In this document: positions 1 to 64,000 of the stretch, in pieces
Layout of the letters: each line of letters begins with the position of its first letter
How positions within the stretch are numbered: the first letter of the stretch is position 1
From: an uncultured Lachnospiraceae bacterium
GTDB taxonomy: Bacteria; Bacillota; Clostridia; Lachnospirales; Lachnospiraceae
NCBI GenBank assembly: GCA_902789555.1
Contig: CADAOF010000006.1
Span: forward strand, 1-64,000
Direction: 5' to 3'
Length of the DNA stretch: 64,000 bases
The notes under the pieces: model-generated
The model's database searches: none
The model's input: only the letters and a program-made list of their open reading frames with translations
Told to the model about the DNA's origin: nothing
Position numbers and translations under genes: made by a program

Positions 1-98
1 CATGAGACCCCTTGAAGACGACGAGGTTGATAGGGCAGAGGTGGAAGCGTAGTAATACGTGGAGCTGACTGTTACTAATCGGTCGAACACTTGATCTT
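1..98 (+). rRNA. 23S ribosomal RNA, 3' end (partial)
   Basis: The window opens inside the last part of a 23S rRNA. The stretch contains the conserved 3' terminal segment, including the run around 70-95 that reads gttactaatcggtcgaacac, which is typical of the end of clostridial 23S genes. The exact 3' end near position 98 is estimated by similarity. The 5' part lies outside the window. Three tRNA genes follow within 65 bases and no 5S gene is visible between. Confidence 0.9.
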
Positions 99-162
99 AC
101 CCCTTCTCTTTGTTAAGTAAATCTTCGGTGTGCGGTTTTGAGGGTGCTGAGCATTCTTATAT

Positions 163-234
163 TCCTCGATAGCTCAATGGCAGAGCACTCGGCTGTTAAC
201 CGAGGTGTTGCAGGTTCGAGCCCTGCTCGGGGAG
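163..234 (+). tRNA. tRNA-Asn (GTT)
   Basis: A full cloverleaf can be drawn. The acceptor arms tcctcga and tcgggga pair with one G-T wobble, the anticodon loop ctgttaa gives anticodon GTT, and the T arm contains ggttcgagccc. The discriminator base is g. The 3' CCA is not encoded. It is the first of three tRNAs trailing the 23S gene and is probably cotranscribed with the rRNA operon. Confidence 0.95.
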
Positions 235-239
235 TTAAT

Positions 240-311
240 GGCTCCATGGTCAAGCGGTTAAGACATCGCCCTTTCACGGCGGTAACTCGGGTTCGAATCC
301 CGATGGAGTCA
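240..311 (+). tRNA. tRNA-Glu (TTC)
   Basis: The acceptor arms ggctcca and tggagtc pair, the anticodon loop ctttcac gives TTC, and the T arm contains gggttcgaatccc. The discriminator base is a and CCA is not encoded. It lies 5 bases after tRNA-Asn, which indicates a single transcript. Confidence 0.95.
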
Positions 312-322
312 TTTTTTTATAA

Positions 323-394
323 GGCGACGTAGCCAAGTGGTAAGGCGTGGGTCTGCAAAACCCTGATGCACCGGTTCAAATCCGGTCGTCGCCT
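323..394 (+). tRNA. tRNA-Cys (GCA)
   Basis: The acceptor arms ggcgacg and cgtcgcc pair perfectly, the anticodon loop ctgcaaa gives GCA, and the T arm contains ggttcaaatcc. The discriminator base is t and CCA is not encoded. It is the last gene of the rRNA-tRNA transcript, since a hairpin terminator follows within 10 bases. Confidence 0.95.
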
Positions 395-402
395 CTATGG
401 AC

Positions 403-441
403 GGCACAGTTTGCAAAAGGGCAGGCTGTGCCTTTTGTTTT
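403..441 (+). terminator. Rho-independent terminator of the rRNA/tRNA operon
   Basis: The arms ggcacag (403-409) and ctgtgcc (426-432) form a seven-base stem that is followed by ttttgtttt. It would end the 23S-tRNA transcript. The rest of the gap to 570 shows nothing clear apart from a possible -10 hexamer gataat at 545-550 that lacks a good -35. Confidence 0.8.
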
Positions 442-570
442 GCGGAAAAGCATCAGACGCGGAACAGAGAAAAGCCGACGAATGAACTTTAATTCCTGCT
501 GAAAGCGCTTTACTTAAACCGCCGGGGATGGTAAGGTAGTAAAAGATAATATCAAGCTGCGGAAGCAGCA

Positions 571-1383
571 ATGAAAGAAGAGAAATCGAAAGACATGGTT
601 AAAGAATACGTGGTCAAAGGGGATGTCTGCCATCCCGGGACCGTGCAGGTCACGGACGGAATGACGATCCGCCAGGTGATCGAAGCAGCAGGCGGAATGC
701 TGCACGGAAAAGCCTTCAAGGCGGTACAGATCGGCGGCCCTTCCGGGACGCTGCTGTGCGCGGACCAGCTGGATCTTCCGCTGGATGTAAAAGCGCTTGC
801 GCCCTTCGGCATGCGCCGGGGCGACGGCGTGGTGACGGTCCTCGATGAAGACCGCTGCATCGTCGATGCCGTCAGACGCTTCATGGAGCAGACGCAGACT
901 GATTTCTGCGGGAAATGCGTTTCCTGCCGCGAGGGCACGCGCCGTCTCGTGGAACTGCTGAACGCCCTCATGACGGGGATCCTGAACGACGCAGGCTTCA
1001 ACATCCTCTTCGAGATCGGGGAGATGGTCAGCGTGACCGGCTTCTGCGCCCTCGGCAAGGGTGTTTACGATACGCTGAAGAATGCCTATCAGTTCTTCCC
1101 GGAAGAATTTGAAGCGCACAGGCACGGTCACTGCGAACTCTGCGCCGCGCACCGGCATCTGCCGATCGAACCCGGCAACATTCCTTACGACCGCCGCAGG
1201 ATCGTGATCGATCCCACGCTCTGCCGCGGCTGCAGCCGCTGTGCACGGTCCTGCCACGCGGAAGCCATTACCGGGGTCATCAAGTCCCCGTTCACGATCG
1301 ACCAGAACAAGTGCGTGAAGTGCTTCACCTGCATGGAACTTTGCGCGTTCGGCGCGATCAGAGAGGAGGAGATCGATGGCTAA
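571..1383 (+). CDS. Shortened NuoF/HydB-like iron-sulfur subunit (SLBB, NuoF 4Fe-4S and 2x4Fe-4S ferredoxin domains)
   Basis: This 270-residue protein matches only the C-terminal half of a NuoF/HydB hydrogenase subunit. From about residue 12 there is an SLBB domain (KGDVCHPGTVQV). Around 113-150 is the NuoF iron-sulfur region with CGKCVSCREGTRR and a fourth cysteine in GFCALGKG. Two ferredoxin CxxCxxC clusters follow near 219-265. The Rossmann part that binds FMN and NADH in full-length HydB (about 600 residues) is absent, and only 176 bases separate this gene from tRNA-Cys, so no remnant fits upstream. It overlaps hydA by 8 bases. I infer an electron-relay partner of HydA using ferredoxin, not NADH. 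The start is uncertain: ATG 571 has a weak ggaag site, and ATG 595 is also possible. Confidence 0.82.
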   Translation: MKEEKSKDMVKEYVVKGDVCHPGTVQVTDGMTIRQVIEAAGGMLHGKAFKAVQIGGPSGTLLCADQLDLPLDVKALAPFGMRRGDGVVTVLDEDRCIVDAVRRFMEQTQTDFCGKCVSCREGTRRLVELLNALMTGILNDAGFNILFEIGEMVSVTGFCALGKGVYDTLKNAYQFFPEEFEAHRHGHCELCAAHRHLPIEPGNIPYDRRRIVIDPTLCRGCSRCARSCHAEAITGVIKSPFTIDQNKCVKCFTCMELCAFGAIREEEIDG

Positions 1384-3082
1384 GGGACTGATGTACATTG
1401 ATAACATCCGCGTGGAATTTGACGACGAACCGAACGTGATGGCTGTCTGCCGGAAGGCCGGCGTGGAAGTGCCCAACTTCTGTTTCCATTCGGATCTGTC
1501 GGTCTACGGTGCCTGCCGCATGTGCATGGTGGAAGATGAAAACGGAAAGATCGACGCGGCCTGTACGATGGTGCCGAAAAACGGCATGCGCATCCGGACC
1601 AATACAGCGAAGCTGCTGCGCTACCGCCGACTGACGCTGGAACTGCTCCTGGCCGCGCACTGCCGCGACTGTACCCTTTGCGAAAAGAGCGGCAACTGCC
1701 GCCTGCAGGACATGGCAGCGCGTTTCGGCATCCATGAAATGATCTTTACGGATACCCGAACGCATATTGAGAACGACGAGACCAGCCCTTCCATCAGCAT
1801 CGATTACAACAAATGCATTCTCTGCGGCGACTGCGTGCGCGTATGCGAGGAGGTCGAGGGCATCGGCAACCTTCACTTTGCCGGACACGGCCCGGATCTT
1901 CGGATCATCACGACCGGGGACAAGCCGATCATCGACACGAGATGCATCAGCTGCGGCCAGTGCTCCGCCGTCTGCCCGACCGGCGCCATCGTGGTAAAAA
2001 ATGAGATCGGCGAAGCCTGGAGAGCGATCCACGATCCGAAAAAGCGTGTAGTCGTGCAGATCGCACCGGCCGTCCGCGTGGCCGTGGGGGAAGCTTACGG
2101 GATAGCTCCCGGTGAGAACGTCCTGGATAAGCTGGTCGCTGCCCTGAAGATCATGGGCGTGGACGAAGTTTACGATACGATCTTCGGCGCGGACCTGACC
2201 GTGCGCGAGGAAGGTGCGGAATTCCTGCGCCGTCTGGAGAGCGGCGAAAATCTGCCGCTCATGACATCCTGCTGCCCGGCCTGGGTCAAGCACGTGGAAA
2301 ACGACCGCCCGCAGTTCCTGAAGAATCTTTCCTCAGCGCTGTCGCCAATGCAGATGTTTGCCACGGTCCTGAAGGACCGCTACCGCGAGAAGGATGCGGA
2401 AGACGGCCGCGAGACCTATCACATCGCGATCATGCCCTGCACGGCCAAGAAGATGGAGGCGGCGAGACCCGAGTTCAGGCGCTTCGGCAAGCCCAACGTG
2501 GACCTGGTGCTGACGACGCAGGAAGTGATCAAGATGATCAAGGAATCCGGCATCCGCTTCACGACGCTGGAAAAGGAATCGCCCGACCTGCCCTTCGGCA
2601 TGGGCTCCGGCGCCGGGGAGATCTTCGGGACTGCCGGCGGCGTTGCCGAAGCGGTCATCCGCCACTGCCTGCCCGACAAGTCCAAGAACGCGCTGCGGAT
2701 GATCAGTGAGTCCGGCCTGCGCGGCACGAGCCAGACAAGGTTCGCGACCATTCCGATCGGAGGACGTGACGTCCGCGTCGCGGTGGTCCATGGCCTTGCG
2801 GCTGCCGACAGGCTGCTGGATCAGATCGAAAGCGGCGAGGTGCAGCTGGATCTGGTCGAGGTCATGACCTGCCGCACCGGCTGCGTGGGAGGTGCCGGCC
2901 AGCCGACGGCCCTGATGGGCAGCAAGAGGAGGCGCGCGGAAGGCCTGTTCGAACTGGACCGCAGCGCCCTGTTCAAACGCGCGGAGCGGAATCCGGTCCT
3001 GAACATGATGTACGATGAGGACCTGAACGAGCGTGCGCATGAACTGCTGCACCACAAATACGAAGGCGCGAAAGAAGACTGA
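1376..3082 (+). CDS. hydA: [FeFe] hydrogenase catalytic subunit
   Basis: The protein (568 residues) catalyses reversible proton reduction to H2. The N-terminal 2Fe-2S domain has cysteines around 37-52. A histidine-ligated cluster (HCRDCTLCEKSGNC) follows, then two 4Fe-4S clusters (CILCGDCVRVC and CISCGQCSAVC). The H-cluster motifs are all present: TSCCPAW at 297-303, MPCTAKK at 353-359, and ExMxCxxGCxxGxGQP from about 495, with C499 and C503. The third motif has GGAGQP where GGGQP is usual. It overlaps the preceding subunit gene, so the two are coupled in translation. No NuoE-like subunit is nearby. It would dispose of fermentation electrons, consistent with butyrate formation. Confidence 0.96.
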   Translation: MAKGLMYIDNIRVEFDDEPNVMAVCRKAGVEVPNFCFHSDLSVYGACRMCMVEDENGKIDAACTMVPKNGMRIRTNTAKLLRYRRLTLELLLAAHCRDCTLCEKSGNCRLQDMAARFGIHEMIFTDTRTHIENDETSPSISIDYNKCILCGDCVRVCEEVEGIGNLHFAGHGPDLRIITTGDKPIIDTRCISCGQCSAVCPTGAIVVKNEIGEAWRAIHDPKKRVVVQIAPAVRVAVGEAYGIAPGENVLDKLVAALKIMGVDEVYDTIFGADLTVREEGAEFLRRLESGENLPLMTSCCPAWVKHVENDRPQFLKNLSSALSPMQMFATVLKDRYREKDAEDGRETYHIAIMPCTAKKMEAARPEFRRFGKPNVDLVLTTQEVIKMIKESGIRFTTLEKESPDLPFGMGSGAGEIFGTAGGVAEAVIRHCLPDKSKNALRMISESGLRGTSQTRFATIPIGGRDVRVAVVHGLAAADRLLDQIESGEVQLDLVEVMTCRTGCVGGAGQPTALMGSKRRRAEGLFELDRSALFKRAERNPVLNMMYDEDLNERAHELLHHKYEGAKED

Positions 3083-3101
3083 GAACCTTCAACATAAGAA
3101 A

Positions 3102-3137
3102 AGAGCGGCTCGGATCCTTATCCGAACCGCTCTTTTT
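3102..3137. terminator. Bidirectional terminator between hydA and trkH
   Basis: The arms agagcgg-c-tcggat and atccga-a-ccgctct form a 13-base-pair stem with one mismatch, followed by ttttt on the plus strand. An a-rich stretch precedes it, so it can also end the converging trkH transcript. Confidence 0.85.
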
Positions 3138-3163
3138 CATGTGCCCGGGAGTACCGGAAGTCT

Positions 3164-4618
3164 TTATTCGTGGCGCCACGTCGTGCGGGAGATCAGGGCG
3201 ATCATCGGGAAGATCTCCAGACGTCCGGCCAGCATGTCGAAGATCAGGACGATCTTCGAAAGGACACTCAGCGCGCCGTAGTTGCTCATGGGGCCGACTT
3301 CGGAAAGGCCGGGGCCGATGTTGTTGAAGCAGGCGAGGACCGCGGTGATCGAAGTCGTCAGGTCCTTCCCGTCGATGCAGAGGATCAGGAAGCTGGTCAG
3401 CACGATCAGGACGTAGGCGGCGAGGTATGTGCGGAGCGCCGTCAGGACCGAAGGACTCACGGGCTTGCCGTTGCTGCGGACGGGATAGATGCGGCCGGGC
3501 CGGATCATCTCCCGCAGGCTGCTGCGCAGATCCTTCAGGATCAGGTTCAGACGCATGCATTTCAGACCGCCGCCGGTGGAACCCGCGCTCGCACCGAGGA
3601 TCATCAGGAAGACCAGGATACCCTTGGCAAGCGTCGGCCACAGGTTGAAGTCGGCCGTTGCAAAGCCGGTAGTCGACATGATGGACGCCGCTTGGAAGAA
3701 GGAGTGCCGCAGCGTCTCCTCCGCAGTCCCGAAATGGGCACGTACGCAGAACGCGATGATCAGGCTCGCGGCAAGATAGACGAAGGCATAGGTGTGCAGC
3801 TCCTCATCGCGGAGAACGCTTCCGGGGCGCTTTTTCAGCAGCAGATAGTAGCAGCTGAAGTTGACGCCGAAGAGGAACATGAAGACCGTGGTGACCCACT
3901 GGACGTAAGGGGAGTATCCGCCGAGGCCCGCGTTGGTCACGGCAAAGCCGCCGGTGCCCGCGGTACCGAAAGCGATGCAGAAAGCATCGAAGAGCGGCAT
4001 GCCGAACGAAAGCAGGACGATGTCGATCACGGTCAGGCCGATATAGATCAGATACAGGAGCTGCGCGGTCTTGCGGAGCTGGGGAACCAGCTTGCCGACA
4101 TCGGGACCGGGGCTTTCCGCCCGCAGGATGTGCACCGTGAAGCCGGCGCCGCCCCGGCTGCGCGGAACAAGGGCGAGCAGGAAGACCAGAACGCCCATGC
4201 CGCCGACCCAGTGCGTGAAGCTCCGCCAGTACAGCAGGCTCTTATCCATGCTCTCGACTTCGGGAAGAATGGACGCCCCAGTGGTCGTGAAGCCGGAGAC
4301 CGTTTCGAACACGGCGTCGACGTAAGCCGGGATCTGCCCGGAAAGGAAGAAGGGAAGCGCCCCGGTCAGGCCGAGGACGATCCAGGAGATGCCTGCGCAG
4401 GCAAGCCCTTCCTTCTCATAAAAATCATTTGCTTTTTCCCCGCGCGACAGGAGCCAGAGGAGGCCGCCGAGGATCAGGATGATCAGCAGCGTCTTCAGAT
4501 AGGCCTTCGTGGATCCCGGTTCGTGAAACACGAGCGACAGGACGAAGGCCGGCAGCATGAGGACGGCTTCCACGAGCAGGATCAGCGCGGTAAAATGTGC
4601 GAGAGACTTGTAATTCAT
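3164..4618 (-). CDS. trkH: Trk/Ktr-type potassium transporter membrane subunit
   Basis: This 484-residue multi-pass membrane protein is a K+ translocating subunit. All four pore-loop signatures of the TrkH/KtrB family can be read: SGFTTTGAS, AFGTAGTGGFA, SIMSTTGFATAD and ACFNNIGPGLSEVG. The hydrophobic N-terminus begins with MNYKSLAHFTALILLV. It starts 11 bases after the trkA stop on the same strand, so the two form an operon with the regulatory subunit first. It takes up potassium into the cytoplasm, gated by TrkA. Confidence 0.95.
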   Translation of the reverse strand: MNYKSLAHFTALILLVEAVLMLPAFVLSLVFHEPGSTKAYLKTLLIILILGGLLWLLSRGEKANDFYEKEGLACAGISWIVLGLTGALPFFLSGQIPAYVDAVFETVSGFTTTGASILPEVESMDKSLLYWRSFTHWVGGMGVLVFLLALVPRSRGGAGFTVHILRAESPGPDVGKLVPQLRKTAQLLYLIYIGLTVIDIVLLSFGMPLFDAFCIAFGTAGTGGFAVTNAGLGGYSPYVQWVTTVFMFLFGVNFSCYYLLLKKRPGSVLRDEELHTYAFVYLAASLIIAFCVRAHFGTAEETLRHSFFQAASIMSTTGFATADFNLWPTLAKGILVFLMILGASAGSTGGGLKCMRLNLILKDLRSSLREMIRPGRIYPVRSNGKPVSPSVLTALRTYLAAYVLIVLTSFLILCIDGKDLTTSITAVLACFNNIGPGLSEVGPMSNYGALSVLSKIVLIFDMLAGRLEIFPMIALISRTTWRHE

Positions 4619-4629
4619 ACGGCGTCTCC

Positions 4630-5994
4630 TTAGATGAAGATATCGCTGAAGCGCTGGATGTTGTTCGCGTGAGAGGAGATCACGATGACGGAATCCCCTT
4701 CCTGATAGACCGAGGAGCCGTTGGCAATGGTGACCTGGTTTTCGTGGAAGATGGCGGAGATCAGCACGCCGGGCCGGATCTTCAGCTCGGCAAGCGGCGT
4801 GTTCTTATGAGGCGCGCCGGGACCGATGATGAACTCGCAGGCCTGCACCTGGCCTCCGGCTACGGTCTGCACGGTCACGGCGGTGTCGCCGCTGTTGTCG
4901 CGCATCGAACGCACGTACCGGACCACGATGTCGCTGCAGAGCTGTTTCGGGGAAATGACGCTGCCGAGTGAGAGCTCGCCGATGATGTCCTGCAGCTCGT
5001 CCATGTGTCCCTGCTTCGTGATGACGATGGGGACCTTCTGGCTGCTCGCGTACAGCGACATGACGATGTTCAGCTCATCGAGACCGGTCAGGGCGACGAA
5101 GGCGTCGGCAGTCGAGAGGCCTTCCCGCTCCATCGTGGAGGTATCGGTGATGTCGCCGCAGCAGATGCTCGCGTGCGGCAGGAGCTTCGCCATCTCTTCG
5201 CAGCGGGCGCGGTTACGGTCAATGATCTGGACCTTGATGCCGTCCTTTTCCAGCATCTGGGCCAGGTTCAGGCTGATGAGGCTGCCGCCGCCGAGGATGA
5301 CGCGCTTCACCTTGCGGGTGATGACGCCGAGTTCCCGGAGGATGCCGCCGAGTTCATGGGCCGGGGCGGTCATGTAGATGCGGTCGTCGGCTTTCAGTTC
5401 GAAATCGCCGCGGGGAAGCGTGATGGTGCTTCCGCGCATGACGGCGCAGATCAGAACGCGCGCCTTCAGGACCGAGGAGATCCGGTTAAGCTGGAGGCCG
5501 GCCAGAGGACTCTTTTCGTCCAGACGGAACTCGACCAGCTCCACCTTTCCCTTGGCAAAGGATTCACGGGCGAGGAAGCCCGGGTAGCGGAGGAGCCGTT
5601 CGATCTCAACGGCGGCACTGTGCTCCGGATTGACGATGAGGGAGATGCCGAAGATGTCCCGCATCTCCAGGATCTGCGCGGTGTATTCCGCATTGCGGAT
5701 CCGGACGATGGTGTGGATCTTCGGGTTGATCCTCCGGGCCGTGACGCAGCACAGGAGGTTGATCTCATCTGCGTTCGTCACCGCAATCAGCAGATCGGCT
5801 TCGGCTGCGCCGGCTTCCGTCAGCGTCTCGAGCGTGGCGCAGCTGCCTTCCGTGCCCATGACGTCATAGAGCTCGCAGGCCGCGGCCAGTGCTTCTTTTT
5901 TATTGTCAATGAGGGTAATATCATGGCCGTCGGCGGAGAGAGAACGGGTAAGTGTCGCTCCGACCTTGCCGGCGCCGGCAATGATGATCTTCAT
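4630..5994 (-). CDS. trkA: Trk potassium uptake regulatory protein (RCK subunit)
   Basis: This is the cytoplasmic nucleotide-binding gating subunit for TrkH, 454 residues. The first Rossmann motif is MKIIIAGAGKVGATL at the N-terminus. A second, degenerate one lies around residue 228 (VILGGGSLISLNL). Each is followed by a TrkA-C-like domain, giving the usual duplicated layout. I placed the start at 5994 because a GGAGG site lies 6 bases upstream and the Rossmann strand begins there. An upstream in-frame ATG at 6075 would add 27 residues with no family counterpart. Promoter-like sequence lies at 6026-6031. Confidence 0.95.
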   Translation of the reverse strand: MKIIIAGAGKVGATLTRSLSADGHDITLIDNKKEALAAACELYDVMGTEGSCATLETLTEAGAAEADLLIAVTNADEINLLCCVTARRINPKIHTIVRIRNAEYTAQILEMRDIFGISLIVNPEHSAAVEIERLLRYPGFLARESFAKGKVELVEFRLDEKSPLAGLQLNRISSVLKARVLICAVMRGSTITLPRGDFELKADDRIYMTAPAHELGGILRELGVITRKVKRVILGGGSLISLNLAQMLEKDGIKVQIIDRNRARCEEMAKLLPHASICCGDITDTSTMEREGLSTADAFVALTGLDELNIVMSLYASSQKVPIVITKQGHMDELQDIIGELSLGSVISPKQLCSDIVVRYVRSMRDNSGDTAVTVQTVAGGQVQACEFIIGPGAPHKNTPLAELKIRPGVLISAIFHENQVTIANGSSVYQEGDSVIVISSHANNIQRFSDIFI

Positions 5995-6025
5995 AAAAAC
6001 CTCCGAAAGGTAAAACTGTTCAATT

Positions 6026-6031
6026 ATTATA
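6026..6031 (-). promoter_or_regulatory. -10 element for trkAH
   Basis: Perfect TATAAT on the minus strand, 31 bases upstream of the trkA start. The -35 region 17 bases further up (6049-6054, tttcgt) is poor, so promoter strength is uncertain. Confidence 0.55.
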
Positions 6032-6081
6032 CCAAGAAGACAGGAAAAACGAAAGCAGAAAATGCGGAAACGCAAAAACTG

Positions 6082-6090
6082 TGCTATACT
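6082..6090 (+). promoter_or_regulatory. Extended -10 promoter of rarA
   Basis: TGC followed by TATACT forms an extended -10 element 23 bases before the rarA ATG. No convincing -35 was found, which is common for extended -10 promoters. Confidence 0.55.
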
Positions 6091-6113
6091 GCTGATGAGA
6101 AAAGGAGTGCGTC

Positions 6114-7436
6114 ATGGATCTTTTTGATTATCTCAACGAACAGAAAAGCGAAACCGAAGGCCCTCTTGCCTCGCGCCTCAGGCCGCGAAGCCTGGATGAG
6201 GTCGTCGGACAGCAGCATATCCTCGGCCGGGACAAGATGCTTTACCGCGCCATCATGGCGGACAAGCTCAGTTCGGTCATCCTTTTCGGCCCGCCCGGAA
6301 CCGGCAAGACCACGATCGCGCAGGTGATCGCCGCGTCGACGAAGGCCAACTTCCGGCAGATCAACGCGACGACGGCCGGCAAGAAGGACATGGAGGAGGT
6401 CGTGGAGGAGGCACGGACGTACCGTGCAGCCTACGGAAAGAAGACGATCCTCTTCATCGATGAGATCCACCGCTTCAACAAGGCCCAGCAGGATTTCCTG
6501 CTGCCCTACGTGGAGAACGGGACCGTGATCCTGATCGGGGCGACGACCGAGAATCCTTTCTTTGAAGTGAACAAGGCGCTCCTGTCCCGCTCGAACGTGT
6601 TTGAACTGAAGCCGCTGGAGAAGGAGGACGTTGCGGTCCTCGTGCGCCGCGCCGTGAGTGACCGGGAGCGCGGCATGGGCGTTTACAACGCCGTCATCGA
6701 CGAAGAAGCCGTGGACTTCCTGGCCGACATGGCCGGCGGTGACGCGAGGCGCGCCATCAATGCCGTGGAACTCGCGGTCCTCACGACAGAGCCTTCGGCC
6801 GACGGAAAGATCCATGTGACGCTTCCCGTTGCGGAGGAATGCATCCAGAGGCGGAGCCTCCGCTACGACAAGACCGGCGACAGCCACTACGATGTCATTT
6901 CAGCCTTCATCAAAAGCATGCGGGGCTCCGATCCGGACGCCGCCGTTTACTGGCTCGCGCGGATGATCCGGGCGGGCGAGGATCCGAAATTCATCGCACG
7001 GCGCATCATGATCTGCGCGTCGGAGGACGTCGGCATGGCGGATCCGCGGGCGCTCACGGTGGCCGTGGCAGCAGCCGAGACCGTGGAGCGCGTCGGCATG
7101 CCGGAAGGGCGCATTCCGCTTGCCCAGGCAGCGGTGTACGTGGCAACGGCCCCGAAGAGCAACGCCTCCTACCTTGCAATCGACCGGGCTCTGGAGGCAG
7201 TGGACCGCGTTGCGATCGAAAAGGTGCCGCCGCATCTTACGAACGCACCGATCGAAGGCATGAAGGATTTCGGGCACGGTGTCGGGTATAAATATGCCCA
7301 CGATTTCCCCGGCCATTACGTGAAGCAGCAGTATCTGCCGGATGAACTTGCGGGGACGAAATTCTTCGAGCCCGGGGACAACGGATACGAAAAAGACATC
7401 AAAAAATATATGGAGTTTTTGTCCCGTCTGGTGTAA
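6114..7436 (+). CDS. rarA: Replication-associated recombination protein A (AAA+ ATPase, MgsA/RarA)
   Basis: A 440-residue AAA+ ATPase of the RarA/MgsA/WRNIP1 family, which acts at stalled replication forks. The N-terminus carries RLRPRSLDEVVGQ, Walker A is GPPGTGKTT (about 62-70), Walker B is LFIDEIHRFN (about 118-127), and sensor 2 contains GGDARRAIN. The C-terminal RarA tetramerisation region ends with GHDFPGHYVKQQYLP-type sequence (here HDFPGHYVKQQYLP). The length is normal. The start follows an aaaggag site. A weak inverted repeat (7457-7481) lies between it and the next gene. Confidence 0.95.
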   Translation: MDLFDYLNEQKSETEGPLASRLRPRSLDEVVGQQHILGRDKMLYRAIMADKLSSVILFGPPGTGKTTIAQVIAASTKANFRQINATTAGKKDMEEVVEEARTYRAAYGKKTILFIDEIHRFNKAQQDFLLPYVENGTVILIGATTENPFFEVNKALLSRSNVFELKPLEKEDVAVLVRRAVSDRERGMGVYNAVIDEEAVDFLADMAGGDARRAINAVELAVLTTEPSADGKIHVTLPVAEECIQRRSLRYDKTGDSHYDVISAFIKSMRGSDPDAAVYWLARMIRAGEDPKFIARRIMICASEDVGMADPRALTVAVAAAETVERVGMPEGRIPLAQAAVYVATAPKSNASYLAIDRALEAVDRVAIEKVPPHLTNAPIEGMKDFGHGVGYKYAHDFPGHYVKQQYLPDELAGTKFFEPGDNGYEKDIKKYMEFLSRLV

Positions 7437-7519
7437 AATAGGCTCAAACTGGGGAACTCCCGCCACCTCGCGTGCCGGGAGGGCGGAAATATCATAGAAG
7501 AAGTGGGAAAGGAGAGACC

Positions 7520-10500
7520 GTGAAACGCAAGATAACGCAGCTCGCGAAAGGGATCATCGATGCGAAGACTCCTGAGATCCGTGTGCTTACGGCGTCGGTG
7601 GACGCGACAGTTCTCTGCGGACAGCAGGGCAGCGGCGAACTTTCTCTTTCTTCGGGCAACGGCGTTTCCTTCCGCGGCCTTGTCTATGCGGACGACGACC
7701 GCATCGAGATCGCGGACAATTCCTACGCAGGCACCGCGGTCCGGATCCCCTACGTCCTCCATGCCGAGGACCTGAGCGAAAATACCGAACTGTCCGGAAA
7801 GTTTGCCCTGGTGACAAACGCCGGCGATTTTGAGATCCCGTATCGTTTCCATATCTGCCGCCCCATCCTGATGGAGCACGTCCTCCCGCAGGACGAGAAG
7901 GCACTCGGCGAACTGGCCGAGCAAGATCCCGACATGTGCATGAAGCTCTTCCAGTCGGAAGTGTTCCTGCAGATGCCGATCTTTGAGGACGACGTCCTGC
8001 GGGCACTTTACGTCAGCCTGCGCCGTTCGCCCGACCAGCGGCTGGCGATGGAAGAATTCCTTTCCGCCTGCGGGGCAAAGCAGCCCGTGGGGCTCTCACT
8101 GAACGAGATGCCGCGCACCTACCTTTTCCAGGACGGCATTCCGGGCGAGATCACGCTGATGAAGAACGGCGCCGGCTACTGCCTGATCACGGCAGTGAGT
8201 GAGACGCCGTGGATCCGCCTGCTGAAGGAGCGCTGGAACAACACGGACTTTAACGGCGACGTCTGCCGGATCCCGCTCTATTTCAGCCGCGCCGCCATGC
8301 ACCGCGGGAAGAACATGGGCTCGGTCCGGATCGCGACCGGACGGAAGAGCGTGAGCATCCCGATCACGGTCATGGTCGAAGAAGGCACGGACGAGGAGGA
8401 GAAGCGCCGCGGGGAATTCCGCAGGCAGAGCCTTCTGCTGTACCGTACCCTGCTGAGACTTTACGGCGACCCGAATGCCCCGAAGACGCTGGGCGAACAG
8501 GCGATGAGCTGCCTGGACGCCTGTGACGGATACCGGGAACCGACTGCCCGGGACCGGCTGCTCCGGGCTGAGGTCTGCCGTCTTCTGAACCGCCGGGACG
8601 AGGAAAAGGAGATCCTCGACGGCATACGCGCCGACGTACAGCGGGGGAGAAGCGAAGACACGTCCGCCTATCTCTGGCTGCTGTATCTGGAAGAGGAAAT
8701 GGAGCACGGCGACCGCCAAGCCGACGGTTTCCTGCGCCTTCTGTACCGGATGAAGGAATCCAACGTGAAGAGCGCGGAGGTCTTTCCCCTGCAGCGCCGG
8801 GTGGATGCCGAGTGGGCTGATCAGCCCGCACGCTGTCTCGAACGCATGCGGGAATTCTTCCGGCGCGGCGAACTCTCGCTCCTGCTTGCCGCCGACGCGG
8901 TACACATCCTTAACGAAGACCCCTCCCTGATGCAGAAGATCGGCCCGTTTGAGCGCTATCTGCTGCATTTCGGTGCGCGGAACGGCTTCTGGAACGAAAA
9001 GGCGGCCCTGCATGCGGCGGAGCTTCTCGCGCAAGAGGAGGAGACCGGCAGGCATGCCGTGCGGACACTGGAACTTCTGTACGCCCGCTTCCCCGAAAGC
9101 GGCATTCTCCAGGCACTGCTCACCCTTCTCATCCGTTCCGGCCAGCCGGAGGAACGTTTCCACCACTGGTACGTGAAGGGCATCGAGGAAGACATCCGCC
9201 TCAGCGAACTTTACGAATTCTATCTCAGCACCATCCCCGAGGGGAGCGACGAAGAGATCCCGCAGATGGTGCTCCTGTACTATACCTACAACAGCCCGAA
9301 ATGGCTTGCTTCCAAGCTGAACCTGTACCACTACGTCCTGGGACACTGCACGGAAGACAGCCGTCTGTACCGGCTCTACGAAAAGCAGATGCAGACCTTC
9401 GCGCTGGAACAGCTTCTGGACGGTGCCGAGAACTCCCGCGTATCGGAATTTTACGATGCGATGTTCATCCCCGAGGTCGTGGATGCGAAGACGGCGCCGC
9501 TGCTGACCGAATATCTCTACACGCAGGAACTGCATTTTGAAAACGACGGGATCCGCGAGGTCAAGGTGGTCTACGGCGAGCTGGAGGAGGAATTCTCCTA
9601 TCCCGTCAACCACGGCGAAGCCTACGTTCCGATCTGGTCGGACAGTGCGCGGGCGGTCTACGTGGATGCGGCCGGCAACCGCTATGCCCGGACGAAACTC
9701 AGCCGCCGCCGCTTCATGCACGGCAGCCCGGCCCTGCTCGAGGTCTGCCGCAGGCTTTCTCCCGAGAGCCTGCCCTTCCGTCTGGAAACGGTCCGTGACG
9801 GCCGGCAGACGGGAGTGGACGATCCCGTGAAGCTCCTCGGCGCGAAAGGCCTGTCGGAGATCTATCGGGAAAAGCTGATGCTCTCGCTGATCGAAGAGGC
9901 GGGAAAGGACGCGGAAAACGGTCCGGCAAAACTGCACGAGATCAAGGACAGTCCCTACCTCAATGAGGAGGCCGGGCGGCTCCTTGCGGAAAACTTCATC
10001 CGCCTGGAAGATGACGACGCCGCGATCGAACTGATCCACCGCTTCGGTACCCGCGGCTACAGCCCGGAACTGCTGCTGCGGCTTCTGGACCGTCAGATCC
10101 GAAGGAACAATTACGCTTTTGACCGGAGCCGCTGCCAGCTGTCGCTCACGCTCTACCGCGGCGGGGACAGCGACCCTGTGACCCTCACCTATCTCTGCCG
10201 CTGGTTCAACGGCGGAACGAAGGAAATGAAGCAGCTGCTGGCGGTCGCCGGCGCGGAGGGCAGCGAAGCCCTGGTGCATGACCTGCCGGCGCGGCTTCTC
10301 GCGCAGATGCTCTTTACCGGTGACACGGACGGCCTTGACGAGGTCTTTGCCGCGTATCTGCGGGAGCCGGAGCACATGGACCGCATCGTGACCGAAGCCT
10401 ATCTGGTCGTTCAGTCCGAGCGATATTTCCACGACGGCGTCCGGGTGCCGGAGGAGGTCTTCACGCTGATCCGCTCCTGGGCGGAGCGGGAAAAGAAGCC

Positions 10501-11065
10501 GGAATTCCTGCCGGTCATCTGCCAGATCGCGCTGACGAAGCGCTTTTCGGAAAAACGACTGCTGTCCGCGGCCGATACCGAACTCGCGGAACAGATGCTG
10601 AACAGTCTGTACAATCAGGGACTGCTCTTTGCCTACATGAAAAAACTGGGGCGCTTCATGCCGCTGCCGGCGGAACTGGCGGACAAGACGCTGATCGAAT
10701 ACCGCGGTGATGCGGACGTTTCCACCGAGATCGGCTTCCGCATCCTGCCGCAGGAAAAAGATAAGCCGATGATCTTCACCGAGATGCCGCACGTGTTCCG
10801 CGGGATCTACGTAAAGCCGGTGCTGCTGTTCGCGGACGAAAAACTGGAATACGAAGTGCGGACGGTAAGCGGCAAAGCCGTGGAGACCGTTGATCACGGA
10901 AAGGTCGGCCTGAACGCAGAGCCCGAGCCCCGGGAAAACCGCTTTACCCACCTCAACCGCATCCTTGCCGAAAGCGGTGACATGTCAGGGGAGGACTGGC
11001 GCGACGAACTGCTGGCGTTCGGCAGGGAAGACGTACTGCTCAAGGAATATTTCAACGTACAGTAG
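7520..11065 (+). CDS. Very large DUF5717-like protein of unknown function
   Basis: An 1181-residue protein without signal peptide or membrane segment, so it is probably cytoplasmic. It resembles, from memory, the DUF5717 family of Lachnospiraceae. About residues 1-130 and 190-290 look beta-rich and immunoglobulin-like. Most of 290-1080 looks alpha-helical with repeat-like spacing (many LL, LY and AEL heptads). The last 110 residues look beta-rich again. No catalytic motif is recognisable. The start is GTG at 7520, chosen because aaaggag lies 5-12 bases upstream. It is followed after 88 bases by the actin-fold gene and a TPR-like gene on the same strand, and the block runs into ispFED. I infer a scaffold or sensor subunit of a complex with its neighbours. 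Confidence 0.75.
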   Translation: MKRKITQLAKGIIDAKTPEIRVLTASVDATVLCGQQGSGELSLSSGNGVSFRGLVYADDDRIEIADNSYAGTAVRIPYVLHAEDLSENTELSGKFALVTNAGDFEIPYRFHICRPILMEHVLPQDEKALGELAEQDPDMCMKLFQSEVFLQMPIFEDDVLRALYVSLRRSPDQRLAMEEFLSACGAKQPVGLSLNEMPRTYLFQDGIPGEITLMKNGAGYCLITAVSETPWIRLLKERWNNTDFNGDVCRIPLYFSRAAMHRGKNMGSVRIATGRKSVSIPITVMVEEGTDEEEKRRGEFRRQSLLLYRTLLRLYGDPNAPKTLGEQAMSCLDACDGYREPTARDRLLRAEVCRLLNRRDEEKEILDGIRADVQRGRSEDTSAYLWLLYLEEEMEHGDRQADGFLRLLYRMKESNVKSAEVFPLQRRVDAEWADQPARCLERMREFFRRGELSLLLAADAVHILNEDPSLMQKIGPFERYLLHFGARNGFWNEKAALHAAELLAQEEETGRHAVRTLELLYARFPESGILQALLTLLIRSGQPEERFHHWYVKGIEEDIRLSELYEFYLSTIPEGSDEEIPQMVLLYYTYNSPKWLASKLNLYHYVLGHCTEDSRLYRLYEKQMQTFALEQLLDGAENSRVSEFYDAMFIPEVVDAKTAPLLTEYLYTQELHFENDGIREVKVVYGELEEEFSYPVNHGEAYVPIWSDSARAVYVDAAGNRYARTKLSRRRFMHGSPALLEVCRRLSPESLPFRLETVRDGRQTGVDDPVKLLGAKGLSEIYREKLMLSLIEEAGKDAENGPAKLHEIKDSPYLNEEAGRLLAENFIRLEDDDAAIELIHRFGTRGYSPELLLRLLDRQIRRNNYAFDRSRCQLSLTLYRGGDSDPVTLTYLCRWFNGGTKEMKQLLAVAGAEGSEALVHDLPARLLAQMLFTGDTDGLDEVFAAYLREPEHMDRIVTEAYLVVQSERYFHDGVRVPEEVFTLIRSWAEREKKPEFLPVICQIALTKRFSEKRLLSAADTELAEQMLNSLYNQGLLFAYMKKLGRFMPLPAELADKTLIEYRGDADVSTEIGFRILPQEKDKPMIFTEMPHVFRGIYVKPVLLFADEKLEYEVRTVSGKAVETVDHGKVGLNAEPEPRENRFTHLNRILAESGDMSGEDWRDELLAFGREDVLLKEYFNVQ

Positions 11066-11086
11066 ATCCGGAAACGGTAAGAACAT

Positions 11087-11100
11087 ACGGCCGCGGCCGT
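11087..11100 (+). other. Perfect 14-base palindrome in the DUF5717-DUF5716 gap
   Basis: acggccgcggccgt is its own reverse complement. A second small hairpin (cccgc ttt ccgcggg, about 11104-11118) follows, and then the RBS of the next gene. There is no T run, so this is more likely an RNA processing or stability element, or an operator, than a terminator. Confidence 0.4.
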
Positions 11101-11153
11101 GCCCCCGCTTTCCGCGGGAACATACAGAAACTGATGTGAAAGGAGAATGCAGC

Positions 11154-12416
11154 ATGGGACTAATCCTGGGAATAGATTTATGTGATTCGTTCAGCCAGAT
11201 CAGTGTGTATTCTCCCGAAAAACGTGCGCCGGAGCCGCTGCTCCTCGGCGGTTCGGAATCGAACGGCATGATCTCGACCACCCTCTGCAAGGTCCGCGGG
11301 GCGGACCGCTGGCTGATCGGAACCGAGGCCTATCAGCGCGCCCTCATGGGCGAAGGGACCATGGTGGACAAACTCGTGAAGATCCTGACGCGAGGCACCA
11401 GTGCCACCATCGAAGGCGTCCAGTACAGCGCCGTGGATCTCATGGCGGCCTTCATCGGCCAGCTCATTCGGCTGCCGAAGATCGTGTACAAGGAAGAGGA
11501 GATCGAAAGCATCGCTTTCGGCCTGCGCCAGCTGGATCCGGACCTTCTGGACCGCCTGACCGAGGCGTGCGACATCTGCGGCCTGGAACGAAGCCGCGTG
11601 CGCTTCCTCAGTCATACCGAATGCTTTGCCTACTACGTGGCGAATCAGCCGAAGGAACTCTGGCCGAACGTGGTCTCCGCCTTCGACCTGAACGACGCCG
11701 GACTGGACTATTTCGAAATGAAGGTCGTCCGGGGACGCCGCCCGCAGATCCTGCAGGCAAACCGCGAACCGCTGGACGAAGCTTTCGACCTTGACCTTCT
11801 GGAAACGCCGATGGGCGAGCATATGGCCGATACCATCCTTTCTGCCTGCGCGGACCGGATGCTGCAGAAGAAACTGGTCTCGTCGATCTTCCTGACCGGC
11901 GAAGGCTTTACGAGCGTTGACTGGGCCAAGGATTTTCTGAAAAAACTGTGCATGAAGCGGAAGGTCTTCGGCGGACAGCATCTGTTTGCCGACGGCGCCG
12001 CGCTCGTTGCCTATGACAGCGCGCTGCCGGAAAGCCGCTTCCCGTATCTGTGCCTCTGCGAAGGCAGGCTCGCTTCCACCATCAGCCTCTTTGCGCTGAA
12101 GGACGGCAGAAACGAGCAGCTGATCCTGGCCCAGGCGGGCAGCAACTGGTATGAGGCAAAGTCCTCGGCAGAGTTCATCCTCGACGACGTCCATACCCTG
12201 GAACTCGTGGTGACGCCGTTCGCGACGCAGCACGTGGAGACGATCAGCCTGTCGCTGGACGAACTGCCGGCAAGGCCAAACAAGACGACAAAGATCGAAG
12301 TGATCGTAAGTTTTGCCTCCGAGAACCGCGTGACCGTGCGGGTCGTGGACAAGGGCTTCGGTGATCTCTTCCCCGCCAGCGGGATCGTGATCCGTAAGGA
12401 TTTCCTGATCTCGTAG
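11154..12416 (+). CDS. Actin/Hsp70-fold ATPase-like protein (DUF5716-like)
   Basis: A 420-residue soluble protein. The N-terminus MGLILGIDLCDSFSQISVY has the form of the phosphate-1 loop of the actin/Hsp70/sugar-kinase superfamily, with D8. FDLNDAG at 177-183 fits a phosphate-2 loop, and SSIFLTGEGF at 243-252 fits the adenosine motif. A beta-rich C-terminal region (about 300-420) resembles a substrate-binding or Ig-like domain. From memory it matches DUF5716, which occurs next to DUF5717. Start 11154 is chosen for its aaaggag site. I infer an ATP-dependent chaperone-like or filament-forming partner of the large upstream protein. No function is established. Confidence 0.72.
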   Translation: MGLILGIDLCDSFSQISVYSPEKRAPEPLLLGGSESNGMISTTLCKVRGADRWLIGTEAYQRALMGEGTMVDKLVKILTRGTSATIEGVQYSAVDLMAAFIGQLIRLPKIVYKEEEIESIAFGLRQLDPDLLDRLTEACDICGLERSRVRFLSHTECFAYYVANQPKELWPNVVSAFDLNDAGLDYFEMKVVRGRRPQILQANREPLDEAFDLDLLETPMGEHMADTILSACADRMLQKKLVSSIFLTGEGFTSVDWAKDFLKKLCMKRKVFGGQHLFADGAALVAYDSALPESRFPYLCLCEGRLASTISLFALKDGRNEQLILAQAGSNWYEAKSSAEFILDDVHTLELVVTPFATQHVETISLSLDELPARPNKTTKIEVIVSFASENRVTVRVVDKGFGDLFPASGIVIRKDFLIS

Positions 12417-12436
12417 GATCGGAGAAAGGAGCGCAC

Positions 12437-13246
12437 ATGAGCGGACTTATCCTCTGCAGGGAAAAAACGGTGACTCATCCGTACTACGTGAAGGAACTGG
12501 GCATCCATCTGTATACCGGAGAAGAACTCAGTTATTTCATCTGCCATAACATTCTGCTGATCGACGAAGATTTCGTGGATGAGCGGCTCTTTGACTTCCT
12601 GGAACAGCTGGGCGAAACGAGACTCTGCGAACGGGCGCGGCGCCTCGCGGAACAGGCAGGGCTTTTTGACGTCCTTTACCTGCTGCTGCAGGAACTGCAT
12701 TACTACAATACCGCCGAACTCTTTGCCTTCCGCCGCCGCTTGGAGGAACTCAGCGAAGCCTCCGCCGGTGCCAGAATGAAGGCAAAGGGCGACTACCTGT
12801 TCGAATGCGGACAGTACTACCATGCGATCCGGGTCTACGAACAGGTGATGGAATCCGGAAGTAGCGAGCTGGCGGACTCCGAATTCGTGGCGAAGATCTG
12901 GCATAACAAAGGCTGCTGCAACGCACGGCTCGAGATCTTCGACGAAGCCATGTACTGCATGGAGAAAGCCTACCGGCTGACGAAGGACACGGCACTTCTC
13001 GAGAAAATGTTCGTGATCAGCGAACTCGGCGGAGAGCGCATTCCGCACGCTGCCGACGATGTCATCACACCGAACATGCGGCGGCAGTTCCGTACGGACC
13101 TGGACGACCGCAAGAAACTGGCCATGTATACCGGCAAGGCGCTTGAAGTCGCAACGGTCATGGATAAGGCTCCGGAGAAGCGGGAGGAGGAATGCCGTTC
13201 GCTCCTTGCCCGCTGGAAAGAAGAATACAGAAGGAATCAGGCATGA
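12437..13246 (+). CDS. TPR-like helical protein of unknown function
   Basis: A 269-residue soluble, helix-rich protein. Two segments look like tetratricopeptide repeats, about 114-143 (KGDYLFECGQYYHAIRVYEQ) and about 152-185 (HNKGCCNARLEIFDEAMYCM). The N-terminal 110 residues are helical and not recognised. It starts 20 bases after the actin-fold gene with aaaggag as RBS, and its TGA overlaps the ispF ATG, so ispF is translationally coupled to it. I infer a third component of the DUF5717/DUF5716 complex, probably an adaptor. Confidence 0.7.
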   Translation: MSGLILCREKTVTHPYYVKELGIHLYTGEELSYFICHNILLIDEDFVDERLFDFLEQLGETRLCERARRLAEQAGLFDVLYLLLQELHYYNTAELFAFRRRLEELSEASAGARMKAKGDYLFECGQYYHAIRVYEQVMESGSSELADSEFVAKIWHNKGCCNARLEIFDEAMYCMEKAYRLTKDTALLEKMFVISELGGERIPHAADDVITPNMRRQFRTDLDDRKKLAMYTGKALEVATVMDKAPEKREEECRSLLARWKEEYRRNQA

Positions 13247-13722
13247 GAGCAGCCATAGGACAGGACAGCCACCGTTTTGAAGAAACAGAAGGCAAGCCGC
13301 TGGTACTGGGAGGTGTCGTTTTTCCCGAGGAACAGAGAGGCTTTCTCGCGAACAGCGACGGAGACGTGTTGCTGCATGCCCTGACGAACGCGGTGAGCGG
13401 GATCACCGGAAGAAACATCCTCGGCGCACCGGCGGACCGGATGTGCCGGGCGGGGATCACCGACAGTCGGGCGTACCTTGCGGAAGCGCTGAAAGATCTG
13501 GATGCGCCCGTCCTGCACGTATCCTTCAGCGTGGAGGGATCGCACCCGAAGATCGCGCCGCGCGCAGATGAGATCCGGGCGTCCGTGGCGGGACTGCTCG
13601 GGATCCTGCCTTCACAGGTCGGGATCACCGCGACTACGGGTGAAGGCCTGACCGACTTCGGAAAAGGCCTCGGCGTCAGCGTATTCTGCATCATCACGGT
13701 GGGAGACCGGAATGATATTTAA
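13243..13722 (+). CDS. ispF: 2-C-methyl-D-erythritol 2,4-cyclodiphosphate synthase, divergent
   Basis: This MEP-pathway enzyme cyclises CDP-methylerythritol phosphate with release of CMP. The 159-residue length is normal. The zinc ligands D8, H10 and H45 are conserved (GQDSH, SDGDVLLHAL), as is the ATTGE phosphate loop near the C-terminus. It is divergent elsewhere: the family's HSDGDV is NSDGDV here (N37), and the GDIG segment carrying a conserved aspartate reads RNILG (57-61). The start lies in an ATGA overlap with the TPR-like gene. ispE follows with an 11-base overlap, which supports the assignment. Confidence 0.88.
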   Translation: MRAAIGQDSHRFEETEGKPLVLGGVVFPEEQRGFLANSDGDVLLHALTNAVSGITGRNILGAPADRMCRAGITDSRAYLAEALKDLDAPVLHVSFSVEGSHPKIAPRADEIRASVAGLLGILPSQVGITATTGEGLTDFGKGLGVSVFCIITVGDRNDI

Positions 13723-14614
13723 GACAAGAGCCAAGGTCAATCTGACCCTGGAGATCATCAGCCGCCGGAACGACGGCTGGCACATGCTGGACACGGTATT
13801 CTGGCCGCTGTCCGCGGGAGACCGGATCTTTGCCGAAAGGCGGCCGTCCGGTCTTGCTTTTTCGTGCTCGGATAAAACGCTGGAAACGGAGGGCAATCTG
13901 GCCGTCCGCGCCTTCCGGCTCATGCAGGAACGCTTCGGTTTCGCAGAAGGCCTGTCCCTGCACCTGGAGAAACATGTTCCTTCACAAGCGGGGCTCGGCG
14001 GCGGTTCGGGCGATGCGGCCTGCGTTCTCAGGATCTGCAATGAAGTCTTCGGGCTGGGGCTTTCGCAGGAGCAGCTCGCGCTTCTCGGTGCGCCGCTCGG
14101 TGCGGACGTGCCCGCCCTTGTTTACGGCGGACCGACGAGAGGGCGCGGCACCGGTGCGGAGGTCACCCTGATCCCGACGGCGCTTTCGCTGCCGCTCGTG
14201 ATCGTGAAGCCGCCGGCCGGCCTGTCGACGCCGGCCATGTACCGGAAACTGGATGAACTGGGGCTCGGCGGCGGAAAGACCGCGGCAGGCAGAGAGGAAG
14301 TCGGGGCGGACAGCCGGAGTGCGCTCGCCGAAGCCGCGCTCAGGGTGAATGACGTGACTGCGCTTAAGGCGCAGCTCTGGAACGTATTCGACGCTGCGGC
14401 GGACGGAGAGGAAATCACGCTGTGCCGTCGTTTCCTGCGGGAGGCCGGTGCGGAAAAGACTGTCCTCTGCGGTTCGGGTTCGGCGTCCTTCGGCGTGTTT
14501 TCCGATGCAGGCTGCCGCGACGAGGCGGCGGACAGGCTGCGGCAGAGGCTTCCGGAAGGCTGGCTGGTCTTTGCTGCCGATACGGTAAATGAGGAGAGCC
14601 CGGACGATGAGTGA
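13712..14614 (+). CDS. ispE: 4-diphosphocytidyl-2-C-methyl-D-erythritol kinase
   Basis: A GHMP-family kinase of 300 residues that phosphorylates CDP-ME in the MEP pathway. The substrate motif AKVNLTLEI lies at the N-terminus, the ATP-binding glycine-rich loop PSQAGLGGGSGDAA around 90-103, and the third GHMP motif LCGSGSASFGVF near the C-terminus. It overlaps ispF by 11 bases and ispD by 8, so the three isoprenoid genes form one translationally coupled unit. Confidence 0.95.
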   Translation: MIFKTRAKVNLTLEIISRRNDGWHMLDTVFWPLSAGDRIFAERRPSGLAFSCSDKTLETEGNLAVRAFRLMQERFGFAEGLSLHLEKHVPSQAGLGGGSGDAACVLRICNEVFGLGLSQEQLALLGAPLGADVPALVYGGPTRGRGTGAEVTLIPTALSLPLVIVKPPAGLSTPAMYRKLDELGLGGGKTAAGREEVGADSRSALAEAALRVNDVTALKAQLWNVFDAAADGEEITLCRRFLREAGAEKTVLCGSGSASFGVFSDAGCRDEAADRLRQRLPEGWLVFAADTVNEESPDDE

Positions 14615-15281
14615 GAAAAGATTTTCCGCGATCCTTGCGGCCGGCGGAAGCGGTACGCGCTTCGGCGGGAGCATCAATAAAGTTTATCTGCCGCTGGACG
14701 GACAGACCGTTATCGGCGTCAGCTTGGATAAGTTCCTGCACCATCCGCTGATCGCGGAGGTGATCGTCGTGTACAGGCAGGAGGACGAAGAGATCCTCAT
14801 GCCCATCCTGGCGGAAAAAGGGGCGGACAGCGGGATCCCGCTGCTTGCGGTGCCGGGCGGTGCTTCCCGCCGCGATTCGGTCCGGAAAGGCCTGGACCTT
14901 GCTTCCTCCGAATGGGTCCTGGTGCACGATGCGGCAAGGCCTTTCTGGGATCCGGCCTGCATTGCAGACCTTGCGGCGGCTCTGGAGGAAGTCCCCGGGG
15001 CGACGGCTGCGATCTCTTCCCCGGATACGGTCAAGATCGCCGATGAGCGGGGGCGGGTCGTTCTGACGACCGAACGGAGCCGTACCTTCCTGGTCCAGAC
15101 ACCGCAGGCCTTCGAGCGGGACATTCTCCTCCGTGCACACCTGCTCCTTCCGGATGACGCACCGGCCACCGATGACTGCAGCATGCTGGAGCAGCTGGGC
15201 TACCCGGTGCAGCTCGTTCCCGGCAGCCCGAAAAACCGCAAAATAACAGTGCCGGAGGATCTTCCGATCTCCGGCAGCTGA
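14607..15281 (+). CDS. ispD: 2-C-methyl-D-erythritol 4-phosphate cytidylyltransferase
   Basis: A 224-residue nucleotidyltransferase that makes CDP-ME from MEP and CTP. The N-terminal loop AAGGSGTRFGG is followed by the conserved lysine in NKVYLPLDG. VHDAARPF around 110 and QTPQAFERD around 165 are family signatures. ATG 14607 has a gaggag site 10 bases upstream and overlaps the ispE stop. It is the last gene of the block and faces the dac gene 21 bases away. Confidence 0.95.
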   Translation: MSEKRFSAILAAGGSGTRFGGSINKVYLPLDGQTVIGVSLDKFLHHPLIAEVIVVYRQEDEEILMPILAEKGADSGIPLLAVPGGASRRDSVRKGLDLASSEWVLVHDAARPFWDPACIADLAAALEEVPGATAAISSPDTVKIADERGRVVLTTERSRTFLVQTPQAFERDILLRAHLLLPDDAPATDDCSMLEQLGYPVQLVPGSPKNRKITVPEDLPISGS

Positions 15282-15302
15282 CGGCAATATTCGTGAACTT
15301 AC

Positions 15303-16703
15303 TTAACGGATCCTGTCTCCCGGATCCTCGATACGGCTTAAGGCGCGGCGTCTTAGTACCTCGCGCCTTTTGTTGTTTTGCAGAATGCGGATAATGAGAA
15401 AAACGACAAAGCCCAGAAGGCCGAGCAGAACAAGGCCGCCGGCAATAATGATCCAGTAGATCAGAGGGATGCCGAGGTAGGGAGTGCGCAGCCGTTCCTT
15501 CGCGGTCTTTTTTCGGACGGTTTCCGGCGTGATCGGCAGCCGGGACTGAACCGGTCCGACTTTCAGCGGGAGCCTTGCCAGGATGACGCCGTTCAGGCTG
15601 TATTCCCTGACGGCTACCTCGTCACTGCCGGCTTCGCCCGCACCGTAATGCACGGCGGAAGTCAGTTCGCTGATCTCGGTGCCTTTCGGCAGAGTTACGT
15701 AACAGCTTCCCGAAGAGGTCAGGCCCAGAATATCGCTGCCGAGGAATACCGGATCGAGTGCGGTGTCGTCCGCAGTCTGCGCCAGCATGTCCGAACGGAA
15801 GAAGTTTTCGAAGCCGTAATTGAACAGCGCCGTGGAATCTTCCCCTGTAGTCTGCGTACTGTCCGCATGCATGACGACGCAGATGAGGTCCATGCTGCCG
15901 CGCACCGCATAGGTCACGAGCGTGCTCAGCGCTTCCGAGGTGTGTCCGGTCTTGCCGGCGACGGCACCTTCGTATTTCATCTTATAGGTGTTTGTCACGA
16001 GCGGATGCTTGGAATTCAGGTAGGTGATCTCGTCATGCTTGTTGGTCGGCGCGATCTGATATTTGGCCGTCCCCATCGCCTCACGGACGATGTCACGTTC
16101 CATTGCCGCCTTCATGATCAGCACCATGTCGTAGCAGCAGGTGTAATGCTCCGGATCCGGCGTGCCGTGCGGGTTGGCAAAATGCGTATTTACGCAGCCG
16201 AGTTCCTGCGCACGTTCGTTCATGAGCGCGACGAAAGCCTCGATGGAGCCGGAAACGTGCTCGGCAAGCGCCTGAGCCACTTCATTTGCGGAGGCAACAA
16301 GCAGGGCAAAGAGGCAGTCCCTGACGGACATCGTCTCACCCTCGGTTCGGGCGATGGTGCTGCTGCCCTTTTCCAGTTCGTGGCAGGCCCGGTAGGAGAA
16401 GAGGACCGTTTCATTCAGGTCACAGCGCTCGGCGGTCAGCAGGGCGGTCATGACTTTCGTGATGCTGGCTGGCGCCGCGCGGTCGAAAGCGTTCTTGCCG
16501 TACAGGACCGTCCCGGACTTTGCTTCCGCAAGGATCGCGAAATCCGAAGCAACTTCCGGAGCCTCCGGAAGTTTGACGGCTGCGGAAAGCTCCGGCCAGA
16601 CCGCTTCCGGAGCGCGCTCCGCCGCCCGTGCGGAAACTCCCTGCAGAAGGAAAAGCACGCACAGGATCAGACAGAGGATGCGGAGGGCCGGATGACGTTT
16701 CAT
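15303..16703 (-). CDS. D-alanyl-D-alanine carboxypeptidase (DacF/PBP5-like)
   Basis: A serine-type low-molecular-weight penicillin-binding protein of 466 residues that trims the D-Ala end of peptidoglycan stem peptides. A signal peptide spans about 1-26. The catalytic motifs are SITK (80-83), SAN (138-140) and KTG (251-253). A beta domain follows, and a transmembrane anchor (about 415-440, LIYWIIIAGGLVLLGLLGF) sits near the C-terminus with a basic tail. This type of anchor replaces the usual amphipathic helix of PBP5. It lies 57 bases after the but gene on the same strand and may be cotranscribed. Confidence 0.93.
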   Translation of the reverse strand: MKRHPALRILCLILCVLFLLQGVSARAAERAPEAVWPELSAAVKLPEAPEVASDFAILAEAKSGTVLYGKNAFDRAAPASITKVMTALLTAERCDLNETVLFSYRACHELEKGSSTIARTEGETMSVRDCLFALLVASANEVAQALAEHVSGSIEAFVALMNERAQELGCVNTHFANPHGTPDPEHYTCCYDMVLIMKAAMERDIVREAMGTAKYQIAPTNKHDEITYLNSKHPLVTNTYKMKYEGAVAGKTGHTSEALSTLVTYAVRGSMDLICVVMHADSTQTTGEDSTALFNYGFENFFRSDMLAQTADDTALDPVFLGSDILGLTSSGSCYVTLPKGTEISELTSAVHYGAGEAGSDEVAVREYSLNGVILARLPLKVGPVQSRLPITPETVRKKTAKERLRTPYLGIPLIYWIIIAGGLVLLGLLGFVVFLIIRILQNNKRREVLRRRALSRIEDPGDRIR

Positions 16704-16760
16704 GAAGGGATTCTTTCCCGGGACTGAGCCCGCAGAGATATTTGCCGGAAAAAGAACGGC

Positions 16761-18104
16761 TTACCGGCGGTTCGAGCGCCGCCAGACATTCATTTCCTGC
16801 GCCGCCTTGATCAGCTCGTCGCGGAAATCAGGGTGGGCAATGGAGATGAGCTTCTCAGCCCGCTCCCAGGTGGACAGGCCTTTCAGGTTGACCATTCCGT
16901 ACTCGGTGACGACGTACATGACGTTCGGGCGGGTATCGGTGACGGTGCTGCCGGGGGCGAGCGTCGGACGGATGCGGGAGTGCCGCACGCCGTTTTTGTC
17001 GGTGAAGGAGGAAGTCAGGCAGATGAAGCTCTTGCCGCCCTTCGAGAGGGTCGCGCCGAGCACAAAATCGAGCTGGCCGCCCGCGCCGGAGATCTGTTTG
17101 GTCCCCGCGCTCTCGGCGTTGATCTGGCCGTAGAGGTCAAGGTCGACGGCGTTGTTGATGGAGATGAAATTATCGAGCTGGCTGATGACGCGGTCGTCGT
17201 TCGTATAGTTGACCGGAGCGCTCATGAGGCCCGGGTTGTTGTCCATGTAGTCGTACATTTTCTGCGTGCCGGCGCCGAAGGCATAGACCTGGCGGCCCTT
17301 GTCGATGTTCTTGCGGGAGCCGTTGATCTTGCCGGCCTTCGCGATGTCGACGAAGGAGTCGACGTACATCTCGGTGTGAACACCCAGATCCTTCAGATCG
17401 GACTGCGCAATGAGGGCGCCGACGGCGTTCGGCATGGAGCCGATGCCGAGCTGCAGGCAGGCCCCGTTCGGGATCTCGGGCACGATCAGGCGTGCCACGG
17501 CTTCGTCCACTTCGGACGGATTCGCGGGCGGGATGATGCCGAGCGGCGGGTTATCGCCTTCGACGACCGCGTCTACCTGCGAGATGTGGATCTCGGTCTC
17601 GGCGCCGCCGAGGCAGCGCGGCATGTTCCGGTTGACCTCGACGATCACGTGCTTTGAGGTCTCGCAGACTGCCGCGAGGTGTGAGGCATTCGGCCCGAAA
17701 TTGAAATAGCCGTGCGCATCCATCGGCGCGACCTGGATCATGGTGACGTCGGGCGTCTCGATGAAGTCACGGTAGTGGCGCGGCAGTTCGGAATAGCGCA
17801 GGGGAATGTAGAAGGCAAAGCCTTTGCTGATGGATTTCCGTTCAATGCCGCTCATGTGCCAGGAGTTCCAGCAGAAATGGTCGGCAGCATCGGGGACGTC
17901 GAAGATCGCCGGCTGCCAGAGCATGATGCCGCCGCGGATCTTAATGTCCTGCAGTTCGGGCATGCGCTTTGCCAGCGCTTTGTCGAGCGCGACGGGATGG
18001 GCGACGCACCAGCCGTAATCGACCCAGTCGCCGGACTTGATGACCTTGACCGCCTCTTCGGGCGTGGTCAGTTTTTCCTGATACATTTTTTCGAATTCGT
18101 TCAT
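16761..18104 (-). CDS. but: Butyryl-CoA:acetate CoA-transferase
   Basis: Transfers CoA from butyryl-CoA to acetate, the last step of butyrate formation. The 447-residue sequence has the segments used to recognise this enzyme in Roseburia and Eubacterium: [16 protein letters not shown] (75-90) and SFVDIAKAG (250-258). The probable catalytic glutamate is E245 in HTEMYVD, by analogy with E238 of 4-hydroxybutyrate CoA-transferase. GAGGQLDFV lies about 100 residues further on. A good promoter lies upstream. A 4-hydroxybutyrate or propionate CoA-transferase is the main alternative, but the diagnostic segments favour But. Confidence 0.92.
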
Positions 18105-18160
18105 GGCAGCCTCCGGAGGATCCTGAGATCCTTTTCTGCGCTGTTCCGCGCGATTAAATT

Positions 18161-18189
18161 ATTATACTATGAAGCGTCCGAAAAGGCAA
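18161..18189 (-). promoter_or_regulatory. Promoter of but
   Basis: On the minus strand, TTGCCT (18184-18189), a 17-base spacer, and TATAAT (18161-18166). It lies 57 bases upstream of the but start. Confidence 0.75.
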
Positions 18190-18227
18190 ACGGAAGCGTT
18201 TTTCCGAAAAGAAAAAGCGGTCTTCGG

Positions 18228-18256
18228 TTGACCTTGCGCGGACGGGGTTGTATAAT
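18228..18256 (+). promoter_or_regulatory. Promoter of the PET-rich lipoprotein gene, probably giving a leaderless mRNA
   Basis: TTGACC (18228-18233), a 17-base spacer and TATAAT (18251-18256). The ATG at 18263 is only 7 bases after the -10 box, where transcription normally begins. There is no Shine-Dalgarno sequence between them. Confidence 0.75.
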
Positions 18257-18262
18257 CATCCC

Positions 18263-19915
18263 ATGATGAAAAAAACCTTCTTACTGAACATAATCGCGGC
18301 GGTGCTGGTGACAGCGCTGCTTTTGGCTGCCTGCGGAGGAAACGGCCCTGCGGGACAGTCTGCCGCGGATACGCTTCCCGAGATGACACTGCCGGATTTC
18401 GGCCCGGACCCGTGGGGGACCGCGGCTGATCCGTCGTCTTCCGAAGAGGCAGCGGTGACGGAAGAGGAGACGCTGGGCCTGACGGAAGAGCCTGCCGAGA
18501 GCACGACGGAACCCGTGACCGAAACCGAAAGCGAAACGGAGACGGAAACGGAGCCGGAGACCGAGACAGAGACCGAGACACAGAAGGCGGAGGGATTTGC
18601 CCTTGCTGCGGACGATCTGCCGGACAATATCTGGGTCTTCCGCAGGGGCAGGACTTATTACCTCGGTGCGGAGAAAAAACTCACGACCGGCCTGGCCAAG
18701 ATCGGAGGCAAGTCCTATTTCTTTGATAAGGACGGCGTGATGGCACAGGATAAATTCGTCACGCTCGACAAGAAGCTGTACTACTTCGGAACAAACGGCG
18801 CGATGGTGAAAAACACGAAGGTCGGCGCCTATACGATCGATGCCGACGGCGTGTGCACCACGGATTATTCCGGCCGCTTCACGCTGACGGAATCCAATCT
18901 GAACGAATACTGTGACTATCTTCTGCAGAAGTACGGCAAGACGCCTGAAGCCATTTTTAATCTGATCTGGAAAAACTACGGACAGCGTCCGAACGAACCG
19001 ATCGGCAGTCTGATGAGTCCGACGCAGCACCAGATCAACCAGATGATCATCCGCTTCTTCAACGACGGCGGCGGTGCCTGCTGCGACTACAGCTACGCCA
19101 CGGGACGGCTGCTGGAACGCGCGGGATACAAGAACGTCATCGTGCACTGCGACCCGAAACAGTCACGGCACCAGTGGAATCTGGTGCAGATCCGTCCCGG
19201 TGTCTGGCGTCACATGGATACGTACCGAAAGGCCTTCAAGGTCTTTCTGATCACAGACGACGAGCTTGCGGAACTGGATACCGATAACGTTCCCTACCGC
19301 TGGGACCGTACGAAGTGGACTTCCGAGACAGCGACCGGTACCGGCGGGAAGAACCCCGTGAAGGAAACGGAACCTCCGGAAACGACCGCGGCTGCGCCTC
19401 CGGAAACGACCGAAGCGCCGAAGCCGACGGAGACCCAGCCGAAGCCGACGGAGACGACGGCTGCGCCGGAAACGACTACGGCTGCGCCGGAAACTGAGGA
19501 ACACAAACACGACGGCGGTGAAGGCCGCGTAACAAAACAGCCAACCTGTATAGAAACAGGTATCAGGACATATACATGTTCCTGCGGAAAGACCTGGGAC
19601 GAAGAGATTCCCAAACTTGGTCACAGTTGGGACGAGGGCGTTGTTACTGAAGAACCGACCTGTACCGAAAAGGGAGTTAAAACGTTCACTTGCTCGAGAT
19701 GCCAAGAGATAAGGACCGACGAAATCCCTGCCCGCGGACATAACTTTGCGGATGGCGTCTGTACGGTTTGCGGTGCACCTGATCCGGATTATAAGCCGGC
19801 GACAGAAGCATCACAGGAAACTACGACTGCTCCCGAAACAACGGCCGCACCGGCCGACGACACGACGGCTGCCGATGATAATCCGGAACAGGCCGGAGAT
19901 AACAGCGGGAACTGA
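18263..19915 (+). CDS. Surface lipoprotein with transglutaminase-like domain and cysteine-rich C-terminal repeats
   Basis: A 550-residue lipoprotein with lipobox LAAC (Cys24). A Thr/Glu-rich spacer runs to about 110. About 115-200 resembles cell-wall-binding YYF/GxM-type repeats (KSYFFDKDGVMAQ, LYYFGTNGAMV). A transglutaminase-like domain follows with C273 or C274, H303 and D319 as the probable triad. A second PET-rich linker precedes two copies of a repeat with paired CxC/CxxC motifs and an EIP-x-x-GH ending (about 415-505). The start is ATG 18263 or ATG 18266. An upstream in-frame ATG at 18248 overlaps the promoter and would lengthen the signal peptide awkwardly. The repeat segment has lower GC than its surroundings. 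Substrate unknown. Confidence 0.8.
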   Translation: MMKKTFLLNIIAAVLVTALLLAACGGNGPAGQSAADTLPEMTLPDFGPDPWGTAADPSSSEEAAVTEEETLGLTEEPAESTTEPVTETESETETETEPETETETETQKAEGFALAADDLPDNIWVFRRGRTYYLGAEKKLTTGLAKIGGKSYFFDKDGVMAQDKFVTLDKKLYYFGTNGAMVKNTKVGAYTIDADGVCTTDYSGRFTLTESNLNEYCDYLLQKYGKTPEAIFNLIWKNYGQRPNEPIGSLMSPTQHQINQMIIRFFNDGGGACCDYSYATGRLLERAGYKNVIVHCDPKQSRHQWNLVQIRPGVWRHMDTYRKAFKVFLITDDELAELDTDNVPYRWDRTKWTSETATGTGGKNPVKETEPPETTAAAPPETTEAPKPTETQPKPTETTAAPETTTAAPETEEHKHDGGEGRVTKQPTCIETGIRTYTCSCGKTWDEEIPKLGHSWDEGVVTEEPTCTEKGVKTFTCSRCQEIRTDEIPARGHNFADGVCTVCGAPDPDYKPATEASQETTTAPETTAAPADDTTAADDNPEQAGDNSGN

Positions 19916-19937
19916 GCAGCAATTACAGGAGGATGAT

Positions 19938-20648
19938 ATGAAAAAACTCACGATAAAGAAAACTACGGCTGTCATGCTGGCGGCCCTCACGGCCTTCTGC
20001 CTTACGGCCTGCGGGGAGAAACCTGTGACTACGACCGAAGCGCCGGTCTCGACCCCGGCCGAGACCCAGCCCGTCGTGATCACGACGGCAGCGGAAACGA
20101 CACCTGCAGAAACGACGGCACCTGAGACCACTGCTGCGCCCGAGACCACGGCCCCTGCACCGGAAACGACGGAAGCACCGTCCACCGAGCCGGAATCGAC
20201 GGAAGCGCCTGAACCCTTCGGAGAGGAGGACCTCGTCCTCATCGTGGACGGCGTGGAACTGTCCCTCCGCATGGATTTCGTTCCGGTAAAGGATCAGATC
20301 CTTGGCGGCAATTATGACGAACAGGTCGGCCAGGCCTGCGTCGGCGGCGGCAACGACCGCGCCTACTATTACGACGGCGACGCCGTAAGCGTCTATACCG
20401 TCGGCAGCGCGAGCGGCGAGCAGACGATCTACGACATCTACATCACGCTTCTCGAAGGCTATACAACGCAGAAGGGCGCCGTGATCGGTACGACCACACG
20501 CGATGAAGTGCTCGCGATTTACGGTGAGCCTTACTCGACCTTCCCGGCCTCGGAGCGTTATTCCGTCGACGGCAAACTTGAACTGATCTTCGGCTTTGAC
20601 GGAGAGATCCTTTCCTCCGTCGGCCTGCACGATAACGAAGTCCAGTAA
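19938..20648 (+). CDS. PET-rich lipoprotein of unknown function
   Basis: A 236-residue lipoprotein with lipobox LTAC (Cys25), followed by about 70 residues of Thr/Pro/Glu/Ala linker. The globular C-terminal part (about 95-236) contains no motif I recognise with certainty. The segment IGTTTRDEVLAIYGEPYSTF resembles the SmpA/BamE-like or DUF4309-type fold, in which a helix precedes a YG(E/K)P turn. RBS aggagg lies 6 bases before the ATG. It shares its linker style with the preceding lipoprotein 22 bases upstream, so they are probably one operon. Confidence 0.75.
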   Translation: MKKLTIKKTTAVMLAALTAFCLTACGEKPVTTTEAPVSTPAETQPVVITTAAETTPAETTAPETTAAPETTAPAPETTEAPSTEPESTEAPEPFGEEDLVLIVDGVELSLRMDFVPVKDQILGGNYDEQVGQACVGGGNDRAYYYDGDAVSVYTVGSASGEQTIYDIYITLLEGYTTQKGAVIGTTTRDEVLAIYGEPYSTFPASERYSVDGKLELIFGFDGEILSSVGLHDNEVQ

Positions 20649-20684
20649 AACGAAAAGCCCCTGCCTCGCAGGGCGGAGAGCCTG

Positions 20685-22046
20685 ATGGTCTTCAGTTCAT
20701 TTCTGTTTCTGTGCGGATTCCTGCCGGCAGTCTTCGTGCTGCACACGGCGCTCCGCTCAACCCGGGCGCGCAACGTGCTTCTGGCCGTTGCGAGCCTTGT
20801 TTTCTATGCGCTCGGCGAGCCGATATACATCGTTCTGCTTCTGCTTTCGGTAACGGTGAACTACGTGATCGGCCTGTCCCTTGGCCGGAAAAAGTCGAAG
20901 ATCACACTGGTGCTCGCGGTCGTCTTCAACATCGGCCTGCTCGTGCTTTTCAAGTACGCCGGCCTGTTCACGCTGCCCGTGGGCATTTCCTTCTATACCT
21001 TCCAGATCCTGTCCTACGTGATCGACGTCTACCGCGGCCAGGTGAAGGAGCAGAGAAACTACGTCTCTCTGATGCTGTACATTTCCTTCTTCCCGCAGCT
21101 GATCGCCGGTCCGATCGTGAAATATCACGACGTGGAAATGCAGATCCAGGACCGCACGGTGACCGCGGAGGAAGTCAAGAACGGCGTGTTCCGCTTCGCA
21201 GCAGGCCTCGGGAAAAAGGTCATCATCGCGAACGGCCTGGCGGTGGCGGTGGATGCGCTCTACGCCCTTGACCCGGGCACGCTCGGTATCGGTCCGGCCT
21301 GGTTCATGATCGTCGCCTATGCCTTCCAGCTGGTCTTCGACTTCTCGGCCTATTCCGACATGGCGATCGGGCTCGGCAAGATGTTCGGCTTTCAGTTCCC
21401 GGAAAACTTCAACTATCCCTACATCTCGCGGAGCGTCCGCGAATACTGGAAGCGCAACCATATTTCCCTGTCCACCTGGTTCAGGGAATATCTCTATTTT
21501 CCGCTCGGCGGAAGCAGGAAAGGTGAAGGCCGCGCGATCCTGAACCTGCTCATCGTCTTCCTCGCGACCGGCATCTGGCATGGCGCCGGCTGGACCTTCC
21601 CGGTCTGGGGCCTGTATCAGGCGCTCTTCATCATCCTGGAACGGGAGCACATCATTAATTCGGAAAAATGGCCGCGCTTTTTCGCGACTCTGTATACGGA
21701 TCTGACCATCTGGGTAGGTCTCGTCCTGTTCCGCGCGGATACCTTCACGCAGGCCTGGGGCGTCTGGAAAGCCATGGTCGGGATCTCCGCGACAGGCGGC
21801 GATGCAGCCCGCATCATGACCGAACTCGTCGGTCCCTACCGCATTTTGCTGCTCGTCCTGGCGGCGTTTTTTGCGACGCCCGTTCTTCGCGACGCGGTGC
21901 GCAAGTGGCGGTCCCGCGCCCGTGAAAAGAACCGTATCCTGCCGGTCGACGGCATCCTGATGCTGGGCACTCTCATCCTGATCATGCTCTGTCTGATGCA
22001 GCTTGCCTCGGACAGCTACAACCCGTTCATTTACTACCGGTTCTAG
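20685..22046 (+). CDS. MBOAT family O-acyltransferase (AlgI/DltB-like)
   Basis: A 453-residue polytopic membrane protein. The MBOAT core includes SFYTFQILSYVIDVYRG (about 100-116), FFPQLIAGPIVKY, and NHISLSTWFREYLYFPLGG, with the catalytic-type histidine in FLATGIWHGAGW. Such proteins pass acetyl groups across the membrane to extracytoplasmic sugars. It is followed 9 bases later by an AlgX/AlgJ-like gene, the usual partner. A small gc-rich hairpin (20657-20673) separates it from the lipoprotein gene but has no T run. Confidence 0.92.
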   Translation: MVFSSFLFLCGFLPAVFVLHTALRSTRARNVLLAVASLVFYALGEPIYIVLLLLSVTVNYVIGLSLGRKKSKITLVLAVVFNIGLLVLFKYAGLFTLPVGISFYTFQILSYVIDVYRGQVKEQRNYVSLMLYISFFPQLIAGPIVKYHDVEMQIQDRTVTAEEVKNGVFRFAAGLGKKVIIANGLAVAVDALYALDPGTLGIGPAWFMIVAYAFQLVFDFSAYSDMAIGLGKMFGFQFPENFNYPYISRSVREYWKRNHISLSTWFREYLYFPLGGSRKGEGRAILNLLIVFLATGIWHGAGWTFPVWGLYQALFIILEREHIINSEKWPRFFATLYTDLTIWVGLVLFRADTFTQAWGVWKAMVGISATGGDAARIMTELVGPYRILLLVLAAFFATPVLRDAVRKWRSRAREKNRILPVDGILMLGTLILIMLCLMQLASDSYNPFIYYRF

Positions 22047-22055
22047 GAGGTGACC

Positions 22056-23459
22056 ATGAAAAAACTCAATGTGATCTTCCTGATCCTGGTGTTCGGGCTG
22101 CTGGCGCTCCCGATGCTCTCGATGCCTTTCTTCAGGGACCGGGAAAGCGGAGAAAAACGCGAAATGGCCGAGTTCCCGCCCGTGATGCGGGACGGCGCGA
22201 TAAACAGCCGCTTTGCAGGCGAACTGGATGACTACGTCCGGGACCATATCGGCTTCCGGACAGAAATGGTTGAGGGCAATACCGTCCTGCTTGCAAAACT
22301 TTTCGGCGAGTCTGCCGAGGACGACGTGATCCTCGGACGGAACGGCTGGCTCTACTATGAGGGAACAGTCAACGATTACCTGAACATTCCGACGATGACG
22401 GAGCGCGCCGCAAAGAATGCTGCGCACAGCCTGAAAATGCTGCAGGATCATGCTGCGGCTCAAGGTGCGGACTTCGTTCTCGCCGTCGTTCCGAACAAGA
22501 ACAGCCTGTATGGCGAAAACATGCCGTCACGCTTCAAACCTCTTGCGCAGGACGGCAATTATGAGCTGCTGATGAAAGCTCTCGCAGACGAGGGCGTGAA
22601 CACTGCCGACATTTACGGCGCGCTTTCCGGGGCAGGCAGGGTCCTCTACCAGCAGACAGATACCCACTGGACCTACGAAGGCGCCCTCATCGCTTACCGG
22701 AGCATTCTGAAAGCGGCCGGCCGGAAGGATGAAACCTTCTCCAATCTGACGTTTGCCGTAAGGCGCGACTGGCCGGCGGACCTTTCCGCCATGGTCCCGG
22801 GGCTGGATGACGGCCTCACCGAACAGGCCTATCCGGAGCATGCGTTTACCTATGACCGCACCTCACACGAGACCGCGGTCGACGCGGTGCTGCTGACGAC
22901 GAAGCAGAAAAATGCCGCCGGCAGCGCGGTCATCTACCGGGATTCCTTCTGCAACACGATGCAGGAATATTTTGCCGAGACCGTCGGCGACGTCCTCTTT
23001 ACCCGCGCAACGCCCTGGCGTGCCGACTATATCCGCGATAAGAAGGCGGATCTTGCCGTCCTTGAGACCGGCGAACGGAACCTCAGGAACTTTTCCGTGA
23101 TGGCGCCGGTGATGGAAGCCCCTGCGGCCTCCCTTTCGGGCAGCACGGAGACGATGCCCGACGGCGCACTGACGGTGAAACAGGAAAAATACAGCAGTTA
23201 TCAGCACCTTTTCGGGACAGTCAGGGAGAGCCTTCTCGGCGAAAACTACCGCGTGTACCTTGTCACCGAAAAGGACGGCGCCTGGGCCGCATACGAAGCC
23301 TTCCCGGTCTATGAAGAAGAAAAACTCGGTGCGGCGGGCAGCTGCGACAGCGGCTGGTCCGCATATGTAAAGGAAGAAACCATCGCCGGCGCGAAGCTGT
23401 ACCTTGCCGTCGAGAGCGAAGGGCGGCTGATGATGGGCGCCCTGCCGGAGGAGAGATAA
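22056..23459 (+). CDS. AlgX/AlgJ-like SGNH hydrolase-fold acetyltransferase partner
   Basis: A 467-residue protein with one N-terminal membrane anchor (MKKLNVIFLILVFGLLALP). An SGNH-like domain of the ALGX family carries D202 and H204 (DTHW) and S297 in YRDSFCN, which form the expected triad. The region after 350 is less conserved. It would complete transfer of the acyl group delivered by the MBOAT protein to a surface glycan. ATG 22056 is chosen for its taggagg site (a GTG at 22050 is inside that site). It ends one base before the ABC transporter gene. Confidence 0.88.
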   Translation: MKKLNVIFLILVFGLLALPMLSMPFFRDRESGEKREMAEFPPVMRDGAINSRFAGELDDYVRDHIGFRTEMVEGNTVLLAKLFGESAEDDVILGRNGWLYYEGTVNDYLNIPTMTERAAKNAAHSLKMLQDHAAAQGADFVLAVVPNKNSLYGENMPSRFKPLAQDGNYELLMKALADEGVNTADIYGALSGAGRVLYQQTDTHWTYEGALIAYRSILKAAGRKDETFSNLTFAVRRDWPADLSAMVPGLDDGLTEQAYPEHAFTYDRTSHETAVDAVLLTTKQKNAAGSAVIYRDSFCNTMQEYFAETVGDVLFTRATPWRADYIRDKKADLAVLETGERNLRNFSVMAPVMEAPAASLSGSTETMPDGALTVKQEKYSSYQHLFGTVRESLLGENYRVYLVTEKDGAWAAYEAFPVYEEEKLGAAGSCDSGWSAYVKEETIAGAKLYLAVESEGRLMMGALPEER

Positions 23460-23460
23460 G

Positions 23461-24918
<1,458 letters not shown>

Positions 24919-24921
24919 CGC

Positions 24922-24950
24922 TTGAAATGCGGCGAAAAAAAGACTATAGT
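24922..24950 (+). promoter_or_regulatory. Promoter of the substrate-binding protein and permease genes
   Basis: TTGAAA (24922-24927), 17-base spacer, TATAGT (24945-24950). It lies immediately after the fused gene, so the binding protein can be expressed at its own level. Confidence 0.7.
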
Positions 24951-25000
24951 AGCCGCATATGCAGGTAGTACCGTGCATAAGATCTCTCATACAGGAGAAA

Positions 25001-26518
25001 ATGAAGAAAATGAAGAAAATAGCAGCTCTTGCCCTGTCCCTGCTGACGGCGGTCTCGCTTCTTGCCGGCTGCGGTCAGAAGTCTCCGGCTGATCAGCGGA
25101 AGGCGAAGAATGAGATCGCGGTCGGCATCGCGCAGGATCTCGGTTCCAGCCTCGATCCCCGCAGCCTTGCCTCTGCCGGCGCCCGTGAGGTCCTCTTCAA
25201 CGTGTTTGAAGGCCTGTACAAGCCGACGTCCTCCGGCGATTTCGTGCCGGCGCTCGCCACCGACTGCCAGGTGACCGACGAGGGGAAGACTTATACCTTT
25301 ACGCTCCGTGAAGGCGTCAAGTTCCACAACGGCAAGACGATGACGGCCGATGACGTGGTCTATACCTTCAAGTCCTACGCCGAATCCAGCACCGACAGCA
25401 ACTTAAAGGCCGGACTGGCCGCTGTTGCCGACGTGAAGGCTGACGGAAACAAGGTGATCATCTCCCTTGCGGAAGCCAACAGCGATTTCATGGCTTACGT
25501 CGCTTCCGTACATGTGATCCCGTCCGATTATACCGAACAGGAAACGAAGCCCGTCGGCACCGGCCCTTTCCGCTATGAGAGCCGCAGTGTCCAGGAAAGC
25601 ATCGTCCTGGTCCGCAACGACGACTACTACGGAACCAAGGCCAAGGTGTCGAAGGTGACCTATAAGATCTACGAGACCGGTACGGCGCTCGTGACAGCCC
25701 TTGCCGGCGGTGCGGTGGATATCGTCGCGCACATGACCGAACAGCAGATCAAGGGCCTTTCCAAGGACTACACCGTGCTTGAAGGCACCATGAACCTCGT
25801 GCAGGCGCTGTATCTGAACAACGCCGAAGGCCCGCTTGCGGACGTCCGCGTCCGCCAGGCGCTCTGCTATGCGGTCGACGTCCAGAACATGCTGGACCTG
25901 ACGGCCGGCGGCCACGGGACCCGCGTGGGCTCCTCCATCTATCCGGCCTTCAAGAAATACTTTGATGCGAGCCTGGCGGATGCCTATCCGCACGACGTCG
26001 CGAAGGCCAAGGACCTGCTGAAGCAGGCCGGTTACGAAAACGGCTTTGACCTTGTGATCACGGTTCCCGGCAACTACACCAACCATGTGGATACCGCGGT
26101 GGTGCTGGCCTCGCAGCTGAAGGAAGCCGGCGTGAACGCGACGGTCCAGGAGGTGGAATGGAACACCTGGCTGAAGGACGTCTACCAGGGGAAGAAGTAT
26201 CAGGCGACCGTGGTCGGCTTTGACGCTTCCATGCTGACGGCCGGCGCCATGCTGAACCGCTTCGTGTCCGGTTCGAGCAAGAACATCAGCAACTTTGCCA
26301 GCGCGGAATATGACGCACTGATCGCGGAGGCCTCCTCCATCACGGACGATGCCCGCCGCACCGAGTGCTACCGCGCAGCGGAGAAGATCCTCTCCGACGA
26401 GGCAGCCAACGTTTATCTGCAGGACATGGCCGATTTCGTGGCCATCCGCTCGACGCTGGACGGTTATCATTTCTATCCGCTGTACGTGATGGATCTGAGC
26501 ACCGTGGGATATAAGTAA
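25001..26518 (+). CDS. Peptide/nickel-type ABC transporter substrate-binding lipoprotein (SBP family 5)
   Basis: A 505-residue lipoprotein with lipobox LAGC (Cys24 from the 25001 start). It has the family 5 layout, with the signature YTFTLREGVKFHNGKTMTADDVVYTF around 100-125 and VRQALCYAVD near 285. It captures oligopeptides or a similar ligand outside the cell for the downstream permeases. The start may be 25001 or 25010: aggag lies 3 bases before the first ATG and 12 before the second. It carries its own promoter. Confidence 0.93.
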   Translation: MKKMKKIAALALSLLTAVSLLAGCGQKSPADQRKAKNEIAVGIAQDLGSSLDPRSLASAGAREVLFNVFEGLYKPTSSGDFVPALATDCQVTDEGKTYTFTLREGVKFHNGKTMTADDVVYTFKSYAESSTDSNLKAGLAAVADVKADGNKVIISLAEANSDFMAYVASVHVIPSDYTEQETKPVGTGPFRYESRSVQESIVLVRNDDYYGTKAKVSKVTYKIYETGTALVTALAGGAVDIVAHMTEQQIKGLSKDYTVLEGTMNLVQALYLNNAEGPLADVRVRQALCYAVDVQNMLDLTAGGHGTRVGSSIYPAFKKYFDASLADAYPHDVAKAKDLLKQAGYENGFDLVITVPGNYTNHVDTAVVLASQLKEAGVNATVQEVEWNTWLKDVYQGKKYQATVVGFDASMLTAGAMLNRFVSGSSKNISNFASAEYDALIAEASSITDDARRTECYRAAEKILSDEAANVYLQDMADFVAIRSTLDGYHFYPLYVMDLSTVGYK

Positions 26519-26578
26519 GAGACTTTGCACCGGCTGTCTTTCCCGGCCGGAGAAAATGCGGAGGAAAGGAGAAAAAGC

Positions 26579-27514
26579 ATGCGGTACGTACTGAAAAAGC
26601 TGGCGGTCATGTTGGCTACGCTTCTGGTGCTTTCTTTCCTTTCCTTCGCCGCATTTGAAATGATCGGCGATCCGGTTACGACCATTCTGGGCACGAACGC
26701 CACCCCCGAAGCGGTGGCGGAGCTGCGCGCGGAACTGGGACTGGACCGCTCTCTTTTTGTCCGCTATTTCGAATGGCTGGGCCGCTTCGTGACCGGCGAC
26801 TTCGGGACTTCCTACATTTACCGGCTGCCGGTAAAGGGCATGCTGGGCGAAAAACTCGTCAACACCCTGGTGCTGACGCTCATGGGCTTCGCCCTGGCGG
26901 TCGTGATCTCGATTCCGCTGGGCGTTGTCAGCGCCCGCAACGAAGGCCGCTGGCTGGACAGGTTCCTTACGGTCTTCAACCAGATCGTGATGGCGATCCC
27001 GTCCTTCTTCGTGGCGATCCTGCTGATGGTTGTCTTCGGCCTCGTGCTGCGGCTCTTCACGCCCGGGACATTCGTCTCCTATAAGGATTCACCCGGAGCC
27101 TTCCTTCTCTACATGCTTTTCCCGGCGATCTCCATCGCCCTGCCGCGCGTGGCCATGACGGAAAAGATGCTCCGCACCTCGATCCTCGAGGAGATGCAGA
27201 AGAACTACGTCCGCACCGCCTACGCGAGAGGCATGAGCCGCCGCACGGCGATGAAGGCTCACGCCCTGAAGAACGCGATGCTCCCGGTCATCACCTTCCT
27301 TGCGGTAGGCGCCGCGGAGATGCTCGCGGGCAGCATCGTCATCGAACAGATCTTCTCCGTGCCCGGCATCGGGCGCCTGCTGATGGTCTCCATCGGCCAG
27401 CGCGACGTGCCGGTCGTGGAAGCGATCATCATGATCCTGGCCGTCTGGGTCATGCTGGTGCATTTCATCAGCGAGATCCTGAGCGAAGCCTTCGATCCCC
27501 GCATGCGGAGTTAG
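26579..27514 (+). CDS. Peptide-type ABC transporter permease (DppB/OppB-like)
   Basis: A 311-residue inner-membrane permease with the EAA-loop region ARGMSRRTAMKAHALKNA near 222-239 and six predicted membrane segments. The C-terminus GDRDVP-like segment (GQRDVPVVEAII) is typical of the DppB subfamily. The start at 26579 follows an aaaggag site. An upstream in-frame ATG at 26525 lies in the intergenic spacer and adds residues with no counterpart. dppC-like follows after 9 bases. Confidence 0.94.
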   Translation: MRYVLKKLAVMLATLLVLSFLSFAAFEMIGDPVTTILGTNATPEAVAELRAELGLDRSLFVRYFEWLGRFVTGDFGTSYIYRLPVKGMLGEKLVNTLVLTLMGFALAVVISIPLGVVSARNEGRWLDRFLTVFNQIVMAIPSFFVAILLMVVFGLVLRLFTPGTFVSYKDSPGAFLLYMLFPAISIALPRVAMTEKMLRTSILEEMQKNYVRTAYARGMSRRTAMKAHALKNAMLPVITFLAVGAAEMLAGSIVIEQIFSVPGIGRLLMVSIGQRDVPVVEAIIMILAVWVMLVHFISEILSEAFDPRMRS

Positions 27515-27523
27515 GAGGCGGCC

Positions 27524-28339
27524 ATGGCGAACAGCAAGCAGAAAAACACATGGTTCCTGAAGGTCGGCCTGATCCTGACCGTCTTCATGGTCGCGGTCAT
27601 CCTGATCGGACAGTTCTGGACGCCCTATGACCCGGCGGAGCAGAACGTGGCAGCCAAATCGCTGAGCCCGAGCCTTGCCCATCTCATGGGCACGGACTAT
27701 CTGGGACGCGACATCTTTTCACGGGTCATGGAAGGCGCGGGGACGACGCTCTTCATTGCCTTCTTTGTCGTGCTGCTCGGCTCGGCCGCGGGCATTCTTG
27801 TCGGCGCGCTGACCGGCTATCTCGGAGGCATCGTGGATACGGTGCTCATGAAGATCTGCGATTCGATCACCGCCTTCCCGAGCATCCTGCTCGCGATCAT
27901 CATCCTGAAGGTGCTCGACCGGCCCGGCAAGTGGACGGTCATCTGGGTGCTGGCCATCCTCTTCATCCCCAGCTTCGCCAGAGTATCCCGCACCGAATAC
28001 GTCCGCATCAAGAAACAGAATTATATCTCCCTGGCGCGGCTCGAGGGCGCGTCCCCGGCCCGCATCATGGCTTTGCATATCCTGCCGAACGCCTTCCCGG
28101 TACTGCTCCCGGCGATCACGATCGGCTTCAACAACGCGGTGCTCGCGGAAGCCAGCATGAGCTTCCTCGGCGTCGGCGTTTCGGCCACCGAAGCCTCGCT
28201 CGGACGCATGCTGTCCGATGCGCAGAACTATCTGGTGACCGGCCTGCCCTGGTATGCCCTCTGCGTCGGCGGCACTATCGTGCTGCTGATCCTGGGCTTT
28301 TCGCTGCTCGCCGAAGGCCTGCAGCAGAGGAGGAAATGA
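27524..28339 (+). CDS. Peptide-type ABC transporter permease (DppC/OppC-like)
   Basis: A 271-residue permease with the DppC signature [18 protein letters not shown] near residue 46 and the EAA loop [19 protein letters not shown] near 165. It pairs with the preceding DppB-like subunit in the membrane. The adjacent ATPase gene begins one base after its stop. Confidence 0.94.
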
Positions 28340-28340
28340 C

Positions 28341-29072
28341 ATGAACAAGATCCTTGAAGTGAAACATGTCAGCGCCTCCTACACCACGCAGGGCGGCGCA
28401 TTTTCCCGCGAGAAGGTGCAGATCGTGCTGCACGACGTGAGTTTCGACCTGTACGAGGGCGAAGCGCTCGGCCTCGTGGGAGAGAGCGGCTCGGGCAAGA
28501 CGACGATCGCCCGCGCGATCTTAGGCTTCCTGCCGAAATATGAAGGCGAGATCATCCACTATTCGAAGCGCCCGCAGCTGATCTTCCAGGACCCGTACAC
28601 CGCCCTTAACCCGGCGCGGACCGTGGGCTGGATCCTCGAGGAACCGCTGAAGATCTACGGGAAGTTTGACAGGGCGGAGCGCCGGCGCCGCATCATCGAG
28701 ATGCTGGAGAACGTGGGCCTTTCGGAAGAGTACATGACCCGCCGACCGTCGGAACTGTCCGGCGGACAGAGACAGCGCGTGTCCATCGCAGCGGCGCTGA
28801 TCGTCCGGCCGAAACTCGTCATTGCGGATGAGCCGGTCTCAGCCCTGGACGTGACCATCCAGGCGCAGATCCTGCAGCTTCTGGACGACATGCGGGACAA
28901 ATACGGGCTGAGCTACCTCTTCATCTCCCACGACATGAATGTGGTCTATCAGCTTTGCGACAGGGTCATTGTGATGAAGAAGGGCGTCATCGTTGAGGAC
29001 AACACGATCGACGAGATCTTCGACCATCCGAAGCACCCGTACACGCGGGAACTCGTGGAAGCGTCGCGTTAA
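28341..29072 (+). CDS. Peptide-type ABC transporter ATPase (DppF/OppF-like), short form
   Basis: A 243-residue ATPase with Walker [10 protein letters not shown] (about 46-54), signature [10 protein letters not shown] and Walker [13 protein letters not shown]. Like the fused ATPase upstream it lacks the C-terminal oligo_HPY extension of typical OppF (about 320 residues). It forms the second nucleotide-binding subunit, and the set is ordered ATPase-hydrolase, binding protein, B, C, F. A terminator follows. Confidence 0.93.
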
Positions 29073-29076
29073 GGTG

Positions 29077-29104
29077 AAAACGGCAGACAAACACCGTTTT
29101 TCTT
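29077..29104 (+). terminator. Terminator of the ABC transporter operon
   Basis: aaaacgg (29077-29083) pairs with ccgtttt (29094-29100), with a T-rich tail (tttttcttt). The stem is seven base pairs with a ten-base loop. Confidence 0.7.
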
Positions 29105-29135
29105 TAGAAAACCTTAATAAATCGACGGAAATCAA

Positions 29136-29164
29136 TTGCACTGCATGAAAAAAAGTGCTATACT
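29136..29164 (+). promoter_or_regulatory. Promoter of the S1-domain gene
   Basis: TTGCAC (29136-29141), 17-base spacer, TATACT (29159-29164), with TGC just before the -10 box. It lies 52 bases before the ATG at 29216. Confidence 0.75.
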
Positions 29165-29215
29165 CTTTTGCGATCATCGGGCACAAAGTGCCTAAAGATA
29201 TATATGGAGGATGCT

Positions 29216-30130
29216 ATGAGCGAAGTTACTGAAGTCATGGAAACTGCGGCCGAGGCGGCCGAAGAAGTGAAAGAAGCAGCGCAGGCCTCGGCGGAAGTCG
29301 TGACTGAAGCAGCGGAGGCTGCTGCCGAAAAGGCCGAGGAAGTGAAGGAAACTGTCACGGAGAAGGCTGAAGAGGCACAGGAGAGCATGGCGGATTATGC
29401 CGCGGAGCTGGAAGCCTCTCTGAACAAGGGTCAGCCCACCAGCGATCCGATTTGGGCCCGCTTCGAGGAACTGCTGAACAACCGCGAAGCGATCAAGGTC
29501 ACGATCGACAGCGCTGTCAAGGGCGGCGTGGTCGCCTTCGTGGACGGCATTCGTGCGTTTATCCCGGCTTCCAAGCTGGCCAACGGCTATGTGGAGAACC
29601 TGGAAGAATATAAGGGCAAAGAAGTCGAAGCGATGGTCATCACCGCGGAAGAAGCCGGCAAGAAGCTGGTCCTGTCCGTGCGTGACGTCCTGCGCAAGAA
29701 GAGCGCAGAAGCCAAGGCGGCGAGAGCGGCCATCATGGCGGAATGCGTTGAAGGCGCTGTCATGGAAGGCACCGTCGATTCCCTCATGGATTACGGTGCA
29801 TTCATCAAGCTCGACAACGGCGCTTCCGGCCTGCTGCATGTTTCCCAGATCGCGTACAAGCGCGTGGAGAAGCCTGCCGATGTCCTGAATAAGGGCGACC
29901 GCATCACCGTGAAGATCATCGGTGTGAAGGACGGCAAGATCAGCCTGAGCAAGAAGGCTCTGGAAGAAGCCCCCGCCCGCCGTGAGCGCGCGCCGCGCGA
30001 ACGTAAGGAAGGTGAAGACCGTCCCCGCCGCGACCGCCGCGAGAAGGAAGAAGTCTTCAACTACAAGGAGACCGGCAAGGCCTCGACCAGCGTCGGCGAT
30101 CTGCTGAAGGGCCTGAAGCTCGACAATTGA
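29216..30130 (+). CDS. S1 RNA-binding domain protein (short RpsA-like)
   Basis: A 304-residue protein with two S1 domains, about 85-158 (VTIDSAVKGGVVAFVDGIRAFIPASKL) and about 178-250 (VMEGTVDSLMDYGAFIKLDNGASGLLHVSQI). The second is the better-conserved RNA-binding copy. An Ala/Glu-rich, probably helical or coiled-coil N-terminus (about 1-65) and a charged R/E-rich tail (about 258-290) flank them. Firmicutes often carry such shortened S1 homologues linked to translation of mRNAs, and its exact role here is inferred. The start at 29216 has ggagg 5 bases upstream. It has its own promoter and a strong terminator. Confidence 0.88.
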   Translation: MSEVTEVMETAAEAAEEVKEAAQASAEVVTEAAEAAAEKAEEVKETVTEKAEEAQESMADYAAELEASLNKGQPTSDPIWARFEELLNNREAIKVTIDSAVKGGVVAFVDGIRAFIPASKLANGYVENLEEYKGKEVEAMVITAEEAGKKLVLSVRDVLRKKSAEAKAARAAIMAECVEGAVMEGTVDSLMDYGAFIKLDNGASGLLHVSQIAYKRVEKPADVLNKGDRITVKIIGVKDGKISLSKKALEEAPARRERAPRERKEGEDRPRRDRREKEEVFNYKETGKASTSVGDLLKGLKLDN

Positions 30131-30149
30131 CGCGGAAACGCGGCTTAAG

Positions 30150-30180
30150 AAAACGGACAGGTAATAGCCTGTCCGTTTTT
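30150..30180 (+). terminator. Terminator of the S1-domain gene
   Basis: aaacggacagg and cctgtccgttt form an 11-base-pair stem around gtaatag-like loop bases, followed by a T run. Confidence 0.9.
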
Positions 30181-30204
30181 CTTTGGCATAAAAAGAAAAA
30201 TCGC

Positions 30205-30235
30205 TTGACTCTGACGTAACGTCATAGTTTATCAT
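30205..30235 (+). promoter_or_regulatory. MerR-type promoter with 19-base spacer and operator
   Basis: TTGACT (30205-30210) and TATCAT (30230-30235) are separated by 19 bases, the overlong spacer typical of MerR-activated promoters. An inverted repeat of 10-1-10 bases (30208-30228, actctgacgt a acgtcatagt, one mismatch) lies in the spacer. The MerR/TipA-like gene follows at 30260, so autoregulation is likely. Confidence 0.8.
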
Positions 30236-30259
30236 AAGGGCAGTGAAGGGGGAAAGGCC

Positions 30260-30988
30260 ATGATGACAGTTCACGAAGTAAGTCTACTCAGCGGCGTCAG
30301 CATCCGGACGCTGCAGTACTACGACAGGATCGGGCTTCTGCCACCGGATGGGGTGACGGAAGCAGGTTACCGGCTGTACGGAGAGAAAGCGCTCGAGAGG
30401 CTGCAGCAGATCCTGCTGTTCCGGGAACTTGAATTTCCGCTGAAGGACATTGCGCGGATCGTGAATGCCCCGGACTTTGACCGGAAGAAAGCGCTTTCTC
30501 AGCAGATCGAACTGCTGACGATGAAAAAGGAGCATCTGGAAGGGCTGATCGTCCACGCACGAAAAATACTTGGGACAGGAGAGAAAACGATGGATTTTAA
30601 CGCGTTCGATACGAAAAAGATGGATGAATATGCCGCCCGGGCCAAGGCGTCCTGGGGAGAGACCGCGGCTTACAAAGAGTATGAAAAGAAGTCGGAAGGC
30701 AGGAGCCGGGCGGAAGAGGCGTCGCTGGGCAGCCGGATGATGGAGATCTTCGCGGAGTTCGGAAAGGCGAAAGATCTGAACCCGGCTTCGGACAGGGCGC
30801 AGGCGCTGGCTGCGAAGCTGCAGGGGTTCATTACGGAAAATTACTATACCTGCACGAAGGAGATCCTTGGCGGACTGGGGAAGGTTTACGCTGCCGGCGG
30901 AGAGTTCACCGAAAACATCGATAAGGCAGGCGGCGAAGGGACGGCCGTATTTGCCGCCGCTGCGATAGAAGAATACTGCAGAAGATAA
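30260..30988 (+). CDS. MerR family regulator with TipAS-like effector domain
   Basis: A 242-residue regulator. Residues 1-70 form the winged HTH (VHEVSLLSGVSIRTLQYYDRIGLLPP), a linker helix runs to about 110, and 120-240 resembles a TipAS ligand-binding domain, with a YYTCTKEILGGLGKVYAAGGEFTENI-type stretch split around residues 195-220. TipA-type proteins bind thiopeptides and other small molecules and activate promoters with long spacers. No other target gene is adjacent on the plus strand. The start is one of two tandem ATGs at 30260/30263. Confidence 0.9.
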   Translation: MMTVHEVSLLSGVSIRTLQYYDRIGLLPPDGVTEAGYRLYGEKALERLQQILLFRELEFPLKDIARIVNAPDFDRKKALSQQIELLTMKKEHLEGLIVHARKILGTGEKTMDFNAFDTKKMDEYAARAKASWGETAAYKEYEKKSEGRSRAEEASLGSRMMEIFAEFGKAKDLNPASDRAQALAAKLQGFITENYYTCTKEILGGLGKVYAAGGEFTENIDKAGGEGTAVFAAAAIEEYCRR

Positions 30989-31012
30989 AAGGACTGTCTG
31001 CAGAGGAAGAAG

Positions 31013-31043
31013 GCGGCAGCCGCCCGGGAGGGGCGGCTGCCGC
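31013..31043. terminator. Bidirectional hairpin between the MerR and purB genes
   Basis: gcggcagccgcc and ggcggctgccgc form a 12-base-pair stem with a short loop. The tail is only moderately T-rich on either strand (cttgcttcgttt on plus, cttcttcct on minus), so it may be an inefficient or bidirectional terminator. Confidence 0.65.
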
Positions 31044-31064
31044 TTGCTTCGTTTGTCACGCTTC

Positions 31065-31112
31065 CGGCGGTCACAGGGAAATCTCGTTCGGCGGTCACAG
31101 GGAGATCTCGTC
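31065..31112 (-). repeat. Tandem 24-base duplication covering the purB stop codon
   Basis: Copies at 31065-31088 and 31089-31112 agree at 22 of 24 positions. Each contains the codons for the last residues EISL and a TGA stop. Only the inner stop (31095-31097) is used, and the other copy lies in the 3' untranslated region. Confidence 0.85.
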
Positions 31113-32510
31113 CTGCGTCTTTTCCGCGCCTTCCCAGACGTTTCGGTATTTCGCGAGGAAGGCCTCCACCTGTTCCGGGCAGCGGCCGATGAAGCGCTCC
31201 GGCTGCAGGAGGGCTTCAATTTCTTCCTGTGAAAGGCCGAAGGCTTCTTCGGCAGCCAACAGGCCGGTCAGCCCGCCGGGTTCACCTTTTTTCATGCGGG
31301 CGGTCGCATGCATGGAGCACCTCCGGATCACTTCGTGGATTTCCTGGCGGTCGCCGCCTTTTTTCACAGCCTCCATCATCAGATTTTCGGTCGCGATGAA
31401 AGGGAGGTATTCCCGGACGGTTTTTTCGATCACCTTTTCGTTAACGCGGAGACCTCCGGCGACGTTGCGGGCAAGGCGCAGGACCGCATCAGCGGCAAGG
31501 AAGCCCTCGGGCAGGGAAATGCGGCGGTTCGCGGAGTCGTCGAGCGTCCGCTCAAGCCACTGCTGCGAGGCGGTGAGCGGAGCATTTGCGGCGTCCGCCA
31601 TCAGATAGCGGGAAAGGGAACAGATCCGTTCGCAGCGCATGGGATTGCGCTTGTAGGCCATCGCGGAGGATCCGATCTGGGAGTCCTCAAAGGGCTCTTC
31701 GATCTGACGGTCGTGCTGCAGGAGGCGGATGTCATTTGCCATGCGTGAGGCGCTCTGGGCGATCCCGGACAGAGCGTTCAGGATGCGGCTGTCGGTCTTC
31801 CGCGGATAGGTCTGCCCGCAGACGTCGAAGCATTTGTCAAATCCGAAGGAGGCGGCGAGAGCCCGGTTCAGCTCGTCGATCTTTGCCGCGTCACCGTCGA
31901 ACAGGTCCAGAAAGCTCGCCTCGGTACCCGTGGTGCCGCGCGAGCCGAGGAAGCATAACGTCGAGAGAACGTGGTCGATCTCCTCCAGGTCGGAGAGAAA
32001 ATCCTGCATCCAGAGCACGGCACGTTTGCCCACGGTCACGCACTGCGCCGGCTGGTAATGGGTGTAGCCGAGGGTCGGCAGGGCTTTCCAGCGGTCTGCG
32101 AAGGCGGCGAGGTCAGCAAGCAGTCCCCGCAGTTCCTCCCTGATATACCGCAGCCCGTCCCGGTAAATGATCAGGTCCGCGTTGTCGGTCACGTAGCAGC
32201 TGGTCGCTCCGAGATGAATGATCCCGGCGGCTGACGGCGCGGCTTTCCCGTAAGCGTAGACGTGCGCCATCACGTCGTGGCGGACTTCCTTTTCCCGCTG
32301 GCGGACGCAGTCGTAATCGATATCTTCAACGTGCGCTGCCAGCTCATCGACCTGCTCCGGCGTGATCGGAAGCCCGAGCCGGCTTTCCTCACGGGCAAGC
32401 GCGGTCCAGAGCTTTCGCCATGTCTGATAGCGGGTGTCGGCGGAAAACAGCTTCAGCATGTATTCGGAGGCGTAGCGGGTGGAAAGCGGAGATTCGTAGC
32501 GGTCGGTCAT
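31095..32510 (-). CDS. purB: Adenylosuccinate lyase
   Basis: A 471-residue lyase that releases fumarate from adenylosuccinate and SAICAR. The superfamily loop SSAMAYKRNPMRCE (about 278-291) is present, as is HLGATSCYVTDNAD near the N-terminal third. The sequence resembles the PurB subgroup of clostridia and animals more than the short form of Bacillus. RBS aaagga lies upstream of ATG 32510. fumC lies upstream on the same strand, 44 bases away. Confidence 0.95.
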   Translation of the reverse strand: MTDRYESPLSTRYASEYMLKLFSADTRYQTWRKLWTALAREESRLGLPITPEQVDELAAHVEDIDYDCVRQREKEVRHDVMAHVYAYGKAAPSAAGIIHLGATSCYVTDNADLIIYRDGLRYIREELRGLLADLAAFADRWKALPTLGYTHYQPAQCVTVGKRAVLWMQDFLSDLEEIDHVLSTLCFLGSRGTTGTEASFLDLFDGDAAKIDELNRALAASFGFDKCFDVCGQTYPRKTDSRILNALSGIAQSASRMANDIRLLQHDRQIEEPFEDSQIGSSAMAYKRNPMRCERICSLSRYLMADAANAPLTASQQWLERTLDDSANRRISLPEGFLAADAVLRLARNVAGGLRVNEKVIEKTVREYLPFIATENLMMEAVKKGGDRQEIHEVIRRCSMHATARMKKGEPGGLTGLLAAEEAFGLSQEEIEALLQPERFIGRCPEQVEAFLAKYRNVWEGAEKTQDEISL

Positions 32511-32554
32511 GGATTTCGGATCCTTTCTGTTGCTTGTAGGAGAAAAGCCTGCTG

Positions 32555-33925
32555 TCAGACCATGTCTTCGGGATGAAAGACAGCGTCAAATTCATCGGCC
32601 TGCATGAAGCCGAGCGCGAGACACGCTTCGCGGATGGAAAGATCCTCTCGGAGCGCCTTCTGCGCGATCTGCGCGGCCTTTTCGTAGCCGATGTGCGGGC
32701 TGAGGGCGGTGACCGTCATAAGGGAGCCTTCCAGGTTCTGCTGCATTTTTTCGCGCACCGGACGGATGCCGGACGCGCAGCGCTCATCGAAGGAACGGAT
32801 CACGTCAGCCAGCAGGCGGACGGACTGGAGGAAGTTGTAAATGATGAGCGGCATGCAGACGTTCAGTTCGAAATTGCCCTGCGAAGCGGCAAGACCGACA
32901 GTCACGTCGTTGCCCATCACCTGTGCGGCAGCCATGATCACGGCTTCGCACTGGGTGGGATTGATCTTGCCGGGCATGATGGATGAGCCGGGCTCATTCG
33001 CCGGGATCGTGATCTCGCCGAAACCGCAGCGCGGTCCGCTTGCAAGCAGGCGGACGTCGTTCGCGATCTTCATGAGGTCGGCGGCAAGCGTTTTCAGCGC
33101 CCCGTGCGAGAAGACCAGTTCATTTTTGAACGCCAGGGCATGGAATTTGTTTTCTGCGGGGATGAAACGGGAGCCCGTGAGCCGGGTGACTTCTGCGGCG
33201 ACAGCCCTGTCAAAACCTTCCGGCGCGTTCAGGCCGGTGCCGACGGCCGTGCCTCCGGCAGCGAGAGCCCGGAGTGGCTCCAGCGTGGAAATGATCATCT
33301 TCTTATCACTTTCCAAAGCTGTTCTCCAGCCGGAGATCTCCTGGGAGAAACGCAGCGGAACCGCGTCCTGCAGATGCGTCCGTCCGCATTTCAGAACGTC
33401 CCGGTTTTCTTCTTCAAGGCGGCGCAGGGTCGCGGCAAGGCCGTCCAGCGCCGGTAAAAGGCGGTTTTCCTGTTCCAGTACCGCCGCGACATGCATGGCG
33501 GAAGGAAAGATGTCGTTCGAAGACTGCGAGAGGTTGACGTCGTCGTTCGGATGCAGGAACTTCTGCCCCGCGATCTCATTGGCCCGGTTCGCGATCACTT
33601 CGTTGAGGTTCATATTGGTCTGGGTACCGCTTCCGGTCTGCCAGACGGCGAGTGGAAAATGCTCTTTCAGCGTGCCGTTTATCACTTCGTCACAGGCGGC
33701 GAGAAGCGGCAGCAGCTTTTTCTGCGTCATCTTCTCAGGAAGAAAGAGGAAGTTGACGGCGGCTGCCGCCCGTTTCAGGACGGCGAGCGCCCGGATGACC
33801 TCCTCCGGCATTTTCTCCGTGCCGATGGGAAAATTCAGGCGCGAGCGCTCGGTCTGCGCGCCCCAGTATTTATCTACGGGGACCTGCATTTTTCCCAAAG
33901 AATCCTTTTCCGTGCGGAATTCCAT
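32555..33925 (-). CDS. fumC: Fumarate hydratase class II
   Basis: A 456-residue class II fumarase (iron-independent) of the aspartase/fumarase superfamily. Signatures are GSGTQTNMNLNEVIANRA, the catalytic LQDAVPLRFSQEISG region and the superfamily loop GSSIMPGKINPTQCE. The start at 33925 is chosen for gggaggg just upstream, and the in-frame ATG at 33949 lies before that site. It sits between purA and purB and would recycle the fumarate released by purB to malate. A -10 element is present at 33954-33959. Confidence 0.95.
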   Translation of the reverse strand: MEFRTEKDSLGKMQVPVDKYWGAQTERSRLNFPIGTEKMPEEVIRALAVLKRAAAAVNFLFLPEKMTQKKLLPLLAACDEVINGTLKEHFPLAVWQTGSGTQTNMNLNEVIANRANEIAGQKFLHPNDDVNLSQSSNDIFPSAMHVAAVLEQENRLLPALDGLAATLRRLEEENRDVLKCGRTHLQDAVPLRFSQEISGWRTALESDKKMIISTLEPLRALAAGGTAVGTGLNAPEGFDRAVAAEVTRLTGSRFIPAENKFHALAFKNELVFSHGALKTLAADLMKIANDVRLLASGPRCGFGEITIPANEPGSSIMPGKINPTQCEAVIMAAAQVMGNDVTVGLAASQGNFELNVCMPLIIYNFLQSVRLLADVIRSFDERCASGIRPVREKMQQNLEGSLMTVTALSPHIGYEKAAQIAQKALREDLSIREACLALGFMQADEFDAVFHPEDMV

Positions 33926-33953
33926 CACTGCCCTCCCGGCTTTTATCATTACA

Positions 33954-33959
33954 ATTATA
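33954..33959 (-). promoter_or_regulatory. Possible -10 element before fumC
   Basis: TATAAT on the minus strand 28 bases before the fumC ATG. No clear -35 is present, so this may be a weak internal promoter. Confidence 0.35.
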
Positions 33960-33991
33960 CACGAATAAACGCTTCCGTGTGTCTTTTTTGG

Positions 33992-35266
33992 TTAACGGCG
34001 GATGATGCTTTCGCGCTCCGGGCCGACGGAAACGTAAGTTACGGGGCAGCCGGCAGCCCGTTCGATCAGGAGGACGTAGTCCTGCGCAGCTTTCGGCAGA
34101 TCCTCAAAGCGGCGGACGGCGGAAATGTCGCAGCCCCAGCCCGGGACTTCACGGATGACCGGTTCGGCCTCATCCAGAAGCGTCGGGAAGGGGAAGGCAT
34201 CGGTCTCTTCGCTGCGGACCCGGTAGCGCGTACAAACCGGGATCTTCTCCATATAGCTGAGGACGTCCAGCTTGGTTACGGCGAGGCCTGTTGCGCCCTG
34301 CAGCCGTACGCCGAAGCGCGTCGCGACCAGGTCCATCGCGCCCACGCGGCGGGGCCGTCCGGTTTTTGCGCCGTATTCCGCGCCGGCTTCGCGCAGGCGG
34401 TCTGCCTCTTCGCCGAACATCTCACTGACGAACGGTCCTTCGCCCACACAGGTGGAATAGGATTTCACAACGCCGATGACCTCGCCGATCCTGACGGAGG
34501 GCAGGCCCGCGCCGATCGGCGCGTAAGCCGCCAGCGTGTTGGATGAGGTGGTATAGGGGACGATCCCGAAGTCCAGGTCGCGAAGCGCGCCGAGCTGGGC
34601 TTCAAAAAGGATGCGCTTCCCGGCTTTCTCACTTTCGCGCAGGAACTCGCCGGTATCGCAGACGAAAGGCAGGATTTTCTCCGCGTAGTCCCGTGTCCAT
34701 TCCTCCAGACTTTCCGCGCTCACGGGGTCGGCGCCGTAGACGCCGGAAAGGGTAAGATCCTTCCACTCGCGGAGCGCTTCGAGCTGCGCCCGGAAATGCG
34801 CCGGAAAACGCAGTTCCCCGGCCAGGACGACCTTCTTCTGATATTTGTCCGAATAAAACGGCGCGATCCCCTGTTTGGTTGAACCGTACTTTTTGTCGGC
34901 AAGGCGGGCTTCCTCCAACCCGTCCTGCAGCCTGTGCCACGGCAGGAGCAGCGGCGCGCGGTCGCTGATCTTCAGGTTCTCCGGTGTTACGGAAATGCCC
35001 TTTGCGCGCAGATCTTCGATCTCCTTCCAGAGATTCTCCGGGTCCAGCGCAACGCCGTTGCCGAGGACGTTCACGACACCGTCGCGGAAGATCCCCGACG
35101 GCAGAAGATGCAGGGCGAATTTCCCTTTGTCGTTAACGACGGTATGGCCGGCGTTTCCGCCGCCCTGATAACGGACCACGATGTCGTGATCCTCCGTCAG
35201 CAGGTCGACCATGCGGCCTTTTCCTTCATCGCCCCAGTTGATGCCAACCACAGCAGTATGACTCAT
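33992..35266 (-). CDS. purA: Adenylosuccinate synthetase
   Basis: A 424-residue GTP-dependent enzyme joining IMP and aspartate on the way to AMP. The N-terminal signature INWGDEGKGRMVDLL is followed by YQGGGNAGHTVV. The usual family motif is GxQWGDEGKGK, so the Q to N change and the K to R change are conservative variants. The C-terminal region is complete. It lies between purF and fumC in the minus-strand block. Confidence 0.94.
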   Translation of the reverse strand: MSHTAVVGINWGDEGKGRMVDLLTEDHDIVVRYQGGGNAGHTVVNDKGKFALHLLPSGIFRDGVVNVLGNGVALDPENLWKEIEDLRAKGISVTPENLKISDRAPLLLPWHRLQDGLEEARLADKKYGSTKQGIAPFYSDKYQKKVVLAGELRFPAHFRAQLEALREWKDLTLSGVYGADPVSAESLEEWTRDYAEKILPFVCDTGEFLRESEKAGKRILFEAQLGALRDLDFGIVPYTTSSNTLAAYAPIGAGLPSVRIGEVIGVVKSYSTCVGEGPFVSEMFGEEADRLREAGAEYGAKTGRPRRVGAMDLVATRFGVRLQGATGLAVTKLDVLSYMEKIPVCTRYRVRSEETDAFPFPTLLDEAEPVIREVPGWGCDISAVRRFEDLPKAAQDYVLLIERAAGCPVTYVSVGPERESIIRR

Positions 35267-35302
35267 TTTCTCCCCTTTCCGTTTCCGCGGCCTGCCGCAG
35301 GG

Positions 35303-36748
35303 TCAGGTCTCGTGGATCCTTTGTTCAAAGCGGTCCTTGACGCTTCCCGCCGGTACGTCTGTCGGATAGCTGCCGGAAAAGCAGGAGGTGCAGAAACCCG
35401 TGTCCGTGCCGGTCAGAAGCCTGACATGTTCTAAACTGAGATATCCCAGCGAGTCAGCACCGATCATCCGGCTGATCTCTTCGGTGCTGTGATGAGCGGC
35501 AATCAGATCGTCGGAACTGTCGATGTCCGTCCCGTAATAGCAGGGCGCAATGAAGGGCGGCGCGCTGACCCGCATATGGATCTCGCGGGCGCCGGCTTCG
35601 CGCAGCATTCGGATCGTCCGACGGCAGGTAGTCCCCCGGACGATGGAATCGTCGATCAGCACGACACTCTTTCCCTCGACCACGGAACGGATCGGATTCA
35701 GTTTGATCCTGACATCAGATTCCCGGTCCTGCTGCGAAGGTTCGATAAACGTGCGGCCGATATATTTGTTCTTGGTAAAACCGATCGCGTAGGGGATCCC
35801 GGAAGCCTTGGAATAGCCGATGGCCGCATCCAGCCCGGAATCCGGCACGCCGATCACGACGTCCGCCACGACCGGATGCTCCATGGCGAGGAATGCTCCG
35901 GCCTGCTGCCTCGCCAGGCAGACGCTTGCGCCGTCGATGACGGAATCGGGCCGGGCAAAATAGATGAATTCAAAGATACAGAAGCGTTTCGGTGCCTGAT
36001 TGCAGCGTCGCCGGTCGCAGATGACTCCTTCCGGTCCGGCGGTGACGATCTCTCCTGGCAGAAGGTCGCGCTCAAAGGACGCGCCGACCGCGTCGAGAGC
36101 GCAGCTTTCGGAAGCAAAAACGACGGACCCGTCGGCAAGGCGCCCCATGCAGAGCGGCCGGAAGCCAAAAGGATCGCGGACCGCGGTCAACTTGGCCGGT
36201 GAGGCGATCACCAGGGAATAGGCGCCCTCCATCTTGTCCATGGCGGCGGCGACGGCTTCCTCGATGCTGCGCGCATGCAGCCTTTCCTGCACGATCTGAT
36301 AGGCGATCACTTCCGAGTCAGTGGAGGTGTGGAAGAGGGAACCCTTCTCCTCCAGCGCGCTGCGAAGAACCGCGGAATTCGTCAGGTTGCCGTTGTGCGC
36401 GAGCGCCATCCGCCCCTTGTAATGGTTGATGAGCAGCGGCTGCACGTTGCTGCGCACGTCCGACCCGGTCGTTGCGTAGCGGACGTGTCCGACAGCGATA
36501 TTTCCCGGCCCCAATGAATCCAATTCAGCCCGGGAAAAGACGTCGTTCACGAGTCCGGCATCCCGGTGAACACGGAAAACACCGTCCAGGTTCACGACGA
36601 TCCCGGCGCTTTCCTGCCCCCTGTGCTGCAGGGCATAAAGCCCGTAATACACAAGAGAGGCAAGGTCACGATATTTCGGCGAATAGATGCCGAACACGCC
36701 GCATTCCTCGCTGATATGCCGTTCGGTTTTGGGGACGGGGCTATTCAT
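35303..36748 (-). CDS. purF: Amidophosphoribosyltransferase
   Basis: A 481-residue glutamine-dependent enzyme making phosphoribosylamine, the first committed step of purine synthesis. A 15-residue propeptide precedes the nucleophile Cys16 (EECGVFGIY). The PRPP site VVLIDDSIVRGTT lies near 360. Cysteines in CIFEFIYF and CTSCFSG fit the 4Fe-4S ligands of the Bacillus-type enzyme. Its start overlaps the purC stop by 8 bases. Confidence 0.96.
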   Translation of the reverse strand: MNSPVPKTERHISEECGVFGIYSPKYRDLASLVYYGLYALQHRGQESAGIVVNLDGVFRVHRDAGLVNDVFSRAELDSLGPGNIAVGHVRYATTGSDVRSNVQPLLINHYKGRMALAHNGNLTNSAVLRSALEEKGSLFHTSTDSEVIAYQIVQERLHARSIEEAVAAAMDKMEGAYSLVIASPAKLTAVRDPFGFRPLCMGRLADGSVVFASESCALDAVGASFERDLLPGEIVTAGPEGVICDRRRCNQAPKRFCIFEFIYFARPDSVIDGASVCLARQQAGAFLAMEHPVVADVVIGVPDSGLDAAIGYSKASGIPYAIGFTKNKYIGRTFIEPSQQDRESDVRIKLNPIRSVVEGKSVVLIDDSIVRGTTCRRTIRMLREAGAREIHMRVSAPPFIAPCYYGTDIDSSDDLIAAHHSTEEISRMIGADSLGYLSLEHVRLLTGTDTGFCTSCFSGSYPTDVPAGSVKDRFEQRIHET

Positions 36749-37460
36749 TGAGCTGCGCTTTCAGGCGGCGCATGATCTCCTGATAGGCGTCCTCCACGCC
36801 GCCGAGATCCTGGCGGAAGCGGTCCTTATCCAGTTTTTTGCCGGTCGCAGCATCCCAGAGGCGGCTGGTATCCGGACTGATCTCATCGGCCAGGATGATA
36901 GTCCCGTCCGCGAGCCTGCCGAACTCCAGCTTGAAATCGACAAGCGTAACGCCGCAGGAAAGCCAGAACGTCTTCAGGACCTCATTGACGCGCAGGGCGT
37001 AATTCCTGATCGTTTCGAGCTCTTCCTTCGTGGTCAGCTTCATCGCCAGGATGTGGGCATCGCAGATCAGCGGGTCGTTCAATTCATCATTTTTGTAAGA
37101 ATATTCGACTGTCGCCTCGTCGAAGACGACGCCTTCCGGAAATCCGTAGCGTCTGCTGAAGGAACCGGTCGAGATATTGCGCACGATGACCTCAAGCGGC
37201 ACGATCCGGACTTTTTTTACGAGGGTGTCGCGCTCGCTCAGCTGCCGTACGAAATGCGTCGGAACCCCTTCTTTTTCAAGTTTTGCCATCAGGCGATTGC
37301 TCATTTCGTTGTTGATGATGCCCTTCCCGACTATGGTGCCCTTCTTCTTGCCGTTGAAGGCGGTGGCGTCATCCTTGTAGGAGACGATCAGCAACTCGGG
37401 GTCGTCCGTCGCGTAGACCTTTTTGGCCTTTCCTTCGTAAAGCAGTTCTTTCTTTTCCAT
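36741..37460 (-). CDS. purC: SAICAR synthetase
   Basis: A 239-residue ligase joining CAIR and aspartate. Signatures are LLYEGKAKKVY at the N-terminus, VVRNISTGSFSRRYGF-like sequence near 85, and LVDFKLEFGRL with DEISPDTSRLWD near 175-200. The RBS aaggag lies upstream. It is translationally coupled to purF and lies 45 bases after glnN. Confidence 0.96.
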   Translation of the reverse strand: MEKKELLYEGKAKKVYATDDPELLIVSYKDDATAFNGKKKGTIVGKGIINNEMSNRLMAKLEKEGVPTHFVRQLSERDTLVKKVRIVPLEVIVRNISTGSFSRRYGFPEGVVFDEATVEYSYKNDELNDPLICDAHILAMKLTTKEELETIRNYALRVNEVLKTFWLSCGVTLVDFKLEFGRLADGTIILADEISPDTSRLWDAATGKKLDKDRFRQDLGGVEDAYQEIMRRLKAQLNE

Positions 37461-37505
37461 GCATTCTCCTTTATGGCTTCCCGTCGGAGCTTCTCAGTTT
37501 CCGGC

Positions 37506-39566
37506 TCAGATCGCGAACAGCAGTTCCGTGTAGGTCGGATACGGCCAGAAGCGGCTGTCTACGACCGTTTCGAGCTTGTCGACGACCGCGCGGCAGTCTT
37601 TCATCGCGGCGGTCAGCTTATCGCTGCAGATGGAGAGGCGTTCCTCTTCATCCGCGCCGTCCAGCTCGGCAAGATGGCTTTCCAGGCGGCCGACGGCGGC
37701 ATAGAGATCGTTCCCCATCCGGCCGACTTCCTCGTACAATTGCTTTTCGTAATAGAAGTTCTGCGGCAGGCTGGCCAGGTAGGCGTTCACCGCGCCGAAA
37801 ATGCCCCGGCGGATCATCTGGTCCAGAGTCCGCGCTTCGATCGTGACCACGCTGCAGTATTTCTCCACGCGGATCTCATTGCGCGATTCGATCTCCTTGC
37901 GGCTGTAGATGCCGTTCTCGGTGAGCAGGCGCACGTTCTTTTCGCTGGCATATTCCGAAACGGTCTGGGCAGTATTCTTCAGGTTCTTCAGCCCGCGGCG
38001 CGCAGCTTCTTCGACCCAGGCTTCATCGTAGCCGTTGCCGTTGAAAACGATGCGCCTGTGTTCGCTGAGCATCCTCCGGATCAGGCCATTTAAGGCTTCC
38101 TTCGGATCGTCCGCGGCTTCCAGCTCGTCGGCAGCTTCCTTCAGTTCCTGCGCGAGGATCGTGTTGAGATAGGCGACCGGTGAGGCGATGGACTGGCTGG
38201 AGCCGACCATGCGGAACTCAAACTTGTTGCCGGTGAAGGCAAGAGGTGAGGTGCGGTTGCGGTCGGTATTGTCCCGGCCGATCTGCAGGAGGACATCCTT
38301 CCCGATGGCCAGGGAAGCATTTTCGCCGCCGTCATAGGTTTTACCCTCAATGATCGAATCGACGACCTTTTCCAGTTCGCTGCCGATGAAGACCGAAATG
38401 ATCGCGGGCGGTGCTTCCTGGCCACCCAGACGGTTGTCATTGCCCGCATAGGCGGCGGCGCTGCGCAGCAGCTCGTAGTATTCGTCCACGCCCTTCAGGA
38501 AGGCGGCAAGGAAGAGGAGAAAACGCGTGTTCTCTGCCGGCGTTTTGCCGGGTGAGAAGAGGTTTTCGCCCTTATCGGTCGAAACGGACCAGTTGACGTG
38601 TTTGCCGGAGCCGTTGATGCCTGCGAAAGGCTTCTCGCTGAGCAGGCAGACCAGGCCGTGCTTTTCGGCGACCCGCTTCATGATCTCCATGGTCAGCTGG
38701 TTCTGATCGTTGGCCAGGTTGGCGTTCGTGAAGAACGGCGCCATTTCATACTGGGCCGGGGCAACCTCGTTGTGCTCTGTCTTGGCGCAGATGCCGAGTT
38801 TCCACAACTCGTCGTTCAAGTCCTGCATGAAGGCGGTGACCTCGGGCTTGATCTGGCCGTAGTAGTGGTCATCCAGTTCCTGCTTTTTCGGTGCGTCCGC
38901 CCCAAAGAGCGTCCGTCCGCAGAGCCTCAGGTCTTCGCGCTGCATGAACTGCTCCTTGCGCAGGAGAAAATATTCCTGCTCGGCACCGACGTTGGTCGTC
39001 ACGCTTTCGGTCTCACTGTCACCGAGGAGGCGCAGGACGCGGATCGCCTGCTTATTCAGGACTTCGCCTGAGCGCAGAAGGGGTGTCTTCTTATCCAGGA
39101 CTTCACCCGAGTAGGAACAGAAAACTGTGGGAATGCACAGCACCTTGTCCTTGATGAAGGCGTAGGAGGTGGGATCCCAGGCGCTGTAGCCCCGTGCTTC
39201 GAAGGTGGAGCGCAGGCCTCCCGAAGGGAAGGAGGAAGCATCCGGTTCGCCCTGGATGAGCTCCTTGCTCGAGAATTCCATACGGAAGCCGTCCCGTCCG
39301 GAAGGGATCAGGAAACCTTCATGTTTTTCTGCGGTCTCGCCGGTCAGCGGCTGGAACCAGTGAGTGTAGTGGGTCGCGCCCTGCTCGAGCGCCCAGCGCT
39401 TCATGCCGTCCGCAATGTCCGCGGCTATCTTTTCCGGCAGGACGCTGTGCGTTTTCACACATTCCTGAAGGATCTTCAGGGACGTTCCCGGAATGTAATC
39501 CCGCATGGTACTTTCGTTAAAGACCAGAGAGCCGAAATATTCGCCTGCGTTCTTTCTGTTATTCAT
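37506..39566 (-). CDS. glnN: Glutamine synthetase type III
   Basis: A 686-residue GSIII enzyme that makes glutamine from glutamate, ammonium and ATP. The length and sequence (FPSGGLRSTFEARGYSAWDPTS, NVGAEQEYFLL, GSGKHVNWS, NRTSPLAFTGNKFEFRMVGSSQS) match the GSIII family. aggaggtacac precedes the ATG. It lies amid PurF, GuaA and PyrG, which consume its product. Confidence 0.96.
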   Translation of the reverse strand: MNNRKNAGEYFGSLVFNESTMRDYIPGTSLKILQECVKTHSVLPEKIAADIADGMKRWALEQGATHYTHWFQPLTGETAEKHEGFLIPSGRDGFRMEFSSKELIQGEPDASSFPSGGLRSTFEARGYSAWDPTSYAFIKDKVLCIPTVFCSYSGEVLDKKTPLLRSGEVLNKQAIRVLRLLGDSETESVTTNVGAEQEYFLLRKEQFMQREDLRLCGRTLFGADAPKKQELDDHYYGQIKPEVTAFMQDLNDELWKLGICAKTEHNEVAPAQYEMAPFFTNANLANDQNQLTMEIMKRVAEKHGLVCLLSEKPFAGINGSGKHVNWSVSTDKGENLFSPGKTPAENTRFLLFLAAFLKGVDEYYELLRSAAAYAGNDNRLGGQEAPPAIISVFIGSELEKVVDSIIEGKTYDGGENASLAIGKDVLLQIGRDNTDRNRTSPLAFTGNKFEFRMVGSSQSIASPVAYLNTILAQELKEAADELEAADDPKEALNGLIRRMLSEHRRIVFNGNGYDEAWVEEAARRGLKNLKNTAQTVSEYASEKNVRLLTENGIYSRKEIESRNEIRVEKYCSVVTIEARTLDQMIRRGIFGAVNAYLASLPQNFYYEKQLYEEVGRMGNDLYAAVGRLESHLAELDGADEEERLSICSDKLTAAMKDCRAVVDKLETVVDSRFWPYPTYTELLFAI

Positions 39567-39713
39567 GTGTACCTCCTGTTGTTGAGTTTACCGATCGTCT
39601 TGCGATCGTCGCACTCCGTTCAGCTTCACCTCAGCGGTTCGCTTCACGGACTTCTGCAGCATGGGTGATTCCGGCCGCTTTGAGGGCGTCTTCGACTTGT
39701 CAGCCGCGGGGAA
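39567..39713 (-). other. Leader between guaA and glnN
   Basis: About 147 bases on the minus strand. I see a direct repeat of gacgatcg (in 39588-39612) and short inverted stems, but no promoter of quality and no riboswitch that I recognise. It ends in the strong glnN RBS. Confidence 0.3.
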
Positions 39714-41252
39714 TCACTCAAGCTCCACCGTCGCCGGCGGTTTGGATGAGATATCGTAAACGACGCGGTTCACGCCGTTTACCTCGTTGGTGATCCGACG
39801 CGAGGCTTCTTCCAGCGCGTCCCAGGGAATACGTGCAAAGTCCGCCGTCATGAAATCCTCGGAGCGGACGGCCCGCAGCGCGACGGTGCGGCTGTAGGTG
39901 CGTGCATCGCCCATGACGCCGACGGTCCGCATGTCGGTCAGAACGGCAAAATACTGGTCGATCTGCCCGGCAAGGCCGCGGGATGCGATCACCTCACGGA
40001 AGACGGCATCCGCCTCACGGACGGTCTCCAGCTTCTCCTCGGTGACTTCGCCGAGCACGCGGACGGCAAGGCCCGGACCGGGGAAAGGCTGCCTTGAAAC
40101 GATCTCCTCCGGTACGCCGAGCTCGCGCCCGAGCGCGCGGACCTCGTCCTTGAAGAGGATCCGCAGCGGCTCCAGGATCCCCTTGAAACCGATCTTTTCC
40201 GGCAGTCCGCCGACGTTGTGGTGGCTCTTGATCACGGCGCCGCCGGCTTCGCCCGACTCGATCACGTCCGGGTAAATGGTCCCCTGCGCGAGATATTCGG
40301 TACTGCCGAGCTTCTGCGCCTCTTCATTGAAGACCTTGATGAACTCCGCCCCGATGATGTGCCGCTTGGCCTCCGGGTCAGTGACGCCGGCAAGAGCCGC
40401 GAGGAAGCGCTCCCGCGCATCGACCATGCGGAGATCCATGTCCAGCGCGGAGAAATAGCGGCGGATCTCTTTCGTCTCATTTTTCCGCATGAAGCCGTGG
40501 TCGACATAGACGCAGGTGAGGCGCCTGCCGACCGCCCGGGAAAGCAGTACGGAGGCGACGCTCGAATCGACACCGCCGGAAAGCGCGAGCAGCACGCGCC
40601 CGTTCCCGGCCGTTTCTCTGATCTCACGCATGGCCCTCTCGGCATAATCGGACATGTTCCAGTCGCCTGCCGCACCGCAGATCTCATAGAGGAAATTCTT
40701 CAGGATCTGCGAACCGTACTCGGTGTGGCGCACCTCCGGATGAAACTGCAGACCGTAGAGGCGGCGTGCCGGATCTCCGAAGCCGGCGGCGGGGCAGTGC
40801 GCCGTGACGGCAAATACGGAAAAGCCTTCCGGCAGGATCTTCACGAAATCGCCGTGGCTCATCCAGCTGACAGCTTCGGCCGGAAGCGAAGCGGCAAGAG
40901 GGCTGTCGGCGTCATAGTGTGTCAGGGTTCTGCCGTATTCGCGGGCGCCGTCCGTCTGTGCGGGGCTGACCCATCCGCCGAGCAGCTGCACCATCAGCTG
41001 GCAGCCGTAGCAGATGCCGAGCACGGGGATCCCCAGGGAAAAGAGGGCCGGATCCGCCGTCGGTGCGCCCTCCGCGTAGACGCTGGCCGGGCCGCCGGAT
41101 AGGACGATGCCGATCGGCTTTTTCTCCCGGATCACGGAAAGCGGCGTCTTCCACGGCAGCACCTCGCAGTAAACCTTTGCTTCGCGGATCCTGCGTGCGA
41201 TCAGCTGGCTGTACTGCCCGCCGAAATCAAGAACGACAACGGTCTGGTTCAT
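39714..41252 (-). CDS. guaA: GMP synthase (glutamine-hydrolysing)
   Basis: A 512-residue enzyme converting XMP to GMP. The N-terminal class I amidotransferase carries the nucleophile in [10 protein letters not shown] (about 79-88) and a His-Glu pair in [13 protein letters not shown]. The ATP-pyrophosphatase loop is [10 protein letters not shown] (about 223-232). The C-terminal dimerisation domain ends with PPATVELE. It overlaps the pyrG stop by 4 bases. Confidence 0.97.
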
Positions 41253-42847
41253 TTTGACTTCCTTTCCAGCTGGGCTTCGATAAAGGCCTGGAACAGCGGG
41301 TGCGGGCGGTTAGGCCGGCTCAGAAACTCCGGATGGAACTGCACGCCGACGAACCACGGCCCGTCCGCACGTTCCACGATCTCGACCAGCGTGCCGTCAG
41401 GCGAAAGGCCGGAGAGCCGCATGCCGCTCTCTTCAAAGGCATCCCGGTAAGCGTTTGCAAATTCATAGCGGTGGCGGTGCCTTTCGGAAATGAAGTCCGT
41501 CCCGTACGCCTTTGCCGCCAGACTACCGGCAGTAAGGCGGCAGGGCCAGGCACCGAGGCGCATCGTCCCGCCCTTGTCGAAGATATGTTTCTGGTCCGGC
41601 ATGAGGTCGATGACCGGATGCGCGGTGTTTTCATCAAATTCCGTGGAGTTCGCGTCCGCAAAGCCGAGGACGTTCCGGGCAAATTCGATCACCGCGATCT
41701 GCATGCCGAGGCAGATGCCGAAATAGGGGATGCCGTGCTCTCTGGCGAAGCGGGCGGCCGTGATCATGCCTTCCGTGCCGCGGCTCCCGAAGCCGCCGGG
41801 CACCAGGATCCCGTCGCAGTCTCCGAGGATCCCGGCAGCATTTTCCTCCGTCACCGTTTCGGAATCGGTCCACTGAATGTCGGCCTTCACACCGACGGCA
41901 GCCGCTGCATGGTGCAGGGCTTCTTCGATGCTGAGGTATGCGTCGTGCAGCTGCACGTATTTGCCGACGAGCGCGATCCTGAGCGTGCCCTCGGCGCTGT
42001 GGATGCGCTCCACCATGGCCTGCCATTCCGTAAGATCCGGCTTTTTCTGCGGCAGATCCAGCTTCCGGCAGACGGTCTCCGCCAGGCCTTCCTCCTCCAG
42101 CATCAGCGGCACGGCGTAGATCGTATCAGCCGTCAGGCTCTCGATCACGGCGTCCTTATCGATATTGCACAGGAGCGCGATCTTGTCACGGATATCCTCC
42201 GTGAGCGGCTGATTCGAACGGCAGACCAGGACATCCGGCTTGATGCCGGCGGCCTGCAGCTCGCGTACGGAGTGCTGGACCGGCTTGCTTTTCAGTTCGC
42301 CGCTGCCCGGGATCTCCACGACTAAAGGCACGTGAATGAAGCAGACGTTTTCCCGGCCTTGCTCGGCTGCTACCTGTCGGATCGCTTCCAGATAAGGCTG
42401 GCTTTCGATATCGCCGACCGTGCCGCCGATCTCGCAGATCGCAGCATCCAGGCCCTTGCCGGCCATCGCGTAAATATTCTGTTTGATCTCATCGGTGATG
42501 TGAGGAATGATCTGAACGGTGTGTCCGAGATAGCCGCCCTGCCGTTCCCGGTTCAGGACGTTCCAGTAGATCTTTCCGGAAGAGACAGAAGAGTCGGCGC
42601 TCAGCGCCTCATCGGCAAAGCGCTCGTAATGTCCGAGGTCGAGGTCGGTCTCCGCGCCGTCATCGGTCACGAAGACTTCTCCGTGCTGGTAGGGGCTCAT
42701 CGTCCCCGGGTCGACGTTCAGGTAGGGGTCGAATTTCTGGTTCTGCACCTTGAAGCCTCTGGCCTTCAGCAGCCTTGCCAAAGAAGAGGCGCATATCCCC
42801 TTGCCAAGCCCGGATACGACGCCTCCTGTCACAAAAATGTATTTCAT
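41249..42847 (-). CDS. pyrG: CTP synthase
   Basis: A 532-residue glutamine-dependent enzyme that aminates UTP. The N-terminus is [17 protein letters not shown], followed by [19 protein letters not shown]. The C-terminal amidotransferase has [17 protein letters not shown] and a final [12 protein letters not shown] placed the start at 42847, since the homology begins there and aggag lies 7 bases upstream. It is the first gene of the minus-strand nucleotide block and diverges from the lysR gene. Confidence 0.97.
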
Positions 42848-42969
42848 TGCCTTGCTCCTGTCAGACGGATCCTGACTGCACCGGCGCGTCCGAAAGACGC
42901 CGCCGCGAAAAATAAAAAACACTTCTGCAGTTTACCATATTGACCGGAAGAAACAAAATATATATAATA

Positions 42970-42998
42970 TTGGCAAATCAATACGATTTGCATATGAT
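42970..42998 (+). promoter_or_regulatory. LysR gene promoter with overlapping inverted repeat
   Basis: TTGGCA (42970-42975), 17-base spacer, TATGAT (42993-42998). A repeat gcaaat-N7-atttgc (42973-42991) overlaps it and has the size and spacing of a LysR box. It also lies upstream of pyrG on the other strand. Confidence 0.6.
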
Positions 42999-43025
42999 GA
43001 AACCGAAAAATGAGGAGATAAGCCG

Positions 43026-43901
43026 ATGGAACTGCGCACGCTTCGCTATTTCGTCACCGTGGCAGAAGAACTGAACATTACCCGGGCAGCCGGCCTTCTG
43101 AACATCAGCCAGCCCCCGCTCAGCCAGCAGCTGAAGAATCTGGAGGAAGAACTGGATACCGTCCTGTTCATCCGTGGAAAGCGCCGGCTGGAACTCACCG
43201 AAGCCGGGAAAATGCTCTATCAGCGGGCTAAGGACATTCTGAGCCTCTCGGAAAAGACGGAGGCGGAGATCCGCTCGCTGAAGGCCGGGATGACCGGGAC
43301 CGTATCCATCGGCCTCGTGGAAGGCATGGCGCCGGACATCGCAGCCGAATGGTTTTCCGGCTTCCTGAAAGAGCACCCACAGGTGCGTTTCCGCATCCTG
43401 GACGGCAACAGCGACGACCTGATCGAGAAGATGCGCGGCGGCCTGATCGGTCTTGCGGTGATCACGGCGCCCTACGACCAGCAGCTCCTGAACAGCTTTC
43501 AGGTGGGGCAGGAGAGGATGGCGGCGCTGATGCGCCGCGACCACCCGTTGGCGGAGCGGGAAAGCCTGAACGTCGAAGACCTGCTGCCGGAACCGCTCAT
43601 CGTTCCCAGCCGGAAGGCACATGTCGACACGATCCGCCGCTGGTTCCGCGGGACCGGAGAAAATCCCGGGATCATCTGTGAGATGGACAATTATCTGGAC
43701 GCAGCGGCGCTCGCCGGGCGCGGCGTAGGAATCAGCATTTTCCCGCAGACGGCCTACGTCATGAATGATTCGCTCATCCAGAAAGAAATCTTCGCGCCGA
43801 ATACCGCGGTCGATTATCTTTTTGTCTGGCGGAAAGGACACCAGCTGTCGCTGCTGGAGGAAACGTTCATCGACTATGTCAAGGCGCAGTACAACGGATA
43901 A
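43026..43901 (+). CDS. LysR family transcriptional regulator
   Basis: A 291-residue regulator with the classic winged HTH (LRYFVTVAEELNITRAAGLL then ISQPPLSQQLKNLEEEL) at about 5-62 and a periplasmic-binding-like effector domain from about 90. The effector is unknown. Sequence at the C-terminal half is in the CatR/AlsR-like range but does not identify a ligand. It is divergent from pyrG with a possible operator between, so autoregulation is likely. Confidence 0.92.
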   Translation: MELRTLRYFVTVAEELNITRAAGLLNISQPPLSQQLKNLEEELDTVLFIRGKRRLELTEAGKMLYQRAKDILSLSEKTEAEIRSLKAGMTGTVSIGLVEGMAPDIAAEWFSGFLKEHPQVRFRILDGNSDDLIEKMRGGLIGLAVITAPYDQQLLNSFQVGQERMAALMRRDHPLAERESLNVEDLLPEPLIVPSRKAHVDTIRRWFRGTGENPGIICEMDNYLDAAALAGRGVGISIFPQTAYVMNDSLIQKEIFAPNTAVDYLFVWRKGHQLSLLEETFIDYVKAQYNG

Positions 43902-43912
43902 CGGTCATGACG

Positions 43913-43940
43913 AAGAGGGCGGCCCTGCGGCCGCCCTCTT
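43913..43940. terminator. Bidirectional terminator between lysR and the XRE/zinc-ribbon gene
   Basis: aagagggcggcc and ggccgccctctt form a 12-base-pair stem with a ctgc loop, followed by tgcttt on the plus strand. Confidence 0.8.
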
Positions 43941-43962
43941 TGCTTTATCCGGAATGATGTTT

Positions 43963-44724
43963 TTATCTCTTCTTGTACAGCAGCAGTTCCGGCTCGGTGC
44001 CGCCTTCCGCGTAAGTGCAGATCAGGATGAAGTCGGCATTGGCAAGGACGCCGAAGCAGCGTTCTTCTCCGGGAACTTCGAGCTGCGTGCCCAGGTAGGT
44101 CGTGCCGTCGTCCAGAAACCGGACCGCCGCCCCGCCGGGCAGCGGATAGGCAAGGTTCACATAGGAACCGACGAGGGCGTTCAGGGACTCGACCTTCGGC
44201 ATTCCCGGGATCCCGAGCGCATTGATCTCATCGACCAGCTGCTTTTTGAAGGCGTCGAACTTCCCTCCGTCGCTGAGCTCTGTGTGACGCTTCCAGTAAT
44301 CCAACTCCGGCAGGCGATGCTTCAGATACCCGCGCGCCTGCTCCTCGGAAAAGCCGTCCCCGGCCATGTTCTTCACGCACACCTCGATCAGGTCGTCCAT
44401 ATTGTCATAGGTATAGGTCCCGTCGGCATAGCACCACTTGCAGTAGTCCTCATTGAGCGAACTGTCCGCGTTCCGGCTGATGATCGTATCGTCGAGCGGC
44501 ATGCCGCAGCACTGGCAGAAGAGCTGGCGCGGCGAGCCGAGCAGTGTGTTGATGGAGACGTTGAAGAGGTTCGAAAGAAGTTTCAGGGTCTCGGTATTCG
44601 GCACGGTGTCGCCGTTTTCCCAGCGGGAGACGGCCTGCCTCGTCACGAAGACTTTCTCCGCGAGTTCATCCTGTGAGAGGCCGCTTCTCGTTCTCAGATC
44701 ATAGATCACTTCCTGTGTGGTCAT
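43963..44724 (-). CDS. XRE family regulator with putative zinc-ribbon domain
   Basis: A 253-residue protein. Residues 5-60 form a HTH (GLSQDELAEKVFVTRQAVSRWENG). A putative zinc ribbon follows with CQCCGMPL near 70 and YCKWCYADGTYTY near 93, as in the PF12674-type domain. The C-terminal half (about 150-253) is an unrecognised alpha/beta region. Such proteins are found in Firmicutes and may be ligand-responsive regulators, but the role here is not established. RBS ggagg lies upstream of ATG 44724. Confidence 0.85.
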   Translation of the reverse strand: MTTQEVIYDLRTRSGLSQDELAEKVFVTRQAVSRWENGDTVPNTETLKLLSNLFNVSINTLLGSPRQLFCQCCGMPLDDTIISRNADSSLNEDYCKWCYADGTYTYDNMDDLIEVCVKNMAGDGFSEEQARGYLKHRLPELDYWKRHTELSDGGKFDAFKKQLVDEINALGIPGMPKVESLNALVGSYVNLAYPLPGGAAVRFLDDGTTYLGTQLEVPGEERCFGVLANADFILICTYAEGGTEPELLLYKKR

Positions 44725-44774
44725 GGAAAAACCTCCTTGCTGCCTTGACTGACTTTATCCTAATACGGAAACAG

Positions 44775-44810
44775 CCGCCGCGCAAGCAACCTGCTGTTGC
44801 GCAGCGGCGG
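44775..44810. other. Strong gc-rich hairpin
   Basis: ccgccgcgcaa and ttgcgc-a-gcggcgg form a long stem with one bulge. It lies between the DUF2442/XRE gene and the next XRE gene on the minus strand, with no T run, so it may be a weak terminator or RNA-stabilising hairpin. The remaining bases of the 167-base gap show nothing clear. Confidence 0.5.
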
Positions 44811-44891
44811 AATGCCGCACAATAGCCCCGTTCCCTGCAGCTGGGGCGGCCGCCTTCATCTTTTTTTGCTTTATTCATGCACCTGCCGTCT

Positions 44892-45362
44892 TCATTTCTC
44901 AGACGGAATCTCGATAGAGATGGATAATCGGCCTCCCAACGCCTGCGCAATTTTTTCTAAAGTTGCAACAGAAGGATTGGCAACGCCCCGCTCGATCTTT
45001 GATATATCGGACTGGTCGATCCCGCAAAGATCCGCAAGCTGCTTCTGCGAGATGTCCGCCTCCGCTCTGGCGGAAGCGACTGCGTGAGCTGACGCCTGAT
45101 GAATGACAAGGACTTCTCTGCGAAGGTTTTCGCCCTCTTCATAGATCGTTTCGGCGTCAATATCCAGTTCGTCATTCCAGACAATACCGTAAGCACCTAT
45201 CAGCTTGCCGGACAGGAACAGACTTCGGTCTTCCAGCTGTTTCAACTGCGGATATTTAGGGAACAGCGTGCGCATATCGTAGCGCTTAACATAACCGTCC
45301 TGAAATAAGACTTCCAGAGTTGTTCCTTCAAGTAATCTCAATTCTGCTGCTTTGTGAAACAT
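44892..45362 (-). CDS. DUF2442 and XRE helix-turn-helix fusion protein
   Basis: A 156-residue protein. The N-terminal 75 residues match DUF2442 (LRLLEGTTLEVLFQDGYVKRYDM), and the C-terminal part is an XRE HTH (about 98-140, ISQKQLADLCGIDQSDISKIERG). It lies directly after a DUF4160 gene, a pairing known in bacterial genomes and often suggested to be a toxin-antitoxin-like module. The HTH makes it the likely repressor of the pair. Its GC content is lower than that of the flanking genes. Confidence 0.85.
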   Translation of the reverse strand: MFHKAAELRLLEGTTLEVLFQDGYVKRYDMRTLFPKYPQLKQLEDRSLFLSGKLIGAYGIVWNDELDIDAETIYEEGENLRREVLVIHQASAHAVASARAEADISQKQLADLCGIDQSDISKIERGVANPSVATLEKIAQALGGRLSISIEIPSEK

Positions 45363-45393
45363 AACGACATCTCCCTCTTGCCCTGTCTCGCTG

Positions 45394-45648
45394 TTACGTC
45401 AGCGGAGGCAGCTTTTGATACTTCCCGCTTTCCCACATTTCGAGCAGTTCATTTTGATATTTCAAAATGAATTCCTGTACTAACGCCTTCGCCTTTGGAG
45501 GAAATTCACCTTCAATGATCTCTCCTGTAGCGATCAGAAACGGGGCGTCCAGATCCTGCGTGATCGCATGTACGTGCGGAGGATTATGTTCCTTGCTGCG
45601 CAGGTACATGACAATAATGATCCCGTAGAAGTAGCTGATCGTTGGCAT
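45394..45648 (-). CDS. DUF4160 protein
   Basis: An 84-residue protein of the DUF4160 family, with the motif YFYGIIIVMYLRSKEHNPPH and HVHAI (H26-H28). Its function is not established. It may be the toxin-like partner of the DUF2442/XRE protein that begins 31 bases downstream. RBS aaggag lies 7 bases upstream. A near-perfect promoter with an internal inverted repeat drives it. Confidence 0.8.
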   Translation of the reverse strand: MPTISYFYGIIIVMYLRSKEHNPPHVHAITQDLDAPFLIATGEIIEGEFPPKAKALVQEFILKYQNELLEMWESGKYQKLPPLT

Positions 45649-45680
45649 GAGATGTCTCCTTTCTAAGATTTTGCAGCTTG

Positions 45681-45709
45681 ATTATAGGGGATATATACCC
45701 TAATGTCAA
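45681..45709 (-). promoter_or_regulatory. Consensus promoter of the DUF4160 operon with operator
   Basis: On the minus strand, TTGACA (45704-45709), 17-base spacer and TATAAT (45681-45686), i.e. full consensus. An inverted repeat TAGGG-N8-CCCTA (45685-45702) covers the spacer and edge of the -10 box. The encoded XRE protein could bind it and repress. Confidence 0.85.
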
Positions 45710-45726
45710 GAATAAAAAAAACACGG

Positions 45727-47019
45727 TCATTTCGTCTTCCGCGCTCCCTGAACCAGCCGCCAGAGCGGCAGGAGGATGAGGTAGAAAGTGGTAAGGACGG
45801 CGGCGGACGGTGCGCCGACTGCGGCAAGCGGCACGGCACCGGCAATGGACCAGGGGATGAGCGGGGCAGTCACGACCGCGCTGTCTTCGAGGTCGAGGGC
45901 AAGAACTTCCTTATCGGCATATTCGCCGCGGCAGAGCTGCTCGGTCAAAAGGATGGTCAGGGTCTGGTTGCAGGCGATGACACCGGTGAGGACGGATGTG
46001 ACGAGCGACGCGGCGTAAGCGCCTGTCTTTGCGGACAGCCTGCCGATAAGGCGTTTGGCCTCATCAAGCATCCCGGTCTTCTGAAAGATCCCGGAGTAGG
46101 CGGAGGAAAGGCAGACGATGCAGGCGACGCGGATCATGGAGACGATGCCGCCCCCGCTGACGAGGCGGGCGACCTCGGCATCCGCCGGCGTAAAACCGGA
46201 TAATGCCGCGCGCAGGATCTCCGGGAGAGAAAGCCCCTGCAGGATCAGGCAGAGCGGGACGGCTGTGAGAATGCTGGCGCCCATGGCGAGCTTAACCTTT
46301 ACGCGGAATGCCGCCAGGACCAGGATGGCGGCCGCCGGGATGAGGGCGGTCCAATGCAGCCGGAAACTCCGGGAAAACAGGGCTTCGAGGTCCATGACGG
46401 AGCCTTCGCGCGGGAGTGTCAGTCCGATCCCGGCGTAGATGCCGCAGGCAAGCAGAAACGGAACGAAGGCCGTTTTGACCATGCGGCGGATGTTGTCGTA
46501 GATATCGGTCTTCGTGACGGCGGCGACCAGGAGGGCGCTCGTGGAAACGGGAGAGCAGCGGTCGCCGAAGAAGGCACCGGACAGCACTGCGCCGCCGGTA
46601 AGCAGAGGGGAGACGCCCATGGAGGTCCCGATCGCCGCACAGATGACGCCCATGGTGGCGGCCGTCCCGAAGGAGGTTCCCGTCAGCACGGAGACCAGGC
46701 AGTTGAGGAGAAAGGCCATCAGAAGGAAGACGGACGGCCGGATCAGGCCGGAGGCATAGCAGACGATGACGGGGATCGTCCCGGCCGCGCGCCAAAGCGC
46801 CGTCATGATCCCGATCAGGAAGAAGGTGATGAGGATGTTGCGGACGGTCTTTATCCCTTCGAAGGCCATGCGGAAAAGTTCGAGCCGGGAAAAGCCTTTG
46901 CGCCTGCCGTAAAGCAAAAAGACGAGCAGGCCGAAGGCGAGGGCGTACAGGATCGACAGATCCAGTACGATGCAGATAAGTAGGGCGGCACAGAAAAGGC
47001 CGAGCGCGATCCATTCCAT
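45727..47019 (-). CDS. NhaC-family Na+/H+ antiporter-like permease
   Basis: A 430-residue polytopic membrane protein. GTSFGTAATMGVICAAIG and SGAFFGDRCSPVSTSALL match NhaC/antiporter family signatures, and the C-terminal IPWSIAGAVPLAAVG is also characteristic. The ion or organic-acid substrate cannot be set from the sequence. An in-frame ATG at 47037 is upstream, but ATG 47019 has aaggag 6 bases before it. It lies 44 bases downstream of trmB. Confidence 0.85.
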   Translation of the reverse strand: MEWIALGLFCAALLICIVLDLSILYALAFGLLVFLLYGRRKGFSRLELFRMAFEGIKTVRNILITFFLIGIMTALWRAAGTIPVIVCYASGLIRPSVFLLMAFLLNCLVSVLTGTSFGTAATMGVICAAIGTSMGVSPLLTGGAVLSGAFFGDRCSPVSTSALLVAAVTKTDIYDNIRRMVKTAFVPFLLACGIYAGIGLTLPREGSVMDLEALFSRSFRLHWTALIPAAAILVLAAFRVKVKLAMGASILTAVPLCLILQGLSLPEILRAALSGFTPADAEVARLVSGGGIVSMIRVACIVCLSSAYSGIFQKTGMLDEAKRLIGRLSAKTGAYAASLVTSVLTGVIACNQTLTILLTEQLCRGEYADKEVLALDLEDSAVVTAPLIPWSIAGAVPLAAVGAPSAAVLTTFYLILLPLWRLVQGARKTK

Positions 47020-47063
47020 GGGGAACTCCTTGCGCATTTCGGAGCGCGGAGGCGGTGAGGCGG

Positions 47064-47705
47064 TCAGGCCTTCGGCGGGAGGGCAGCGAGCTTCCCGATG
47101 GGGTTGCCCTTTGCCGAGAATTTTTCTTCGTATTCGGTCATGACGTTGCCCTCGGAGAGGACCGGGTCATGATGGAGGTCGCGGGTGAGAAGGGTGAGCG
47201 TCCAGCCCTCGTTTTTCAGGGTTTCTGCGGACCATTCGAAGAGGGGCATGTTGTCGGTCTTGAATTCGAGCCGGCCGTCGGGCGCGAGCAGGTTCTCCCA
47301 CATTTTCAGAAAGCCCGGCGCGGTCAGGCGGCGCTTTGCGTGGCGGTCCTTCGGCCAGGGATCGGAGAAATTGAGATAAATGATATCGACTTCGCCTTCG
47401 TCAAAGACCTCGGAAAGGCCGCGCGCGTCCATCCACAGGAACTTCAGGTTGGCCAGCTGCTCGCGGTCCTTTTTCAGCGCCTTGAACAGGACACTTGAGT
47501 AGAAATCCAGTCCAACATAGGCAATTTCGGGGTTTAAAGCGGCTAACTGTGTGACAAATTTCCCTTTGCCGCAGCCGATCTCGAGGGCGATCTTCCGCCC
47601 GCCGAAGTATTCCCTCCACTTTCCCTTCATGCTTTCGGGGTCGTGGATGACCTGCGGGCTGGCCTCGACGACGTCTTCGGATCCCGTGATATGTTTCAGA
47701 CGCAT
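47064..47705 (-). CDS. trmB: tRNA (guanine-N7-)-methyltransferase
   Basis: A 213-residue SAM-dependent enzyme that methylates G46 of tRNA. The SAM site ALEIGCGKGKFV (about 42-53), the YLNFSDPWPKDRHAKRRL stretch near 115-132 and ending TEYEEKF are diagnostic. aggagg precedes ATG 47705. A short hairpin (47718-47731) lies in the leader, near the RBS. Confidence 0.95.
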   Translation of the reverse strand: MRLKHITGSEDVVEASPQVIHDPESMKGKWREYFGGRKIALEIGCGKGKFVTQLAALNPEIAYVGLDFYSSVLFKALKKDREQLANLKFLWMDARGLSEVFDEGEVDIIYLNFSDPWPKDRHAKRRLTAPGFLKMWENLLAPDGRLEFKTDNMPLFEWSAETLKNEGWTLTLLTRDLHHDPVLSEGNVMTEYEEKFSAKGNPIGKLAALPPKA

Positions 47706-47737
47706 AACTGACCTCCTGCGGCAGATGCCGCGACGCC

Positions 47738-47767
47738 ACTATACCATGAAGGCACCTCCCGGCGCAA
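47738..47767 (-). promoter_or_regulatory. Possible promoter of trmB
   Basis: On the minus strand, TTGCGC (47762-47767), 18-base spacer and TATAGT (47738-47743), 33 bases upstream of the start. The downstream leader contains gcggcatctgccgc, a 14-base near-palindrome. Confidence 0.5.
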
Positions 47768-47817
47768 GATTCCTTCTTTCTTTTCTCTGCCTTTTGCTGG
47801 CGCAGGAGCGCTCCGGC

Positions 47818-47826
47818 TGTTATAAT
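47818..47826 (+). promoter_or_regulatory. Extended -10 promoter of the GH31 gene
   Basis: TGT directly followed by TATAAT (47821-47826), 32 bases before the ATG at 47858. No good -35 at 17 bases. Confidence 0.6.
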
Positions 47827-47857
47827 GGAACAAACACTTATCCGACAGGAGAGAGCA

Positions 47858-49759
47858 ATGATCAGAAGATTCGTTTCAGGGCGGCCGATCGTGACCGGCG
47901 CAGTAGTTCGCAGGCTGCCGGCCGAAAGCATGGACGGCTTCCCTTTCGCGCATCGCTTGGACGGCGGGCGCTTTGTTTTTTCCTTCCCGCTGGAGAAGGA
48001 TGAGATCGTGTACGGGCTCGGCGAAGCGCCGCGCGGGATCAACAAACGCGGCTGGATCTACCGGAGCTTCTGCAGCGATGACTATCTGCATACGGAGGAG
48101 AAGGAGGCCTTCTACGCCGCGCACAATTTTCTGCTTCATGACGGCTGCGGGATCTTCATCGATTTTCCGGCGGAGATCCGCTGGGACATCGGCTATGCCC
48201 GCGCGGATGAGGCGGTGATCACCCTGGACGGAGAGGATTTTGAGATCTATCTGATCTTCGGGGAGACGCCGCGCGCCGTCGTCCGCGAATTCCGCTCCCT
48301 GATCGGGAAAAGCTATGTCCCGCCGTTCTGGGCGTTCGGCTTCCAGCAGTCCCGCTGGAGTTACCCTGATGCTGAAGCGGTACGGGACATCGTCCGCGGC
48401 TATGACGAGGCCGGGCTCCCGCTGGACGCCGTTTATCTGGATATCGACTACATGGATCACTATAAGAATTTCACGGTGGATCGGGAGGCCTTTCCGGATC
48501 TTGCCGGCCTTGCCGCGGAGATGAAGGCGGAAGGGATCCATCTCGTTCCCATCATCGATGCCGGCGTCAAAAAAGAAGAAGGCTATGCGGTCTATGAGGA
48601 AGGCCGGGACAAAGGCTATTTCTGCAGGAATGCGGACGGCACCGACTTTGAAGGCGGCGTCTGGCCCGGGACCGTCGGATTCCCCGACTTCCTGCGCCCC
48701 GAAGTGCGGGCGTGGTTCGGCGAAAAGTACCGCATCCTTACCGACATGGGCATCGACGGCTTCTGGAACGACATGAACGAACCGGCGCTCTTTTACTCCG
48801 CGAAAGGTCTTGCGGACGCACTGGAAACGGCGTCGGAGATGCGCGGCAAAAACCTTGATCTTCCGCAGTTCTTTGCACTGAAAGGCGCTTTCGAAGGGCT
48901 GGACAACCGGCGGGAGGACTATGCCTCGATCTGGCATGAAATTGACGGCAGACCCGTGAACCACATGCGCGTCCACAATCTCTACGGGGCCTCCATGACC
49001 CGGGCGGCCGGCGAATTCTTTGAAGAGGCATTCGGGAAGGAAAAGATCCTGCTGATCTCCCGCGCGTCCTGCATCGGCGCGCACCGCTATGGCGGCATCT
49101 GGTTCGGCGATAATCATTCGTGGTGGCAGCACATCCTGCTGTGCCTGAAGATGCTGCCCTCCGCCAACATGTGCGGCTTCCTGTACTGCGGGGCGGACCT
49201 CGGCGGTTTCGGCGGCAATACGACGCCCGACCTTCTGCTCCGTTTCCTCGCGCTCGGTGTCTTCACCCCGCTCATGCGCAACCACTCCGCGATGGGCACC
49301 CGCGATCAGGAATGCTTCCGCTTCGAAAATACGGCGGATTTCCGGGACGTGACCCGGGTACGCTACCGCCTGATCCCTTATCTGTACGAAACGTTCCGCC
49401 GCGCGGCCGAGGAAGGGGACATGATGTTCCGGCCGCTTTCCTTCGACTGGCCGGACGACCCCCTTGCCCGCGAATGCGAAACGCAGCTGCTGCTTGGCGA
49501 TGAGTGCATGATCGCGCCGGTGTACGAGCAGAACGTCTCCGGCCGGACGGTATACCTGCCCGAGGAAATGTGCTTCGTGAAGCTTTCGGGAGACCGCATT
49601 ACGGCGAAAGAGATCCTTCCTCCGGGGCTTCACTATATCCGCGTCGCCCTGAACGAAGTGCCGCTCTTCCTGAAGAAGGGAAAGAGCATCCCGCTCTGCC
49701 GCCCTGCCCTCCGTACCTCAAGGTTGGATATAGCAGGGAAAGAAGACCTGACGTGGTGA
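47858..49759 (+). CDS. Glycoside hydrolase family 31 alpha-glucosidase
   Basis: A 633-residue cytoplasmic GH31 enzyme, without signal peptide. YGLGEAPRGINKRG and FWAFGFQQSRWSY are family landmarks. The nucleophile is D305 in GFWNDMNEP, and the following segment contains RYGGIWFGDNHSWW. It probably hydrolyses intracellular alpha-glucosides such as isomalto- or malto-oligosaccharides, but substrate cannot be set from sequence. ATG 47858 has caggagag just upstream. An upstream in-frame ATG at 47825 overlaps the -10 box and was rejected. Confidence 0.93.
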   Translation: MIRRFVSGRPIVTGAVVRRLPAESMDGFPFAHRLDGGRFVFSFPLEKDEIVYGLGEAPRGINKRGWIYRSFCSDDYLHTEEKEAFYAAHNFLLHDGCGIFIDFPAEIRWDIGYARADEAVITLDGEDFEIYLIFGETPRAVVREFRSLIGKSYVPPFWAFGFQQSRWSYPDAEAVRDIVRGYDEAGLPLDAVYLDIDYMDHYKNFTVDREAFPDLAGLAAEMKAEGIHLVPIIDAGVKKEEGYAVYEEGRDKGYFCRNADGTDFEGGVWPGTVGFPDFLRPEVRAWFGEKYRILTDMGIDGFWNDMNEPALFYSAKGLADALETASEMRGKNLDLPQFFALKGAFEGLDNRREDYASIWHEIDGRPVNHMRVHNLYGASMTRAAGEFFEEAFGKEKILLISRASCIGAHRYGGIWFGDNHSWWQHILLCLKMLPSANMCGFLYCGADLGGFGGNTTPDLLLRFLALGVFTPLMRNHSAMGTRDQECFRFENTADFRDVTRVRYRLIPYLYETFRRAAEEGDMMFRPLSFDWPDDPLARECETQLLLGDECMIAPVYEQNVSGRTVYLPEEMCFVKLSGDRITAKEILPPGLHYIRVALNEVPLFLKKGKSIPLCRPALRTSRLDIAGKEDLTW

Positions 49760-49780
49760 ACACCGGAGTATCCATGCCAT

Positions 49781-50000
49781 AAGCGCGAGCGGGCCGTCCA
49801 TACCTGAGCGAGCGTGCCCGAAACGGTCTTTCGAAGCGACTTGGGAGCGAAGCGGACCGGAGCTGAGAAAGACTGTTCGAGGCAGCGAGCGTAACAACCC
49901 AAAGCGCGAGCGGGCCGGACAAGTTTTCGAACGATTTAGCGAAGCGTCTAGTGAGAAAACTTCGTACCGGACGCGAGCGCGGGCGTCAGCGAGCACATAT
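49781..50000 (+). repeat. Two related GCGAGCG-rich hairpin units between the GH31 gene and metG
   Basis: This is most of the only gene-free stretch over 300 bases (49760-50127). The 16-mer aagcgcgagcgggccg occurs at 49781-49796 and 49902-49917. Each is followed by a long hairpin, with arms 49822-49832/49867-49877 (11 pairs) and 49921-49928/49955-49962 (8 pairs, with an outer ccgg/ccgg). Both loops contain tcgaa followed by agcgaagcg. The remaining bases hold the metG promoter and leader. I do not recognise the element; a repetitive intergenic element or structured RNA are possible. Confidence 0.7.
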
Positions 50001-50005
50001 AATTC

Positions 50006-50034
50006 TTGAAAACCACCTCTCTCTATGCTATAAT
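50006..50034 (+). promoter_or_regulatory. Promoter of the metG-secA-prfB block
   Basis: TTGAAA (50006-50011), 17-base spacer and TATAAT (50029-50034), with TGC just before the -10 box. Transcription should begin near 50041. Confidence 0.85.
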
Positions 50035-50044
50035 CCAACCAAGT

Positions 50045-50131
50045 ATGCCCATCTTTTGGGTATTTTCGGCTGTCCGCAGCCAAGGACCCGGAACGGCTCA
50101 TCTGCCGCGACGGATAAGGAGACAAACATGA
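50045..50131 (+). other. Possible short upstream reading frame in the metG leader
   Basis: An open frame of 28 codons begins at ATG 50045, close to the predicted transcription start, and its TGA (50129-50131) overlaps the metG ATG. It has no RBS. A small hairpin (gggt at 50058 with accc at 50086, inner ggctg/cagcc) also lies here. No T-box or S-box features were seen. Evidence for translation is weak. Confidence 0.25.
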
Positions 50132-52116
50132 ACACCTACGACAAGAAACCCTACTACATCACCACCGCCATTGCCTATGCCTCGGGCAAGCCGCACATCG
50201 GCAACTGCTATGAGATCGTCCTGACGGACGCCATTGCCAGATTCCGCAGAGCCCAGGGCTACGACGTTTTCTTCCAGACCGGCACCGACGAACACGGCCA
50301 GAAGATCGAAAACAAAGCGGCAGCCGCGGGCAAGGATCCGAAGAGCTTCGTGGACGAGACCGCCGGTCTCATCCAGAACATCTGGGACTCCCTGAACATT
50401 TCCTACGACAAGTTCATCCGCACGACTGACGGCTATCATGAAGCCGAGGTCCAGAAGATCTTTAAGAAACTCTACGATCAGGGCGATATCTACAAAGGCG
50501 CCTACGAAGGCTGGTACTGCGTGCCCGACGAGTCTTTCTTCACGGAAAGCCAGGTCGTGGAAAAGGACGGCGTGAAAGTCTGTCCCGACTGCGGCCGCCC
50601 CGTGGAAAAGGCCAAGGAGGAAGCGTATTTCTTCAAGATGAGCAAATACGCGCCGGCGCTGATCGACCATATCAATAAACATCCCGAGTTCATCCAGCCC
50701 GTTTCCCGCAAGAACGAGATGATGAACAATTTCCTGCTGCCCGGCCTGCAGGACCTGTGCGTTTCCCGCACCTCTTTCAAGTGGGGCATCCCGGTCACCT
50801 TCGACGAAAAGCACGTCGTCTATGTCTGGCTGGACGCGCTGACCAACTACATTACCGGCATCGGCTATCACTGCGGCGGCGAAAGCACGGAGCAGTATAA
50901 GAAATTCTGGCCGGCGGACGTCCACGTCATCGGCAAGGACATCATCCGCTTCCATACCATTTACTGGCCGATCTTCCTGATGGCGCTCGGCGAACCGCTC
51001 CCGAAGCAGGTCTTCGGCCATCCCTGGCTGCTGCAGGGCGACGGCAAGATGTCGAAGTCGCGCGGCAACGTCCTCTACGCGGACACCCTGATCGATTTCT
51101 TCGGCCTCGATGCGGTGCGCTATTTCGTGCTGCACGAGATGCCGTTTGAAAATGACGGCGTGATCACCTGGGACCTCCTGATCGAACGGATCAACACGGA
51201 CCTCGCGAATGTCCTCGGCAATCTGCTGAACCGCACCGTTGCGATGAGCAACAAGTATTTCGGCGGCACCGTCCGAAACGGCGGCGTGAGCGAGCCTGTG
51301 GACGATGAACTGATCGCCCTTGCGAAGGAAACGCCTGCGCGCTGCGAGAAGGCAATGGAGACCCTGCACGTGGCAGATGCCCTGACCGAGATCTGGAACC
51401 TCTTCAAGCGCTGCAACAAATACATCGACGAGACGATGCCCTGGGCACTTGCGAAGGATCCTGAGAAGAAGGACCGCCTCGCGACGGTGCTGTACAACCT
51501 CCGCGAAGGGCTCACCGTCGGCGCGAGCCTGCTCGCCCCCTTCCTGCCGGACACCGCGAAGAAGATCACGGACCAGCTGGGGACGGAACCGTATTCCTTT
51601 GCCGAACTCGGCGGCTTCGGCCTGCACGGGGAGACGAAGGTGACGGAGAAGCCCGAGCAGCTCTTTGCGAGACTCGACCCTGCTGCCGTCATGGCGAAGG
51701 TAAGAGAGATGTTCCCGGCACCGGAAGAGAAGAAGGAAGAACAGCCCGCGCCGGAAGAAAAGACCGGGGAGAAGCCCCTCGTCCACAAGCCCGAGGTCGA
51801 ATATGACGATTTCGCGAAGCTCGAATTCCGCATCGGCGAGATCATTGCCTGCGAAGAGGTCCCGAAGTCCAGAAAACTCCTCTGCAACACCATCCGTTTC
51901 GGCAGTGAGACCCGTCAGATCCTTTCCGGGATCAAGGCCTGGTACAAGCCTGAGGAAATGGTCGGCAAGAAGGTCATGGCCATCGTGAACCTGAAGCCCG
52001 CGAAGCTCGCCGGCATGCTGAGTGAGGGCATGATCCTCGCTGCGGAGGATGAAGAGGGGAACCTTTCCCTGATGACTCCCGAAAAAGAAGTCGCCGGCGG
52101 CGCCGAAGTACGGTAA
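50128..52116 (+). CDS. metG: Methionyl-tRNA synthetase
   Basis: A 662-residue class I synthetase. The HIGN signature (KPHIGNCYE) lies near the N-terminus and KMSKSRGN near 310. A CPDCGRPV knuckle is present in the connective region. The C-terminal 100 residues form an EMAP-II-like tRNA-binding domain (DFAKLEFRIGEII), joined by a charged linker. The ATG at 50128 has ataaggaga upstream. An ATG at 49951 in frame lies in the repeat region and was rejected. secA follows after 15 bases. Confidence 0.97.
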   Translation: MNTYDKKPYYITTAIAYASGKPHIGNCYEIVLTDAIARFRRAQGYDVFFQTGTDEHGQKIENKAAAAGKDPKSFVDETAGLIQNIWDSLNISYDKFIRTTDGYHEAEVQKIFKKLYDQGDIYKGAYEGWYCVPDESFFTESQVVEKDGVKVCPDCGRPVEKAKEEAYFFKMSKYAPALIDHINKHPEFIQPVSRKNEMMNNFLLPGLQDLCVSRTSFKWGIPVTFDEKHVVYVWLDALTNYITGIGYHCGGESTEQYKKFWPADVHVIGKDIIRFHTIYWPIFLMALGEPLPKQVFGHPWLLQGDGKMSKSRGNVLYADTLIDFFGLDAVRYFVLHEMPFENDGVITWDLLIERINTDLANVLGNLLNRTVAMSNKYFGGTVRNGGVSEPVDDELIALAKETPARCEKAMETLHVADALTEIWNLFKRCNKYIDETMPWALAKDPEKKDRLATVLYNLREGLTVGASLLAPFLPDTAKKITDQLGTEPYSFAELGGFGLHGETKVTEKPEQLFARLDPAAVMAKVREMFPAPEEKKEEQPAPEEKTGEKPLVHKPEVEYDDFAKLEFRIGEIIACEEVPKSRKLLCNTIRFGSETRQILSGIKAWYKPEEMVGKKVMAIVNLKPAKLAGMLSEGMILAAEDEEGNLSLMTPEKEVAGGAEVR

Positions 52117-52131
52117 GAAGAAGGAATAAAC

Positions 52132-54714
<2,583 letters not shown>

Positions 54715-54723
54715 GAGAATGAC

Positions 54724-55854
54724 ATGCTGGAACTTGACCAGTACAAAACTACCCTCGGTACCCTGAAGGAACCCCTTGAAGAAGTCAAGGGCTCGCTGGA
54801 CCTTGCGGGAAAGCAGAACCGCGTCATCGAACTGGAAAAGATGATGGAGGAGCCCACCTTCTGGAATGACGCCGAGAAGGCAGCGAAGATCACGACCGAA
54901 CTGAAGAATACCAAGGACACCGTGAAAAAGATCACGGACCTGGCCCAGGAATACGAAGATATCGGGATGATGATCGAGCTGGCTTACGAAGAAGATGACG
55001 AAGAGACGACTGCCGAGGTTGGCAGGATGCTGGAGCGCTTTGCGGATGAACTCGAAACGCTCCGGATGAGCACGCTCTTAAACGGCGAGTTTGATGACAA
55101 GAACGCGATCGTGACGCTCCACTCGGGCGCCGGCGGAACGGAATCCTGCGACTGGTGTGAGATGCTTTACCGCATGTACACCCGCTGGGCGGCCGCGAAG
55201 GGCTATACCGTGGACGTCCTGGACCTGCAGGACGGCGACGAAGCCGGCATCAAGTCCGTGACCATGCAGATCAACGGGCTGAATGCCTACGGCTACATGC
55301 GCTCCGAGCACGGCATCCACCGGCTGGTACGCATTTCGCCTTTCAATGCCCAGGCCAAGCGCCAGACCAGCTTCGTGTCCTGCGACGTCATGCCGGACAT
55401 TGAAGAAGACCTGGATATCGAGATCCCGGACGACGACATCCGCATCGACGTGTTCCGCTCAAGCGGCGCCGGCGGCCAGAAGGTCAACAAGACCTCCTCG
55501 GCCATCCGCATCACCCACTACCCGACCGGCATCGTGGTGCAGTGCCAGAATGAGCGCTCGCAGTACCAGAACAAGGACAAGGCCATGCAGATGCTGAAGG
55601 CCAAACTCTTCATTCTGAAGCAGCAGGAAAATGCCGAAAAGGCCGGCGCGATCCGCGGCGAAGTGGCCGACATCGCCTGGGGCAGCCAGATCCGTTCCTA
55701 CGTGCTGCAGCCCTACACGATGGTAAAAGATCACCGCACCGGCGTGGAAACGGCCAACGCAGGCGCGGTGCTTGACGGCGATATCGATAAGTTCATGGGC
55801 GGGTATCTGAAGTGGAAGGCGCTCGGCGGAAAGCAGCCGGCGCAGGAAGCGTAA
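54724..55854 (+). CDS. prfB: Peptide chain release factor 2, without programmed frameshift
   Basis: A 376-residue RF2 that terminates at UGA and UAA. The GGQ loop lies in SSGAGGQKVNKTSS near 250, and the stop-recognition tripeptide SPF lies in RISPFNAQAK near 205. Residues KGSLDL (22-27) match the point where most RF2 genes shift frame at an in-frame TGA. Here the site is ctg gac with no stop and the frame is continuous, so autoregulation by frameshifting has been lost. The family length is normal. Confidence 0.96.
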   Translation: MLELDQYKTTLGTLKEPLEEVKGSLDLAGKQNRVIELEKMMEEPTFWNDAEKAAKITTELKNTKDTVKKITDLAQEYEDIGMMIELAYEEDDEETTAEVGRMLERFADELETLRMSTLLNGEFDDKNAIVTLHSGAGGTESCDWCEMLYRMYTRWAAAKGYTVDVLDLQDGDEAGIKSVTMQINGLNAYGYMRSEHGIHRLVRISPFNAQAKRQTSFVSCDVMPDIEEDLDIEIPDDDIRIDVFRSSGAGGQKVNKTSSAIRITHYPTGIVVQCQNERSQYQNKDKAMQMLKAKLFILKQQENAEKAGAIRGEVADIAWGSQIRSYVLQPYTMVKDHRTGVETANAGAVLDGDIDKFMGGYLKWKALGGKQPAQEA

Positions 55855-55875
55855 GACGCGGCCGGGAACGGAAAC

Positions 55876-56217
55876 TCAGGGCGCCTCTTTCTCCGGCAGA
55901 GAGGCGTAGCGGCTCTGCTCTTTCAGGGTGATGTCGATCATGTCCTTGCCTCGCTCGTCGAGCATGTGGTAGGTCCTTACGATCTCTCGTTCGCGGGCGT
56001 CCAGGCGGACGGCGGGGAAGGGATCTTCGGTCAGCCCGAGCAGATAGTCCACGGAAACATCAAGGGCTTTTGCAAGTACGATCATGGTTTCCCAGTTGGG
56101 ACGCCGCAGATCTCTCTCGTACAAAGAATAAGCTTGCCGGGAAACATGGGCCAGATCGGCCAGCTCGCTTTGCGATAAACCTTTCTGCTGGCGAGCTTCT
56201 TTCAGTCGCAAGTTCAT
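55876..56217 (-). CDS. XRE family transcriptional regulator
   Basis: A 113-residue protein with an N-terminal HTH (about 5-60, GLSQSELADLAHVSRQAYSLYERD) and a short helical C-terminus (EREIVRTYHMLDERGKDMI) for dimerisation. The target is not known. It is convergent with prfB and divergent from the exonuclease gene. A -10 box lies 25 bases upstream and an inverted repeat (56313-56335) further up. Confidence 0.87.
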   Translation of the reverse strand: MNLRLKEARQQKGLSQSELADLAHVSRQAYSLYERDLRRPNWETMIVLAKALDVSVDYLLGLTEDPFPAVRLDAREREIVRTYHMLDERGKDMIDITLKEQSRYASLPEKEAP

Positions 56218-56241
56218 GGAGATCCCTCCTTTCCTGAGAAA

Positions 56242-56247
56242 ATTATA
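56242..56247 (-). promoter_or_regulatory. -10 element of the XRE gene
   Basis: TATAAT on the minus strand. The -35 position is poor. Confidence 0.45.
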
Positions 56248-56312
56248 ACCCAGGAGAAGGGGATTTCACGGGCAGGGACAAAGTGTTGCGGAATGCAGCA
56301 AAAAAGCCCGCG

Positions 56313-56335
56313 TTTGTCAACAAACTGTTGACAAA
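56313..56335. promoter_or_regulatory. Perfect inverted repeat between the XRE and exonuclease genes
   Basis: tttgtcaaca-aac-tgttgacaaa, arms of 10 bases. Each arm includes the -35 consensus TTGACA on its strand, but no good -10 box lies at 17 bases on either side. It is a candidate operator for the adjacent XRE protein. The rest of the 198-base gap is unremarkable. Confidence 0.6.
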
Positions 56336-56415
56336 ACGGAACCGGTCCCGAAATTCGCCTGCGGGGACGCCCGCGGAGCTTGGCCTCTTCAGTGGGAGGC
56401 CGGACAGAAGGTGCT

Positions 56416-57432
56416 ATGAACTATATCGTTTTTGACCTGGAATGGAACCAGGCGCCCGCCGGACGTGCCCGTCCGAATCCCAGACTCCCCTTTGAGATCC
56501 TTGAGATCGGGGCCGTCAAGCTGAACTCCCGTCTGAAGACCATCAGTGAATTTCATGAAACCGTCAAGCCGCTGGTCTACCGGGAGATGAACAAGCAGAC
56601 CCAGAAGATCGTCCATCTGGACATGAATGAACTGAAGAATTCCAAGACCTTTTCCCCTGCCGCGCGGCATTTCCTCGAATGGTGCGGCGAGGATCCGATG
56701 TTCGTGACCTGGGGGCCTTCGGACCTTTTCGAACTGCAGAGAAACCTTGATTATTACAAGATCCGCTACGATTTCCCGAAGCCGCTCCTCTACTACGATC
56801 TGCAGAAACTCTACAGCCTCGCCCTCATGGACGGCAAGAAGCGGCCTGCCCTGCAGGAAGCAGTAGAAGCGCTGGAGATCCCCGAGACGAAACCCTTCCA
56901 CGGGGCCTTCGAGGATGCCTGGTACACGGCCGAGGTCATGAAAAAACTGAACCTGAAGCCGGTCCTGGAATATAAGTCGGTCGACTATTACCGCCTGCCG
57001 GAGACCCGGGAGGAAGAGGTCTATCTGCATTTCAAGACTTACGACAAGTACGTGTCGGTCCCCTTCGACACCAAGGAAGACGCCCTGAACGACAAGACCG
57101 TGACGGCGATCCGCTGCCCGAAATGCGGGCTGCCGGTCATCCACCGCATGAAATGGTTCGCCTCGGCGACCGGCAACATGTATTACGCACTGATCCAGTG
57201 CCCTCTGCACGGCAACGTCAAGGGCAAGATCCGCATCCGCAAGACGCGCGGCGAGAAGATCTTCATCGTGAAGACGATCAAGCCCGCGACCGAGAAGGAC
57301 GTGGAGGAACTGAAGGCAAGAAAAGAAGCCGTCCGTGAGAAACGTCACAAACGGCTTGAAAAGGAAAGGGCTGCCCGCAAGCGGAAAAAAGCGGCGGCCA
57401 GAGCGACGGCTTACAGCTCGAAGGAGTCGTAA
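56416..57432 (+). CDS. DEDDh 3'-5' exonuclease family protein with zinc-knuckle and basic tail
   Basis: A 338-residue protein. DxE at residues 7-9 (FDLEWNQ), a central SDL, and HGAFEDAWYT near 168 fit the DEDDh exonuclease fold of DnaQ/KapD-like proteins. A CPKCGLP...CPLHG pair (about 236-268) suggests a zinc knuckle. The last 60 residues are strongly basic and helical. KapD-type proteins are annotated as KinA inhibitors, but nothing here proves that role. Its 3' end overlaps the converging ATPase gene by 22 bases. The RBS is weak. Confidence 0.85.
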   Translation: MNYIVFDLEWNQAPAGRARPNPRLPFEILEIGAVKLNSRLKTISEFHETVKPLVYREMNKQTQKIVHLDMNELKNSKTFSPAARHFLEWCGEDPMFVTWGPSDLFELQRNLDYYKIRYDFPKPLLYYDLQKLYSLALMDGKKRPALQEAVEALEIPETKPFHGAFEDAWYTAEVMKKLNLKPVLEYKSVDYYRLPETREEEVYLHFKTYDKYVSVPFDTKEDALNDKTVTAIRCPKCGLPVIHRMKWFASATGNMYYALIQCPLHGNVKGKIRIRKTRGEKIFIVKTIKPATEKDVEELKARKEAVREKRHKRLEKERAARKRKKAAARATAYSSKES

Positions 57433-59246
57433 GGGATCCCCAGACGGTCGAGCGTTTTCTTCTCGCGGTCCTGGCAGGTAAAGAGAAAGACCTGCCCGCG
57501 GTAGTTTTCGTGCAGCCAGCGAAGGCAGGCATCCAGCCGCTCGCTGTCATACATGGCGAAACTGTCGTCAAAGAAGAGCGGCATCTCCTCGTGCGGCCAG
57601 AGGCAGCGCACGACGGCGAGCCTGAAGGAAAAATACAGCTGTTCCATAGCACCGGCGGATAATGCGCCCGGTGCTATTTTTCTGCCTGCGGAGAGGGCGA
57701 AGAGTTCGAGGCTGTCGCTGACCTCCAGCCCGTCGTAAGCGCCGCCGGTGATCTCGGAGAAAATCGCGGAGGCTTCCCGCGTGAGCGGCGCGCCAAAATT
57801 TGCAGACGCATCCTCCGCAAGCACCGTAAGGACGGCGCCTGCCCGCGCGATCGCGGCGATCTCATTCCGAAGCCGTTCGTTCTCCTTGAGGACGGGCTTC
57901 AGGGCTTCCTTCCGTGCCATGGCCTCGCGGAGTTCCAGCTCCCACTGCTCGCGCCGGACCTTCCGGACGAGCTGTTCGTTCAGGGCTTCGTTCATGGCTT
58001 CGCGAGAGGCAGAGAGGCTGACCAGTTCCTCGGTATCCTGCTCGAATACGCGGCGCTTTTCCGCGAGGTAGTCGAAGAGCTGCACCACTTTTTCAAGATA
58101 GACTTTCATTTCTCCGGCTTCCTTCAGCGTGCCCTGCGCCTCGTAATCGGGCAGGTAGCGTGAAAGCATGCCGGTCAGGATCTGACGGTTCTTTTCGTCG
58201 GCGGCATTTGCGTCAGCCTGACGGGTCAGGCGGACGAAGAAGGTTGCGGCAAGAAGCGCGGCGGCAAACAGCGGGATCAGAGGCCACAGTCCGGTACCGC
58301 TCTGGATGATGCGGTTCAGGAAAAAGATGGAGAAGAGGAGGACCAGGACCGTGACGAGGGAGAGAACGTTCAGGACGCCGGAACCGATCCGCCCGCCCGT
58401 GTAGTCCCGTTCGTAGATCTCCATCTGCTCGCAGAGGACTCCGGTGCGGCGAAGATCGTCCTCGATAGCTTCCCGGGAGGTCGTACCCATGTTCGTGAGC
58501 AGGGCTTCCTTCTGCCGGAGGTCTCTGTCGGTGCGTTCGCGTTCGGCCGTCAGCTCGCGGATGCGGGCGTCCCGGGCGTCGGCTTCGGCTTTCAGGCGGT
58601 CATAGTCGCCGCCCTCGGAAAGCGTGCGCCGTTCCAGATCCCGGAGGGTCAGGTCCAGCGAGGCGTCCTCGGCCTCGGCGGCTGTGTCGATGCGGCGCTC
58701 CAGTGCTTTCCGGCGGGCTTTCAGGCTGTCTGCGGCGGCGCGGACGTTCAGGCGTTCGTCCCCGCTGCTGCGGAGGTTCATCACGTGGTTCTGCAGATCC
58801 GCGGCCAGGCCGTCGCCGGTGGCTGCGCCGATCTGACGGAACGAAAGCGTATTGGTGAAGACGTAGGGCGAAAGCCCGTCGGGGAAGGGGACTTCCTCCG
58901 GGCTGATCTGCCGCACGCGGGCGGGCTCTTCGACAATGAGGCGGGACTGCGGAGGCGTCCGCGAGAAATCGCGGTCGGCCGTGACCTTCACCTCCCCGCG
59001 CGTCCAGGTGACGAAGCCGCCGTAGAGATCGGGCTCGGACCAGGGCAGGTTTGCGCGGTAGACGCCGGACGCGGCAGCGCGGCCCTTGCCTTTTTCCATG
59101 CCGAAAAGGAGCGCAGTGATCGCGGTGTGCAGGGTGCTCTTGCCGGACTCGTTCTTTCCGCTGATCAGGGTGATGCCGTCGCCGAAATCGAAGCTTTTGT
59201 TCCGCAGGGAACCGAACTGGCGGATGACGCATTTGGTCAGTTTCAC
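57411..59246 (-). CDS. SMC-like AAA ATPase with internal membrane segments (YhaN/SbcE-like)
   Basis: A 611-residue protein with Walker A GKNESGKST (30-38), C-terminal signature LSAGAMEQLYFSFRLA and Walker B PLFFDDSFAMYD. Coiled-coil arms (about 165-275 and 370-480) flank two hydrophobic segments (about 288-309 and 315-338). This fits the YhaN/SbcC-like DNA-repair ATPase architecture, but with the zinc-hook region replaced by a membrane hairpin and shorter than B. subtilis YhaN. It overlaps the phosphoesterase gene by 4 bases and would work with it as a nuclease complex at the membrane. Confidence 0.85.
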   Translation of the reverse strand: MKLTKCVIRQFGSLRNKSFDFGDGITLISGKNESGKSTLHTAITALLFGMEKGKGRAAASGVYRANLPWSEPDLYGGFVTWTRGEVKVTADRDFSRTPPQSRLIVEEPARVRQISPEEVPFPDGLSPYVFTNTLSFRQIGAATGDGLAADLQNHVMNLRSSGDERLNVRAAADSLKARRKALERRIDTAAEAEDASLDLTLRDLERRTLSEGGDYDRLKAEADARDARIRELTAERERTDRDLRQKEALLTNMGTTSREAIEDDLRRTGVLCEQMEIYERDYTGGRIGSGVLNVLSLVTVLVLLFSIFFLNRIIQSGTGLWPLIPLFAAALLAATFFVRLTRQADANAADEKNRQILTGMLSRYLPDYEAQGTLKEAGEMKVYLEKVVQLFDYLAEKRRVFEQDTEELVSLSASREAMNEALNEQLVRKVRREQWELELREAMARKEALKPVLKENERLRNEIAAIARAGAVLTVLAEDASANFGAPLTREASAIFSEITGGAYDGLEVSDSLELFALSAGRKIAPGALSAGAMEQLYFSFRLAVVRCLWPHEEMPLFFDDSFAMYDSERLDACLRWLHENYRGQVFLFTCQDREKKTLDRLGIPYDSFEL

Positions 59247-60319
59247 CGGATGGCCTCCTTTCCGCCGCCTGCCGTGCAGAGGAGCGCGTCAAGTCCGTAG
59301 TACAGGGATTTCCGGGCTGAAGGATCGTCTGCCTTGCCGTCTTCGGTAAAGCTGCGGACAAAGCGGCCGAGCAGGTCACCCGCCGGCCTGGCAAGATACT
59401 CTTCCAGCGGGTAGTCCGGCAGGGTCTCGTCGGTGACTTCGGCGACCCCGCCGATTCGGAGCAGCGCTTCGCGGTCCGGAACGAAGGCAGGATCCCGCCT
59501 GCCGACCAGCCGGACATTCAGCACTTCCCGTGCCAGATCGTCCGCACGGCGGCGGATCAGGCTCTCCAGGCCGGACGCAGTCATTTCGGGCGTCATGTTA
59601 ACGGTAACCTCGGTATAGCGGAAGTCCGAGAACGTCCGCCATTCGAGGCTGAATTCATTCTTTTTCATCGTGCCGAGATAGAAGCCGTGGGCACCGGTCT
59701 CACTGCGGTCGAGCGCTTCCGGAGAGCCCGGAATGGCTACGCGGCCGTCCTGGGCGAGGGCAGGCCTGTGCAGATGCCCGAGCGCGGCGTAGTCCCAGCC
59801 GTTTGCGGCGATACGTGCAGGGTGAAGCGGCAGATGATCCGCGTCGCCGCCGTGTGCGAGCAGGATGTGGCGGCGGCCGTCCTCCGGCGCACGGAACGTA
59901 TCCAGACGGTCATCCGTAAGCACCTGCGCGTCATAGCTGAAGCCGTGCACTTCCAGGTCCCACTGCGGGAAAAAGACGGAAGAAAGCTCCGGCGAGGACA
60001 GAAAGGTCACCTGCGGGCAGAACGCAAAGCGCGCGTAGGCCGAGCCGGGCCGGACGAAATCGTGGTTGCCCGCGATCAGCACGACCTTCGTGCGCGGAAG
60101 CGTACTGAAAAGATAGTCGGCGTCCTTCAGTTCCCGCTCGGTCGGCGGCGCGTGAAACAGATCGCCGGCAATGAGCAGGAGGTCGACGTCCTCCCGGGCG
60201 CAGATCTCCGTAAGGCGCAGCAGCGAAGTGCGCACGGCATCCGCCCTGGCGGGTCCCCAGGGCTTGTCCTTATCCGGCAGCATGCCCAGATGCAGATCAG
60301 CGGTATGGATGAAACGCAC
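59243..60319 (-). CDS. SbcD/YhaO-like metallophosphoesterase nuclease
   Basis: A 358-residue protein from a GTG start. HTADLHLG (N-terminus), GDLFHAPP near 57 and GNHD near 82 are the Mre11/SbcD phosphoesterase motifs, and a conserved HxH (LGHLHRP) lies near 185. A C-terminal helical part follows. It pairs with the ATPase gene. GTG 60319 is chosen for aaggagg upstream. An upstream ATG at 60352 overlaps the -10 box. Annotations such as exonuclease subunit fit. Confidence 0.9.
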
Positions 60320-60350
60320 GGCTTTCCTCCTTCGAAACGGATATATTTGC

Positions 60351-60379
60351 ATTATATCTTCTTTTTATCCTGCCGTAAA
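60351..60379 (-). promoter_or_regulatory. Promoter of the SbcD/SbcC-like pair
   Basis: On the minus strand, TTTACG (60374-60379), 17-base spacer and TATAAT (60351-60356), 32 bases before the GTG start. Confidence 0.65.
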
Positions 60380-60392
60380 GTCCGCGCGTGTC

Positions 60393-60421
60393 TTTTCAAT
60401 CCACTCTTTCTGTGCTATAAT
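60393..60421 (+). promoter_or_regulatory. Promoter of glgCD
   Basis: TTTTCA (60393-60398), 17-base spacer and TATAAT (60416-60421), with TGC before the -10 box. It faces away from the divergent promoter of the phosphoesterase gene. Confidence 0.7.
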
Positions 60422-60452
60422 ACAAATGAACTTCAATATGGAGGAGTATGAC

Positions 60453-61723
<1,271 letters not shown>

Positions 61724-61727
<4 letters not shown>

Positions 61728-62818
61728 AAGCACTGGGAATCATTCTGGCCGGCGGCGGATCCGACCTCATGAAAGGTCTTACCGATATCCGCGCCGTGGC
61801 AGCCATGCCGGTGGCCGGGGCTTACCGTGCCGTCGACTTTGCGCTCAGCAACATGGCCAATTCGAAGATCAATACCGTAGCGGTGCTTACCCAGTACAGC
61901 TCCCGCTCGCTGAACGAGCACCTGAGCGCGCCCTCCTGGTGGGGTTTCGGCCGCAAGCAGGGCGGCCTGTATCTGCTGAACCCGACCATTACCCCGGAGA
62001 GCACCAACTGGTTCCGCGGAACGGCTGACGCCCTGGTGCAGAATCTGGATTTCATCAAGGAACGCCACGAACCTTACGTGGTCATCGCCTCCGGCGACGG
62101 CGTGTACAAGCTTGACTTTGACGACGTCATGGAGAAACACGTCGAAAGCGGCGCGCAGATCACCGTGGTCTGCCGCGACAAGGGCGATGCCGACTCCTCC
62201 CGCTTCGGCGTGCTCGAGACGGACGGCGAAGGCCGCATCACCGCATGGCACGAGAAGGAAGAAGGCGCGAAGGGACAGTACATCAACTGCGGCATCTACC
62301 TGATCCGCAGGCTCCGCCTGATCCGTCTGCTCGAGGAATGCAAGCGCCGCGACGATTACGACTTCGTGCGCGACGTGCTGGTGCGGAACCTGGAACAGGA
62401 ACGCATCAAGGCTTACGTGATGGACGGTTATTGGAAGAACATCGCCTCCGCGCAGTCATATTTCGAATGCAACATGGACATGCTGAGCCCGGAACTGAGA
62501 AGGAAATTCTTCTATGAATATCCGAAGATCTCCACGAAGGTGGATGACTTCCCTCCGGCCAAGTTCAACGAAAATGCCAAGGTCAGGAACTCACTGGCCG
62601 CGGGCGGAACCATCGTGAACGGCAGCGTGGAAAATTCGGTCCTGTTCAAGAAGGTCTACATCGGCGACGGCAGCGTCGTAAAGAACTGCGTGCTGCTGAA
62701 CGACGTCTACGTCGGCAACGGCGTGACGCTCGAGAACTGCATCGTCGAGAAGAAGGTCAAGATCGAAGACGGGACCTGCGTCATCGGCGATCCGAACGAC
62801 GTAACGGTGCTCTCCTGA
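61724..62818 (+). CDS. glgD: Glucose-1-phosphate adenylyltransferase regulatory-type subunit
   Basis: A 364-residue homologue of GlgC in which the N-terminal loop reads [16 protein letters not shown], without the GxGTRLxPLT catalytic loop, as is usual for GlgD. It forms a heterotetramer with GlgC in Firmicutes and raises its activity. The C-terminal beta-helix is complete. No other glycogen gene follows in the window. Confidence 0.95.
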
Positions 62819-62850
62819 ACGGGGCAGGCCGGATGAACGATATTGAGCCG

Positions 62851-62904
62851 TGAGCGCCCGGCGCTCATCCGCCTGTGCACGGGGACCTGGTCAAACAGGT
62901 CCCC
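62851..62904 (+). other. Two hairpins after glgD
   Basis: tgagcgc-ccg-gcgctca (62851-62867) and ggggacctg-N6-caggtcccc (62881-62904). Neither has a T run, so they are more likely RNA-stability elements or a weak terminator. Nothing else is visible before the next gene. Confidence 0.5.
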
Positions 62905-62958
62905 GACGCGTTCGGGAGGAAGGCTCATCCGACAACAGAGTGAACAGAGGAAAATGAC

Positions 62959-64000
62959 ATGACGAAAAAAGAAACGGTGGACGCGCTGCGGGCGAAGATG
63001 AAGGAAGCGGGGATCGACGTCTGGGTCGTGACCTGCGGAGATTTTCACGGTTCGGAATATTACAGCGCTTATTTTAACACCCTGACTTTCCTGACCGGCT
63101 TTACCGGAGAGTCCAGCATCGCCGCGGTAACGGCGGACAAGGCAGGCCTCTGGACCGACGGCCGTTATCATCTGCAGGCGGAGCGGGAACTTCAGGGCTC
63201 CGGCATCGACCTCTACAAGGTCGGCCTCAAGGACGTGAAGTCCCTGCAGGATTTCCTGAAAGAGGAACTGCCGGACGGCGGCGTCCTCGGCTTTGACGGC
63301 CGCATCGTGCCGCTCGGCCAGGCGGAAGCGTGGGAGAAGGCGCTTGCGGAGAAGAAGATCAGCGTGAAGGCCGACCGCGACCTGGTCGGTGAACTCTGGA
63401 CGGACCGTCCGGCCCAGGAATTCCATGAAGCCTTCCTGATGCCGGAGGAGATCGCGGGCGAATCCGCGGCGGCGAAGCTTGCCCGCGTACGCGCGGAAAT
63501 GAAGAAGCACGGCGCGGACATGCACCTCATCACGGGGCTTTCCGATATCTGCTGGCTCCTGAACGTGCGCGGCGGGGACGTCCCCTGCAACCCGGTGGTC
63601 TTTTCCTTCGTAAAAATGACGCAGGACGAGGCCGTCTGGTACGTCACGGAGGAGAAGGTCCCGGAGGAGGTCCACGCTTACGTCAGGGCAGCGGGCGTTT
63701 CCCTGAAGCCTTACGAAGCGGTCTGGGAGGACATCAAGGCCATCCCTGCAGGAACGAAACTTCTTGTTGACGGCGCCGCCGTCTGCTCCTATGTGAAATC
63801 GGCCGTGCAGGAGAGCGTGGAACTTATCACCGCGCCGAACCCGACCATGCTGATGAAATGCGTGAAGAACGAGACCGAGCAGAAGGCGCTCCGCGTATCG
63901 CATTACAAGGACGGCCTGGCGATGGTGAACTTCCTGTACTGGCTGGCGCACCATCCGGACATCGAATCCTTAAGCGAGATCGATGCCGCCGACTACCTGG
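62959..64000 (+). CDS. Xaa-Pro aminopeptidase (M24B, aminopeptidase P), cut by window end
   Basis: The open frame runs from ATG 62959 to the window end (347 codons present), so the stop lies outside. The N-terminal domain of aminopeptidase P is seen, with the start TKKETVDALRAKMKEAGID, WTDGRYHLQAERELQ, and GLSDICWLLNVRGGDVPCNPV, typical of the family. The catalytic M24 domain with its metal ligands is beyond the window. It removes N-terminal residues before proline. The RBS is weak (agagg). An ATG at 62954 is followed at once by a stop. Confidence 0.9.
   Translation, partial: MTKKETVDALRAKMKEAGIDVWVVTCGDFHGSEYYSAYFNTLTFLTGFTGESSIAAVTADKAGLWTDGRYHLQAERELQGSGIDLYKVGLKDVKSLQDFLKEELPDGGVLGFDGRIVPLGQAEAWEKALAEKKISVKADRDLVGELWTDRPAQEFHEAFLMPEEIAGESAAAKLARVRAEMKKHGADMHLITGLSDICWLLNVRGGDVPCNPVVFSFVKMTQDEAVWYVTEEKVPEEVHAYVRAAGVSLKPYEAVWEDIKAIPAGTKLLVDGAAVCSYVKSAVQESVELITAPNPTMLMKCVKNETEQKALRVSHYKDGLAMVNFLYWLAHHPDIESLSEIDAADYL

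Follow-up and report, generated by a model that had tools for sequence, protein, structure and literature searches.

Two described systems share parts with the genes reported here. In the excerpted text of Kaur et al. (2020, PMC7159879), the GAP1-N2 theme brings together HSP70, GrpE, another HSP70 that is reduced, and a protein of beta-sandwich (FNIII) build with DnaJ or TPR, and sister themes of this HSP70/GrpE theme include VWA genes. In the available portions of PMC11090510, the CoCoNuT protein CnuD has Hsp70-like nucleotide-binding and substrate-binding domains (NBD and SBD) and is thought to be a poor hydrolyser of ATP at best, and CoCoNuT systems contain helical repeats as well as, in some types, VWA partners. 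The available part of a paper on DnaK duplication (PMC11019930) does not mention Lachnospiraceae or Clostridia. In the open-access literature, no description was found of a function of DUF5716 or DUF5717, of transposon essentiality data for the module that they form, or of a cluster of multiple Hsp70, GrpE, VWA, and TPR genes, for which Kaur et al. (2020) is the nearest publication.

Here, we describe three genes encoding a DUF5717, a DUF5716, and a TPR-like protein in a window of 64,000 nucleotides from an uncultured Lachnospiraceae bacterium (contig CADAOF010000006.1, assembly GCA_902789555.1). The trio is probably the Lachnospiraceae form of an Hsp70-based cluster of the order, i.e., a motor-less core that presumably assembles into a complex with DUF5716 as a non-hydrolysing docking body. 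An earlier sequence-only reading of the window, which proposed a cytoplasmic ATPase complex coupled to isoprenoid synthesis, was half right: the conserved pairing, the folds, and the TPR partner were upheld, and the ATPase and the isoprenoid coupling were not.

The three genes in the window

The trio lies in tandem on the plus strand in the order DUF5717, DUF5716, TPR-like, and the overlap of the TPR-like stop codon with the ispF start is present as previously noticed (Table 1).

Table 1. Features of the window (coordinates as positions in the window)
Feature	Position	Strand	Remarks
Partial NuoF-like gene	571-1383		270-aa protein near the contig start; matches only the C-terminal half of NuoF and a ferredoxin part; just upstream of the [FeFe] hydrogenase gene
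[FeFe] hydrogenase gene	1376-3082
rarA (MgsA)	6114-7436	+	upstream neighbour in the genus; outside the module
DUF5717 gene	7520-11065	+	1181 aa; GTG start behind AAGGAG
DUF5716 gene	11154-12416	+	420 aa; PF18980 match
TPR-like gene	12437-13246	+	269 aa; weak TPR matches
ATGA, TPR-like stop/ispF start overlap	13243-13246	+
ispF, ispE, ispD	13243-15281	+	downstream of the trio; outside the conserved module
Gene for apparent secreted protein or lipoprotein	18248-19915		Thr/Glu-rich; short tandem repeats that by eye resemble glucan/choline-binding repeats

Both Pfam models of DUF5717, PF18984 (E 5e-173, 577.5 bits) and PF18983 (E 2e-62, 211.8 bits), matched the first protein at a cut-off of 25, and PF18980 (DUF5716_C) matched the second (E 9e-92, 307.6 bits; cut-off 34.7). 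The best match of the TPR-like protein was TPR_2 (E 5e-6, 26.7 bits versus a cut-off of 27). NCBIfam gave no match for DUF5717 or DUF5716 and one weak TPR match for the TPR-like protein, PADLOC gave no match for the trio, and Pfam gave no ATPase domain in DUF5717 or the TPR-like protein. A membrane-like stretch was found in none of the three proteins (19-residue Kyte-Doolittle windows, threshold 1.4), in agreement with the earlier description of the trio as free of membrane spans. Scans for promoters and terminators returned signals that were no commoner than in shuffles.

Comparison of the window with four relatives from its genus yielded dN/dS values of 0.055-0.16 across the three genes (DUF5716, 0.055-0.10; DUF5717, 0.08-0.16; TPR, 0.07-0.10), with 0.04 and 0.06 for rarA in two pairs. 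The trio genes are under strong purifying selection.

The AlphaFold model of DUF5717 has a pLDDT of 79.9 and a pTM of 0.52, the latter leaving the domain arrangement unsure. The model and its fold matches predict two PapD/MSP-like beta-sandwiches, an alpha-solenoid with a beta insert, and a C-terminal beta-domain, consistent with the beta/helical-repeat build that had been suggested, and the protein is predicted to be a scaffold. The DUF5717 profile had no match in the PDB.

Distribution and gene order in Lachnospiraceae

Profile matches to DUF5716 and DUF5717 were obtained in 195 and 196 of 200 Lachnospiraceae genomes, respectively (~97%), and in 162 and 163 of the 165 genomes that are at least 90% complete and at most 5% contaminated. 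The two high-quality genomes without DUF5717 were both among the three without DUF5716 (P 2e-4, kinship ignored). Among 146 genomes of the order Lachnospirales, 69 had both families, 2 had DUF5716 alone, 6 had DUF5717 alone, and 69 had neither (Fisher p 9e-32, kinship ignored). DUF5717 matched in 5 of 398 genomes drawn from the phylum, all of them Lachnospiraceae, and in 10 of 245 drawn from the class (nine Lachnospiraceae and one under the cut-off), and DUF5716 matched in 9 of the same 245, all Lachnospiraceae; these draws held few genomes of Lachnospirales. Outside the order, neither DUF5717 (class and phylum draws) nor DUF5716 (class draw) had a match over the cut-off. In the window's genus, DUF5716 was present in 16 of 16 genomes. 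This presence across genus and family rules out conservation confined to the window genome.

A DUF5717 query of three sequences yielded 338 confirmed relatives, and gene order was compared in the best 80 of these. Strains carrying the module include Kineothrix alysoides KNHs209 and Lachnospiraceae bacterium GAM79. Among the best 80, DUF5716 was adjacent to DUF5717 in 79 loci, the remaining one being a contig end, and the TPR gene followed DUF5716 in 74 of the 76 loci with room for it; in both exceptions an antisense ORF had been called at the TPR position. The neighbourhood that the sequence-only reading had stated for DUF5717 and DUF5716 is borne out, with the TPR gene as part of the conserved unit. 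A further gene, designated c3, directly follows the TPR gene in 71 of the best 80 loci. It encodes a coiled-coil-like protein, and each of the 11 rows examined has two hydrophobic spans. Median spacings from DUF5717 through DUF5716 and TPR to c3 were 20, 27, and 9.5 bases (ORF calls, longest start). The window genome has no match to c3 (best E 0.16), nor could c3 be recognised in the stretches fetched for L053, L060, and L062, so tethering by its product is not general.

The isp genes were found in none of the best 80 of 338 loci, 72 of which extend at least 4 kb past DUF5717, and in none of 11 further Lachnospiraceae loci from other genera. The identical search, as a positive control, found ispF, ispE, and ispD in 14 of 14 fetched loci of the window's genus, all with the closely spaced order DUF5717-DUF5716-TPR-ispF-ispE-ispD (of DUF5717, locus L190 holds the end only) and with rarA at the head in all 11 that reach that far. 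Besides the window, the 4-base TPR/ispF overlap was clear in 3 of these 14 loci (L189, L190, L192), unclear in L198, and unseen in the remaining ten. Linkage to the isp genes is therefore a trait of the genus, and the proposed isoprenoid coupling does not hold as a trait of the module. In the window genome the isp genes are probably operon neighbours of the trio, and the membrane gene is missing.

The larger Hsp70 cluster of other families

In most of the matching families other than Lachnospiraceae, two adjacent proteins of ~500-580 residues match the DUF5716 model. The surrounding genes were compared in 22 loci from 22 of the 62 non-Lachnospiraceae genomes matching DUF5717 or DUF5716. Their order is DUF5717 N-part, DUF5717 main part, Hsp70-1 (~558 aa), a GrpE-domain protein (mostly 564-645 aa), Hsp70-2 (412-545 aa), Hsp70-3 (~545 aa), Hsp70-4 with a VWA domain (~692 aa), and a TPR protein (~387 aa); DUF5717 is a single gene in L066, L067, L070, L167, and L168 and two genes in the other loci. 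The cluster was complete and collinear in 15 of the 22 loci and truncated at a stretch or contig end in five (L071, L162, L163, L166, and L169, the last also with extra internal genes). The TPR gene was not recognised in L167, and in L172, whose genome has a second match on another contig, Hsp70-3, Hsp70-4, and TPR were not in place. In L063 (genome G003), which has the most Lachnospiraceae-like DUF5716 of the fetched full-cluster loci, Hsp70-4 and TPR were each called as two frames (2205-5384), reflecting either ongoing decay or an assembly error.

Pfam matches of the cluster proteins included HSP70 (up to 309 bits), VWA, and TPR. Four GrpE-domain proteins were scanned: those of L065, L066, and L067 matched GrpE over the Pfam cut-off, and that of L069 had no Pfam match at E 0.01. 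The VWA domains carried in seven of seven cases the motif DTTGSM, which we take to be MIDAS-like. The cluster Hsp70s scored far under the NCBIfam cut-offs for DnaK and HscA, and all checked residues were kept in Hsp70-1, Hsp70-3, and Hsp70-4 (9, 8, and 7 readable rows, an eighth Hsp70-4 row being truncated). No J-domain gene was found in the module or the cluster in the nine genomes searched. Away from the cluster, two genomes have a separate pair in which a 575-aa Hsp70 stands with a J-domain frame of ~1,000 aa (G024:C9:30128-31961 and G028:C7:39363-44086).

A c3 gene follows the cluster in 7 of the 22 loci (L063, L066, L070, L160, L161, L167, L168). In five others (L064, L068, L071, L162, L169) the cluster is preceded by c12, a membrane coiled-coil gene (weak ZorA-like coiled coil; three hydrophobic spans in each row checked). 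The two occurred together in none of the 22 loci, several of which are incomplete; c3 and c12 may thus be alternative tethers. In 12 of the 22 loci (e.g., L069:3834-4889), DUF5717 is flanked by a gene for a class I/II aminotransferase, usually on the other strand. This old neighbour of DUF5717 also occurs in a small number of Lachnospiraceae loci (L054, 12008-13138; L055, L057, L128, L136). Weak PADLOC matches of cluster proteins to ZorA-like coiled coils, PDC-M61B, and PrimPol were set aside as coiled-coil, repeat, or fold similarity.

As judged from the sequences, the fuller form of the cluster comprises four Hsp70-like proteins, a GrpE-domain protein, DUF5717 (two genes in most cases), a TPR protein, and at some loci a two-span coiled-coil protein. 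Of these, Lachnospiraceae have kept DUF5717, the TPR protein, and the putative pseudo-Hsp70 DUF5716, in most loci together with the membrane protein c3. The three cluster Hsp70s whose catalytic residues are intact were not found in Lachnospiraceae (searched in three genomes), nor was the GrpE-domain protein, and relocation of the other cluster Hsp70s elsewhere in these three genomes was not found either. The TPR-like protein of the window and the 387-aa cluster TPR protein, whose TPR matches are far over the cut-off, have the N-terminal 180 residues in common (E 1.4e-27), and by this similarity they are orthologues. Both the larger cluster and c3 lie outside the window genome and were beyond the view of the earlier reading.

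DUF5716 as a putative pseudo-Hsp70

The predicted model of DUF5716 has by fold match an Hsp70 NBD and a substrate-binding beta-domain (SBD-beta), in line with the actin/Hsp70 fold assigned earlier. By hhalign, DUF5716 aligned with Hsp70-2 at E 1.7e-34 and with Hsp70-3 at E 5e-17, and the Hsp70-2 profile matched Hsp70s in the PDB at 1e-19. DUF5716 itself had no PDB match by sequence or by profile, so that the link to Hsp70 rests on Hsp70-2 and the predicted model; nor did the window protein match PF00012 (Hsp70/DnaK). The hhalign, profile, and tree results argue for descent of DUF5716 from one of the larger cluster's Hsp70s. Branches around Hsp70-2 and DUF5716 in the tree are long, which makes loss less secure as the choice over gain; the AU test has the same weakness.

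Positions of the DnaK type were read from 88 aligned DUF5716 rows. K70 and the GGGT loop were present in none, E171 in none (His in 82), and T199 in three, and the second adenosine-site Gly was replaced by Asp or Glu in 80. D194 was kept in 25 rows (Glu in 61), and the equivalents of D8 and G341 in 86 and 88, respectively, making nucleotide binding by DUF5716 possible. The His at the E171 site and the Asp or Glu at the adenosine site point to a conserved new site and not to random decay. In eight rows of Hsp70-2, K70, T199, and GGGT were already lost, and Glu aligned at E171 in one.

The stretch from the phosphate-2 to the adenosine motif, which holds subdomain IIB, spans 60-95 residues in DUF5716 (median 75), versus 133-152 in Hsp70-2 and 143 in DnaK, which indicates that IIB is missing. 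Only 168-178 residues follow the adenosine motif, versus 298-314 in DnaK, and therefore the helical lid (SBD-alpha) is missing as well. GrpE grips subdomain IIB of Hsp70, and the loss of the GrpE gene and that of IIB thus go together. DUF5716 appears to have lost its ATPase parts and to be a pseudo-Hsp70 without catalytic residues, IIB, or lid; the proposed nucleotide switch is not sustained.

Discussion

The comparisons demonstrate co-inheritance, gene order, Hsp70 descent, loss of ATPase parts, and strong selection, and the module is best read from them as the core left from a multi-Hsp70 cluster and not as an isoprenoid-coupled ATPase complex. DUF5717, DUF5716, and the TPR protein, with c3 where present, would form one cytosolic complex that is usually membrane-tethered. 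DUF5717 would be its scaffold, the TPR protein an adaptor, and c3 the usual membrane tether, and DUF5716 would be a rigid, non-hydrolysing Hsp70 body docking a client, DnaK, or the scaffold, a role that may be likened to that of the pseudo-Hsp70 Ssz1 in the ribosome-associated complex. It is possible, short of probable, that the order has a chaperone machine of three intact Hsp70s (one with VWA), a pseudo-Hsp70, a large helical GrpE protein, a PapD-like/solenoid scaffold, and TPR, without a J-protein of its own, from which Lachnospiraceae dropped the motors, the core now being a fixed and nearly indispensable structural part.

Hsp110 and Ssz1 have roles as Hsp70 partners or exchange factors, and on their model DUF5716 might bind nucleotide without hydrolysis and act on the cell's DnaK as an exchange factor or in the manner of a switch-like partner. 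We regard this as unlikely, given that K70 and E171 are lost in 88 of 88 rows and T199 in 85, that IIB is absent, and that the module and the cluster have no J-domain gene in the nine genomes. The Hsp70 fold of DUF5716 and the conserved gene unit would also suit a cytoplasmic complex with ATPase activity in which DUF5716 is the nucleotide switch; this is very doubtful, as DUF5716 has lost the catalytic residues, the GGGT loop, and IIB, and its two partners have no Pfam ATPase domain. Domestication of a conflict system of the GAP1-N2 or CoCoNuT type draws on the common parts HSP70, GrpE, reduced second HSP70, beta-sandwich and TPR-like protein, and VWA, as far as the excerpted sources describe them, and is nonetheless highly improbable: the trio has no PADLOC match, the proteins scanned include no GTPase or McrB-type gene, and the module is near-universal in the family, whereas defence genes are patchy. 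That the module serves isoprenoid (MEP) synthesis, e.g., by regulating IspF, IspE, and IspD, accords with the constant order and close spacing in all 14 genus loci and is barely credible in view of the absence of isp genes from the best 80 of 338 and the 11 further loci of other genera. A decaying remnant without function, which the loss of the other cluster genes and Hsp70 parts might suggest, is rejected on the presence of the module in ~97% of 200 genomes and on dN/dS values of 0.055-0.16.

Almost every sampled member of one of the major bacterial families in animal guts carries DUF5717 and DUF5716, and the recognition of DUF5716 as a probable pseudo-Hsp70 with relatives in a multi-Hsp70/GrpE set turns two uncharacterised families into a testable system. 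If the motors were indeed discarded and the core retained, a chaperone would have been converted into a structural part, and the forms with and without motors would offer a natural before-and-after pair for Hsp70-derived proteins that act without ATP hydrolysis.

With respect to known families, the window proteins are ordinary members of the Pfam DUF5717 (PF18984, PF18983) and DUF5716_C (PF18980) entries, with scores far over the cut-offs; these entries are without function, and the putative Hsp70 origin and the larger cluster are added by the present analysis. DUF5716 has the NBD fold, the SBD-beta, and probable descent in common with the Hsp70/DnaK family (PF00012), but is without the catalytic residues, IIB, and the helical lid, and has no PF00012 match. 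Ssz1 is paired with an Hsp40, according to the title of the structure entry 5mb9, whereas DUF5716 has no linked J-domain gene in nine genomes; in comparison with Ssz1 and Hsp110/Sse1, DUF5716 also appears to be without IIB. CoCoNuT CnuD, in the portions of its description available, shares the Hsp70-like NBD/SBD, helical repeats, and VWA with the module and cluster; the gene order differs, and no McrB-type GTPase, McrC, or RNase partner was found by Pfam among the proteins scanned, which cover the flanking genes in part. In Pfam scans of cluster and flank proteins, in which the coverage of these domains is unchecked, no GAP1 or GTPase gene was listed. The nearest described system is the GAP1-N2 HSP70/GrpE theme, which has parts in common with the larger cluster; in the excerpted description the theme is GTPase-centred, whereas the cluster of the order has four Hsp70s, one of them fused to VWA, and the module is near-universal in one family.
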